From Cynocephalus volans (lineage: Eukaryota > Chordata > Mammalia > Dermoptera > Cynocephalidae): DNA of 64,000 nt. The notes under the pieces were generated by a model. The model was given only the letters and a program-made list of their open reading frames with translations. It was not told the DNA's origin and made no database searches. Positions 1 to 64,000 of the stretch are shown in pieces. Within the stretch, counting starts at the first letter, position 1. Each line of letters opens with the position of its first letter. Location of the stretch: positions 42,386,407 to 42,450,406 of the forward strand of contig NC_084463.1 in NCBI RefSeq assembly GCF_027409185.1, written 5' to 3'. Both the position numbers and the translations under genes were made by a program.

Positions 1-1253
1 TCCAATTGGTCTATCATGTGTTTTAAATCTTGCGTTGCTCCACTAATTTTTTTGCCTAGAGGATCTGTTCAGTGCTGAGAGAGGGTTGTTCAAGTCCTCC
101 GCCATTATCGTATTTGGGTTTATCTCTTTCATTAGGTCTAATGTGGGTACTCTGATATTGGGTGCATATATTTGTGATTTGTATGTCTTCTTGCTGGATA
201 CATCCCTATAATTAAATACTAGCTTTCTTTGTTTCTTTTTATGGCTTTTGGTTTAAAATCTGTTTTATCCAATATAAGAGAAGATATTCTTGCTCGTTTT
301 TGGCTTGCATTTGCATGGTCCAACTTTTGCCATCCTTCCACTCTTAGTCTGTGTCTTTACAGGTGCGGTGAGTCTTTTCAAGTATAAGTTGGGCCTAGCT
401 TTTTAATCCAGTCAGTCAGTCTGTGTTTCTTAAGTGGGGAATTTAATACGTTAGCATTGAGAGTTATTATTGAAAGGTATTGAGTTAGTCCTGGAATTTT
501 ATCAAGTTTTGTTTGAATGTTTTAGATATCTTTTGTTCCTTCCCTTTTTATTGTTTGTCTTCTGTGTGTGTTGGTTTTTTGAGGTGGGTTAATAAAGTTT
601 CCCTTTTTCATTTGCGTTTTTGTTCTACTAGTGGGTTTTGTTCTTGTGTACTCAATGGTAGTGATTATTGTTTTTGAATTGTAGATGAAGTACTCCCTAT
701 TTCTGTAGGGCTGGTTGTGTGGTGGTGAACTCTTGCAGTTTTTGTTTGGGAAATATAGTACTTCCTCATTTCTGAAGGATCGCCATGCTGGGTAAAAGTA
801 TTCTTGGTGGCAGTTATTTTCTTTTAGTATTTTTAATATATCATCCCATTCTCTTCTGACCTTTAGGGTTTCTGATGAGAAGCCTGCTGTTAGTCTGATG
901 GAGGCTCCCTTATAGGTGACTTGATGCTCTTCTCTTGCTGCTTTTAAGATTCTCTTTGTTTTTGAGCTTTGCCAATTTGACTGTAATGTGTCTAAGAGGA
1001 TCTTTTTGGGTTGAATCTGTTTTGGGATCTTTGAGTCTCCTGGATCTGAAGAGACCTCCCTATACCTGGGGAGTTTTCTTCTACTGTTTCATCAAATATG
1101 TTTTTAATTCCTTTTCCTTTTTTCTTTCCTTCTGGAACATCCATGATTCAGATGTTTGTGCACTTTGGGTTGTCTGCTAGCTCTTAGATTTTCTTCATCT
1201 TTTAAATTCTTTTTTTTTTTTTCCCCCACCTGGGTTATTTTGAGAAGACCATC
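1..1253 (-). mobile_element. LINE-1 fragment, antisense, cut by window edge
   Basis: Read on the minus strand this is the 5' half of an L1, ending at the upstream edge of ORF2. It is a close inverted match to plus-strand 25840-27122: for example the stretch near 160-220 is the complement of that near 26890-26960. The similarity looks high by eye, so both copies probably belong to one lineage-specific L1 subfamily. Short ORFs at 935-1180 are fragments of the element. The rest of this copy would lie left of the window. Confidence 0.85.
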
Positions 1254-2858
1254 TTGTGTGTTGTATGAGAATTGAAACTTGACCCACTTTCAAGATGTCT
1301 ATCAAATTTGCTGCAAATTTGATGATTTGTGGAAGCAGAAAATTTTTTTTCCAAAAAGTAAAATTTTATAGAGAGAATGAGTAAGCAATTGTGATTTAGC
1401 ATATGATTATATTGTAATTATAAGTTAATACTGTAATATAATAACTGCTCTGCTGTATATATTTATAAGGAGCAGGTCTCTGCATTTCATGTTATTTCTC
1501 ACATTTAAAACCCACAACTTTTGAGGTCAGCGTTGCCTCCTGGATTGTGACTTGCTTTGGATCCCCAGCTGGCATGGGAAGCCCCCCTTTGTGTTTGCCA
1601 CCATCATGGAGGTTCCTCTGCATGCTCTGGGGGGGTCTGGGATTTCCACAGTGGTGCTGGGTCACTTTGGCAGCTGGTTTAGTTCAGCTGTGTTGGGGAG
1701 GAAGGAAGGGGTTTGGTTCTCCCCTCAGCAGCTTCTGAGTGACCAAGGAGTGTGTGGGTCAGGTTTGCAGTCAGGCAGCACCTATAGCTAGACAGGAAAC
1801 TGGGAAATGACAGCATTTAGACAGAAGAAGAAAAAAAAAAAGCTTGCAAGTGATTTTAAAGTTTGTGTATTTTATATGTTTTAAGGTTTTCATTTTATAC
1901 CTGTCCTTTCCATCGGATGGAATATGGCATAAACCAGAGTCATAATCAATATTTAAATGTGATTAAAGACTGGACAGCTTGGAAAATAATTCTCATGGTA
2001 CCGTCTTCTTCAGGTTTTGTTGGTTTAAACAAGAGTAAAAGTTTCACAAACATGACCCTTTAGAATATATTAGAAAGTGAAAGAAAAAAAAACAGAGAAG
2101 AATGGTATACCTTAAAGCTATTGTCTAGGTCAGTGTTTTCTAAGTGTCTAAAGTTATCTGTCGCTGCGGACAATATCCCTAAAACTCAGTGGACTAAAAC
2201 AAGGCCCGTTTCATGTCTCTGAACCATGTGGAATCAGGGTGGTCCTCCTCCCACTTGGCATCCAGGAGGGTTACTGAGAAGAAGCTAGAGTCAGGGCTGC
2301 TGTGGAGGGTCCATGGCAGTGTCCCTCCTGGGCCTGGGTAGGGGTGGCTGAAAGCTGGGCTCAGCTGAGCTCCTCCCCTCCACGAGGTCTCCAGCAGGGG
2401 GTGGTCAGCAGCCTAGGGCTCCAGAGCCCAGAGTGGACATGGCCAGTCCCCTTGTGGGTTGTCAACCTCGCTCTTGTGATCGTGTCCTTACCCCACTCAT
2501 GCTGGTGCTTACTTCCTATGTTCCCTGCTCCATGTTCTGTAAAGCCTTGTCCTAAGCAGGTAATGGCAGCAGGACACATTTGACTTGCTGTCTTTTCCTG
2601 CTAAACGTTAGATATGTAACTAATTAAAGTTTCCTTAATGAGTCTCTTGAAATCATCTCACATGCCACACTTCATGAAACACTGATTAACAGGACTGACT
2701 TCTGCACCGCTCCATGTCTTGTAGATAGAAGGTGGATGGTTCCATGTCCTCTTATTTACATGTAGGCAGGTTGTGCTCCCTCTTGTGCATGGTTAAGTTT
2801 GTGTGATCTTTTCACTCAGTGGCTTGCTGCTAATGATGTGATGACATTTTCTCATTAG
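1254..2858. other. Sequence upstream of the DIDO1-like first exon; no gene seen
   Basis: No exon is recognisable. About 2150-2640 resembles an old interspersed repeat with the phrase 'actcagtggactaaaac', which I could not assign to a family. ORFs at 1547-1791 and 2302-2583 lack similarity to anything I know and have no splice or promoter context. If this locus is a DIDO1 duplicate, this should be the intron before the initiator-ATG exon. Confidence 0.5.
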
Positions 2859-3696
2859 GTATGGAAGATAAAGGTGACCCAAGCAGTGCGGAGGCACCTG
2901 AGACTATCAAACCCACAAGGAAAGGCTTCAGCCAAACCCGGGGATTTGGAAGAACCACTGTTGCTAAGCGAGAGGGTGCGGGAGACATGGAGGCAGGCTC
3001 GCTGGGGCAGCAGCCCCCACGGCAGCACAGCCTGGCCCTGGGACGCACTGGGAGGCAGCCACAGCACACCGAGCGGGTGGAGGAATTCCTTACAGCAGCT
3101 CAGCACCAAGGAAGACAGAATGTTCCTGTCTCCCTTGCGGATTCCAGTGAGCCAACGTCTTGTCCAGTCCCAGATGTTGAAACTGCCTTGGAAGGGAGCG
3201 TAGGAAGTACCTCTGAGATGAAAAGTGGCCCCTACTCTGGTTCCTTGAGTGTACAGGAGCGACCTGCCTCTTCTGGAAAGGCCACAGGGAGCAAGGAGAA
3301 GGAGGACACCTCCGACAATGACAGTGATGGCCTGACTTTGAAGGAGCTTCAGAATCACTTTTGGAGAAAGCGAGAGCAAGAGCCACCTGACAGGCCCCTG
3401 AAAGGCATCCAGAATCACCTGAGAAAGAAGCGTCGGGAGGAGAATCCCACAGGAACTGTGCATGTCAAGGCAGGCACTGCTGTCGAGAATGCTCTGCCCA
3501 GCAAGCAAGAGCCAGAGACTGTCCAGAGGGTTGTGTCCCAGGCAGTGACCAATGACCAAGAGAATCAGTGGGAGAGGACAGCAGCTCTGCAAGTTAAAGT
3601 TGAAGAAAGCAGGGACTCGGGCAAGCCTAAGCCTGAATGTGAGCTGCACGACCGCAACACTCTGGACCGCATGTGTCTCCAGCCTCGTAACAACAG
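2859..3696 (+). pseudogene. DIDO1: DIDO1-like exon A: initiator Met to start of the PHD finger
   Basis: The acceptor AG is at 2857-2858, the ATG at 2861, and the donor after CAACAG at 3696. The 278-codon reading frame is open throughout and starts MEDKGDPSSAEAP, close to the DIDO1 N-terminus. It keeps the bipartite basic 'SDSDGLTLKELQN'-type and 'KGIQxxLRKKRREE'-type motifs near residues 150-190. The last codons should give the first two PHD cysteines in a 'LYCICRQP' context, but here read LDRMCLQP: one zinc ligand has become arginine. The split arginine codon (AG|G) joins correctly to exon B. Confidence 0.88.
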
Positions 3697-4458
3697 GTGG
3701 GTCATGGGAGGACAGGGATGGGCTGCCCCAGCTTTAAAAGAAATCAAGGTGACGAAAATAGTGTTTATATTTGTTTTGATTTTAAATGTTACAAAGCTAG
3801 GCTAGATGAATAATTTGTTCATTCAAAAAAGATGAACACATCATTATCAAAAAAGGAACGAAAGGCCTGCCTAGAGCCACACCTGCTCTGTGGTAGCCAC
3901 CGGACATGTGGCTGTTTACAGTCAAAGTGATGAGCATAGGAGGAGGTGAGAATCCCCTGCCCCCACCCAGCCATGTGCAGCCAGTGGCTGCCGAGTAGAC
4001 CACACGTGGTCTCAGTAATCTGTCAGAGAGTGCTCCCATAGACTGTTCCTTGGGAGACAGCAGAGGGCCAGGTGCAGACTCGTGGAACCCCAGTGTGGAC
4101 CTGGGGGCAGCTCAGAGTCTTCACTAGACTTTGGTGTTAAGGAATCTCTGTTGGCTTGTTGGTGGGACAAAGGCATCACTGCTGTTTTGAGGAGACATAT
4201 ACTGAAGTAGTTAGGGTACAATGCCTGGAAAGCCTATAGCTCACTCCAGCCAAAAACGGATAAAAAAGACTTACTTGCATGTTAGTAAAATCAAGAGAGG
4301 GACATATGCATCTTCTTCATTCTGTTCTCTGTACATTTCTCTATATTGGTATTTTCTAAGCAATAAAATGTTAAAACTAATTGGACTTCTTAATTTGTCA
4401 AAAAGTGAGTGTTTGTCCCTCACGTCCCATTCCTAATATCACTGTTTTATGGTTTCAG

Positions 4459-4780
4459 GTTTCTGAGTTGCTGTGACCGATGTGAAGAACGGTTCTGTGG
4501 CGATTGTGGGGGCGCTTCTCAGGCTCGAGGAAAGCTTCTGGAAAGGAACAGGGAAGATTATATCTGCCCAAACTGCACCGTTCTGCAAGTGCAGGATGAG
4601 ACTAAGGCAGAAACCACAGATCATCGGGAAACTAAATTTAGACCTGGAGATGCTGGTGACACAGAGTTTACAAGTACAGGAACAGTGGAGCAAAAATCTA
4701 GTGAAGACCGAAAGATAAAGAGGAGAGTTGAGAAAGCTGCAAATCCAAGCAGAAAGAAAAAACTCAAGCTTTGCCAGCCT
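4459..4780 (+). pseudogene. DIDO1: DIDO1-like exon B: PHD finger body
   Basis: The acceptor is ggtttcag (4451-4458). The frame reads FLSCCDRCEERFCGDCGG and then EDYICPNCTVLQVQDET, clearly the DIDO1 PHD finger. In DIDO1 the equivalent is CCDRCEEWFHGDC: the tryptophan of the H3K4me3 pocket is arginine here and the zinc-binding histidine is cysteine. With the cysteine lost in exon A the C4HC3 pattern is broken. The probable donor is CCT|GTGCGT at 4780/4781, which joins in phase to exon C (QP|VVEAPG). The open frame continues past that donor to 4885, but this is intron. Confidence 0.87.
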
Positions 4781-5869
4781 GTGCGTATTTTGCCTACCAA
4801 GGTAAATATTAAGGGGTTGACCTTATGGATTCCAGACTTGCTATTGGTAGAAATATCAAGGCTAGAAAAGTTTGTCTTGGAATAAGCTAATTTTTACCAG
4901 GACAGCTGGTGCATCTGGGGTGGGGTCTCAGGAGCTCTGCCCCCGTCTCCTGCCCACACCATCTGGACAAGCATCTGTACCTACCTCATCTGCTGTTGTG
5001 GACTTAATTCTTAACAATCACTTTTATTTCCATGTTCTTGATGTTACTTATGTATTTTATGTGTATCAGCAGCATTCTTTGTCAATTGCTTAAGTGCATG
5101 TGCACCCCTATGTGCCCACACACACCTTTTCCAGCTGCCTCGTGGTTCTTGTGCCAACTCAGTGTGGGAAACCCTGAGTGGTGGTGGCGCCTGCATCAGT
5201 CCGACCCTCACTACTTCTTGTCCTCAGTGTATCACTTCTCTGTCTTGTGGCTCTTTCCTTGACTTTCCTTCCCACCTGGTTTTTATGCCCCTCTGGGGCT
5301 GTGATTGTTTATCATTTTTCCTACATATGTCAGCTTCTGCTGTTGAGAGCTGTCACATGCTGTCATCATCTCCATTCCAGTGCCCACGAGGGGGCGTGAC
5401 TCAGAGCATGTTTCCCTCTGGGCCTTCCTGAGTCCCTGGCCCACCCCTACCCTGGCAGCTTGTCTTCTAACAGAGGCCAACTGAGCAGGAAGCTTTGAGG
5501 TTGCTGTGTCTCTGCCTATGAACACTCTTGCACTGTGTTAGCTGGAAGGTGGAAGTGGAGGGACTGAGCCATTTGAATAAGGACTGAACCATGAAAGTAT
5601 TAAGAGGGACTAAATGGAAATATGACATTACTGTCACAATCATTAAGAAAAATTAATAGGAAAATTATCTTTCATGTCTTTATTGTCAATGTCTTTGATT
5701 TTAAGCCTATATAAAATTGTATTCTCAGTAAAATAGATTCTATGGAGGAAAAATAACTATGTTAATAATTTAATTTGAGAAATAAGTTTTCACTTAAGTA
5801 CACTTGAGGGACACCTTCATGTGTATTTAGTCTTGACCATCAAAACAGAAGCAACCAAGTGTACTTCTT

Positions 5870-6515
5870 GTGCTGTTAGGTTTCTGTTACTGTATAACAC
5901 ACTACCACAAACTTAGCTTAGAACAACACATATTTATGGTCTCAGTTTCTGTACCTCTCAAGCCTGAGCGTGGCTTAGCTGGACCCTCTGCTCAGTCTTA
6001 ACAGGACTGCAGTCACTCATCAGAGGCTCAGCAGGGGAAAGATCCCCTTCCAGAAGCCCAGAAGCCCTCATGTTGTTCAGTATATAAGTATGTCCCATGC
6101 AATTCTTATGGCATACTTATATAATGTTTTTTGTTTATGTGAAGTTCAGATTTAGTTGTGTGTCCTGTATATTATTTGGCAGCCTTACTCAGATCCTAAC
6201 CTTGGTTGTCCCTCTCAATACAGGGCAGTTTATTTCACAGTCAGTAATATGGAGTCTCCTCTCTTCAGAAAAGGCTAGTTTTTCTTAAGGGTTTTGCCTG
6301 ATGAAGTCAGGCCCCTTTCTGGTCACCTCATTTGGGGCCTTGATTACATCTCTGCACATTTGCCCTATAGCAGAAGCTGATTGTGGATATGAAATCTCAT
6401 CATGTCCACGGACCTTGCTCACACTCAAGGGGGAGGGAATTATACAGAGGACATGTACCAGGGGCCGGAGTCCTGAGGGTCACCTCAGAGTTCTGCCCAC
6501 CACAGATGGTGTGAA
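5870..6515. repeat. Old interspersed repeat, probably MaLR-like or related, family not assigned
   Basis: The left end (5880-5960) has the phrase 'gtttctgttactgtataacacactaccacaaacttag' style typical of old mammalian LTR or non-autonomous repeats ending in 'wtaccacaaactt...'. The right end near 6490-6510 reads 'gttctgcccaccacag'. About 6065-6220 looks like unrelated sequence inserted in it. I treat it as a fossil and cannot name the subfamily. Confidence 0.45.
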
Positions 6516-6723
6516 GGACAGTTAAAATGTGAATGCCTTGCCTCAGTGAAATACATTCATATAGTTTGAATACATAAAATAACGTTTTATTCATATTAAA
6601 AATACTGTTGGTATCTCTTCATTAAAAACAGTGAGCTTGGTATTCTACATAGTGACTTTACACAGCACTTTAATGCTGAAATTGGCCAGCGCACTGTCTG
6701 AAGCTCCCTGTTTTGCTCTGCAG

Positions 6724-6935
6724 GTGGTAGAGGCTCCGGGCACCTCCAGGTGTCCCCGCCCTGGGTGCTCCACTGTGGTGCAGCCCAACCTGGCCTACTG
6801 CAGCAAGGACAGTATTCTTACACATGCTGCAGCTACTATGAAATGCCTAAGTTCAGGCAAAGAACAGAAGCCAAAATCTAAGGAGAAGATCAAGATGAAG
6901 CCAGAAAACCTCATCTTCCACAGGATGCTGTTCAG
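6724..6935 (+). pseudogene. DIDO1: DIDO1-like exon C: post-PHD cysteine cluster and lysine-rich linker
   Basis: The acceptor is ctctgcag and the donor ttcag|gtaag. The translation VVEAPGTSRCPRPGC..., then HAAATMKCLSSGKEQKPKSKEK, follows DIDO1. Two cysteines of the second cluster are replaced (CC to CS, ND-C to KD-S). After KMKPE a single base is missing: shifting frame by one restores PHLPQDAVQ, which aligns to the DIDO1 sequence PSLPKCGAQ. This frameshift alone would abort a full-length protein. Confidence 0.85.
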
Positions 6936-7334
6936 GTAAGCTGGCTAAGACCAGCCACTTGAACAATTGGAGCAAAATTTGTGTAAAAGTGTTTTCTCCC
7001 CGAGACTTGTTTATCTGTAGAATGTAGGGGACAGCAGGTACAGATGTACTGCAGATAGCAGCACCTTTACTTTTGTCTTCCACCTTTTCCATGTATTTGT
7101 TTTTTATTACCCATTAGCTGAAATTCAGTCACGTAAATGCAGTAAAGCAAAGGCAGGTAACTCACTGCTGCCTGGAGAACATAAGACTTCAGGACACTGG
7201 CAGCAGTCTTGAAAAAAGAGTTGGCAGTCACCCGATGGAGTTTGTATAGAGAGTAGACACACAGGGCAGTTGGGAGGGAGGTGAGCTCTGGACAAGGCTA
7301 CGTTCTTCATTGGAGACCTCACTCACAAGATTGT

Positions 7335-7720
7335 TTCTTTATTATTTTTATTTATTTTTTAATAGACTTTACTTTTTGAGCAGTTTTAGGTTCACAGCAA
7401 TATTGAGCAGGAAGTACAGAGATTTCCCACGTATACCCCTGACCCACACATGTGTAGCCTGTCCCATTATCAACATTGCCCAACAAAGTGGTACATTTGT
7501 TACAATTAATGAAACGGATTTTCACATCATTATCATCCAAAGACCATAGAGTTCACACTTTTTTGCGTATTCTGTGGGTGTGGACAGATGTTTAATGATA
7601 TGTATCTACCATGGTACTGTTGCAGACTTTCATTGCCCTGAAATCCTCTCTGCTCTGCCTATTCATCCATTCCCCCTCCATAACCTCTGATCTTTTTACT
7701 GTCTCCATAGCTTACCTGTT
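7335..7720 (-). mobile_element. Ancient L1M 3' end, antisense
   Basis: The plus strand reads 'gagcagttttaggttcacagcaatattgagcagg', then 'tttcccacgtatacccctgacccacaca' and 'ctgatctttttactgtctccatag'. This is the well-known complement of an old mammalian L1 (L1M class) 3' region. Divergence looks high, so this is an old insertion shared with other placentals. ORFs here are remnants. Confidence 0.75.
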
Positions 7721-7769
7721 TTTATTTACTTATTTACTTTTTATTTTAGTTTTTTTGCTAAACTAGAAA

Positions 7770-8215
7770 TTTATTTAATACAAATGTGAATATTAGTGAA
7801 AAAGAAAGATCTCAAATCAACAATTATCTTTGCACCTTGGGAAATTAGAAAATGAACAAACTAAGCCCAGACCTAGCAAAGAATGTAAATAATAAAAATT
7901 AGAGCATAGAAAATGAAACAGAAAATAGAAAAAATGGGAAAATCAATGAAACTAAATGTTGGTACTTTGATGAAATCCACAAAACTGGCAAACCGTTATC
8001 TAGATGGACTAAGAAAGACTCAAGTAACTAAAATCAGAACCAAAAGGTGTTGTTACAACCAAATTTACAGAAATCAAGAGGGTTATAAGAGTATACTATG
8101 AATAATGGTTGGTCAACAAATTAGATCATTAGATGAAATGAGTGAATCCCTAGAAACACAGCACCTACTAAAACTGAATTTTGAAAGAAACAGTTTGAAC
8201 GGAACTATAACTAGT
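7770..8215 (+). mobile_element. L1 ORF2 fragment, sense
   Basis: A purine-rich sense-strand L1 piece. 'aatcaatgaaactaaatgttggtactttgatgaa' (about 7940-7975) is the degenerate L1 reverse-transcriptase upstream motif (INKTK-x-WFF-type), followed by 'actggcaaaccgttatctagatggactaag'. It ends where antisense L1 sequence starts at about 8216, so the two may be one rearranged insertion or two nested ones. Confidence 0.7.
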
Positions 8216-8800
8216 ACGATGGGTGATTACCATTTTTTGGATTGCTGCTGTAGGACTCCCTTGAGGATTTCTTACAGGGCTGGTGACGTGGTGGTAAACT
8301 CCCCCAGTTTTTGTCTGGAAAGTACACTATTTCTCTCTCATTTCTGAGGGATAGCCTTGCTGGATATGGTATGCTTGGCTGGCAGTTTATTTCTTTCAGT
8401 ATTTTCAGTATGTCATCCCACTTCCTTCTGTCCCACAGAGTTACTGTTGAAAAGTTTGCTGGTAGTCTGATAAGGGCTCCCTTATAGGTGACTTGATGCT
8501 TTTCTTTTGCTTCTTTTAAAATATTCTCTTTATCTTTGAGCTTTGCCAGTTTGACTATTGTGTGTCTTGGAGAGGATTATTGGGGTGAATCTGTGTGGGG
8601 ATCTTTGAGCTTCCTGGGTCTGAAGGTCCATGTCTCTCCCTGTTCCTGGGAAGTTTACCATTATTATTTCACTGGATAGGTTTTCCATGCCTTTTCATTT
8701 CTCCTCTTTTTGAACACCCTTGATTTGAATTTTTGTGTGTTTAAGGTTGCCTGCTAGCTTTCCTTTTTAAAAACATTTTTTTCTTTTCTTTTTCTCCTTT

Positions 8801-8835
<35 letters not shown>

Positions 8836-9665
8836 TTATTTTTCTTGCCTGGGTAATTTTGAAAAGTATGTCTTCAAGAGGGGAAATTATTTCTTCTGCT
8901 TGTTCTGTCCTGCTGCTTAAGGCTATTGGTTGTAGTATTTTGTTGAGTGAATCTTTTAGTTCCATGAGTTCTCTTCATTCTTTTATAAGGTATTAACTCT
9001 TTGTAAACTTCCTTCCTTATATCCTAGATTTTTTTTCTCATTCCATTTCTTCTCTTATCTCAGTGAGTTCCTTTAAGATTGTTGCTTGGAATTCCCTTTC
9101 AGTCCTTGAAAGGACTTATTGCTGTGTAGGATCTGGTATATCAGAATTACTGTATTCTTTTGGTGGTGTCATTTTCTTGGACTTTCTTATTTCTAGTATC
9201 TCTATGTTGATGTCTGGTCATCTGGTAGAGAATAGTTGCTTCTTCTGTTACTCTGGACTGGGCTTTAAAGAGAGGGATGTACTCTTTTTCCAGACTCCAC
9301 TGGTGGCTTTCCTTGTGTCAATGCAGTTGAGGGTCTGTTGGGCTGCCTGCATGACAGCTGTGCTACTGTGGTGGTCTTGAGCTGCTTTTGCAGCAGCCAT
9401 GGCTGTGGTGGTGGCTGTGGTGGCCCACCCACGTGGAAGTGGTGTTTTGGTGTGCTTCATGCCTGCTTCCAGGCAGGAGATGCTTCCCTCAGTTCATGCC
9501 AAGGACTCTGGGCATGGCCTGCTTCTGGCTAGAGGAGACTGCCCTTGGCTTGTGCCAAGATTGTCCTGTTTTGGTACTCTGTGGAATTTGGGGACAATTC
9601 AGGGATGGCTGGAAATCACAGGTTCTTGTCCAGGCCTGTCCTGGGGCTCAGGTTGACGTTACATT
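8216..9665 (-). mobile_element. L1 5' region, antisense
   Basis: On the minus strand this corresponds to plus-strand 25080-26400: the CCA-rich 5' tract (9240-9660 here, 25070-25440 there), the A-rich middle, and the segment ending in the complement of 'cctttatagg...tcatcag'. It is clearly more diverged from 25-27 kb than the copy at 1-1253 is, so it represents an older insertion of the same lineage. The poly-T/GT run at 8790-8840 lies inside it. Confidence 0.75.
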
Positions 9666-12016
9666 TATGACAAGCAAAGCGTTAACTAGCACTGTTTGGA
9701 CAGTCTTCTTGATTATTTTCAAATGCTTATGTAAGTTTTAGGTGACTTAATTTTTAAAGTTGGTAGTTTTGAATCATAGAACTGACAAAGAAGTGGTTGC
9801 TGCTGCACCCAGGAGGAGAATGGCAGCTCCAAGCGTGCCCTGGGCTTGGCAGAGGATAAAGAAACATCATTTGTGCTCTTCTTGCATCCTGTGTCACTGC
9901 TCTCATACCTCAGGAAGGATTCCTCTGTGTCAGGGATCTTCTTGTCGCTCAAAAAGTTGGAATCCTGAATAATAGGTGCGAGTGCTAAGGTTTGGCTGGA
10001 TGTGCAAGGGTAGTCAGACTGCTGCTGAGCAAATGTGGTGTGCAGACTCAGGGTGGATGACCCAAAGAAGAAATAGGATTATGACCTTTCTTTCTCAGGG
10101 AAATGAAGTGGAGGTGTACTTTCTGGCCTTCTTAATGATTGGGGTTTTACTGATTATCCAGGAGACTTCTAAGGTCCAAGATAAGTGAATTTTATAGTTT
10201 CTTCCAGGAATATGTTATTTCCAAGTGCTAGTTATATTTCAAATATTCATGGAACCATAACATGACATAAATATGTGAGTGAGGTGATAAGACTTGACTA
10301 TCTCAAGATAGGAGTATGCATTTTGGGATAGCCAAAATTTCCTGCTTGGAAGTGCTCTTCAGTGTGGTGGCCAGACGCCAGATGCTATCCCCTCCTTTAC
10401 CTTTTCTTTTGCTGACACACTGCTGTTACCAGATGGGGCAGGGAGAGGACGTTTTGACAGAAAGTTCTCATGAGAGGAGGGTGGCGTGGTACTAGGATAT
10501 GTTGTGATCACAGCTCACCTATGGGTGCCTTCAACACGAATCTCTTACACAGCAGCCTGTGAAGCAGGAGACCTTAGGACACCCTTAAGCAGGGAGAGGA
10601 GCAGAGCGGCGTCAGTCTGTGGAGGCCGGGTTGCCCCAGCTCAACCTGGTGTCCTCCTCCTAAGTGGCGGGCAGGACATCCACCTGCACTTGTGTGCTCA
10701 GCTGTCGGTAATCAATTCCGTACTGGAATTTTGGAAGACTCACAGCAAACATATTTAGAACTATGAAAACAACACTGTGAAGTGATGTGTGATCATCTCT
10801 AAATCACAAAAAGAACAGGACAATCTTAGCACTGGTTTAAATTATAAGAAAAAAGTGTGATTACCTCTTGTATATTATGTAATGTTATCTGTAAATTGAA
10901 TTTATACAGTTTGACTGATTGTATCCTTATGCTATTGAAACAAATATTCTGTCCTTCGTGAATGATTTTTCTGTAAGTTACTGTTTGTGACTTGGCTGTT
11001 TAGTTAGTTCCCCTTTGGGAATTCTTGATGGAGTGTGAGTGTGGGGGTGGGGGATCAGTGTGGGAACGTTAGCATTCCTGATGTAAGTTGTCACAACTTA
11101 GGATCTTTGGGGTAACGTTTCTTAACAAATACCTATTCTGTAAACTGATGCTGTGCCCCGAAGCTCCCAGTCTGTCTCCGTGTGACTGTCCTTCCCCACC
11201 AGTGTTCTGAATGCCTCAGCGCTTTACTTAAGCACAAGCCCTGTGTTTACAAAGACTCAAACATTAGCAATTTTTTGATAAATTAATGCTCATTGAATTT
11301 TTTTCTAAGCCTCAAACATCTACTCTAGCTATTTCAGTCAGCATTATTGTTTCATTCATTGTAATTCTGGTACCAGAAACTAATGAATTTACCTAATGGT
11401 TTTTGTGCTTTACTGATTATGATCCTATTGGTCATTGTAAATTGAGTTGAATTGGTCCTTAATCATTAACACCTAATACTAGTATATTTAGCTTAACTTA
11501 TGTGTTGCAACTCATAAGTGAATGACAAAAAGGGCTGTTACCTTCTGGATATGTCACAAGAGGCACATAAGAGCGTATCTGAGATCCGTTTGTTTAAAAG
11601 ACATGCTGGTCCACACACACTTTTGATCCCTGCAGGTTAACAATGTTAGTCATTGCTGTAGTGCCCTTCCCGCCGCCTCCACCATGCTATTGCTTTAGCA
11701 TTGTGTGTAATTTTTTATAAAACATGTAACAAGTTCTGACCGTTGGGGTGAGTTTACTCGTGAATTGGGCGCTTGGTTCTGTAGTTGGTGGCTAGGGGGG
11801 CTAATCCCTCCCTTTCAGCGGCCACCATCAGGGCTGGGTAGGCCTGGTGGTGACTTCGTGGGACGGGAACCATTCGTTCTTTTGCAATAAGCTCCTCAAA
11901 CACTCGGCTTTATTTTCCCACAGGATCTCCCACATGAAAGCCCTTAATAAAATTTACCTCTGAAGGATGAAAACTGGATTTAGATTCTAAAATTCACACA
12001 AATATTTTGTTTTCAG

Positions 12017-13051
12017 GGATTGAGTCACCACGTCCAAATATAATCCTTGGGTTAGTAATCTGTCATGAAATAAAACATCCTTCAAGTGCTGGAGAGTTAG
12101 ACAAGATTGAGAAGAAACGGCCCCGACTTCAACAGGAAGAAGTGGACGTTTCCATCTACCCCAAGATAACCGCAGCCCCGCGGTCTGAGGAGAAGCCCTC
12201 CAAGTGTCCCCTGTACCCTGCAGGCACCGCTGTCGGCACCGCACCCACAGGGTCCCCTCCGCCTCCACCCTCTCTTCCAGAAACATCAGTGTTAAAAATA
12301 CAGTCATCCATCAAGCCAGGAGCTACCCGGATTGACACAGCCTCATCTAAGCGAGCAGCAGTCACTACAGCAACTTCCTGTGTCGTGTCAAATATGTGGA
12401 AAACAGCTTCACCACTGGAAGCCATCTTGTGAATTCTCTTCGGAAAGAAGAAATCATTTGAGCCCCCTGCCAAGGAGTCTGTCAGAGCTCTTCCTTCCTT
12501 CCACCAGGACTCCAACACCAAGGCAGACGACGGGGTGTCCGCAGCTCCTTGGCCAGACCCGACTGTTCAGCAGTTTGGTCAGTTCTCAAAGGCTCAGGCT
12601 CTAGAGGAAGAGGAGGAGGATCAGCCGCACAGCCCTGAAGAAGAGCAGAACCTGGAGAGAGCCTTGGATGCACAGCTCGCCAAGCGAGGGACATGCCACG
12701 ATGTGGAAGCGGCTCCTGAATCAGGCGAGAGGGAAGAGGTGGCCTGCGACCCCGAGGATGAGACAGTCTTAGAAGCGAAAATGACCATCGAGGACGTTCC
12801 CAACAGGATGTGTGCAGACGTTAGAAGCATCTCCTCACAGAGGCCTGCAGAGCACGCTTCGGACGTCTCCACTCCCTCTCTGCTTGAGCAGCAGAAAATG
12901 TCAGAAAAACTAAACAAGCAGAGAGAAGAGGCAGCTAGAGGAGCAGGAGGAAGCTCTTAGGCAGCAGAGGGTGACCGTCGGGGCCTCTATGGACCACTTC
13001 TCAGTGTCCAATGCATTGATGTCACCTGGCAAAGTTCATAAAATGTGTTGA
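12017..13051 (+). pseudogene. DIDO1: DIDO1-like exon D: late C-terminal exon
   Basis: The acceptor is tttgttttcag (12006-12016). The frame GIESPRPNIILGLVICHEIK... tracks DIDO1 downstream of its SPOC domain, including the proline run (GSPPPPPSLPE). It hits an in-frame TGA at 12430-12432, then continues in the same frame with ILFGKKKSFEPP...VQQFGQFSK, the acidic EEEEED stretch, and NRMCADV. Near 12930 a small deletion shifts the frame: the original frame continues as RQLEEQEEALRQQR (coiled coil) and SMDHFSVSNALMSP, then ends GKVHKMC-stop at 13049-13051. The long DIDO3-type extension (PPPKSSLPK...) is not present. Confidence 0.88.
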
Positions 13052-14488
13052 AAAGAATAGTTTTTGAAATAACTATGAACTTTTAGATGCAGGAAGAGAA
13101 CATTCTGGACATCAAAAACTGCTGCAATTTTGTGTATAATTCTTTCTTACAAAATTTCACATCTTTACAATTCTGGTGGCCTTTAAAAACAAAAACCTAA
13201 ATTCAATATTTCAACTTAGTTACAAAAATGGGAAGTACCTACAAAAGCATATTTCTTTTTCAGATTGTAGAGTTATCTTTTCCAATAACTTGACTTACAA
13301 ATTTTAAGGGGATTTTACTGGACCTCCGAGCTGTCCCTTCACTGACATCTCAGCTTATGTCTGTGTGTCCACAAGAGCTGTTCTCACGGGTCTTTATCGG
13401 CTCTGCCAGAGGGGTTGAGGTGCCGCCCAGGCCAGTGTCATGTGGTGAGCTGCACGTGTCCCTGCCGTTCCAGCTGTGGGAGAACAGTGTTAGCAGCTCA
13501 TTGTCTGCCATGTTGAGAAATGCAAAACTTACAAATGCATCTTTTGTCATAAAATTGAATTAACAAATTTCAATCAGGAAACCAAAACACATTTCTTAGT
13601 TTTCTTCAGTTTTTCTGTATCACTTTATAAATCTTTTTCAAAAAAATTATTAAAAACATCTGTCCTATAGAAATTGCTACATTGTAAATAGCAATTTATT
13701 GAAAAGTGTTTAGATTTTACCAGCCTAAGGAAACTGAGAAAGTAAACCAATTAAATGCACTTTGAAGCGGGGTTGTCTGAGGTTTGACTAATGAGGAACA
13801 TTTGTCGATCTTACCGTCTGAGCAGTTCTTCCGTTATCCCAGGACAAGTGCACTCAGCTCTAAGCTGTTGTATTTGTCAGGTGATAAATTTAAAAGTCTG
13901 CCATTGAAAATGGAGCAATATTTCTATCAAGTCTGAAATGTAAAATAGTGATTATTAGCTAAGGAACTACAAACTAAATAGAAAGCTTTTCACTGTGAAG
14001 TACAGGATACTGCCTGTTGTATTTTTCAAGTCCTTCTGAAATGTGAAATAAGAGAAAACCTGGCTAATTTATTTGACTGTACAAAATACATGTTGATAAT
14101 TTTTATATTTTCTTAAACTTACTTTTTCAGATGTAAAATTAGAGCATTTCACATGTTCTTTTGGAGTCTATTGCATTACACATCACTACAGACTTTCACT
14201 TCATAGCACAAATTTTTAAGTTATGGAAATATGGAGAACTTATCTACTTGGGGTGTTTGTGTTATAAAACGTGTCACTAGGTTAAATTACCTTGAAGTAG
14301 GTGTCATTTCCAATATTTAATATGTTGTGAAGGTTTTGTGAAGGTTTTTTGGTCTAATTTAAATATACAAATGTAATACGTTTCTTTAGGTTTTGTTGAT
14401 AGAAATTTCTGTAAGTTGTATTTATATTGCAGAGTATTTTATCACTGTATATTGGGCTGTCAGGTTCTGTTATTTGAAGTAGAATAAA
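13052..14488 (+). other. AT-rich 3'UTR-like tract of the DIDO1 copy
   Basis: About 1.4 kb of AT-rich sequence follows the terminal stop, has no gene or recognisable transposon, and ends with a canonical AATAAA at 14483-14488 followed by a GT-rich stretch ('gttttgtctcgtgtgtcttcg'). It reads like the 3'UTR of a short DIDO1 isoform kept in the duplicate. This is inference from position and composition. Confidence 0.5.
14483..14488 (+). terminator. AATAAA polyadenylation signal with GT-rich downstream element
   Basis: The hexamer AATAAA is followed within about 20-35 bases by a T/GT-rich tract (14500-14520), the usual arrangement of a cleavage/polyadenylation site. It is the first such arrangement after the DIDO1-like terminal exon. 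Confidence 0.5.
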
Positions 14489-15405
14489 CATCTACAAAGA
14501 GTTTTGTCTCGTGTGTCTTCGCTCAGCCTTTTTGTCCTAACACTGGGCAGTCAGAGGTTGGACAAGGGCACCTGGACCCCCAGCTTCTGTTGCCCTCGGC
14601 CCCTTCCTGAACTTGGGGGATGAGCCTAGTCATGACTGGCCACCCGGGTTCCCACATCCTTCATCACTCTGCAGGTGTCACACACCCCTGCTGGGGGCCA
14701 CCAAGGAACCTCCCTCCCAGGAAGCCACAGAGCGTGGTGAAGGGGGAAATAATGTCACGGTGTAACAGTGAGGAGGTGCAGGGAGGGGCCGAGTATGTGG
14801 CTCCTGGGCAGGAGGTTGCCCCCAAATCCCAGCCCGTTGGGATTCAAAGGAGCATCCAGCTGCCATTCAGGCTTCTTAGGAAGTGACTGGTGCAGAGTTG
14901 GTGGCCCAGAACAAGTACTTGAAGGTGGAAGGGAGATGGCTGTGCATGGTCAGCACAGGGAGGAGCATGCAGGTGTGGGTCTGGCTGACAGATTGATCTG
15001 GTCACCCTTGAGCCAGCAATTAGCTTTTCAACAAGTGTGTATGTCCACAACTCAGCCATGAGCATAGACACTGAGGGGATGTTCCTGAACAAAGTGTTGA
15101 CCAGCCCAGGCAGGACAGGCCTTCCTTGTGTGGCAGAGTGTTTAGTGGGGCTGGTGTCTCATTTCCCAGCCAAGCTCATAGCAGACCTGAGGCAAGTGTA
15201 ACAAGGGAGGGGACTTCATAAGGAGACCCCTCTGACTACCTGTGCTGGCCAATCAGGACAAGGCCATGGAGACATAGGAGGGGACAACACCTGTGAGGGA
15301 GCAGAGAGAACACGGGAAACAGAGCCAGACCTGTGATGCCCTTCGATGACTGTGAGGCCACTGCCATGCAGAGGAAGAGCCAGCAAGGAGGGTGCAGAGG
15401 GAGGC
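14489..15405. other. Unassigned single-copy-looking sequence
   Basis: No recognised gene, SINE, L1 or LTR. Moderately GC-rich. Short ORFs at 14620-15092 on both strands have no features to support coding. Confidence 0.4.
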
Positions 15406-16612
15406 ACATATCACACACACACAACACACTCACCACTCATAGATACACACAATGCACACATACACCACACTGATACACACACATCACACACCACTCAGAT
15501 ACAACACACACATGCACACACCACTCAGATACCACACATGCACACACACCCCCACACAGATACACTCACAACACACATGTACACACACAACACACACTCA
15601 GCACAGATACAAACACCACACACTCACCACATACAGATACACCATGCAGACACCATGCACTCACACCCATACCACATATTCACAAACACCATAAACACAC
15701 AATACACGCCACACACCACAGATACACACATATACCACGCATGCAAACCACAGATGCACAACACACACATGCACACACACCACTCACTACACATACAGAT
15801 ACACAACATTCACGCACACACACCCCACATACAGATACACCATGCAGACACCATGCACACATACCCATACCACATATGCACAAACACCACATGCACCATA
15901 CACACGCCACGCACCATACACAGACACACCACACACGTACACCACCCCACACTCACCACAGATACATATGCAACACACATCATACACTCACCACACATAT
16001 ACACACCATGCACACACACCACACACTCACCACACATACGGATACACACCATGCACAGACACCATGCACTCGACATGCACATACCCATACCACATATGCA
16101 CAAACACCACACACACACCATACACACATACCACACACGTCACACACACCATATACATCCCACAGATACACACATACCACACATGCACACCACACACACG
16201 TGAGCACACTGCACGTGCACCACATACACACTGCACATGCACACGCACTCACCACACAGATACACACCACACCACACACATGGATGACACACACCATGTT
16301 CACACACCACACACATGCCATGCATACATATGCACCACACATGCAGCGCACATATATACAAACACAACACACACCATGCACACACACGAGCACACTGCTC
16401 AAATACCCCACACACCACACATGCACTCACCACACATACAGATACACACAGCACACACACCATGCACACCACACCACACACATGCACACACGCAACACAT
16501 ACACGATGGCAGTGTGATCAGAGGCAGGCACACACTACACATATCACACACACAGTTTGAGTAGAGGCAGGCACACCACACACACACAACACAATAGTAT
16601 AAGCAGATACAC
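15406..16612. repeat. CA-rich complex tandem repeat with ~200-bp higher-order period
   Basis: About 1.2 kb of (CACA)-based variant repeat (cacacaccacacatgcacac...). A longer unit recurs: 'catgcagacaccatgcac' followed by 'cccataccacat' and 'tcacaaacacc/gcacaaacacc' appears at about 15642, 15841 and 16050, a spacing of about 199-209 bp. The repeat has no stops in several frames, which gives spurious His/Thr-rich ORFs on the plus strand and Cys/Val-rich ones on the minus strand; none is a gene. Confidence 0.9.
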
Positions 16613-16686
16613 ACACAAGATACTCTAATTCAGAAAAATAAAAAAGAAATTAAAGCAGGAAAGTTTTTATTTAAAAAGTGTAACTA

Positions 16687-16782
16687 GTTTGTTTTTGGCA
16701 GCTGGCTGGTATGGGGATCTGAACACTTGACTTTGGTGTTATAACCCTGTGCCCTAAATGACTAAGCTAACTGGCCAGCCCC
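16687..16782 (-). mobile_element. tRNA-Ile-derived SINE (CYN-type), monomer, antisense
   Basis: On the minus strand it reads ggctggccagttagcttag..., then ataacaccaaagtcaagtgttcagatcccc, a decayed tRNA-Ile A box and B box. It is flanked by a 13-bp direct repeat AAAAGTGTAACTA at 16674-16686 and 16783-16795, a clear target-site duplication. This SINE type is characteristic of colugos. Confidence 0.9.
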
Positions 16783-16795
16783 AAAAGTGTAACTA

Positions 16796-19700
16796 CTAAA
16801 GTCTACCTGAAACATCGTTTTTTCTCAGTTACGCTTAAGAAACCCTGTGTGAGAACAAGAATCTAAATATAGAAAATAAGATCTACACACAGGTTAAGGT
16901 CTGCGGGAAGCACATCTTTTCTGCACAGTATTGTTGAGACAGCTCCTACCCTGGGCCTGTCCCCTCACTGTGCTTCCATAGTGATGCATTTTTCTTGTAA
17001 AATTATCAGAAAGAGGAGACAAATATTTTTATTTATTTTTTAAAAATATCCATCATCCACATAGAAAAAGCTCCAAGAGTTTATTGAACACACAACGCCC
17101 CATCCCCCCAACTGAGAACATTTTTTTTTTGCAATCATCACAAGAAATGGCTAAAAGATCAATGTCAGTTGTAAATCTCTGTCAACCTGTGACAACCTAT
17201 TTCTGTCACTTGCTTCTCACGTGAGTAGAGATTTAAGCTGGGATAGATGGGTGTATAGTTTGATCTGAAAAAAGTTTGAATTTTTAGGTTAAATTAATCT
17301 ACCACAGATTTTCTACCATTTTCTAAGACGGTGTGAAGAGAACATCACTCTGCAAGAGGACTTCTGCCTGAGAGTAGCAGAAGCTGGAGTTGTGCAATAA
17401 GTAGAATAATGAAGGGTATAGAGGGACGTTTTCTCTTTTGCATTTAAAAAATCAACTTTTGAGCTCATCCCATTTCTCATATTTATTAACAAGGCCGTTG
17501 AGATATTTATGCCAGTGTGTGTGTGTGTACGTGTGTGTGCACATAAATTCTACCATATTGCAAACTTCCACTCATCGGTAGAAACAGTGCATGTTGCAGT
17601 GAATGCATATACTTTAATCATTGTTGTTTAGGACATCTATCAATATTAAGATTCCCGAAGAAAGTCAACCTCTCCACACAGATTCCATTTCTAGGACACT
17701 CTATCTAGAGGCCACTCTTAAGGTTCCTTTCTCCTTTCCTCCCAATAAGACCCATTAAAGAGAACTGCAGTGAGCCGTGAAGGAGGCACAACAGATAGCT
17801 TTAGGACGACTCTGCTAGAAGTGGGCACTCCTGAAAACCCATGGGCACTGGCCCCTGCAATCTCCTGCCCTCTCCACCTACCAGTCCTGTTTCCACACAC
17901 GTCCACCCCACAGCCCCCAGGTGTGCACCTAACACTGTGACTCAGAGGTCCTCTGTCTCTTCACTGAAACGTGCTACCTCTAACCAAAATATCACACATG
18001 CTAACTGAAACAAAATAAAGGAAGGGCTGCAAAACAGCAGGGAGACAAGAAAACACATGAGGGGGCGCCAAGGGCAACACATCATGAAGCTTCTTTATGA
18101 ACACGAGCTCATAAATACAAATCACATGGAAATAAATGGGTGACAAACACCTGTAAGAAGCTTTCAACTGGCCGAGGAAGTGACAGCTGACAGCATGGCA
18201 TGAGGAAACGCTGTTGGAAAATGGAGGGGATAAAGGGTGACTCTGCTCTCTACAAAAAGATTTGTTATAATGAGGTGACAACTTAAACAATACATTTATC
18301 CAAGTTTAAGGTGTTTCTTGATTTAATACATATTTACTTTATTTCAGTGTGGAAGCCTAGTGATTTATATAGGCAAGCTAAGTGGAAGAAAAAAAAGAAA
18401 CGGAGCAAAAAACCAAACCAAACAAAAATCCCCCAAAAGCCAGAGCACAAGGGCCTGTTTGCAAAACATGTTAAGTCTCTCCAAAACATTTTTTCTGCTT
18501 TAAGTTATGCACAGCAAGCTTAGATCTTTAACTCCCAGCTTTTTTGGATGCATATGAGCCAGCACAACTTGATAGCTAGTCCCCTGAGTGACTGCCATTG
18601 CAGGTGATGATGTAGATTAGGTGTGACACCGTGAATAGCTTTGAAGGGCAAAGAGCTCAAATTGAGCATGAGTCAGGCAGCTGTGCAGCTCCCTTCTGAT
18701 GACAGCAGGAGGGAGAACTCATGGCGTTGCGGTTGGAAACAGCCTTCCACACAGGGCTGAGGACTTTCACTTCTGCCTGTGGCAGAACAAAATACAATCC
18801 TTGGGATTTAGATAGGCATGTTGTGAAACAATTTTGTCTTTCTCCCTACAGAGGTTGATAGATTAGGAGACTAATCAACAGAAGCACTGGGCTGCCTTCA
18901 ACGATGGGTGGAAAGAGTTGGTCTCTGGAAGCCCCTGACTCAAAATTAAGAGATTTAGGGTAACTTGAACTTGAATTAAGCAATTGGCTCAAGCCTGTGG
19001 ACAGTCAAAACAAGATTACATAGCACTTGGTAAGTGCATTAGTTTTCTATCACTGCCACAGGCTTAGCAGCTTAAACCAGCACCTCTTGCAGCCTCAGGA
19101 GCTGAGAGGTCCCAGCTGACAGCCAGCAAGGCAACAGGCACCCAGTCCCACAGCCCCTGGGCACCAAGTTCTGCCAGCAAGTGCTGTGCTTGGAAGAAGA
19201 CCCCAAATGCAGGTGGGAATGCAGCCTTGCTTACACCTGCATGGCAGCTTGAGACCCCAGCAGGGGACCCAGCTGATGTCGTGCCAATGCACAACCCATG
19301 GAAATGGAGAAGACGTGTGCATTTTAAGCCATCATGTTCACGGTAATTTCTTACACAGCACATAAAACTATAGAGACGAGGAGCTACTGTAACAAATTCC
19401 TAAAATGTAGGAGCGGCTTTAGGTTCTGGCAGTGTGAGGAGGCTGGAAGACTCTTGAGGGGCTTTAGAGAAAGCATAGCCTGCCTTGTCCCAACAGGAGG
19501 AAGGAGGGTGCTGGCCACGTGGTGACAGAGAGCTCACTGAGGCCATCTGTGTAGTGACATGGAGGCAAGACCAGGGCGTGGTGAGGCTGTCCACACATGC
19601 CGGAGATGAATCAGCAGCATGTGGAAGAGGCAGATGTGAGGACAGAAAGAGAAACTGAGGCAAGAGCTGTTAAGAAAGAGAAATGAAAATTTGATAACTC

Positions 19701-21184
19701 TGAAAACTCAGTCTCTCCAGATGGCCGAAGATGCTGCCATTGAGAGACTGAGTGCTGGCAAGTGTGCCCCAAGGCAAGGTCGAGGGCTGGCCATGGGACA
19801 TTTGCCAAAACCTCAGAAACAAAAGGTCAGAGAATACAGTCACAGGAAGAGCCTCTCAGGAGGTCAAGGGAGTGCCTCAATGACCCTCAGCCCAACCAGC
19901 GGGTACAGGGTCAAGGGCAAGGGTGAAGGGTGAGGGTCAAGGGTGAGGTGAGCTTCCCGTGTCTCAGCCTAAAAGATCTGAAGACCTCGAAGACTCAAGA
20001 AATCTGCTTAGGCAGAATCACTGTCACTTGAGCTAACAGGGACAGACCACAGATGAAACAGAAGGAGACTCTAGGAACCCCCAGCTTGCACTGCAGGCTG
20101 CGGGCTGACAGACCAACCCTGCTGAACAAATGTGCAGCCTTCCATTAAGGAAGTCACCACAGAGAATGAAGGTGAGGCAAGGGACCCAGGCCCTGAGACC
20201 ATCCCAGCAGCAAGACTGGGCCTGGCTGGCACTGGGAACTGCCATGGACCAGTGGCTCTGTGATTCCCTCCATTTCCCCCCTTTTTGAACAGGAATGACC
20301 ACAGCTGCTCTCCTGGCCTGTCCCACTAAGCCCTGAGACCAGGCTTGTCCAAATCAGCCAAGAGCCCCTCAGACCTGCCACGTGGCTGTGGGGCACAGGA
20401 AGGCAGTGGCAGCCGGTGCTGCTGTGTGACGTCTGTGAGGACGGGCCTGGGCCCTGCTGCTGTGGGCAGAACTCAGCTGACACGTCACAAGTGATGACGG
20501 GGAGACAGTGACAAAGGCTCGCGCAGAAGCACAAGCCCACAGCTGTCTGTGCCTGTGATCACGTAACATGAAGTACAAGAGTATTATGTTTTAGCCACTG
20601 GAAGAAGTTAAATGTGCTGTCTCCATGCTTTTCTGCATAATTTTTAAAGGAATTGAAAAGATTTTCACATTCAGTCTCTTATGAGTAACCAAGTTAGTGA
20701 GAAAACATAACTTTTCTTTTACAAATAAGTTTATAAGAAAATCACCACGGGTCTGTACAAAGATTTTTATCCAAGAACATTCACTGTGGCATCGATCATT
20801 GTCATGGAAAATTAGAAGCCACCTAAATGTCTGACAGTAGGGAATTGCTCAAAAGTGCTGTGGTATCTGACTATAATACAAAAAGGCAATTCAACATACG
20901 GTAGACTATTTGGTGCCGTGGAAAAATATCCATAACATATGTTTGGGGAGAAGAGAATGTAAAAAAGAATTGTGCAGAGGCTACATCCATTTTTTGTTTT
21001 AAAAAGTATACATGTGAGAGTGAGAGAAGACCGGAAGGCGACTGGTTAGCTTGTGATGGTGGGATTACAGACGTTGCTCCTTTACTTTTGTGGTTTATTA
21101 GTATCAAACATTTTTTCATGATCAATTTGCGCTGCATTTGCAATCATAACAAACATTAAATGCTATTTTAAAATGTTCGTATGG
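16796..21184. other. Long stretch with no recognised gene
   Basis: I see no exon with known similarity. There is a short (GT)n at about 17516-17540. About 19040-19360 has LTR/MaLR-like phrases ('gcattagttttctatcactgccacaggc...cagcttaaa', 'gtgcattttaagccatcatg') and may be one or two decayed repeat fragments. About 19870-19940 has a short degenerate 'gggtcaaggg' tandem. ORFs at 17718-18290, 19064-19363 and 20154-20578 look like chance. Confidence 0.45.
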
Positions 21185-22165
21185 TAGCCGTAAAAGTAGC
21201 AAACAGGTTTATGAAAAGGTGCTGCTTGGCATCACTAACCATCAGGGAAATGCAAATCAAACCACAGTGAGATATCACCTCACACCCTTAAGATAGCTTT
21301 TATCAAAAAGTCAAGATAATAAATTGTTGTTGTGGGTGTGGGAAAAGAGAAACTCTCCTACACTATGGGTAGGGAAGTAAACTGATCCAGTCCATATGAA
21401 AAAAATATGGAGACATCTCCAGAAATTAAAAATCGAACTACCTTGCAATCATTCAATTGCACACCTGGGTATACACACAAAGAAAATAGAACTAGTATGT
21501 CAAAGAAATTTCTGTACCCCCTTGTTCATAGCACATTATTTACAATAGCCAAGATATAAAAACAACCTAAAGGTCCATTGACAGAAGAATGGATAAGTAA
21601 TATGTGGTATATATGAGGATACCTCAAGAAGTTCTCAGAAAAATAAAATGAAAAGATAATTTGACTCTTGCCATTAACTTTTTAAAGTACCTTCATATAC
21701 ATAGTATTCACCCATAAAGAAAAAGGCAACCCTCCCACTTGTGACATCATGGATGAACCTGGTAGGACATTATGGTATCTGAAATAAGACAGAAAAAATA
21801 CAAATATTTTGATATAAGTTACATGTAAAATCTAATAAAAAAAAAAGGTAGAGTCAAAACACAAAGGTGGGTGCTGACAGCCAGGGGTAGTGAGATGGAA
21901 AGACGTTGATCAAAGGCTATAACCTCTCAGTTACAAGATAAATTTGGGGGATCTAATGTAAACATTGTGACTATAGTTAACTATGTATTGTACACTTGGG
22001 AATTTTTTAAGAGAGCACATTGTGTTTTCACCGCAAAAAAAATATGGTAATTGTGTGAGATGGTGACTGTGTTAGTTAACATGGTTATGTTGGTCATTAC
22101 ACAATGTATACTTATATCAACTCATCACAATGTACATCTTTAATATATACAATTTACATTTGCAA
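21185..22165 (+). mobile_element. Old L1 3' end, sense
   Basis: The phrases 'catcagggaaatgcaaatcaaaccacagtgagatatcacctcacaccc', 'acctgggtatacacac' and 'gaatggataag' are the standard L1 ORF2 tail and 3'UTR, followed by the L1M-type 3'UTR ('agccaggggtagtgag', 'actatagttaactatgtattgtacacttg'). It is interrupted at 21614-21697 by a mariner-type MITE. Confidence 0.85.
21614..21697. mobile_element. Mariner-type MITE (~85 bp), inserted in old L1
   Basis: Near-palindromic element: left end 'tgaggatacctcaagaagttc', right end the approximate complement 'aactttttaaagtaccttca', between TA dinucleotides. The same family occurs at 33729-33812 and 58449-58641. Confidence 0.75.
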
Positions 22166-25060
<2,895 letters not shown>

Positions 25061-27912
25061 TAACCACCACACTCAAGATGAAGGGAAGAACTCCACCCCC
25101 ACCCATGCAAGAGGAAGGAAAAGCACAGGTGCCATGACAGGGAGGCCTAGAGCAGGGAAATGCCTAGGCCCAACCAACCCCACTCCTGTCCACACAGAAG
25201 GCAGGAGGAGCTTTGCCACAGGGACAGAGAAGACACAAACCACCTCCATGGACGTGCACCACAACAGCAGCCACCACAGCTTGTACCTCCACAAGGACAG
25301 CTTGCCACCACAGAGCAGCCATGACCACCATGCAGGGGGGCCCACCACATATTCAACTGCACCAACACAAGTAGAGTCACCAGAGGAGCCTTGAAAAGGA
25401 AGAGTCGGTCTTTCTCCTTAAAGTCCACTCCAGACTCCAGAGTAATAAAAGAAGCAAGTGATCTATCAGATGACCAGAAATCAAGGTGAGAGACTAAAAG
25501 TACATTAAAAAAGAAGAAAATAAGACACTAAAAAGGAATATAGTAATTCTCAAATGCCAGATCCTACAGGACAGGAACCCCCTGAAATGACTGAAAAGGA
25601 ATTCTGAGCAACAGTCTTAAGGCAACTCAATGACACACAAGAAGACGCAGCACAACAAAATGAGAAAAAGTATCCAGGGTCTGAAGGAGAAAACATACAA
25701 AGAGATTAACGTTCTAAAAAAGAGTTTAGCTGAGTTCATGGAGCTGAAGGGTTCATTTGATTTTTTTAAAAAATTGCAAATTTAAATGGCAGGCTAGAAC
25801 AAGCAGAAAAAATGATTTCTGATCTTCCAGATGGTCTACTCAAAATAACCCAGGTGGGCAAAAAAAATAAATAAAAATAAATAAATAAATAAAAATTAAA
25901 AAATTAAGAAATCTAAGACAGCTAGCAGACAACCCAAAGTGCACAAACATCTGAATCATGGATGTTCTAGAAGGAAAGGAAAAAGAAAAAGGAATTAAAA
26001 ACATATTCGACGAAACAGTAGTGGAAAAATCCACAGGCATAGGGGAGAGTTACGAACCTTCAGATCCACAAACAGACTCAAAGATCCCAAAACAGATTTA
26101 ATCCACAAAGGTCCTCTGAGACACATTACAGTAAAATTGGCAAAGCTCATAAAGAAAGAGAATCTTAAAAGCAGCAAGAGAAGAGCATCAAGTCACCTAT
26201 AAGGAAGCCTCCATCAGACTAACAGCAGGCTTCTCAACAGAAACCCTAAAGTTTAGAAGAGAATGGGATGATATATTAAAAATACTAAAAAAAAAAAAAA
26301 AACTGCCACCAAGAATACTTTTACCCAGCATGGCGATCCTTCAGAAATGAGGAAGTACTATATTTCCCAAACAAAAACTGCAAGAGTTCCCTACCACATA
26401 ACCAGCTCTACAGAAATCCTCAAGTACTTTATCTACAATTCAAAAAACAATAATCACTACCATGAGTACACAAGAAAGAACAAAATCCACTAATAGAACA
26501 AAAATGCAAATGAAAAAGGAAAACTTTATTTATCCACCTCAAAAAACCCACACAAAAGACAAACAATAAAAAGGGAAGGAACAAAAGATATCTAAAACAT
26601 TCAAACAAAACTCAATTAAATGCCAGGACTAACTCAATACCTTTCAATAATAACTCTCAATGCAAAGGTAATAAATTCCCCACTCAAAAAACACAGACTG
26701 ACTGACTGGATTAAAAAGCTAGATCCAACTTATACTTGAAAAGATTCACTGCACCTGTAAAGACACACACAGACTAAGAGTGGAAGGATGGAAAAAGTTG
26801 TACCATGCAAATGCAAGCCAAAAACGAGCAAGAATATCTTCTCTTATATTGGATAAAACAGAATTTAAACCAAAAGCCATAAAAAGAAACAAAGAAAGCT
26901 AGTATTTAATTATAGGGATGTATCCAGCAAGAAGACATACAAATCACAAATATATGCACCCAATATCAGAGTACTCACATTAGACCTAATGAAAGAGATA
27001 AACCCAAACACGATAATGGCGGAGGACTTGAACAACCCTCTCTCAACACTGAACAGATCTAGGCAAAAAAAGCAGTGGAGCAACGCAACATTTAAAACAC
27101 ACTGTAGACCAGTTGGATTGGCAGATATCTACAGAACACTTCATCCAACAAGCACAGAATATACATTCTTCTCAGCACATTGAACATCCCCAGGATAGAC
27201 CCCATGTTCAGTTGGAAATCAAGTCTCCACAGACTTTCAAAAATTGAAGTTATCTGAAGTAACTACTCAGACCACAACAGACAAATGAGAAATCAATAAC
27301 AAGTGAAACTCTGGAAAGCGTACATGGAAACTAAACAGCATGCTCCTGAAAGACGTATGGTACAAGGAGAAATTAAACAGGAAATCAAAAAATTTCTTGA
27401 AACCAATGAAAATGAAGACACATCATACCAAAAAATGTGGGATACTGTTAAGAGACAAGTTTATCACAATAAACAACCTAACACTACATCTCAAAGAACT
27501 AGAAAAACAAGAACGATCCAATCCCAGTTAGTTGATGAAAAGAAATAATGAACATCAGAGCAGATGTTCATTGAATTAAATAGAAGCCCAAAAAACAATA
27601 TGAGGCTAACTCAAAAAAAATAAAAAATAAAAGACTCAAAAATTAGAAAGGGAAAAGGAAAAATTACAACTGATACCAAAGAAACACAAAGAATCATTAG
27701 AGACTATAACAGCCATACACCAACAAAACTGAAAACCTAGAGAAAAAGGATAAATTTCTGGGCACACACAAACTACCAAAGACTGAACCAAGACGACGCA
27801 GGAAACCGAAACAAGTCCAATAACAAGCAACAAAACTGAAGCAGTAATTAGCAGTCTCTAGAAAGAAAGGCCTAGGACCAGATGGCTTTACTGCAGAAGC
27901 CTACTAAGCCTT

Positions 27913-27926
27913 TAAAGATGAATTAA
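27913..27926 (+). repeat. Left target-site duplication of the RAB12 retrocopy
   Basis: TAAAGATGAATTAA, 14 bp, identical to 29981-29994. It marks the L1-driven insertion point inside the host L1. Confidence 0.9.
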
Positions 27927-29980
27927 GGCCTGAGCTTCTTGCTCCTTCTCGTCCGGGATGCTACTGCAGCTGCTGCAGACCAGTTGCTTACCTTCCTCCT
28001 CTCTCGGCAGTGGCGGTGGCGACCACGGCGCGTGGAGCCAGTGGGTGGCACAGCTGCAGCTTGGAGCCCGTGGGACGCCAGGGCCTCTGGGGGGTGGACC
28101 GGGGGTGGAGGTGGCCTGGGCGCGAGCTTCCCGGCGCTGTTGGGTGGCCAGGCCCGCCCGAGGAAGCAGGCCCCCAAGGCAGGCTGACTTCAAGCTGCAG
28201 ATCATCATCATGGGCTCCCGCGGCATGGGCAAGACCAGCCTGATGGAGCGCTGCAGCGATGATACCTTCTGCGAGGCCTTCCGCGAAGCCTGCAAGTCCA
28301 CCGTGGGTGTTGACTTTAAAATCAAAACTGTAGAGCTAAGAGGAAAGAAAATTAGATTACAGATCTGGAACACAGAGGGTCAGGAGAGATTCAACAGCAC
28401 TACCTCAGCTTATTACAGCAGTGCCAAGGGAATATTAGTACGTGATATCACAAAGGAAACATTTGATGATTTGCCAAAATGGATGAACATGATTGATAAA
28501 TATGCTTCAGAAGATGCAGAACTTCTCTTACTTGGAAATAAGTTGGACTGTGAAATGGACAGAGAAATCACCAGACAGCACAGTGAAAAGTCTGCACAGC
28601 AGATCACAGGCATGCCATTCTGTGAAGCACGTGCCAAGGATAACTCCAACGTGAAGGAGTATTTCTGAAACTCATCGATGACATTCTGAAAAAAAATGCC
28701 TCTGGATATTTTAAGAAATGAGTTGTCCAATAGCATCCTCTCATTACAACAAGAGCCCGAAATGTCCCCAGAACTGCCTCCACCATCACATGTTGGGTGC
28801 TGTTGATTTGCTACTTTGGAGACAAAGTGGAAACAATTCCTGGGAGAGAGGAAAGTTCTATTCTGCACTACAATCATTTTGAGAATTTCTTTTCCCACTT
28901 TGTAATCCAAGTCAGAGCTAGACATAACTTGTAAATGCGCAAAGATGCAATCCTGGGTAATTTTTGTTTCTTTTTGTTTTTTAAAAGACGTGACTGGTAA
29001 GGGAATCTTAACCCTTGACTTTGTTGTCAGCACCACTGTCTGCCAAGTGAGCCATGGGCCGGCCCAAGTTTTGGTTTTAAATTACATATTTCCCTCCAAA
29101 TTATTACATTTCATTCATCACCCCAGTGTCTAGTGTACATACACTGGGAAACTCAGTACTTCTAATATGAAGAGTGGGAGAAATAGAAGATATAACGATT
29201 CTTGAAATAAATAATAGTCCTTGTTAATCATATTATCAGGACAGAAGATACTCTGAAAAGAGAACATGGTGCTCTGCTTATTGTTCTAAAAAAATTTTGT
29301 GATAATAAAGAATTTTTGGGAAAAAAGCTATCTTAAGTGCTTTTTCTTTATTCACAATATATTATCCCCAGCAGTAGCATCTTTGAAGTATTGGAGTATT
29401 TCTGCCACCAAGCACAGTTTCATTCACAGCCATCACTGAAGATTATTTATTAATATGATGTAATAGTAGAATATTACTAGTTAGAGGGATGGATTTGACT
29501 TGGTCCTAAAGCCCAGAATCTCTCTCACTGGTCCTAATGGAGGTACCCTATGCTTTTAGGAACTACAAAGATTCAAAAAAGAAAGAGGTTTTTGAAACTA
29601 TAGAAAAAGATTTTCAAGTTTTAAGGAAATATACTTTGCTATATCAAAAAACATACATGTATTTGCCTAAACATTCTGTACATTTGTAATGATAAAGTTT
29701 CTCCCCTTTACGGTGAAGCTTATTCCTATTAAGTCTAGACTGTGTTCAGTTTTTTTGGGGGGGGGGTAAAAGGAGAGGTCTGATAACAAATTTGTAAACT
29801 CTATCTTTGGTATATCTTTTATGAAACTGCACTGTTTTGTGTAGTCAAGGTAAATAAGTAACTATGTATTTGAATACCTTGGTGTTTCTCAAGTATTGTG
29901 GTATGAAGCATTGTGGTCTTTCTACACTAACAAGTGCAAATAAAATTTTGTATTTCTGAAAAAAAAGAAAAAAGAAAAAG
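27927..29980 (+). pseudogene. RAB12: RAB12 processed pseudogene
   Basis: An intronless copy of the RAB12 small GTPase mRNA with 5'UTR-like GC-rich leader, coding remnant, about 1.2 kb of 3'UTR, AATAAA at about 29939, a poly-A tail (29959-29980) and 14-bp target-site duplications. Coding similarity is strong: [20 protein letters not shown] (P-loop), [31 protein letters not shown], and the prenylated C-terminus ending HVGCC. It is dead: no ATG at the homologous start, a frameshift before ADFKLQ, a 12-bp duplication (FCEAFREAC), and stops after the KEYF segment. The switch II DTAGQE motif reads NTEGQE. It is inserted in an L1 ORF2 and later received a SINE at about 28965-29066. Confidence 0.95.
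28965..29066 (-). mobile_element. tRNA-Ile-derived SINE (CYN-type), antisense
   Basis: The minus strand reads gggccggcccatggctcacttggcagacag..., then caaagtcaagggttaagattcccttaccagtcacgtctttt, the colugo-type SINE including its typical tail. It sits in the 3'UTR part of the RAB12 retrocopy, so it is younger than that insertion. Confidence 0.88.
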
Positions 29981-29994
29981 TAAAGATGAATTAA
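29981..29994 (+). repeat. Right target-site duplication of the RAB12 retrocopy
   Basis: TAAAGATGAATTAA, an exact copy of 27913-27926. L1 ORF2 sequence resumes directly after it. Confidence 0.9.
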
Positions 29995-32065
29995 CACCAA
30001 TTCCCTTCCAACTATTCCAAAAAGGTGAAATAGATGCTATTCTCAAAAAATCATTCTATGATGCCAGCATCATTTTGACACTAAAACCAGAAAAACATGC
30101 AGCAGAAAAAGAAAACAGGCCAATACCTCTGATGAACAAAAAGACCCAAAAATCATCAACAAAATGCTACCCATCAGAATACAGCAACACATAAAAAAAA
30201 TTATACAGCATGACCAAGTGGGATTCATCCCAGAGTGACAAGGATGGTTCCACATATACAAGTCTATAAATGTGATAAACCATAGCAACAAAAACAGAGA
30301 CAAAAACCATATGATTATCTCAATGTGTGCAGAAAACATTTGACAAAATTCAACATCCCTTCATGATAACGGATCTCAGTAAATTGGGTATATAAGGAGA
30401 GTATCTCAATACAACAAACCCACTGCCAGTAAAAGCCATATACAACAAACCCACCACCAATATCATTCTGAATGGGGAAAAGCTAAAAGATTTTTGCTTA
30501 ATAACAGGAACAAGGAAAGGATGCCCACTCTCACCACTCCTATTTAACAGAGCATTAGAATTAGCCAGAGCAATCAAGTAAGAGAAAGCAATAAAGGGCA
30601 TCCAGACTGGAAAACATGAAGTCAAACTGGCCCTGTTGGCAGATGACATGATCATATATATAGGAAAACCTAAGGACTCTACCATAAACTCTCAAAGCTA
30701 ATTAACAATTTCAGTAATGTGCAGGATACAAAATCAACACCCCAAAATCAGTAGCATTTTTATTATCCAATAATGAACTAGCAGAAAAATAAATTAAGTA
30801 AACCTATTCTCAATAGTCACCAAGAAAATAAAATACCTAGGAATCAGTTCCACCGAGGTTAAAGATCTCTACAGAAAAGAAACTACAAATCACTATTGAA
30901 AGATATTAAAGATAACACAAAATTGTGCAGTCATTCCATGCTCTTAGAAGAAACAACGTTGTAAAAATGTCCATAATAGCCAAAGTGATCTTCAGATTCA
31001 ATGCAATCCGCATCGAATATGAAAAACATTCTTCATAGAAATAGAAAAACAAACAAACAAAAAACCCCAAAAAACCCCAAAACCCTGACAGTCTTATTGA
31101 ACAATAAAAGATCCCGGATAGCCAAAACAATCATGAGCTAAATAAATAAAGCAGGTGGCATAACACTACCTAACTTCAAATTACACTATAAATCTCTAGC
31201 AGCCAAAACAGCAGGATACTGCCATAAAAATAGACACTTGGACCAAAGGAACAGAATAGAGAACCCAGAAATCAACACACACATGCTTACAAGTCAACTG
31301 ATCTTTCACAAACGCACCAAGAACATACATTAAAGAAAATACCACCTATTCAATAAATGGTGCTGGGAAAACTGGACATCCATATGTAAAAGAAACTAGA
31401 CTCATAAATCTTGCCACATACCAAAACAACTCAAAATTCATTAAAGACTTAAATACCTGTTTTGAAAATATAAAACTACTAAAACAAAACACAGGGAAAC
31501 ATTTCAAAAAGTAGGAGTGAGCAAAGACTTTATGAATAAGACCCCCAAAGCACAACCATTAAGAGAAAAACGTAAATTCATTGTATTATAACATAACTAA
31601 AAAGATTCTGCACAGCAAATAAATCAACAGTAAAAAAGCCTACAAAATGGGAGAAACAATTTGCTAACTATACATCTGACACGGTATTAATATCCACAAT
31701 ATACAATAAACTCTTAAATACACGTTAAAGAAAAAAACCAAATAACCTGGTTCAAAAATGAGCAAATGAGCAGAAACACTTTTTTAAAGGAAGACATACA
31801 AATCCAACAGGTACTTCAAACAATGCTCAATCAACATCACTTATTTAGGAAATGCAAATTAAAACCATGTTGAAATATCATCTCAGCCCAATTAAATGGA
31901 TTATGATAAAAAAGAATATAAAATGCCAGGGAGTATGCAGAGAAATGGGTACTCTTCTACACCGTTGTGGGACTACAAATAAGTACAGCCACTACGGGAC
32001 GCAGTATAGAGGTTTATCAAATAGTTACAGATAGATTTAACACAGGATTCAGTAATCCCACATCT

Positions 32066-33045
32066 GGGTACGCCCCGGCCCGCCGCTCTCCGCTGCTCGC
32101 CGCAGGGATGGGAGAAGCCGGCGGTACCCCGATACCAGCGCCCCCGCCCGCCACTCTCCACGCCCTGGCCCGCCGCTCTCCGCTGCTCGGCACAGGGATG
32201 GGAGAAGCCGGCGGTACCACGAAACCGACACCCAGGCCCGCCGCTCTCCACGCCCTGGCCCGCCGCTTTCTGCAGGAATGGGAGAAGCCACCGGTATCCG
32301 ATACCGGCGCCCCCGCCCGCAGCTCTACACGCCCCGGCCCGCCGCTCTCCGCTACTCGGCGCAGGGATAGGAGAAGCCAGCGGTACCCTGACACCGGCGC
32401 CCCGGGCCCGACGCTCTCCATGCCCCGGCCCGCCGCTGTCAAGGATCCGGCCCGCCGCTCTCCTCTGCTCGGCGCAGGGATGGGAGAAGCCAGCGGTACC
32501 ACGATACCGGCGCACCGGCCCGCCACTCTCCACACCCGGACCGCCGCTCTCCATGCTGGGGCCGCCGCTCTCCACGCCCTGGCCCGCCTCTCTCTGCTGC
32601 TCGGCGCAGGAATGGGAGAAGCCGGTGGTACCCCGATACCGGTGCCCAAGACCCGACACTCTTCACGACCTGGCCCGCCGCTTTCCGCAGGGATGGCAGA
32701 AGCCGGCGGTATCCTGATACCGGCACCCCGGCCCACCGCTCTCCACGCCCGGACACGCCGCTCTCCGCTGCTCGGCTCAGGGATGGGACAAGCCAGCGGT
32801 ACCCCGAAACCAGCGCCCCAGACCCAACGCTCTTCATGACCTGGCCCGCCGCTTTCCGCAGGGATGGGAAGAGCCGGCGGTACCCCAATACCGGTGCCCC
32901 GGCCCGCCGCTCTCCATGCCCGGGCCCCGTCGTTCTCCGCTACTCAGTGCAGGGATGGGAGAAGCCGGCGGTACCCCGACACCGGCGCCCCGGGCCTATC
33001 GCTCTCCACGCCCGGGCCCTCCGCTCTCCACACCACGGGGCTCAC
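32066..33045. repeat. GC-rich minisatellite, alternating 81- and 89-bp units, about 10 copies
   Basis: The block 'agggatgggagaagccggcggtacc' recurs at about 32103, 32192, 32273, 32362, 32474, 32608, 32689, 32778, 32859 and 32949. Spacings are mostly 81 or 89-90 bp, with two longer ones (112, 134). The 8-bp difference is the presence or absence of a 'ctgctcgg' block. Units are CpG-rich (cccgccgctctcc). The repeat is open in several frames: the plus-strand ORF 31967-32839 and minus-strand ORFs to 240 residues (repeats of SGYRRLLPSLRRAAESGGPGR type) are by-products. It begins exactly where L1 sequence ends. Confidence 0.9.
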
Positions 33046-33470
33046 AATAAACGGGGAGACTCACCAGGCCTGAGACGTCCAAAGAGAACGGAGAAGCGCG
33101 TGGACCCAGCAAAGTTCTCCACCTCGGGGGTACCTGCATCTCTTCTTCGGACACATCTGCGGACCAGCTTTTCCCGTTGGGTTTCTCAACTTCTTGTCCT
33201 GGAACTGGCGAAGACACCTCGGGGAAACCAGCACAGACGAGCGAAAACCAGACACAGTCCATCTTTCAAACCAGCTCCGCAGAAAAGAAAATGCCGAGTG
33301 TGGGCTTGCTCGGCCCATTTATAGACTCTGTATTCAAATGAGGGCTCCTGGAAGACGCGATCTGATTGAACCGTGTAGACAAGCCCTGATTGGATAGTTT
33401 CACTGCGTTACCAACCAATCAGAAAACAAAAGGTGAAGAGGCTCCACCAAGGGTACTTTCAGTTTGGGTG
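33046..33470 (-). promoter_or_regulatory. Histone-style promoter-like sequence with a first-exon-like segment
   Basis: On the minus strand, inverted and direct CCAAT elements (33415-33419 plus strand; 33389-33393 minus; a further ATTGA at 33364-33369) precede ATTTGAAT (33332-33339), one base from the octamer ATTTGCAT, and TATAAAT (33317-33323). The spacing CCAAT...octamer...TATA is that of H2B-type promoters. Downstream there is no histone ORF. Instead a short open stretch (MDCVWFSLVCAGFPEV... from 33262) runs to a possible donor GATGCAG|GTACCC at 33134/33133. I cannot name a gene. It may be a captured promoter, the promoter of an unrecognised transcript running into the minisatellite, or an LTR-like sequence. 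Confidence 0.45.
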
Positions 33471-33489
33471 CCTGTGTTTTTATGGAGGT

Positions 33490-34690
33490 CATTGTCATGA
33501 CCCTGAAAGAAAAGTTACTGCCCATCCCCACCTCCACCCAACAACTAGCAACCTGCCATATGCTTTCTGGCTCTGTGGATTTCCTCATTCTGCAGATTTC
33601 ATAAAAGTAAGTGATCTTTGGTGTCTGGCCTCTTTCACTTTGTAAGATGTTTTTGTGTTACAGTGATCGTCAGTACTTCATTTATTTCTGTCTAAATAAC
33701 ATTAAATATATATGGATACGCATGTGTATGAGGGAACTTCAAAAAGTTCAAGGAAATATTTGTATGATCTTTTAATTCTATTTTTCCATGAACCTTTTTG
33801 AAGTACCCTCATGTATATATTTATCTGTAAGTATTTATATTTACCATCCATTTTTCAGTGTTTATCCATTTATTAGTTGATAGAAATTTAGGTTGTTTAT
33901 ATCATTTGGCTAATGCAAATATTGCTGATATACCACTAATTATACATATTGTAACATTATGTAGAGAGATATTTACGTATCCATTTATTAATCCATGATA
34001 TGCATAAATTTACTGAAAACTATCCATAATTATCTTATTCGTTTTCCAACGTTTATGCACATATCAGTTCATGAGCATTTGGGTTTTTTTTCACCATTTG
34101 GCATTTGTGAGTAGTGCTGTTGTGAACATTTTTTTACAAATATTTGTCTGTTTCAATTTTTTCAGAGTAGGGGATGCAATTCCTGGGTCGTATGGTAATT
34201 CTATGTTTAATTTCTTGGAAAACCGTCAAACTTTTCCACAAATGCTGAATTATTTTCCATTCCCCCAGCAATATATGAGAGTTCTGATATCTACACATCC
34301 TTTTGAACAAATTATTCCCATCTTACTGAGTGTGAAGTGGTATCCTGCTGTGTTTGATTTGTATTTTTCTGATGATTAATGATGTTGACATCTTGTCATG
34401 TGCTTTTTAGCCACTTGTATATCTTCTTGGGAGAAATGTCTGTTGAAGTAATTTAGCCATTTTAAGGTCGGGTTGGCCTTTTAAACTATTGAGTTGTCAG
34501 AGTCTTTAGCATATTCTAAACACTAGACTCTTATAAGACAAATGATTTTCAGATATTTTCTCCTATTCTCTAAGTTTTCTTCTCGACTTCTTGAGAATGA
34601 CTTCTAATGCACAAAAGTTTGAAAATTTGATGAGGCCCAATTTATCTATTTTCCTTCTGTTGCTTGTGCATTTGGTGTCATATCTAAAAA
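33490..34690 (-). mobile_element. Ancient L1M 3' region, antisense
   Basis: The plus strand has the typical complement of an old L1: 'caacctgccatatgctttctggctctgtggatttcctcattctg', 'ggcatttgtgagtagtgctgttgtgaacattt', 'gggtcgtatggtaattctatgttt' and 'tttctcctattctctaagtt'. It is broken at 33729-33812 by a mariner-type MITE. It ends about 240 bp from the TRIM17 exon and occupies the space where TRIM17 downstream exons would be expected. Confidence 0.85.
33729..33812. mobile_element. Mariner-type MITE (~85 bp), inserted in L1M
   Basis: Left end 'tgagggaacttcaaaaagttc', right end its near complement 'gaacctttttgaagtaccctca', between TA dinucleotides. This is the best preserved of the three copies in the window. 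Confidence 0.85.
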
Positions 34691-34774
34691 TCCATGGGGC
34701 TGTTGGCTATGAGGCCAATGGTCTGCCCTGACTAATAAACCACCCCCACCCCGACACACACACGTGCAGTCTGA

Positions 34775-34935
34775 CGTCCTTGTCCCTCTGGACACCCCCC
34801 CCAGTCTCTGACAAAGGCCCACCTTGTCCCCCTGGACACCCCCTCCATGGTTTCTGACTCTGACCCACCTTGTACTCCTGGATGCTCCCTTCCCAGTCTC
34901 TGATGGGGGCCACCTTGTCCCTAGACACTTGTACT
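34775..34935. repeat. Short tandem repeat spanning the TRIM17 exon/intron border
   Basis: On the minus strand, imperfect units of about 50-55 bp of the form 'ccaggagtacaaggtgggtcagagtcagaaaccat...gggggtgt' repeat roughly three times, beginning at the end of the TRIM17 exon. Each unit re-creates a donor-like acaag|gtggg sequence. Confidence 0.6.
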
Positions 34936-35356
34936 CCTGCACGGCCACCCCGGCGGGCACCACCATATGCAGCCAGTGCTTCTGCGACTCCCTGCAGACC
35001 ACGCAGATGGGGCTCTGGTCCTCCTGGCAGAAGATCTTGAGGGGCTCCTGGTGCACCTGGCACAGGTCCCGCTTCTGGAGGCCCAGGTGCTGGCGTGCCA
35101 TCTCGGCCACCTTGGTGAGCAGGCGGTTGGACCGCACGTTCCACTGCGGGGACATCTCCCTGCACTCCGGGAAGGGGAAGGAGCCCTTCTGCTTCCTCTG
35201 CCCCTTCTTGCCTTTTGCCTTCTCCCAGCTTAGGCAGATGCAGTCACGGCAGAAGTTGTGGCCACAGGAGGTCATCATGGGGTCCCTGAAATAGTCCAGG
35301 CAGATGGAGCAAGTGGCTTCCTCTTGCAGCTTTCTGGCAAGTTCCACAGCATCCAT
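34929..35356 (-). pseudogene. TRIM17: TRIM17 first coding exon (RING + B-box2), probably orphaned
   Basis: The ATG at 35356 opens [20 protein letters not shown], followed by CGHNFCRDC and, after a basic insert ([13 protein letters not shown]), [11 protein letters not shown]. Then comes a B-box2 with ligands C99, H102, C110, D113, C118, C121, H127 and H130. This matches TRIM17 (an E3 ubiquitin ligase of neurons and mitotic cells) over its whole first coding exon, which ends VQ-x-YK as here (donor TACAA|GTGTCT). The 428-bp frame is open. The RING ligand Cys62 is phenylalanine (human FPCPEC, here FPFPEC), which should cripple zinc binding. No coiled-coil or PRY-SPRY exon is found to the left; an old L1 lies there instead. 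I infer decay of the locus, but remaining exons could lie beyond the window. Confidence 0.75.
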
Positions 35357-36035
35357 GGCTCCTGGGGAGACACAAGGCAAGTTTCCGCTTTGAGCAACCC
35401 CCAGAGAGAGGCTGGGCTAAGTGGTCCCCTCATGTTCCTGGAGCTCTGGGCTCGCTCCCTGGCAACGAGCAGTCTTCCTCTGTGGCCTCCTGCTGGAGGC
35501 AAGAACTAAAACTGGGGTCCACTTAGGTGGTGCGTAGCTGTCATTTTTAGCCTTGCCAGTGACAGAGGCAGAAATGCCTCTCTGGAAACTACAAAGACCC
35601 TCCATGACCAAAGGCTAACCAGGCCTCTCTGGCCCATGAATTCTGGACCCTGCCTTGTTCTGTCCTTGGCCTGCCCAGCCCAGTCTTCGCAGAGAATCCT
35701 AAGCCACCCCCACCTCGATATCTGATCAAGTCCTCACCCCCACATTTGACATCTAAGCCCCTGACCTTCCTGTTAGGCCAGTTTCACCAAAAGCCTCCTA
35801 CCCTTGAAGTCCCTCTCAGTTATTTCCATCCACGAACCCCAGCTGTCTCTGCTGGGTTCAGAGCCCCAACTCTTCCCCAGGGTGACATCCCCATTGCAAA
35901 AAGCTTCAATAGTGAGCCTTTTAACAAGTGCCAGAATAATTTTTTCGTTAACAAAGCCCCTTTAAAACCAAGGAAAAGCAGACTTTAAGAAGAAAAAGAT
36001 GTCTTCCATTAGGGAATGAAGAGCAGTTTGGAAAA
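35357..36035. other. TRIM17 upstream flank; no exon identified
   Basis: GC-balanced sequence that would hold the TRIM17 5'UTR/intron 1. No TATA or clear 5' exon is visible. ORFs at 35258-35509 and 35417-35611 lack known similarity. Confidence 0.4.
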
Positions 36036-36705
36036 GACATGCTCTGTGTGTGTGTACGCACACATATACATACACATGCATGCACACGGTAATACATGTG
36101 TGTACATGGACAAACATGTATACACACACATGCATGCATAAACATGGGTACTCAGAAACACCCATGCTTACAAATATACACATGTGCACACAGCACACCA
36201 ACTCAGGTGCACACACATGCACAACATGTACACAATTACAAAGCACATGTAGACACAAATATACATAAATATGCATACATGCAAATGCACAAACACGTAC
36301 TAAGCCATGCACAAACACATGTACACAGAGAAACACATGTAAACACACACAGGCACACACATTACACACTGGCCCACACACGAATTCACACAGACATGCA
36401 CAGGCACACACACACATAAACATGCATGCACATACACACTGGCCCACACACAAACTCACAGAGACATGCACAGGCACACACACACATAAACGTGCATGCA
36501 CATACACACTGGCCCACACACAGACTCACACAGACATGCACAGGCACACACACACATAAACGTGCATGCACATACACACTGGCCCACACACAGACTCACA
36601 CAGACATGCACAGGCACACACACATAAACGTGCATGCACATACACACTGGCCCACACACAAACTCACACAGACATGCACAGGCACACACATGCGAGCGCA
36701 CAGGC
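36036..36705. repeat. CA-rich minisatellite with 70-bp units
   Basis: The marker 'ctggcccacacac' occurs at about 36369, 36439, 36509, 36579 and 36647, giving units of 70, 70, 70 and 68 bp. The left part (36036-36365) is less regular (TG/CA)n-type sequence. His/Thr-rich or Cys/Val-rich ORFs through it are repeat artefacts. Confidence 0.9.
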
Positions 36706-36879
36706 ACCCTTTGGAGTTAGAATATGTAACCCCACGCAGTGGAGGTCCACAGCTTCGCCTGCCTACTTCACGGGGGTGCTGTTGGGACCGAGTTAGGAAA
36801 GGGATTTGAAAATCGTTTCTAAACTCCAAGCACCACCCTCCTCTATTTTTCTGCAATCCCGAAAGTGATGGCGTCTATG

Positions 36880-37985
36880 GACTGCACACATTCGGAGTCT
36901 GTCCCCTGGGAACTTGATCAGCGCTTCCTGCGCCCTAGCTCTTGGCGTCAGCTCTCTCCCTGGTCCTCAGGGTTGGGGGACGCTGTCTACGCGGACAGAA
37001 GCCAGGGATGGGGAGCGTCCAGTGAGCTGGGGGTCTGACTCAGTCTGGGCAGAGGTTGTCATCAGGGCTCTGGTCACCTTCGGTCCCGGGGATGTTCCTT
37101 TGTTAATGCCGGGCTCATCCAGGTGACAGCGGGGCCTGAGTGTCCACGGTTCCCACGTATCACCCTCTGCAGGGACAGGACGGCCGGAAGGGGCGGGAAG
37201 GCGCCGCCGTTAGAAGGCGGGGGTGGACCCGGGGTCCTGACCCAGAGGCCGCAGGAGGGTGGCCTGCAGGGCCTGTACTCACAGGGAGGTGGCCCTCGCA
37301 CCACGCCAGGCGTCCGGGGCTGATCGGCGATGGCTGGGCCGCGGGGGACTTTGTGGCGTCAGCTGGGTCAGGGTGGGGGAGGGGAGGAGAGTGGAGGAGC
37401 CTCGGCGTCCTGGGACAGCCGGGAGTGGGGCCGCCTTGTCCTGGGCAGGGGGATGGACAGGAGGTTTGCTGGTGGGGGAGGGGCTGGGGGACAAGGGAGG
37501 AAAGGGGGCGGCAGCCTGTCCGCTGTGTTTGGGGTGAGTCGTTGGGAGGGGAAGGGGGTCCCTGTGGAGGGGGCGGGAGAGGGCGCCCCCGTGGGCGGTG
37601 GGTGAAGGGGGTCGGGGGGACAGGCGGCAGCGAGCAGGGGCGGGTGCCCCCCTGGGAGGGTGAAGCGGGTCACCGGGGGTAGCGATCCCCCAACTCTCCC
37701 GGGCATCGTCGGCGTCGGTCCGGGGTTGAAGAGAGGGGGCGTCCGGCTTAGGCGGAGACGGTGGGCGGGGCAGGCCGGGCTGCGGGGAGGCGACAGGTAG
37801 GTCCGGTCCCCTGGGGCGGGGCGGGGGACGTTACCAAGCCCCGAAATGCCGCCCCCCAACCCTGACCAACCCGTGTCCGAGTCCTGGGGTTGAGCGGACA
37901 GACGAGGAAACTGAGGCTCCGGCCACGCGTGGGGTGTGGGGAAGCGAGCAGGAGAGCAGAAGGCCTTGAAGGCTGAGCAGCACCT
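36880..37985. promoter_or_regulatory. GC-rich, CpG-containing island
   Basis: G-rich sequence with many CpGs and GGGCGG/GGGGCGG-type Sp1-like sites (for example near 37573 and 37815). It is a plausible CpG-island promoter for TRIM17 (about 2 kb upstream of its first coding exon) or for an unseen transcript. There is no TATA or recognisable exon. Long ORFs on both strands follow from GC richness. Confidence 0.45.
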
Positions 37986-37994
37986 TTCTGCCAC

Positions 37995-38560
37995 CTCCTG
38001 GGGGTGCGAGTATGGACGGCCTGGCTGCAGGTGTGGATGGCCGGCTCCGGGTGTAGACGGCCTGGCTGCGGGTGCGGATGTCCGGATCCGGGTGTAGACG
38101 GCCTGGCTGCGGGTGCGGATGGCCGGCTCCGGGTGTAGACGGCCTGGCCGCGGGTGCGGACGGCCGGCTCCGGGTGCGGACGGCCTGGCCGCGGGTGCGG
38201 ATGGCCGGCCCCGGGTGTGGACGGCCTGGCCGCGGGTGCGGATGGCCGGCTCTGGGTGTAGACGGCCTGGCCGCGGGTGTGGATGGCCGGCTCCGGGTGT
38301 AGACGGCCTGGCTGCGGGTGTGGATGGCCGGCTCTGGGTGTAGACGGCCTGGCTGCAGGTGCGGATGGCCGGCCCTGGGTGTAGACGGCCTGGCTGCAGG
38401 TGTGGATGGCCGGCTCTGGGTGTAGACGGCCTGGCTGCAGGTGTGGATGGCCGGCCCTGGGTGTAGACGGCCTGGCTGCAGGTGTGGATGGCCGGCTCTG
38501 GGTGTAGATGGCCTGGCTGCAGGTGTAGGCGGCCTGGCTCCCGGTGTAGACGACTGGCTT
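37995..38560. repeat. GC-rich minisatellite with 41-bp units, about 13 copies
   Basis: Units of 41 bp built from 'ggcctggctgcaggtgtggatggc' and 'cggctctgggtgtagac' repeat with few changes. CpG variants (ccgcgggtgcgg) cluster at the left and TpG/CpA versions (gcaggtgtgg) at the right. 41 is not a multiple of 3, so all frames interleave and long minus-strand Pro/Thr/Ala-rich ORFs (for example 37748-38686) appear. I reject these as genes. Confidence 0.93.
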
Positions 38561-39269
38561 TCCCCGGGCTTCCCGGCTGGAGCTTTTCCGTGGTCTCTCC
38601 TCACTAAACACACGAGGACGGGGTCTGGCCTTCGATTCCGTGTGGCCCGGAGGGTGCGGGTGGTGGGCGCGCACAGTTCTCTGCATGAGCGAACAACTGC
38701 TGTTAATTCTACTTTACCAACCCCCCTCCCGGTCCCGGAACCCTCTCTGCTGTTTACATCAATGGGGGAATGTGGCCTGAGGGTTTCCTTCAGTGTAGAA
38801 AGTACAATCAGGATTAAAAAACAACAAGGAAAAAACCTTTAATGAATAATTTCAAGCAGTTGCACCCAAGACAACAGGACAATGAACTCCATAAATAAAC
38901 AATCCAAATGAGCATTTTACTGCATTTTCTTCATCTGCTCTGTTGTTTTGTCTTGACTGAAGGGTTTTCTTTTTCTAAAAGCAAATCCCAGACATCAGTA
39001 GTTTCACTTCTAGAAGTTTCATCAGTGTCTTACCGATAGTCAAGGCTTTGCCTACCCAACGCAATTGACAGTAATTCCTGTTTTTTTCTGACCTCTGATT
39101 CCTGTTCAGATTTCACCTATTACCTAAAACGTGCGTGTTTAAAAAGTTGGTTTGTTTGAGTCAGGATCCTAACACGGTTTTGAGGTCTTTTAAGACTTAC
39201 ATTAGTATTGTTTCTCTTTTCTTTTTCTTATTCTTTTTTCTTCATCTTTTTCTACTTCATCTTTTTAAT

Positions 39270-39870
39270 GCTGTAGGGGAGGGGGATATGGCTTCCCTCT
39301 TCCCTTCTGGGTTCTTTGGATAGGCAATGAATTAAATTGACATAAGACACATCAACAGGAGAAAAACTACTTTAACTGTGTGCATAGGTACAGGAGTCCC
39401 GCAAAACATGAGACTCAAGGAAGGGCCAGATGACTGGAGTTTGTACAGCGTCCTGAGCTACAGAAAGGAATAGAGCTGGGGCTTCTGGGCGTGGTGACAA
39501 GTTACAGGAGGGTGAATAAAGGTTGTCTTGTTATGCAGAAGGACAAATAGATCCAGAGGGTAGTTCCTTTCCCCAGATCCCCCCACTTTTCCTGGTGTGG
39601 AACTAAACAGAGACCACCTAATGAGAAGAGGCAAAAGGCTATTTACTCAGGGCTTGCAGGTAACAGAGCCCTGTCTTCTCCACAGCGCAGGTTACTGGAG
39701 GAACACTGAGAGCACATGCACCCGAAGCTGTCCTGGGATAGGCTCTGAGATCTGCCCTGTGCCTGGGGGTGTTTGCTGGGGTTCTGCCCTGTGTGGGAAG
39801 CCCGATCAGGTGGGGCAGGTGCACAGCAGCAGCTCTGGCCACGGTGCTTGTAGAAAGTAGAGGGAGGCTG
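39270..39870 (-). repeat. LTR fossil(s), antisense
   Basis: 39275-39400 shares 'taggggaggggga', 'gaattaaattgacataagacacatcaacaggagaaaa' with the LTR copies at 40235 and 43795. 39545-39870 may be part of a second LTR. Family name uncertain (ERV1-like). Broken solo-type remains. Confidence 0.5.
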
Positions 39871-40234
39871 TGGACGATGGTGCAGGATCTTGGAGAAAAT
39901 GAAATGGAAAGATCATCCCATAGGACTGAGGAGCACTTGAGTGCCTGAGACTTTGGACTTCAGGGTCTCACCTCACCCAAGACAGCCTGATGAAGCCAGC
40001 GCGCGACTGTCAGCATATGTAGCTCTTTTCTACTTATTTGGTTTTGTGAAGTTTGTATGATTTTAATTTTAATTATTTTTGTTTCCGTCCATGTTTGCCA
40101 CCATGTGTCTGAGGGATGGAAACCCTAATTCCGAATCAAACAACTATTATTTGAAATTTACAAAACTAGGTGTAGAAAAAATATGAATAAACTTTCAAAT
40201 GAAAAGTCTTATGTTTGTAGTATTTACTTTTCTG

Positions 40235-40382
40235 AGGTGTAGGGGAGAAAAACCTTTTCCTATACTCTCTTAGTGAATTAAACTGACAAAAGACAGTTTA
40301 ACAGAAGAAAACCTTATATATTTCATTTGGTGTTAACTATTTTTTATTTATTTTCTTTTCTTTCTTCCTTTTTCTTTTCTTT

Positions 40383-40414
<32 letters not shown>

Positions 40415-40995
40415 TTTTTTTTTTTTTTGGTGGTTGGCTGGTGAGGGGATCTAAGCCAGTGTCATAACGCCTCGCTCTAACCAACCGAGATAACTGGCCG
40501 TCCTGATGCTAACTTTTTTTTATAATGTGCATGGGGGCTTCACAGATGTTAAAACAAAAAACCAAAAAACATAAATAGCTAAAAACCGTGGGGACTTATA
40601 GCCACTGTAACAACAGGTGATAAATTGTGGGTAAGTGACTAGACAAAGGGAAGCAGAGGAGGTCTGGGCTTCTTGCTGGTAAATTGTGGGAAGGCAAATA
40701 CATAAGGAAACATAATAGATAAGGGTCATTTAACAAGAGTTATTTACACAGATCCACCTCAGTGTTGTCTCTGTCTTTGGTGATAGGATTGTTCTCGTGT
40801 GGGAGAGGGGGACACCTTCACAAGGAGGATTTTCCATTCTCCTTCTGGGAAGACAGAGGGAAGGCAGAGAGTTCTTCCTGTGTCCGCTTTTTCTCAGCTT
40901 CCTCCAGCTCACAATAATCTTAATGTCAAAGTGGCATATTCTAGGGTGACGTATTCCGATCTCCTCCAGAGGTTATTGTTGAAGATCAACCAAGG
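40235..40995 (-). repeat. ERV1-like solo LTR, antisense, with SINE inserted
   Basis: Starts 'gtgtaggggagaaaaacc' and runs through 'attaaactgacaaaagacagtttaacagaagaaaa' to 'gtggcatattctagggtgacg'. The same family is at 43795-44890 and 50096-50560 (antisense) and 48190-48690 (sense). A SINE with a long (TTTC)n tail is inserted at 40345-40505. No internal viral region is attached. Confidence 0.65.
40345..40505 (-). mobile_element. tRNA-Ile-derived SINE (CYN-type) with (TTTC)n tail, antisense
   Basis: The SINE head lies at 40430-40500 (minus: cggccagttatctcggttggttagagcgagg..., then gatcccctcaccagcc). Its tail on the plus strand is a (tttc)n microsatellite from about 40365. A degenerate flanking repeat (ggtgttaact / gatgctaact) suggests the target-site duplication. 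It interrupts the surrounding LTR. Confidence 0.82.
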
Positions 40996-41264
40996 CAGAC
41001 ACGAGTTAAAGGTGGTAAAGGCAGATGTCACGTGGGTCTACTGCAATAGGGGAAAGAGGCCACAGTGTAGGACTGAGCTCGATTCTGAATATAGCAGGGT
41101 CCGCAGGGGTTTCACAGCCAATGAACACAGAGAGGCGGTAAGTGCGTGGGACATTACTGAGAGGGGACATCAAGGGTAGGGGGCTTCTTGCTAAACTCAC
41201 CAAACAGGATTCTTGTGAAGGACAGAACACAGACTTAAAAATCAAAGGTGAGGGATGAGGATTG

Positions 41265-41657
41265 GTATATTAGTCCATTTTCTGTTGCTTATAACAGAAT
41301 CCCTGAAACTGGGTAATTTATAGAGAAATATAATTTATTTCTTAGATTTCGGGAAGCTGGGAAATCCACGGTCCAGAGGGCGCCTTTGGTGAGGGCCTTC
41401 TTCTGGGTAGGGAGTCTCTGCAGGGTCCTAGATGGTGCAGGAAATCATGTGGTGAGAATGGCCTGAGCAAGAGAGCTGAACTCCTTACAAAGCCATCAGA
41501 ACCATGCCCATTAAACCATCGGCACATTACTCCACGAATGGACCAACCCATTCAGAAGGCACTGTCCTCATGGCCCCTTAAAAGCCCCACCTTTTACCAC
41601 CACATTGGGGGTTAAGTTCCAACTTGAGCTTGGGGGGACATTCAAACCACAGCAGCC
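41265..41657 (-). repeat. MaLR-type (MST/THE1-like) solo LTR, antisense
   Basis: Plus-strand phrases 'tattagtccattttctgttgcttataacagaat', 'gaaactgggtaatttatag' and '...cagcctga' at the far end are the complement of an MST-like LTR. Fossil, moderately diverged; no internal region. Confidence 0.82.
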
Positions 41658-42074
41658 TGATGAGATATCAAGGGTGGGGGGCTCTCTCTAAACTGACCTA
41701 GCAGGACTTTTTGCTAAGACTGTGCTAGGCTGGATGAAGACAGGGTCCAAGGCTGAGGCCTCATGGAAAAGAGGGCCCAGAGGTACCTGACTGAAGTTTG
41801 GTCAAGGGGTAAGTCTTTGTCATTATTAAAGCTTTGATTTGCTCTAAGACTTCTGGAATGCCACAAGTTGTTGCCCCCTCACCATCTGGTTTGTGGGAGC
41901 TGAGGGGTGTTTGCACATTTTATAGTGACATTGGCTGGGAGAACAGTCGGCATTCCTGTAAACCTTAAAGGCAGTATTGTATGGAATAAAATATAGGGAA
42001 CACTGAAGGGCATTTGATATCAATTGTTGATATCAGATCCATAGTGCTGTGTGGTGCTGGAGTGGGAAGGTACC

Positions 42075-42485
42075 TGCTATGGGTCAAATGTGTTCCCCCA
42101 AAGTTCGTGTGCTGAAACTTGACCCCCACTTTAACAGTATTAAGAGGGTGGGAAATCCTATTATGGTACTTGAAAGGTGGGGCCTTTGAGAAGTGATTGG
42201 ATCGTGAGGACTACACCCTCAAGAATGGATTCATCCATTCATGGAGTAATGGGTTATCATGGGTGTAGACTGATGGCTTTCTAAGAAGGGAGCTGTTCTT
42301 ACCTGTGACACCCTACATCACCAGAGGACCCTGTGGAGAGTCCCCACCAAGAAGGGGGTCACCACATGCACCTCTTGGACTGTGGACTTCCCAGCCTCTA
42401 AAACTGTAAGAAATAAATTCCATTTCTTTATAAATGTTCTAGTATCAGGTATTCCATTATAAGCTACAGAAAACAGACTAATACA
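42075..42485 (+). repeat. MaLR-type (MST-like) solo LTR, sense
   Basis: Starts 'tgctatgggtcaaatgtgttcccccaaag', contains 'ggacttcccagcctctaaaactgtaagaaataaa' with AATAAA, and ends 'aaacagactaataca'. It lies 0.4 kb from a similar LTR in the opposite orientation (41265-41657), so the two are separate insertions. Confidence 0.85.
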
Positions 42486-42489
42486 GGAC

Positions 42490-43350
42490 TCTGGCATTAC
42501 AGGGCCTGCCCAACTTGTTCTGTCACTGCTAGAGTGAGCAGGACTGAAGCCACGTTGGGACCTAAAATTACATGGGCTCCAGGCAAATTTTAAAAGGACA
42601 GTTTTTTCTTGGCATGTATTTCTGAGTTCCTTCATTTCCCATGGTTATTTGATATTTTAAACCTTGATATGGGACAGGATGACATTATTTACAGAAACGT
42701 AAAGTTCTTTTCCAGACAGCCTGAAGCTGCAGACTTGCCAGGATGCACACACTATCCAGACCCTGAGATAACCACAAGGATGGGAGCAGAAACCAGGCGG
42801 AGTCTTGGTGAGACCTTGCACCCGGCTCCTTGAACGGAGCCCCCACAGCTCGTGTCCCCCTCCATCCTGCTTTTCATGTCCCATGCTCCCTTCCCTCAAT
42901 CCCCTCTTTAAAAACCCCTCAGTTGGGCCGGCCCATGGCTCACTCGGGAGAGTGCGGTGCTGATAACACCAAGGCCCCGGGTTCGGATCCCATATACGGA
43001 TGGCCAGTTCGCTCACTGGCTGAGCGTGGTGCTGATAACACCAAGTCAAGGGTTAAGATCCCCTTACCGGTCATCTTTTTTAAAAAAAAAATAAAAATAA
43101 AAAAAATAAAAAATAAAAAAATAAAATAAAAAACCCTCAGTAAATACTAGTCTTTGAGACGGCTTCAGTCTGGCCTTTCTCCTTCAGGTTTATTGGAGAG
43201 ATGGTTAGCCTGACATCTCTCCTCAGGTCACTGGTATTTCTGAATAAAAGCAGACTTCCATCTTTACCACCATTTGACTTTTGAGTGGCTTGTTTTTGAA
43301 AAGGAGCAGGCAGCCGGACCCATGCCTGGTAACAACATGACCCTGGTGAT
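42490..43350 (+). repeat. ERV1-like solo LTR (family B), sense, with SINE dimer inserted
   Basis: Includes 'gcaggactgaagccacgttgggacc', 'cagcctgaagctgcagacttgcc' and an AATAAA near 43245. The same family lies antisense at 60325-60975. A CYN-type SINE dimer splits it at 42925-43129. Exact name uncertain; boundaries approximate. Confidence 0.6.
42925..43129 (+). mobile_element. tRNA-Ile-derived SINE dimer (CYN-type), sense
   Basis: Two tRNA-Ile-like monomers in tandem: gggccggcccatggctcactc...gataacaccaaggccccgggttcggatcc, then ggatggccagttcgctcac...gataacaccaagtcaagggttaagatccc, and a 'cttaccggtcatctttt' tail with poly-A. Flanked by AAAACCCCTCAGT / AAAACCCTCAGT. The best preserved copy, and the main evidence for a colugo genome. 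Confidence 0.93.
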
Positions 43351-43794
43351 TGGCACCCACCTCCTAGTGAGTGCGATGCATGCCCACCTTACCAGGAATC
43401 TGGTGGAAATGGTGTTATGTCTGGTGTCTGCAGCCCAGAATTTTCCAGCCCTTTTGAAGTAACATGGAGCATGCCCTTGACTTCTTCTATCAGATGGAGA
43501 TGTTCAAATATCTGGTTTCTACTTTATCAACCCAACACCTTCTCCCAAACCTTGCTCCCTGACCACCAGGTTGTCCCTTCTTTAGCCCTAATATCTTCAT
43601 GCCTGCCACAATTTCTTACAGGACCTGGTTTCCAGACTTTTTGCTAACTAATGTGATTATTTTTCTCTGTAGTCAAAATAGAGCCTGTACTGTATCTGTG
43701 AGGGTTTTGTTGCAGTAACAGACAACCCTGCATCCTGGAGGCTCACCATAGCAAGGTTATTTCTCACACTTACAACATGTACATCACGGGCTTT

Positions 43795-44890
43795 GTAGGG
43801 GAGGGGGAAAATATCCTATACACTCTTAGATTCGGTGACTGGGGACTGCAAATTAAACTGACGAAAGACAGATTAACAGGAGAAAAGACATACATGTTTC
43901 ATCTTTTTAAAAAATTTTTTTACCTATGATGACTAAAAAATCTGCTTTGACCAGGTCAGCTAAATTATAGTGCCTTCGGGGATCTGGGATAAGTCAGCAA
44001 TCATGTCCACCTGTCCTGGAAAACATTATCATAAGATCATTTTACTTAGAAGCAGCTGTAATGGCACCAGGAAGCCATACAATAACCTAGAATAATCCTC
44101 GTGACCTTCATCCTGGATCCCTGCATGTAGGTTGTAACCTAGTAACAATCCCAAATCTATATGTAATGTACAACAGATAGAAAGCTTGATGAAGAGATGA
44201 GGTGGGACTGTCTTCTCTCACTGTCCTTAGACCCTTCCTCCTTCTTGTGGTTATAAATGATAATTTCTGCTGGTTCTCTTTGGAACTCATTTCTCAGAGT
44301 GACCTGACTATGCATTTCCCTGGTTGCAATTGTTATATTGGCTCAATAAATGTTTTTTTTTTTTTTTTTGGTGGCTGTTTGCCAGTATGGGGATCTGAAC
44401 CCTTGACCTTGGTGTTATCAACGCCCCCCCACCCCCGCAAGTGAGCTAACTGGCCACACTGGCTTAATAAATGCTATGCTTTTAATGTTTGGCTTCAGTT
44501 TCTTTTATGTCAACACAAATATGGGAGCTTCACATAAGAGAACTGAAAACCTAAAGAGGCAGTTAGACCCAGGGGCTTCTATACCATTTTGACAAAGTGC
44601 AATAAATTGTGGAGAAGTGACTAGGGAATGTATGGGGGAAACTCATGGTAGATAGACTCACCTCTGGTGATGAATCAGTCTCCTCTTCCTGGTACGGGAG
44701 AGGGGGCACCTGTACAAATGGAAATTTCCTTTACAAAATTTAAATTTATACCCTGATTTTAGGCAGAAAGGGAGAGAGCAGGAAACTCCTTATGTGTTTG
44801 CTGTTTCTCAGTGGCCCTCACTCAAAATAATCAATATATGAAAGTGGCATATTTTAGGGTGGCATGTCCTGATCCATTCAGCCTCCTGGG
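43795..44890 (-). repeat. ERV1-like solo LTR, antisense, with SINE inserted
   Basis: Same family as 40235-40995: 'gtaggggagggggaaaatatcctatac', 'aattaaactgacgaaagacagattaacaggagaaaa', then 'ggagaagtgactaggg' and 'gtggcatattttagggtgg'. About 43920-44340 and the SINE at 44353-44460 appear to be insertions in it. Broken fossil. Confidence 0.6.
44353..44460 (-). mobile_element. tRNA-Ile-derived SINE (CYN-type), antisense
   Basis: Poly-T followed by ggtggctgtttgccagtatggggatctgaacccttgaccttggtgttatca and ...gtgagctaactggcca. Flanked by GGCTCAATAAATG (44340-44352) and GGCTTAATAAATG (44461-44473), a 13-bp target-site duplication with one change. Confidence 0.88.
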
Positions 44891-44954
44891 AGTTTCATGT
44901 GACATATCATCACTCAGGAGGCCAGTTCATGGCCTCCACCATCTGGAATGCTTC

Positions 44955-45475
44955 AGTGATAGGGTTTGGGACACACTACCCCAAATACGCATCTTTGGCA
45001 TAGGATTATTTTAAGTTGATTATTTGAGGAAATAGCCAACACAGAAGAAACCCTAAAAAGAGAGTAGAAGTTACCCTTTTGTAAGGGAAATTTATATCTA
45101 TAATGAAAGTCTCCATCTGTAAGGATGGCTCTCTCTTAGCACCAGGAAGAAGGTCACTAACTCACTAGAGACTCTTAGTGAAAACAGCACTGACTGAGCT
45201 CTGCATAATGTTTCTTACCTGTCTTTAAGGTGCTTTTCCTGGCCACCTATCCAGAACTAGTCTCCCCTTTCTTGGTTCAGCGAAAGGTGGTTATGTAAGT
45301 CTGAAGTCAGAGCCACTTCTTGGAGATTTACTCTTGGAGATTTTCCTGAGTATCGCCCATGTGTACAAAGAGGTATGTGTGTTATTAAACTTCTGTTTTT
45401 CTCTTGTTAGTCTGTCTTGTGCCACAGGTAGGTCCAGCTGAGAACTATGAAGGGTCTGGAGAAAATTATTTTTCC
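44955..45475 (+). repeat. LTR fossil, sense, ERV1-like, different family
   Basis: Phrases 'tctctcttagcaccaggaagaagg', 'cataatgtttcttacc' and 'ttattaaacttctgtttttctcttgtta' fit the 3' half and polyadenylation region of a mammalian ERV1-like LTR. Exact family uncertain. No internal region. Confidence 0.55.
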
Positions 45476-46205
45476 TCCCCTTGATATATGCATATTTTTT
45501 TCTTTTTTTAAATTTCCTTTTGTTTTCTTTTTTAAATTTTAAAATCATCCTTATTTTTTACTTTTTTATTTCTTGTGTTTTTTTTTTCCTTTTTTCCCTA
45601 TTTATTTATTCGACCCTCCATCTACTGGTGCCTTGGGAACCTGAGCAATAGGGCTCTGTGGTGATATTTAATGGCATCTGCTCAATCTTGCTATGAACCT
45701 AAAAGTGCTCTTAAAAAATAAAGTCTGTAAATTTTTTTTTCTGGTTTGGGAGCCCCACAGACAGTGCATCAGGGAAGGGGAGCCCACAGCAGGGCCTTCT
45801 TGGAGGGTCCTGTTGGGGCTGAGGGTGAGACTGGTGTGTGGTGAGGGTATGGAACTTTCATAGCTAGAACTGCCCATTGACTGGAGCACAGCAGGAAGCT
45901 TCTAGAAAGAATCCTGGAACCCTCCTGTTGGCCTCACCCTCTGACCCTTCTTAAGGGACAGCTCATGGTGACCAGCCAGCCCCCACCATTCCAGCCCCCA
46001 GCCACAGGCTTCCCACTGGGCTCCACTCCCCATGGCCATCCTGCGGTCTTTGCATGAGATGCAGGTGGACACCTGCCCTGAGCTGGGCCACAAGCCCTTG
46101 GGCCTGATAGATAATGTCAGTGCCCAGATCAGAGGGTGGTCACAGAACATCATAATCTAATGAACACACTTGTACGGTGCCTGGCACATGGTGGGTCCCT
46201 GTGTT
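45476..46205. other. T-rich tract and unassigned sequence
   Basis: 45480-45610 is T-rich low-complexity sequence. 45720-46200 shows no gene or named repeat; ORFs on the minus strand have no known similarity. Confidence 0.4.
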
Positions 46206-46207
46206 CA

Positions 46208-46597
46208 CTATCTGTGGTGGGCTGAATTTTTTCCCCTCCAAATTCATATGTTGTAGTCCTAACACCCAGGACCTCAGAATGTGCCTGTATTTGGAGAAAG
46301 GGCCTTTAAAGAGGTGATTAAGATAAAAGGAGGTCGTATGGGTGGGTCTTAATCCCATAGGACTGACGTCCTATAAGGAGATTAGGACATAGACAAGCAC
46401 AGAGGAATCACCATGTGAGGACACAGGGAGAAGACACTGTCTACAAGCCATGGAGAGAGGTCTTAGGAAACACCAACCCTGCCTACACTTGGATCTCAGA
46501 CTTCCAGGTTCCAGGACTGAGAGACAATGAGTTTCTGTTGTTTAAGCCATCCAGTCTGCAGTATTTTCTTATGGCAACATGAGCAAATGAATGTACG
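46208..46597 (+). repeat. MaLR-type (MLT1-like) solo LTR, sense
   Basis: 'tctgtggtgggctgaattttttcccc', 'gtgaggacacagggagaagacactg' and 'gactgagagacaatgagtttctgttgtttaagcca' are MLT1-like. Old fossil. Confidence 0.75.
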
Positions 46598-47395
46598 GTC
46601 ATTACAATTAAAATTAGCATGTAGTATTTCTTTCTTTTCCTCCCAGGTTTTGGATTTCAGGAACAAAGAGCATTTCTTGACTGTTGCTCTGGTGGATGAA
46701 GCTGGGAAGGGTGAGAAGGCTACAGAACTGTTGTTTGTGGTGTTTATCGTGTGTGGAGAAAGCCAGATGAATACAGTGGGGGCTGAAAAGAACAGAGGTG
46801 GGAGACAAAAAGACGGATTAGTCTGGCACTGGGGCCACAATCTTATTTTATCCTGCGGCCCCTGCTTTGTGAGATATCCTAGTAATAACCATGCCATATG
46901 CTTGAAACCAGATTGAATTGTCATTTCTGTTGCTTGTAACCAAGAGTTCTAAGAAACAGAACACAACCTTTAATGTAATAGACAGTGGCTGGATCAGTTT
47001 ATTCTAATAACTGCAGAAGATAAAGGACTTTAAATGAATGCATTCTAATTCTAGTACACATGGTGATCCCAGTGGCCAGTGCCCAGGGTTGTCCCATCAG
47101 AGGAAGGGCAGCAGCTGTGCTAGGGGTCCACTCTGACCTCAGGTACATCTGTGCCTATTGGGCAAATATAACAAAAAACAAAATCTCTCCCCAACCCAGA
47201 AAACCCCTCCACAGAGGGAGAAGAGAAAGAAAACCATTTTATTTTTGAGTAAGCATTAAACCAGAACATCATGCCCATCACAGGCAACTCACTAAGAGAC
47301 TGAAAAGATGAACAGCAACCTCACCCTTTCATCAAGTTGAGTGGCTACCACCCATTCAGTACCTCATGGAGCTCTTGCAATTCAGAGCCAGGTGA
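46598..47395. other. No gene recognised
   Basis: Overlapping opposite ORFs at 46496-46924 have no known similarity and no splice context. 47040-47250 likewise. Confidence 0.4.
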
Positions 47396-48180
47396 CATCT
47401 GAAGTGAGGCCCATCTCCTTCCAGGCAGCTGGAAGACGGAGTGTTGTCATCACCTCTCGTAGAGTGACTGAGATGCAAAGGATTACTCAGAGCTCACGTA
47501 TGCAGAGCACTGAGAGGCCTGAAGTGTCTGTCTGCAGGGAGAACTCCTTCAAGAGAGAAGGGTCCCAGGCACAGCACTGGGTCAGGTTTTCTCTCAGCTT
47601 TTATTGTACAGGCAAGAAAGTTACAGAAGAAACACAGGGGGTTAATCAGTCATAGTGAAAACAAACAAACTGGCTACAGGACAATCTTCATTAAAGCAGG
47701 TGTAACTTAAAATAGTCCAAGCAATTTACCATCAAAAGGAATAATAGAACTAAGCTATGTGACATACAAAAACAATGAAATAATCACTATAGCAGTGCTT
47801 ATCTCCCTAAGAAACTCAAAGAAACAGCTGAGGGTAAGATGTGGAACATCCCCCAACCACTAACTAGCAGAAGAGCCTTGAAGGTTTTAGTTCACATACT
47901 TTCCCATTATTTAGGTTTAGCGGCACCAAGGGCAACTGCCCCCAGAGCAATCACTTTTGCTGTGTTTCAATTCTCTTATCTACATTAAAGACTTCAGTCC
48001 TGTGAAAGTTTTTCTGGTTTTTCCCAATCTTAGCATTTCCATGTGTTTTTCTAAAGAGTTGGGCTATGACTTAAACTACAGGACTTTAGTCCTGCTAAAC
48101 TAAGGACTTTGGTCCTACTACGCTATAGGCTATGGCCCTGTGAAATACATGTGTTTATTAATGTCAGTGTCCTCCACAAG
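47396..48180 (-). repeat. Probable LTR fossil, antisense
   Basis: The complement has 'gtacaataaaagctgagagaaaacc' (polyadenylation signal then U5-like sequence). The upstream part has short 'ggactttagtcctgctaaactaaggactttggtcct' tandem repeats at about 48070-48135. Family not assigned. Confidence 0.45.
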
Positions 48181-48189
48181 GTGCTGTCT

Positions 48190-48690
48190 TCCTCAATGAT
48201 TATGAAGGAGATCAGAGTGTGCCATCCCAACATATGCTATGAGTACACAGGCACGGGGATTATTTTGAGCTGAAGACAATTGAAGAAACCTTCTTGGAGC
48301 TTCCTTTAACTAAAAGCAGAAACGTTGAGAAATGAGGACTGCCGGAAATCTCCTCTCTAGGGGAGTTTTTATGGCCACGCAGAAGATGGAAATTCTGCAC
48401 CAAGAAGAGTCTGCACAAATAATCCTTACTAAACAACCCTTGTCTCCTATGCATGCCCTAGTCACCTTCCCATAATTCATCACCTGTTAAAAATGGTATC
48501 TGAGTGCCTGAGCCTAACAGCATCGTTGGTTTTTCCTTTTTCTCTGAAGCCTCCGTGCATGTAAAATTAAAAACTTAAGATGAAAAGTGCATGCTTTTTC
48601 TCCTGTTAATCTGGCTTTTGTCAGTTTACTTTGTAGGCCCCAGTTACAAACCTAAGAAGGTAGAGGTTTTTTTCCTTCTCTACAATTACA
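48190..48690 (+). repeat. ERV1-like solo LTR, sense
   Basis: Same family as 40235-40995 in the opposite direction: 'ccataattcatcacctgttaaaaatgg' and the end 'ctcctgttaatctggcttttgtcagtttac...ccttctctac'. Fossil, no internal region. Confidence 0.6.
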
Positions 48691-48804
48691 TTTCAGAAAT
48701 AGCTCCAACGTCCTTCAGGATATATTCCTGACGTGTCACACTGGCAAGAGGTGTGTTTAGCCATTAAGATTTACATACATTTGAATTTGAAAAAGACAGA
48801 GAAT

Positions 48805-48892
48805 GGGGCTACTGGCTAGCTCAGTTGGTTAGAACACAGTGTTACAGTGCCAAGGTCAAGGGTTTTTATCCCAGTGGCAAAAGAAAAAAAGA
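48805..48892 (+). mobile_element. tRNA-Ile-derived SINE (CYN-type), monomer, sense
   Basis: 'ggggctactggctagctcagttggttagaacacagtgttacagtgccaaggtcaagggttttta', still very tRNA-like in the A-box region, then an A-rich tail. Flanked by acagagaatg / acagaggatg. Confidence 0.85.
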
Positions 48893-49733
48893 GAAGGACA
48901 GAGGATGAAGTTCTGAAAGAAAGGGTTATATTTGCCTTACAGGGTCTCCGCCTGTTCCCTGCCCTCCCTCCCCACCCCACCCCCAGGAAAATGTGGATAT
49001 TCAACAAATACTTGCTAAAATACTGCATTAGCCTAGGATTTCAGTATTAATGTTCTGTTAGGGACCCCTGGTTATTGGGCTGAGATGCTATCTTTATGGT
49101 AAAACAAAAACAGCCTTAATATCCTGAAAAGGAAACACTATAAAATCATTAAGGAGAATCAGAAAGCTCTTATATATCCTGGTAAGCTGTTAGGTTTACT
49201 AAAAGACAGGTCAGACAACATATATGCACATTTCGGTAAAAAGTCATAATTAGATGATTGTATATGCACCTCTTGAAAAATATACAAGAAACTCCATCTG
49301 AAGGGAAAATTAAGGGCTGAGAAACCCCCTCCAATTGAAAAAGATTCAATTTTCACTATATAAACCCTTGAAATTCTTAAATCTTATACCATTTCTATAG
49401 ATTGTCTTTTTAAAAATAAATAAAATTTTGAAGTGAAAATGTCAGCCATGTCAATTCGGAAACCAAGTCTAAACAGTTACAAGGCGGCTGTCCCTTCACT
49501 GTGACGGTCAGTGGCACTCTTTCAGTGTGATGCTGCTCCCTCCAGCCCCATGAAGTTATTAACATTGCAGAGAAGACGAGAGAAAGAACCAGGCACTCCT
49601 GAAAAATAGTGTGCTCCATTGAACGGAAAGGAAGACGGGCCCCCGGAAACAGGACAGCAGGGTCACGGCATCTGTGTTCAACCCTGACTCCTAGTCAGGA
49701 AAGTCCATTGTGTCGTGTAAAGACAAATCCAGG

Positions 49734-50093
49734 TTGTGACGGACTGAATGTCTGTGTTCCCCTGAATTCCCTATGTTGAAATCCTAACCCCAAGGTGATG
49801 GGGTTAGGAGCTGGGGCTTTGGGAGGTGATTAGATCATGAGGGTGGAGCCCTCATGAGTGGGATTACTGCCCTAATGAAAGGGACCCTAGAAAGGGTCCT
49901 CACCCCTTCCACCATGTGAGGACACATGAAGAAGCTACCATCTGTGAACCAGGAAATGACCTTGAGAAACTAAATCTGCTGGCACCCCATCTATGACTTC
50001 CAGCCTTCGGAACTGTGAGAAATAAATTTGTATTGTTTAAAAGCCACCCAGGCTATGGTATTTTGTTATAGCAACCTAAACAGAGTAAGACGA
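49734..50093 (+). repeat. MaLR-type solo LTR, sense
   Basis: 'tgtgacggactgaatgtctgtgttccc', 'gaggtgattagatcatgagggtgg', 'cttccagccttcggaactgtgagaaataaa' with AATAAA, ending 'cctaaacagagtaagacga'. Fossil. Confidence 0.82.
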
Positions 50094-50095
50094 CA

Positions 50096-50560
50096 TAAGA
50101 CAGATTAACAGTAGAAAAGCATACATATTGCATTTTTATATGTACCAGGGCACCTTCACAGGAAAATGAAGACCCCCAAAGTGGTTCGGCCTACGTGTTT
50201 ACATACCAGGTTGAGCAGAGTAGTGACTTGTAAAAAAGTAACTAAATTATATGAGGCTAAACGAAGATACAAGTTATTTTAACAAGGTGTGTATTTTTCT
50301 CAGCCTCAAGTCCACATCTCTGGTGATAAGAATCTTTCTTGTCTCCTGGTATAGGAAGGGCATGTTTCCCATGGGAGTCACGTCCCCTGCTTTCAGGAAG
50401 AAAACAGAAGTGCCTTTTTAAGTGCCTTTAGCTCAAGGTAATCCACATGCCCACCTGGCATATTTGGGGTGGCGTATTCTTTCCTCTGATGCCCAGCCCT
50501 CTTTTCCTTCCATTGCTTATTTTCAGGGTTTCCGCTGCATTCTGCTGGTAAACGCTCCAC
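50096..50560 (-). repeat. ERV1-like solo LTR, antisense
   Basis: 'acataagacagattaacagtagaaaa', 'cacatctctggtgataagaatc' and 'ggcatatttggggtggcgtattc' place it with the LTRs at 40235 and 43795. It directly abuts the MaLR LTR to its left. Confidence 0.6.
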
Positions 50561-52330
50561 TCTGAGGCTGTCTCTGTAGCATTCAGGGGCTCACAGAATT
50601 CAGTAAAAGGGGAACAAATGTCTACACTTCAGCTTACTATTCCCACATGAGTAGGACCGGCAGGACAGCAACAAAGGCCCCAGTCCTAATTGTAATAGTT
50701 TCATAGTTTTATAAAAATGATTCAAATTTTCCAGGTGGGACTAAATTGGTTCTCATGACAAACACTTGAAAGCAATTAACTTAAAAACATTCAAGCAATT
50801 GTTTCCTACCACAGAGGGCAGCATTACTTGTCCTGTATTTAGAAGCTATTTCCTGAGCGACCCCAGTTATATCACAAGGGGGAGAACCTGAGCCTCTCCT
50901 CAGTGCTCTCTCCTCTTCCAGCTTTTCTCAAGTCATCTTATCTCTGCACCACCAAGTTGGTGGCATGGTATCTGGAGAGTGAGAAGGCATCCCCATGGGG
51001 CCCAGTTGGTGCATCCCTGTCCTTGGCCACCCTGCCCAGTTCTCAGCACGTCTCTCCAGCTTTGGGTCCACATGGTTTTGAGTCAAGGATTCACATGGGA
51101 CCTGACATGTATGTTGCCTGCAAACCCCTGGACGCAAAACCCTTGCTGGGCTTTATCAGTCCTGCTGCGCTTCCTGGACAGGTCCATTTCTTTCTGCTCA
51201 GAATTAACAGTGCCTAGTGCAGAGCTGTGCCCCTTCCGCACAGACAGTCCTGGGGATGTAACACAAATGTGTGTGTTGGAAAGGCTTCCTTGAGTACTAT
51301 ATTAGTCTGCTTCTATTTATAACAGTCTCTGCGTACTGTTTTCTGGCCAGCCCTCCAAGGATTTGTCATCAGCTTACGTACATTCTAAAAGTGGAGATTT
51401 TCAATTGTGTGCGTACTCATTTAGTTGCTATAGCGTTTGAATTGAGTCAGCAGGATACAAGCTGGGCTCAGAGGCTTCCAAATCCCACTATTGCATTCTG
51501 AGAGCCTCTTACTCACACCCCTTGCTATTCATAAGAGCACTTTTTACTATCATTGCTTCTACATGCAATACAAGCCTCCTTCACTCAACTGTAAGCCCCT
51601 GGAAAACCGAGTGGCCAGTGACAGTAGGGAATGGATTTTACTCTGTGTTCTCAGCACCAGACAGTGCCTGGCTTCCATTAATTTAATAAAGCCTTTAGTG
51701 AACAACTGTAATTTGTACCAAAGAAAGAAAATTCTTACATCCGTATCCTTACAGCCACTCAAGTTATCCCGACCTAAACTCCACTACTGGGTTCCTGGCT
51801 AACCACCCTGGTGACAGGATTTCTCCTCAAATTGATTCCTCGCCCCTCGTCCCCAGATTATCAGTCTACTTTGCAGGTCTGGGAAGCCTGTTCCAACGTG
51901 CCGGGATGTGGGCCATCCATGCCAGACACTGCTCAGGAAGTTAACTACCGAGTAGAGCGCCTCCTTCCACTTACGCTGTTAACATGTGACTCTGGACTTC
52001 TGGCCTAACTGGAGATGGCCTGAAAACACACGCCTCTAACCAGCCCCACAGCACATGGGCCAAGTTAACAATAAACCCCACTCACTAGTCTTCCAACCTA
52101 ATTGGCACTAAGCCGAGTTAGCGCGCCTAACTAGGCTGCCGTCTGAACAGACGCTCCAGTTAGTGCGGACAACTAGCGGGGCTCGTAACCTAACTGGCAT
52201 CGGGCTGAGTTACCACAAACACCTCATTAGGTTTATTACCTACCTAAACGGTAAGCGAACAAAGGGGACAGAACCGGCACCGACCGCCAGAAGAAGCCCC
52301 TTGGACGCCCGGAAACCCGCCATGTTACAG
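50561..52330. other. No gene recognised; downstream flank of the H3 gene
   Basis: ORFs at 50903-51293 and 51491-51802 have no known similarity. 52085-52240 contains two imperfect copies about 92 bp apart of a segment with 'aacctaattggcactaagccgagttagc' / 'aacctaactggcatcgggctgagttac', rich in aactag/aactgg words. Function unknown. Confidence 0.4.
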
Positions 52331-52352
52331 CCACTGTTTGTACCAAACGGGT

Positions 52353-52368
52353 GGCTCTGAACAGAGCC
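52353..52368 (-). promoter_or_regulatory. Histone mRNA 3' stem-loop (SLBP site)
   Basis: On the minus strand GGCTCTGTTCAGAGCC, in the flanking context CCAAAGGCTCT...AGAGCCACCC usual for replication-dependent histone genes. The 6-bp stem (GGCTCT/AGAGCC) is perfect. The loop is GTTC where TTTC is usual, a change at the first loop base. It begins 39 nt after the H3 stop codon, a normal distance. A clear purine-rich U7 element downstream is not obvious to me. Confidence 0.9.
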
Positions 52369-52407
52369 TTTGGAGTGACAGGACCTCAGGGCGACCGCCC
52401 GTGGAGC

Positions 52408-52818
52408 CTAGACCGGCTTCCCGCGGAGGCGGCGCGCCAGCTGCATGTCTCTGAGCATGATGGTGACACGCTTGGCGTGGATGGCGCACAGGTTGGTGTC
52501 CTCAAACAGCCCCACCAAGTAGGACTCGCAGGCCTCCTGGAGCGCCATCATAGCCGACATCTGAAAGCGCAGGTCGGTCTTGAAATCCTGCGCGACCTCT
52601 CGCACCAGCCGCTGGAACGGCAGTTTGCGGACCAGCAGGGCGCTGGATTTCTGGTAGCGGCGAATCTCGCGCAGCGCCACCGAGCCGGGCCGATAGCGGT
52701 ACGGCTTCATCACGCCGCCGGTGGCCGGGGCGCTCTTGCGGGCTACCTTCGCGGCCAGCTGCTTCCGCGGCGCCTTGCCGCCGGTCGACTTCCGCGCCCT
52801 TTGCTTGGTGCGAGCCAT
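52408..52818 (-). CDS. H3-4: Replication-dependent histone H3, H3t/H3.4 ortholog, with Met at position 36
   Basis: An intact, intronless 136-codon ORF encodes a nucleosome core histone H3: [20 protein letters not shown]..., then [20 protein letters not shown], and [19 protein letters not shown]. Val24 and Ser98 are hallmarks of human H3t (H3.4, testis), though human Met71 and Val111 are V and A here. Neighbouring TRIM17 in the same order and strand as on human 1q42 supports H3-4 orthology. The sequence is very divergent for an H3: T6R, T22A, K36M, H39Y, T45S, T58S, E59A, I62V, I74V, S86M, V89M, P121L, K122R, I124M, I130L and a KPV C-terminus for ERA. Lys4, 9, 14, 18, 23, 27, 56 and 79 remain. 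No stop or frameshift. It is either a fast-evolving germline variant or a young, still-open pseudogene. Confidence 0.93.
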
Positions 52819-52960
52819 GACCACGACGTGGCTCCCGCTGTCTCCGCTCCCGACTGGCACTGAGCAGCTCAGCGCTCTCGCTTTTATAGAGCCCGCAGCG
52901 CTCCCATTGGTTGGCCGCCGGGTGGCGCGACGGCAGGCTATGCTCTGATTGGCTCTTAAG
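52819..52960 (-). promoter_or_regulatory. Histone H3 gene promoter: two CCAAT boxes and TATA
   Basis: On the minus strand: AGCCAATCAGAG (CCAAT at 52948-52952), AACCAATGGGAG (CCAAT at 52906-52910), then CTATAAAAGCG (TATA at 52882-52889), about 65 bases before the ATG. This is the standard layout of a replication-dependent H3 promoter (NF-Y sites plus TATA) and looks intact. The start site should fall around 52855, giving a short leader. Confidence 0.9.
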
Positions 52961-53152
52961 GCGCTCATGCACTGGGTCCCTGGGCAGGCCCCGAGGTGCT
53001 GGCATGATGTGCCTGGTTTCACCAAAAGAACTTCAATAAGCTTTTATGGCACTGCAATTAGAGGAACATTAACCCATAACATGCAACAAAAATGATTTTG
53101 CTTTTTGGAACTATTTAACAAATAAATTTGACATTACAATTAACAGCAACAT

Positions 53153-53332
53153 ACTGTTGTTTTTTTTTTTAAAGATGACTGGTAAGGGGATCTTAACCCT
53201 TGACTTGGTGTTTGTCCTCAGCACCACGCTCTCCCAAGTGAGCTAACCGGCCATCCCTATATAGAGATCCGAAGCTGTGGCCTTGGTGTTATCAGCACCA
53301 CACTCTCCCAAGTGAGCCACGGGCTGGCCCCA
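53153..53332 (-). mobile_element. tRNA-Ile-derived SINE dimer (CYN-type), antisense
   Basis: Poly-T, then aaagatgactggtaaggggatcttaacccttgacttggtg..., a middle linker 'ccatccctatatagagatccg', and a second monomer ending ...agccacgggctggccc. Same dimer structure as 42925-43129. It lies 0.2 kb upstream of the H3 promoter. Confidence 0.92.
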
Positions 53333-53809
53333 AATTTCTTAAATATTTTATAACCAAGTTTATGTCATTTGCAATCAATGACAGTCCTACTTCTTTTTCA
53401 ATTTTCAGAATTTTGCTTATAATTCTTATGTAAGTTTTGCTGGCAAAATTTTTAATTCAATGTTAAATAGAATGGTAATAGTGGACATTCATATTTGTCA
53501 ATGTTTATGTAAATCAGAGTCATGAATCAGGTAAGCAAACCCTAGAGCCAGTACCCAGCAGAGCCTGATTTTTCCCTATTCTTCTTCCCACTTTCCTTTT
53601 CACACATAGAGAAACTCTGGGATGGGGCCTCTCAGGACAGATTAGAACATCATACTTCTAGAGAAGCTTGTTAGACAGTGCAGGGGTCCCAGTGAGGAAC
53701 AAAGTTTTTGTTTAAACCTCCAGTCTAACTGTGAGATGGGCAAATTCAGGAAAGAACCTAAATCCCTGAAAGGGATTATGAAGAGAGATCAGGATCCCTG
53801 CAGGAGTGC

Positions 53810-54365
53810 CACAACACAGGTTCTTCAGTCACTTTCTTGAAAGAAAGCGAGTCGGGATGCTGGGTACTGTTCAAGCTTTATTAAAGAAAGAAATCTGCCG
53901 GGCTGTATTCAAAATGGAGGACTGCCCAGGGCTGCCCTGAAAATGGGGACAGCACCAGGTGTGGGGGTGGTAGAGCTTATACAGTGCACCAAGAGCTGGG
54001 TGATGTAGTTCCAGGGTGGGGATTGAGTTAGATCATGGGGATGGAGAGTTCTGCACGTGGGGAAATGCCAAACGTTTCATTTTCTCTGAAACCAAGAGGC
54101 TTCTTGTAAAAGAGAAAGGTGGAGGGGAGGGGAGGAGGTGGACGGTGCCATTTTGTACTTGAGCTTGTCTAAAATGGTGCTGGTTATGTTGCAGATCTAT
54201 TACTTCTGAGGTCGGATTATCAGGGCTAAGCCTCTGTGGCAGGGCTGTTCTGCAGCACAGTGCAGACCTGGGAAAGCCTCTGATGACCTGCAAAGGACAA
54301 AGCTCTGGCCTCAGGGGGAAGTCTCCTATCTGATGGAACCTCATGCCTCTGTGGGTGTGAGAATC
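53810..54365 (-). repeat. Probable ERV1-like LTR fossil, antisense
   Basis: The plus strand has 'caagctttattaaagaaa' (complement of a polyadenylation signal) near the left end and 'ggaagtctcctatctgatggaacc' at the right. The layout suggests a solo LTR; family not assigned. Confidence 0.45.
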
Positions 54366-56447
54366 TATGCCCTTCCTCAGCAGAGCACCACCGATGAAAT
54401 AATTATTTGAGGATCATGTGTAGCTAAGCCTTAGTAATTTTTAATTTCTCAAAGAAAGAAACATAGAAAATATTTTATCCATTTTAAAATTGAGTAATGG
54501 GGAGCAACACCAACTCTTGAGGGTTGTCTCTCCATCCCCATAAATTTCAAAAAACCCAGTATATCCTGTTAGAATTAACCTTATCAAAATTTGCATATTT
54601 AGTATTTCCTTCTTAGCCATGCAAATTTATCTTTGATTGCACCTTCGTCGTCCTATAGGTTGTAAAAAATAGATCAATTTTTCTACCTTTGTGACAGGAA
54701 CATCAAATTCCCAAACACCAGGTGCTAATGATGCCATCCCCACTGTAGCTTTTATTGTTTATATAAAATTTCCACACACTTGGGTCTATTTCTGAATTTT
54801 TAGCTCCAATGATCTACCAGTCTATTCACCAGTCAACATAGCTCATAAGGGAAACCACCTTTACTTTTTCTTTTTCAGAATTTCTTTGGCTATTTTTATT
54901 TGTTTTAATCTTTAAGATTTTTACAATAACATGCCTAGTTTCAATACCTAACTGATGACAGCCCTATTGAGATCAAATTAAATTCATAAAATAGCTTAAT
55001 GAAAAGTGATGTGTTTATAATATTGAGTTTTTCTACCCAAGAACATAATATGATCTTTCGTTTATGTCTACTTTCATACTGTCAGGAGTTTTCTATGCTT
55101 TTTCTCAAACACACTTCACAGTTTTGTTACATTTATTCCTACGTACTTTTTTATTTTATTTATATTATTTATTTTGTATTTTTGTAATTATATCCCACAC
55201 ACAACTGTAACTTGTAAAATATTATTTTGTACATATGTGCGTGTATGTTGTGTATAATTCAAAGCTATGTGTTGGGTTCAAATTGATTTGTAATATTTTA
55301 TTATTGAGTTGACCCTTGTACTGCAATGACAAACTGCTGTCCCCCAACTACAGAAACAGCTGTTGGGTCTAGAGTAATCAGGGTGAATATAACTCAGAAG
55401 TAAATAGAAAATGGTGCTCTAACCCGCACAGTCAGTAACAACAACCTCCACATGAATGAACTAGGTAATTATCTAAAATATTAAATACTCAAAAAACATT
55501 GATATTTTTCTCATCTCTATGTTAAATGGAAATTATAAGGCAAATGACAAAACAATACCCAACTGATTTTATTTTTCTGTTAAAAATGTATATACATTTA
55601 TGATGAAAGTGTGCATAAACTCAGTGTAAAATGTAAATAGAACAATATATAAAATAAAACATAAAAATATGTGTATGTAAGTCAAATGACCATATCTATA
55701 TTAGATTTCATATTCTACAGTAAAATATGCCAAACTGAAACCTATAAAATGGGGTAATGTTTAAAGTTAGTCATATAATATAAGCCAGCTGAATAATACA
55801 CAATACATCAATTAGCATTTACCTACTTTAGCTTAGATGGGACAAAAAGGAAACAGAAAGTAAACGATCATGGTGTGGTGACTGCACCACGAGTTCCTCA
55901 CACTGAGAACTGTGCACAGCACACTGGAGGACGCTGTCAGTGGTGGGGACGTCAATCCGTCGCGGACTGAGGCGGGACAGTGAAGAGCTACAGCCTTTTC
56001 TCAATTCACAGAGGATATAAATATATACTCATTTTGCTACACTTTAAAATATTCAAACACACGAATTATTATGCTAATATTTGTTCTGATTATTAAAAAA
56101 TGAATGATTGTTATATTTTAAAGATGTCAATGTTTAACATAAAATTTGACATTGGTCTGTAATCTTTGTCCTCGATGAAACCCTGAGTGCAGCATTCTGA
56201 GTGTATTGTGCAACTTCCTTTCCTACGACCGCCCAGGTTCTGTCAATTATTAACACACTGTGTCTAACATCTTCACTGCTCATCACCTGGAGGAAGCCGA
56301 CGAGGTCTTCATTAGCAGGTCTTTGTTCTCACTCCCAGAGCTGAGTCCTCTGCTGATCAGGGTCAGGGTGCTCAGCTCAAGCCTAATCGGATAAACTGAC
56401 AGACTCCACTAGCTCCTGTGCAGAGAAGGGGTGGGATCTTCTCCTTC
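54366..56447. other. AT-rich sequence without a recognised gene; downstream flank of FRG2
   Basis: AT-rich, short ORFs only. An AATAAA on the minus strand around 55568-55575 could serve FRG2 polyadenylation but is about 0.9 kb beyond the stop. No SINE or LTR recognised. Confidence 0.4.
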
Positions 56448-58049
56448 CTAGGAGAAACTCTGAGCTTTTCCATCTGGGGATGAATCTCCAGGACCATGCT
56501 CTGGGGCTGGGATGAGCCAGCCCTCAGCAGGGAAGACATAGGCCGCCTGGGTGGCCATGGCATATAAGGTCTGCACTGCAGTGCACAGAGACCCCCAGAG
56601 CTGGGCAAGATCAGAGAACTGCTCCCTGGTCAACGGAGAATGGATTTGCTGGGCCTGTACCTGAGCTATGTCTTGATAAATGACCTCACACATAGCACGC
56701 AGGAAGGTCACCAGGCTTTTCCGAAGTGGTGGTGGGTGGTGTCTTAGGGACCCAAATCTTCGCTTCTTGCTGTGCCCAGTGTGGGCCCCCTGCAATTCCC
56801 AACTGTGGATGTCATAGGTCTCCTCAATTTTCCTGAAGTTCACAGGGTCAGAGGCCTTTGGTTTCTTTTCTGAAGTCAAGCTGTGCTCATCTCCTAGACA
56901 GTTCCCTGGGGAGGAAGCAAGGGAGTGAGAGACTTGCCAGAAAAGTCTCCACAGACCTCATTCCCGGGATCTCACCGTGCACCTTCAGGTGAACTCCACT
57001 TGTCTCTCCTCCTCCTTCCTGACCTTCTGAGTCTCCATAATGAAATGAGGCTGAGCTCCTCATAGGTACCAAAACACTCTCTGAGTCCCAGGATCTCTAA
57101 GACCCTCTCAGACGCTGAGAAACATCCTTTCTGCCCAAGCCCTGTATAAGTTTCCTGCTGGTCTGCTCTCAGGACAAAAAAGGACCTACCTGTTCCATCT
57201 TGGCAACTGTCCTTGGAACTGATTTTCCTCTTCCTGGACTTCCTCCCATCTGAGCTGGACTCAGATTCTGTGGATAATTGAGAGTTTGAGGGAGTGCCTA
57301 CAGCTGAACACCTTAGCAACCCTGGTCCATCCTGGACACACAAGCAGCTGAGGCTGCACCCAAAACTCAGTGCTCTTTCATTCTCGAGTCCAGGATCTGT
57401 AAGGCCCGGCCTGCCAAGAGCTCCCAATTCCATGCCCAGGGGAAACTGTGTTAACCCATCCCCTGTCCCTTTCCCTCCCTGAGAAAATCAAATCTTACCT
57501 GATCTGTCAATGCTGTTTCCAGCGTTAAGCTCAGTTTCCTTGGAATTCTCCTTCTCGTTCAGATTAAGTTCTGGTCCTAGAGGAAAAGGGAGCTTAGGTG
57601 ACTGGCTCCTCTTAGGTCCTCAGAGCCCCCTAGTCTGTTCCCGATCTGTATTTGTGGGTCATTCTCTCAACCAAGGCCGTTCAGTCAATGTCAAGTGTAA
57701 ATGGGAAGAATACGCTTCCAAGGGATAATTGTCACATTTCTCAAGGCCCCTGGAGAGTGATGACTCCTTTCCCAAGCCCAGTCTCAAAGTTAAACTCTAC
57801 CAAAGAAACATCCTCACTGTCCCTGAGTCTACCTTCCTTCCAGCCTCCACATGGACAGCTCGAGTCCGTACCTCGCCTCTGGGTGCAGTTCTCACTGGAA
57901 TGTAAAGACAGAGTCTTGTGTTTCTCTTCAGATGGTTTCTCCTCCTCCTCTGAGCCACTTTCTTTAAAGGAGAGTTGTTGGAAAGAAGGCTGGTCAGTGC
58001 AGTGCTGGAGGGAGCAGTGAGGTTCTGCTTCTTCCGTTCCCGACTCCAT
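56448..58049 (-). CDS. FRG2: FRG2-family gene, four exons, complete
   Basis: Minus-strand exons 58049-57872 (178 bp), 57576-57499 (78), 57267-57190 (78) and 56905-56448 (458) all have GT/AG borders and all introns are phase 1. Joined, they total 792 bp, a 263-residue protein without interruption; human FRG2 is about 278. Matches are clear: HCSLQHCTDQPSFQQLSF (exon 1), NEKENSKETELNAGNS (exon 2), RKRKISSKDSCQD (exon 3), then RKSLVT-x-LRAM, YQDIAQVQAQQIHSPLT and QTLYAMATQAAYVFPAE-x-W in exon 4. The biochemical role is unknown; in humans it is a subtelomeric FSHD-region gene switched on by DUX4. Exons 2-3 give a basic, nuclear-signal-like RKSRKRK. The C-terminus is shorter than human. The 5'UTR and promoter were not identified; no TATA upstream. 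Intact frame and splice sites argue for a functional gene. Confidence 0.93.
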
Positions 58050-58448
58050 GCTGAAGTTCAAGTGCAAGGTCCTCTCTCCTGCACGTACAGATGCGCAGTG
58101 GGGGTCGGCCTCCTGGGCCTGCCTTTGATAAGCCCCTCAGCTGGGCGTGGCTCACTCCTCCTGGCTGAAGACACTCCTTCCTCCTGCCACGCATCGGCAC
58201 CTCAATAAGGAATGTTGGGGATTGTGATCGTACTGGGGACCTAGACATGGGTAAAAGGACACTTTTGAAGGGTTCTGTCATAGAGTCCAAAAGCAGGATA
58301 AGTAGCCAGGGGACACAGATACAGGAAGTCAGGAGACAATTTCCATCTGATTTCTGACTCGATTCTCACCCAGAAGTATTTAAGACCCTGCACAGATTTC
58401 AACATGCAGAGTGACACAAACAGTATATTGACATGTATATATATATAC
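58050..58448. other. FRG2 upstream flank
   Basis: Moderately GC-rich to about 58200, then AT-richer. No TATA or CCAAT at a convincing position. An in-frame ATG exists 18 bases upstream of the chosen start (58067), which would add MHLNFS; I prefer 58049 because MESGTEE aligns with the human N-terminus MGKGNED. Confidence 0.45.
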
Positions 58449-58641
58449 ACGAGGGGTCTTCAAAAAGTTCATTGACAGAGCTTGTAAAACCAAGGTGAAG
58501 TGTTCAGATCCCCATACCATCCAACTGCCAAAACCAAACCAAACCAAAACAAAACAAAATGAAACAAAACAAAAACTCATGGAAAGATTTGTATTATCTT
58601 TTATTTCTACTTTTTCATAAATTTTTTGAAGTACGCTTGCA
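58449..58641. mobile_element. Mariner-type MITE with a SINE fragment inserted
   Basis: Left end 'cgaggggtcttcaaaaagttcattg' (58449-58473), right end 'cataaattttttgaagtacgcttg' (58616-58641). Between them, 58474-58565 includes 'aaaaccaaggtgaagtgttcagatccccataccatccaactgcc' and an (aaacc/aaaac)n tail, the 3' half of a CYN-type SINE. The split halves show the SINE is younger. Confidence 0.75.
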
Positions 58642-59747
58642 TATTTTGTACATAAAAAAATAATGTACAGTTTTAAAATTGTATACATGTTCAATTTTCT
58701 CTAATGTTTGGAAATGAAAAATACCAAATTATAGGGTTTTTTTTTTTGTATTAGATACACACGTGTGTAATAAAATAAAAATACAGGAAAAAATACATAC
58801 GAAATAAAATACTCCTTTCTGTCCTAAAAGGGGTGGAAAAAATTAGATCAAGTGTGATTTCATGGATGTCACTACGTTAGTACCGATGCTAACCTAATCA
58901 ACCTCTGATTTCAGAGGCAACAAAAAGCCCAGCTGGAGAGGAAAACTTTCCCTCTGCCACAGCATTTTCTGGTCATGCTGGGAGCGCCGCTGTGTTCTGT
59001 TGAGTCAGCATTCAAAATCTGAGATAGTAAGACAGGTGGATCATGATTCCCATTCTTGTACCTTTGGTGATTTTCTCTTGTTTTCCTGATTAAAGTTGGT
59101 TGTGGATATGACTATTGCATCATCAAATTTCAGACAACTCATGGACCACTTGTCTGTGTCCTGTCCTAAAAAACCAGTAGCTACATACAGAAGACCCTTA
59201 ACCTTTTCAAGCTGCCTGTGATTGATGCTGACTCACTGACCTCCCTCCTCCTCAACCCAAAGAGAATTTGAAAAACCGTCAGGCCTTAGAACACTTAGCA
59301 AGGACCAGTAGGTGCCCGTGAACTGCTGGGGTGGGGCCCTTCTCCACAACCCTTGGGCTCTAATAAAGAGAAGAGAAACCTGAAACCAAGGAAGCTTCAG
59401 CAACTCTAGACCTCAGGGTTTTTAACAAGATTAACAGAAGTGAAGCTCACAGACCTTCAGTGCTTCCTTCATTCCAAAACACAAGCAAAGACTGTGTCCT
59501 TGCTTCCCATGACCCAGGTGGGGACAAGAGGTGAGACACATTTAGACACATAACATGGTTGGTTCTGCAGGAAAGAAACACTGCAGAGGAAGATTCCATT
59601 GTAGAAGTTTCCCAGGGAACTTCAGCTAAAGCATCAGCAAAACCGAGGGGTAATGAGGGAATCTTACGACTCTCTGATGGTGTTTCCTCCCTGGTTTTCT
59701 GCTAATTGCTCTTTACAAGTCTCCTGATTTGCTTCATGTCTATGCCT
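58642..59747. other. No gene recognised
   Basis: AT-rich at 58640-58860, then ordinary composition. No exon-like ORF, no named repeat. Confidence 0.4.
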
Positions 59748-60200
59748 GTTTTAGTCTGTTCTCTGTTTCCTATAAGAGAACACCTGGAACTAGATAATTT
59801 ATAAAGAAATGAAATGTATTTCTTACAGTTTTGGAAGCTGGGAAGTCCATTGTCCAGGAGGTGCATGTGACAGGACCTTCTTCTCAGTGGGAACTCTCTA
59901 CAGTTCCTGTGGTGATACAGGGGAGCACATGAAAATGAAAATGAACATGGCATGAGCAAGAAAGCTAACCTACAATCTCTGGCTCTCCTTATAAAGCTAT
60001 GAGAGCCACGCCCATGATAACTCGTTACTTCATGAGTCGATCAACCCACTAGTGTGGGCACAGTCCTCATGATCCAATCACTGCACAAAGGCCCCACCTT
60101 CAAATACTATGATTGGATTTCTCACTCTTTTAACACTGTTACAATGGAGATGAAGTTTCCAATATATAAACTTTTGGGGCACACATTTGACCTATAGCAA
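59748..60200 (-). repeat. MaLR-type (MST-like) solo LTR, antisense
   Basis: 'ttagtctgttctctgtttcctataagagaacacctgg', 'tttataaagaaatgaaatgtatttcttacagttttggaagctgggaagtcc' and 'cctccccacctt'-type right half ending 'cacatttgacctatagca'. Fossil, no internal region. Confidence 0.82.
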
Positions 60201-60324
60201 TGCCCTTCATATGTAGGTATTAAAGGTCTGGATGACCACAAAGATTTTTCTCATATGTGTACTTTTCTTTGTTTGTTTGTTTGCTATTATTTACATGTGT
60301 ACCAACACCATGGTGCATGTGTTC

Positions 60325-60975
60325 AGGTGTTATTATCAGATGCCTTCCAGTGTGACAGGGCACAGTCCAGCTGCCTGGCCCCTTTCAACAGCAAACCACT
60401 CAAAAGTCAACTGTTGTTGGAGTTGGAAGTCAGCTGTTGTCCAGGAATCCCAGTGATCTGAGGAGAGATGTTGGGCTAAACTATCTCTCCAGCAACCTGA
60501 AGGAGAATGACCAGACTGAAGCCATCTCCCTGGTAAACCTGAAGAACAGCCAGACCAACGCCATCTGAAAGACTCTCCTTTACTGAGTTTTTTTATGAGG
60601 GGTCTGAGGGAATAGAATTTGAAAAATGAAAAGCAGGAGGGAGGGAAATGTGCAAGGGGCGAAGTGCAAAGTCTCTCCAAGACTCCATCTGGCTTCTGCT
60701 CCCATCTTTGCTGTTATTTCAGGGTCTGGATAGTTTGTTCCTTCTGGCAAGTCTGCAGCTTCAGGCTGGCTGGAAAACAAACTTTACATTAATGTGAATA
60801 ATATCATCTTGTCCCATAACCAAGTTTCAAAATGTTAAATAACCACAGGATAAGAGGGAACTCAGAGAAATGCATTCTAAGAAAAACACTATGTCCTTTT
60901 AAAATCTTTTAAAGCCCATGATGTTTTAGGTCCCAACATGACTTCAGTCCTGCTCACACCAACACCAGAAAGTAG
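60325..60975 (-). repeat. ERV1-like solo LTR (family B), antisense
   Basis: An inverted match to 42490-43350, without the SINE: 'gaaggagaatgaccagactgaagccatc', 'ggtctggatagtttgttccttctggcaagtctgcagcttcaggctg' and 'gtcccaacatgacttcagtcctgctcac'. Boundaries approximate. Confidence 0.6.
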
Positions 60976-63940
60976 AATCCTATTTGCAAGAGCTTTCCTT
61001 TTTCAACTCTTGATGTCTTTTTTAGTTGTCGTTCCATAGATCACTGGCTGTTTATACTCCCTACAAGCATGTACAAGATGGTGTGTTTTTACTGATTGTA
61101 ACAAACCAACAAACAAAAACAGCATTAGGAAATGTTTTCTTTTTCAAACTGATGTTCACACAAAACACATATATTTTGTAATTTACTTTTTTCAATCATA
61201 AAGTTGAATTGCTTCTTTAAGTAAAATATGATCATTTGTGTTTCTATACTGAGTTTGTTTTTATTCTTCTTTGAGAGGAGTTTCCAATATGTTTTATTTT
61301 ATATCATCTCTCCCACATCACCTTAGCAGGCTGATGCCAGTTTATACATCCAAGAATACACCTGTCTTGGATCTGATCTCACAGGCCAGCCACCTGTCAC
61401 GAAACCTGAGATGAGATCCATTTACCTGGCAAAGCCTCAACCAAGTCGTGTACTGGGTTCTCAGCTCAGGGAGAGCTGAAGGATGGGGGGGTGGATTTGT
61501 TGATTGGCCCCATGCTGTACCCAAGCACTTTAGTCAGAACCCAACCCTCATTGCCAGGCTGACAGCCAACAAAACTCATGATGTTCACCAGCCTGCCACC
61601 AAGACACCTGTCCTGAGCCACCTGTTCTTCAGTCTCTGGCACAAGGCTATGCTGATATGGATGCAAACCCAGCTCTCTGCCTGCCAAGCATAAATGTGGC
61701 CGACTCCACACTGAGCATTCAGGTACCAAGCAACGGGTCTTCCCAGGTTCCCAATCAGACTTTCTAGAATTTCCCAAAGATATTAAGACTCAGCCCTTTC
61801 AAGATCCCCCCACCCCCCCACCCCCCCAAAATTAGAAACAAGACCTGGGAGCCATCCAGACTTTCCTGTCTCCTCCCTAGTAAAAATAGACTTTGACCCA
61901 ACCAGACACCCTAATTGGCCACAGAACACCAGCCCAGATGCTGAGCATTAACCTCCTGTCTCCCCACAGAAGACCTCACCTGAGTCTTATCAAAGCCTAC
62001 ACTGTTCCCCAAGCTTCACTGTCCAGACATGTTCCAGAACAATCCCTCGGAACTGTCTTTATGAGATGGGACAAGGCATGGTGGGGCTCCAGGTTCAGAA
62101 CAGCTGCCTCATCCTCCCTCCTTAGAAGTCTCTACCTACTGGTCAGAATCCTCACATCTTACAGGGCTAAGCCCATGTCCCAGTAAGTGTCCCCTAAAAG
62201 AGCCTTCTGGTGTCCTCCTACTCTGAGGAGAGTGCCCAGGAATAAGAGCCTCTACTGTAGGGAACACTCGGCTTTCACTCTCTCATGACTTGGCTGCTGC
62301 CTGAGGAGGGAAAAGCTATGCAGGGAACAGCCTGTGTCTGACACATCAGAGTTTCCCCAGATGTGGTGACTGTGCAGACTGTGAAACCCTACATAATGCC
62401 TGCGAGGGGTAGACACGCAGACATTTCCTAACTAAAGTACATCAATTTAAGTTGAATTTAAATAAAACATTATAATGCCATATAAAATTATTTTTATATT
62501 AGTTGATTTTATAAGACAACTGAGTTAAAATTTGCAACAGCATTAAAATATAATGTTTATAAGAAGCTATGAAAAACATCTATAATTAGTGTGTAAATGA
62601 CTGAATTTTGGGTAACTGTAAAATTCACCTATGGGTGTAAAAGACATCTGTTACTTACTTTACAAGACATCTACAATTGGTCGTCCACATCACTGGGCAC
62701 CAGATTTGAGGATTCAACCAACTGCAGATCAAAAATACCCCCAAATCAGTAAAAATTATAATCCACCAATAAAAGTGGTAGAAATTTTTTAAAAATACAT
62801 CTGGCAACTATTTTCATAGAATTTACATTCTACTCGGTATTATATGTAACCTAGAGATGATTTAAAGTATAAGGGAGGATGTGTTTAGGTTATATGCAAA
62901 CACTACCCATTTAATGTACGGTACTTGAGTATCCCTGGATTTTAGTCGCTACAAGGGTCCTGAAACCAATTTCCTGCAGACGCCAAGGAATGACTGTACT
63001 GCATATTGTAAGTGCCTTTTCTTCCATGGAGTGCCAGAGTGGTGATAACGTGTTAGAAACTCCTGTGTTTTCCAGCATAAGTCCCCATCCTCTGAGAGTC
63101 CTGAGAAAGACAGCAGATTGGTCCTGGAGTCCTTATGAAAGGAGGGGGTGGTTTCATTGGGTGTAGTATGTGCGACTCAAAACCTGGGCGTGGAGGCAGA
63201 GCAATACCAGGCGGGGTGTGTGGGGGGTGTGGGCAATGTCCACCAGAGCTGGAGGATCACGTGGGGGTATGTTGGAGTTTTAAGGGACTTCTGCTGCTGC
63301 AGGTGGAAAAAAAGGCTCCTGGCAGTCATAGAACAGGTTCTAGCTTCATCCAAGAGGCTACAGTTTCATTCTTTCCTTTTTCTTTTCCTCTGGCTGCTTG
63401 AAATATTTCTCATTTCACATTGAGTCTGTGGTCATTAATAATCAACTCATTAATTAATCAGCAGCCACTTCTGCAGCCTGCCTTGTTGCAAACTGGGTGA
63501 GAACACACTGCTGTCTCTGTACAACAGTGATGATCGAATTCTCTCTGAACTCAGTAATTGTAATGCCCGGATTACCAACATCTACTGTGGTGATAATCTT
63601 GACCTCTCGTGGGTCCAGACAAGGCACGGTCAAAGCTCACTTTAAAAGATTGTCTGCAAAATGGTCATCGATTCCAAAATATTGGCCTTTAGTATTCTGA
63701 TCACCAAAGGTATCACCTGCATCTGTAGGCTTCTCATGTCTGCAAGGACCCTTCTCTTCTCTCTTGCACTTTCCTCTCACCCAGAGGGAGCAAATGTGGG
63801 GCCAATTCTTTTTTACAGTAGAATGCGGTCCGGGACAGCCTGAGCAGCCTGTCACAGGTGGATGTGGCTTTCCCCAGCACATCAATTGGCTGTGTTCCAT
63901 CAATAAGAAATCTCTTCCTTCATATTCTGTGTGTGTTTCT
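60976..63940. other. No gene recognised
   Basis: Mostly unique-looking sequence. A C-run lies at 61806-61828. 62650-63000 contains 'gtcgtccacatcactgggcaccagatttgaggattcaaccaactgcagatcaaaa', a well-known old mammalian DNA-transposon-like repeat phrase (Tigger/MER-like), family not fixed. ORFs at 61342-61777 and 63135-63423 lack known similarity. Confidence 0.4.
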
Positions 63941-64000
63941 TTTTTATTATTTATTTATTTTATTTATTTATTTATTTATTTACTTACTTACTTAGAATAT
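63941..64000. repeat. (TTTA)n microsatellite at the window edge
   Basis: Runs of tttatttatttatt followed by acttacttacttac; probably the tail of an element continuing past the window. Confidence 0.8.

Follow-up and report, generated by a model that had tools for sequence, protein, structure and literature searches.

A multi-copy family of H3-4-derived histone genes with methionine at position 36 in the colugo Cynocephalus volans

The histone gene and its neighborhood

The window analyzed here, a 64-kb stretch of the Cynocephalus volans genome (C4:42386407-42450406, C4 being the contig that bears it), contains an intronless histone H3 gene on its reverse strand. As claimed in the initial annotation, the frame is whole, with 136 codons and a stop, and it encodes methionine at residue 36 (ATG at 52710-52708). 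Descent from H3.4/H3t, which had also been proposed, is borne out by the translation of 52408-52818, in which Val24, Cys96, and Ser98 accompany Met36 and Tyr39. The residues around Met36 (G33, G34, V35, K37, and P38) are all kept. When the protein is matched to solved structures, the closest chain is 5b1l, named H3t, followed by 7e8d, an H3.1 chain aligned with Met36. The features on which the analysis rests are listed below in window coordinates.

52408..52818, reverse strand: H3.4-like coding sequence, 136 aa plus stop, by translation (copy L001, subfamily A; C4:42438817-42439224)
52708..52710, reverse strand: codon 36, ATG (Met), from the sequence and the codon table; AAG (Lys) in the native gene, L011
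52699..52701, reverse strand: codon 39, TAC (Tyr); CAC (His) in the native gene; the second fixed amino-acid difference, in 24 of 24 copies
52881..52952, reverse strand: core promoter, with two CCAAT boxes (-134 and -92) and TATAAAAG (-70)
52353..52368, reverse strand: histone 3' stem-loop with a perfect stem and the loop GTTC (Rfam match at 52327-52373)
52320..52334, reverse strand: candidate U7-pairing downstream element, GTGGCTGTAACATGG, from the sequence
51801..53200, no strand: CpG-rich stretch around the gene (observed/expected CpG of 1.05 in the coding sequence, against a window median of 0.23)
34646/34928..35356, reverse strand: copy of TRIM17 exon 1, open, the co-amplified comparison gene
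57744..58049, reverse strand: co-amplified open reading frame, presumably FRG2-like; no Pfam match
56975-57433, reverse strand: second FRG2-like frame; Pfam FRG2 at 24.0 bits, below the cut-off of 27

The gene thus resembles H3-4/H3t (HIST3H3), the H3 of eutherian spermatogenesis, in its three lineage residues, in lacking introns, in its CCAAT/TATA boxes and candidate stem-loop (perfect stem, altered loop), and in lying ~17 kb from a TRIM17 exon 1. In contrast to H3-4/H3t, it belongs to a multi-copy family with Met36 and Tyr39, and this duplicate sits outside the native HIST3 cluster. Elsewhere in the window, other CpG-rich stretches are found at ~32001-33200 and ~37401-38600, an open Rab-like GTPase frame that is perhaps an intronless retrocopy lies at 27958-28668 on the forward strand (Pfam Ras, 133.7 bits), and a KRAB box exon (85.3 bits) lies in the same duplicated region at 23401-23790 on the reverse strand.

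Several parts of this neighborhood are repeated along C4. A 601-bp segment 2.8 kb from the H3 gene has 23 copies, the window's included, in addition to the native one, and TRIM17 exon 1 has 19 duplicates (window included, three of them truncated) and a native copy. Three TRIM17 exon-1 copies, at C4:47.97, 48.97, and 49.32 Mb, have no H3 gene nearby. The open reading frame at 57744-58049, which we take to be FRG2-like, occurs in seven copies within C4:42.4-48.3 Mb, one of them in two pieces and one in the window. Two further 601-bp pieces of the window also recur at high identity, 62000-62600 in 7 places and 12400-13000 on C4, whole at 3 sites and partial at 16. The region is a patchwork of segmental duplications, and the H3 gene may be a passenger of these. 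The truncated TRIM17 RING/B-box frame may itself be expressed. Weaker TRIM17 exon-1 matches are numerous at C15:146.5-148.0 Mb and at C4:57-66 and 83-86 Mb, which suggests large TRIM arrays.

Met36 duplicates and the native H3-4 gene

Searching the 2.81-Gb assembly with the window protein, and reading every locus retained, we identified 25 H3.4-type genes across C4:39.9-50.9 Mb; the same search found canonical H3 genes on C10 and C13, and copies resembling H3.3 in other places. One of the 25, L011 (C4:50874339-50874740, forward strand), encodes Lys36, His39, and Thr45. The other 24 all encode Met36 (ATG) and Tyr39 in a frame that is open from ATG to stop. These counts are lower bounds, giving at least 24 Met36 duplicates over ~11 Mb.

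L011 lies in the native HIST3 cluster (C4:50.84-50.90 Mb), some distance from the window at C4:42.39-42.45 Mb. This cluster is autosomal in other mammals, and in the colugo it sits on C4. On the upstream side, of which 10 kb was read, an H2A gene, an H2B gene, and another frame resembling H2B lie within 32 kb of L011; TRIM17 exon 1 lies 17 kb downstream, followed by another TRIM-like frame. The arrangement of HIST3 with TRIM11/17, H2A, and H2B is what defines H3-4 orthologues (PMC13396413). Within the 64-kb window, TRIM17 exon 1 is present, and neither H2A, H2B, nor other TRIM17 exons were found, which makes the window gene a paralogue. The orthologue of H3-4, which the initial annotation had equated with the window gene, is instead the Lys36 gene L011. 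Window homology to the native locus ends at 52970, ~150 bp upstream of the ATG; farther upstream, subfamily A sequence differs from the native one, and subfamilies B and C resemble it further up. L011 itself shows 10 residue differences from tree-shrew H3.1t, many for a histone H3, which indicates that native H3-4 is also evolving fast.

The 23 other Met36 copies share 79-98.5% protein identity with the window copy and fall with it into three subfamilies. Subfamily A comprises 13 copies of 136 aa, including the window copy. Subfamily B consists of five copies of 129-130 aa (L038, L030, L035, L032, and L036, at C4:42.69, 43.77, 44.49, 48.38, and 50.17 Mb, respectively), in which seven codons of the histone-fold region are gone in frame, an internal deletion of seven residues that leaves the open frame, Met36, and Tyr39 in place. 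The six copies of subfamily C are 137 aa long, and their changes include R8W, K9N, and K27Q. Given the deletion and substitutions like L65P, neither B nor C seems suited to serve as a nucleosomal histone. Since these damaged subfamilies nevertheless retain Met36, its presence alone is a sign of descent only. Within the motif, V35, M36, K37, and P38 are invariant across the 24 copies, and G34 is found in 23.

Ten residues distinguish the window copy from L011. The coding differences that separate L011 from all 24 copies number just three, namely K36M, H39Y, and, in codon 41, a silent change. They lie within 17 bp, and both amino-acid changes fall inside the methyltransferase-binding motif. Aligned sequence 3' of the stop codon holds 27 further fixed differences. 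A single founder event, or a short series, would be the simplest account of the fixed changes.

Could the family be an artefact of assembly or annotation? Dense segmental duplication is prone to misassembly, and a few B and C copies are near-identical to each other. However, most copies are several per cent apart, and three annotated NCBI proteins of C. volans (P0041, P0137, and P0212) are identical to loci L003, L032, and L028. Moreover, an error at codon 36, a check raised in the initial annotation, is very unlikely as an isolated base-call mistake since ATG is found there in 24 copies at separate chromosome positions. We regard an artefact as extremely improbable. The 97%-identical protein P0041 had seemed to make Met36 common to two colugo genera, an idea that was rejected since P0041 is L003, from the same genome.

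Subfamily A could instead be read as an extra dose of H3.4-like histone for germ cells, Met36 being tolerated or incidental. All its copies are full length with promoter and 3' elements kept, the MARTKQ start is retained in 7 of 13, and 10 of 13 have Val24, a residue that promotes spermatogenesis in mice (PMC13396413). However, subfamily A changes include T80P, R53C, L70Q, and V89R, which are ill-suited to a nucleosomal H3 under dosage selection, and among six canonical H3.1 copies of this genome there is not one amino-acid difference. An extra-dose function is, on this evidence, quite improbable.

Regulatory elements and constraint on the copies

As for the control sequences, the native gene and all 24 copies have both CCAAT boxes and TATAAA. 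Every one of the 24 copies also has a perfect stem in its 3' stem-loop; the loop of 22 copies is TTTC or TTTA, that of the window copy GTTC, and that of L004 TTTG. The downstream GTGGCTGTAA element, like GTGGCTGTAACATGG in the window a putative site that we take to be U7-pairing, is retained in 23 of 24. Rfam was run on 18 loci, with one B and two C copies among them, and the Histone3 threshold is reached by 14: 11 of the 13 A copies, the native L011, the B copy L030, and the canonical L015. L004, both C copies tested, and the window copy fall short of it, the last with 30.3 bits where the gathering score is 34. Passages of PMC10388802 make no mention of the loop base. The stem-loop zone of subfamily A changes at 0.26 per site, no slower than the downstream flank at 0.13-0.25.

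CpG islands are likewise retained, with an observed/expected ratio of 1.02-1.12 among the 24 copies. In subfamily A, the ratio of change at CpG to that at other C/G sites is 0.79 in the island versus 3.20 in the downstream flank; the corresponding values are 1.5 versus 3.7 in C, and 1.6 versus 1.6, no contrast, in B. Because their island CpGs are undecayed, subfamily A promoters appear to have been unmethylated in the germ line since duplication, which fits activity. However, CpG islands can be protected without transcription. Judging from these elements, subfamily A looks still transcribable as a replication-dependent histone gene.

The reading frames of the 24 copies look maintained. None contains a stop, whereas ~3.9 stop-making changes would be expected at the fourfold rate (P ~0.02). 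There are no coding frameshifts; the coding sequence has just two gap runs, both in frame (3 and 21 bases), and the downstream sequence has 48. TRIM17 exon 1, which was duplicated along with the H3 gene, provides the comparison. One stop is common to 4 of its 15 full-length duplicates, with ~4.5-4.7 stop-making changes expected, and all three truncated copies contain stops. It shows no gaps at all across 16 full-length matches, native included, so indels do not decide whether the frame is under constraint.

Nei-Gojobori (NG86) dN/dS is 0.51 inside subfamily A, 0.93 inside B, and 0.48 inside C, 0.61 for A versus native, and 1.03 for A versus C. By codon model (GY), omega for A plus native is 0.24 with F3X4 and 0.58 with equal frequencies, with omega = 1 rejected in each case (2dlnL of 36.3 and 5.8, kappa held), and 0.22 on a searched tree; for all 25 H3 genes it is 0.34 and 0.76, depending on the frequency model. 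TRIM17 exon 1 gives 0.20 and 0.58 (omega = 1: 2dlnL of 36.9 and 4.8) in a comparison of 15 duplicates and the native copy from which L054, nearly full, and the three truncated copies were excluded, stops being masked. We rejected dN/dS as proof of function since omega varies with the codon model and TRIM17 exon 1 behaves alike. The dN/dS check suggested in the initial annotation has thus a divided outcome: a ratio of non-degenerate to fourfold change of 1.2 speaks for neutral amino-acid change, and the rejection of omega = 1 for A plus native speaks against it, although TRIM17 exon 1 gives the same rejection.

Changes at non-degenerate relative to fourfold sites have a ratio of 1.21 in the 25 H3 genes, 1.16 in A plus native, and 0.51 in TRIM17 exon 1, values that are imprecise because they rest on 13 changes at 38 fourfold sites for H3 and 11 at 41 for TRIM17 exon 1. 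Per-site change across the 25 genes is 0.43 at the first, 0.43 at the second, and 0.50 at the third codon position, compared with 0.56-0.71 in the downstream flank, 0.27 in the promoter core, and 1.04 in the 5' leader. In subfamily A, the three positions change at 0.17, 0.16, and 0.24, with flanks at 0.13-0.37. The protein is thus at most weakly constrained, no more than the co-duplicated TRIM17 fragment, whose own protein change is slower than that of the H3 copies by the first ratio. The strong purifying selection typical of H3-4 (dN/dS ~0.02) is not seen in the window family.

Nor does the Met36 peptide stand out. Residues 29-43 have 7 changes in 15 codons, which is not significantly cold (P = 0.15), and the minima of a conservation scan lie outside these residues and are not significant. 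Selection on this peptide alone was therefore rejected as unsupported. The 18 changes between the window copy and tree-shrew H3.1t favor conservative ones (P 0.000-0.005). We dropped purifying selection on the copies as a reading of this result, since the comparison mixes the native gene's own ten differences with those that arose after duplication and allows no inference for the copies.

The copies might simply be dead, that is, silent pseudogenes that are open through youth alone. This is a sub-case of the passenger explanation favored below, and the likelihoods of the two overlap. The NG86 values of 0.48-0.93 are near the published 0.46 of H3-4 pseudogenes and far from the 0.024 of coding H3-4, figures obtained by a different method and to be used as a guide only (PMC13396413), and the damage in B and C and the changed loop base in the window copy point the same way. 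Relaxed amino-acid change at an H3-4-derived gene is also what the colugo family shares with the H3-4 pseudogenes of cats, dogs, gorilla, and New World monkeys. However, those are truncated, frameshifted, or lost, whereas the colugo duplicates are open in 24 of 24 cases and the native gene survives. Zero stops, protected CpG islands in subfamily A, and unchanged promoter boxes also speak against dead genes, which we consider a possible account, albeit a doubtful one. The relaxed, dying gene that the initial annotation offered as its alternative comes near the substitution patterns, and yet the boxes, stem-loops, and CpG islands that are kept mean that the copies are not plainly dead.

Predicted properties and probable origin of the K36M copies

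The SETD2 enzyme is trapped when K36M occupies its active site, and a G34R or P38V substitution lifts this block (PMC5335568). The window copy holds the sequence that a K36M inhibitor requires, Met36 with G34 and P38 kept. An N39 side chain was seen to make no specific contact with SETD2 (PMC7495481). NSD2 recognizes chiefly the residues from G33 to P38, and simulations place H39 in a side pocket (PMC11162472). Since all five residues flanking Met36 from G33 to P38 are kept, any window-copy protein that is made should act as a K36M histone. Its contact with NSD2 may be altered by Tyr39, given the placement of H39 in the NSD2 pocket. Its likeness to the H3K36M oncohistone of chondroblastoma, a SETD2/NSD2 trap, lies in Met36 within the G-V-M-K-P context. 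Unlike the oncohistone, the colugo form is germline and inherited, and its predicted protein is of the H3.4 type, with Tyr39, and departs from tree-shrew H3.1t at 18 positions.

EZHIP mimics H3K27M. It provides a parallel in the way of working only, as a eutherian, fast-evolving inhibitor of a histone methyltransferase complex that is expressed mostly in germ cells (PMC6710278). EZHIP differs in being a non-histone, in targeting PRC2 instead of H3K36 enzymes, and in having a demonstrated function. With this precedent, subfamily A might form a functional germline K36M system that is made in spermatogonia from promoters of the H3-4 type and traps SETD2/NSD2, causing a stage-specific drop in H3K36 methylation. 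This would fit the retention of Met36, open frames, and promoter boxes in 24 of 24 copies, of an ordinary stem-loop in 22, and of undecayed island CpGs in subfamily A. It would also fit the near-complete conservation of the motif, in which mutation of G34 or P38 relieves inhibition (PMC5335568), and the lack of any specific SETD2 contact seen for an Asn39 side chain (PMC7495481). However, the Met36 peptide lacks significant excess conservation, constraint is no stronger than in TRIM17 exon 1, the A stem-loop zone is no slower than its flank, Met36 persists in the damaged B and C copies too, so that its presence alone shows descent only, and Tyr39 may change the NSD2 pocket contact (PMC11162472). 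We consider such a system rather unlikely. The wider proposal that tens of H3.4-derived K36M histones with protected CpG-island promoters are spermatogonial and, alongside an intact Lys36 H3.4, tune or antagonize H3K36 methylation by SETD2, NSD, or PRDM9 seems to us unlikely too.

The explanation that we favor, and hold to be probable, is that the copies are passengers of segmental duplication derived from one K36M founder, with Met36 incidental and expression at most low. A duplicate of H3-4 would have acquired K36M, H39Y, and the silent codon 41 change. Its spread would then have been driven by an unstable duplicating segment (TRIM17 exon 1, H3, the FRG2-like frame, and more) and not by selection for Met36, and the protein of the copies would have drifted afterward under little constraint. 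In its favor are the single Lys36 gene in a native cluster next to 24 Met36 copies, the co-amplified flanks, the weak constraint on the protein, the retention of Met36 in the damaged subfamilies B and C, and the Met36 peptide that is not significantly cold. Several observations pull against the passenger explanation: the absence of stops where ~3.9 were expected; omega below 1 for A plus native, although TRIM17 exon 1 is similar; the promoter boxes and perfect stems of all 24 copies, and the slow promoter core of the 25 genes (0.27 versus 0.56-0.71 downstream); the undecayed island CpGs of subfamily A; the location of both fixed amino-acid differences in the methyltransferase-binding motif; slower change at codon positions 1 and 2 than at 3 in subfamily A; and the lack of frameshifts, although TRIM17 exon 1 has no gaps either.

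A copy that is translated would be unmethylatable at position 36 and should be able to trap SETD2 and NSD2 through their active sites. How large the effect is would depend on the share of the copy protein in total H3. Loss of NSD1 from mouse germ cells leads to male sterility (reviewed in PMC8465848), so abundant expression of the copies should carry a cost if it is neither limited to one stage nor tuned. Most likely, the copy protein makes up little or none of the H3 of living animals, since widespread depletion of H3K36 methylation from male germ cells should do harm.

Among the matches listed from the open-licence literature, colugo histones and genomes included, none is a natural mammalian K36M histone. 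A 2026 survey treats H3-4 as a single gene (PMC13396413), and its main text makes no mention of K36, colugo, Galeopterus, or Dermoptera. What is new is therefore a multi-copy H3-4 family with K36M in every copy found and a native Lys36 gene beside it. K36M is known from engineered cells and from human tumors, in which it poisons methyltransferases, and two dozen open germline K36M genes are a natural test of how far an animal tolerates it and of its evolutionary use. If silent, the copies would illustrate how a dominant-acting histone change spreads safely by segmental duplication; if expressed, they would be the H3K36 counterpart of EZHIP.
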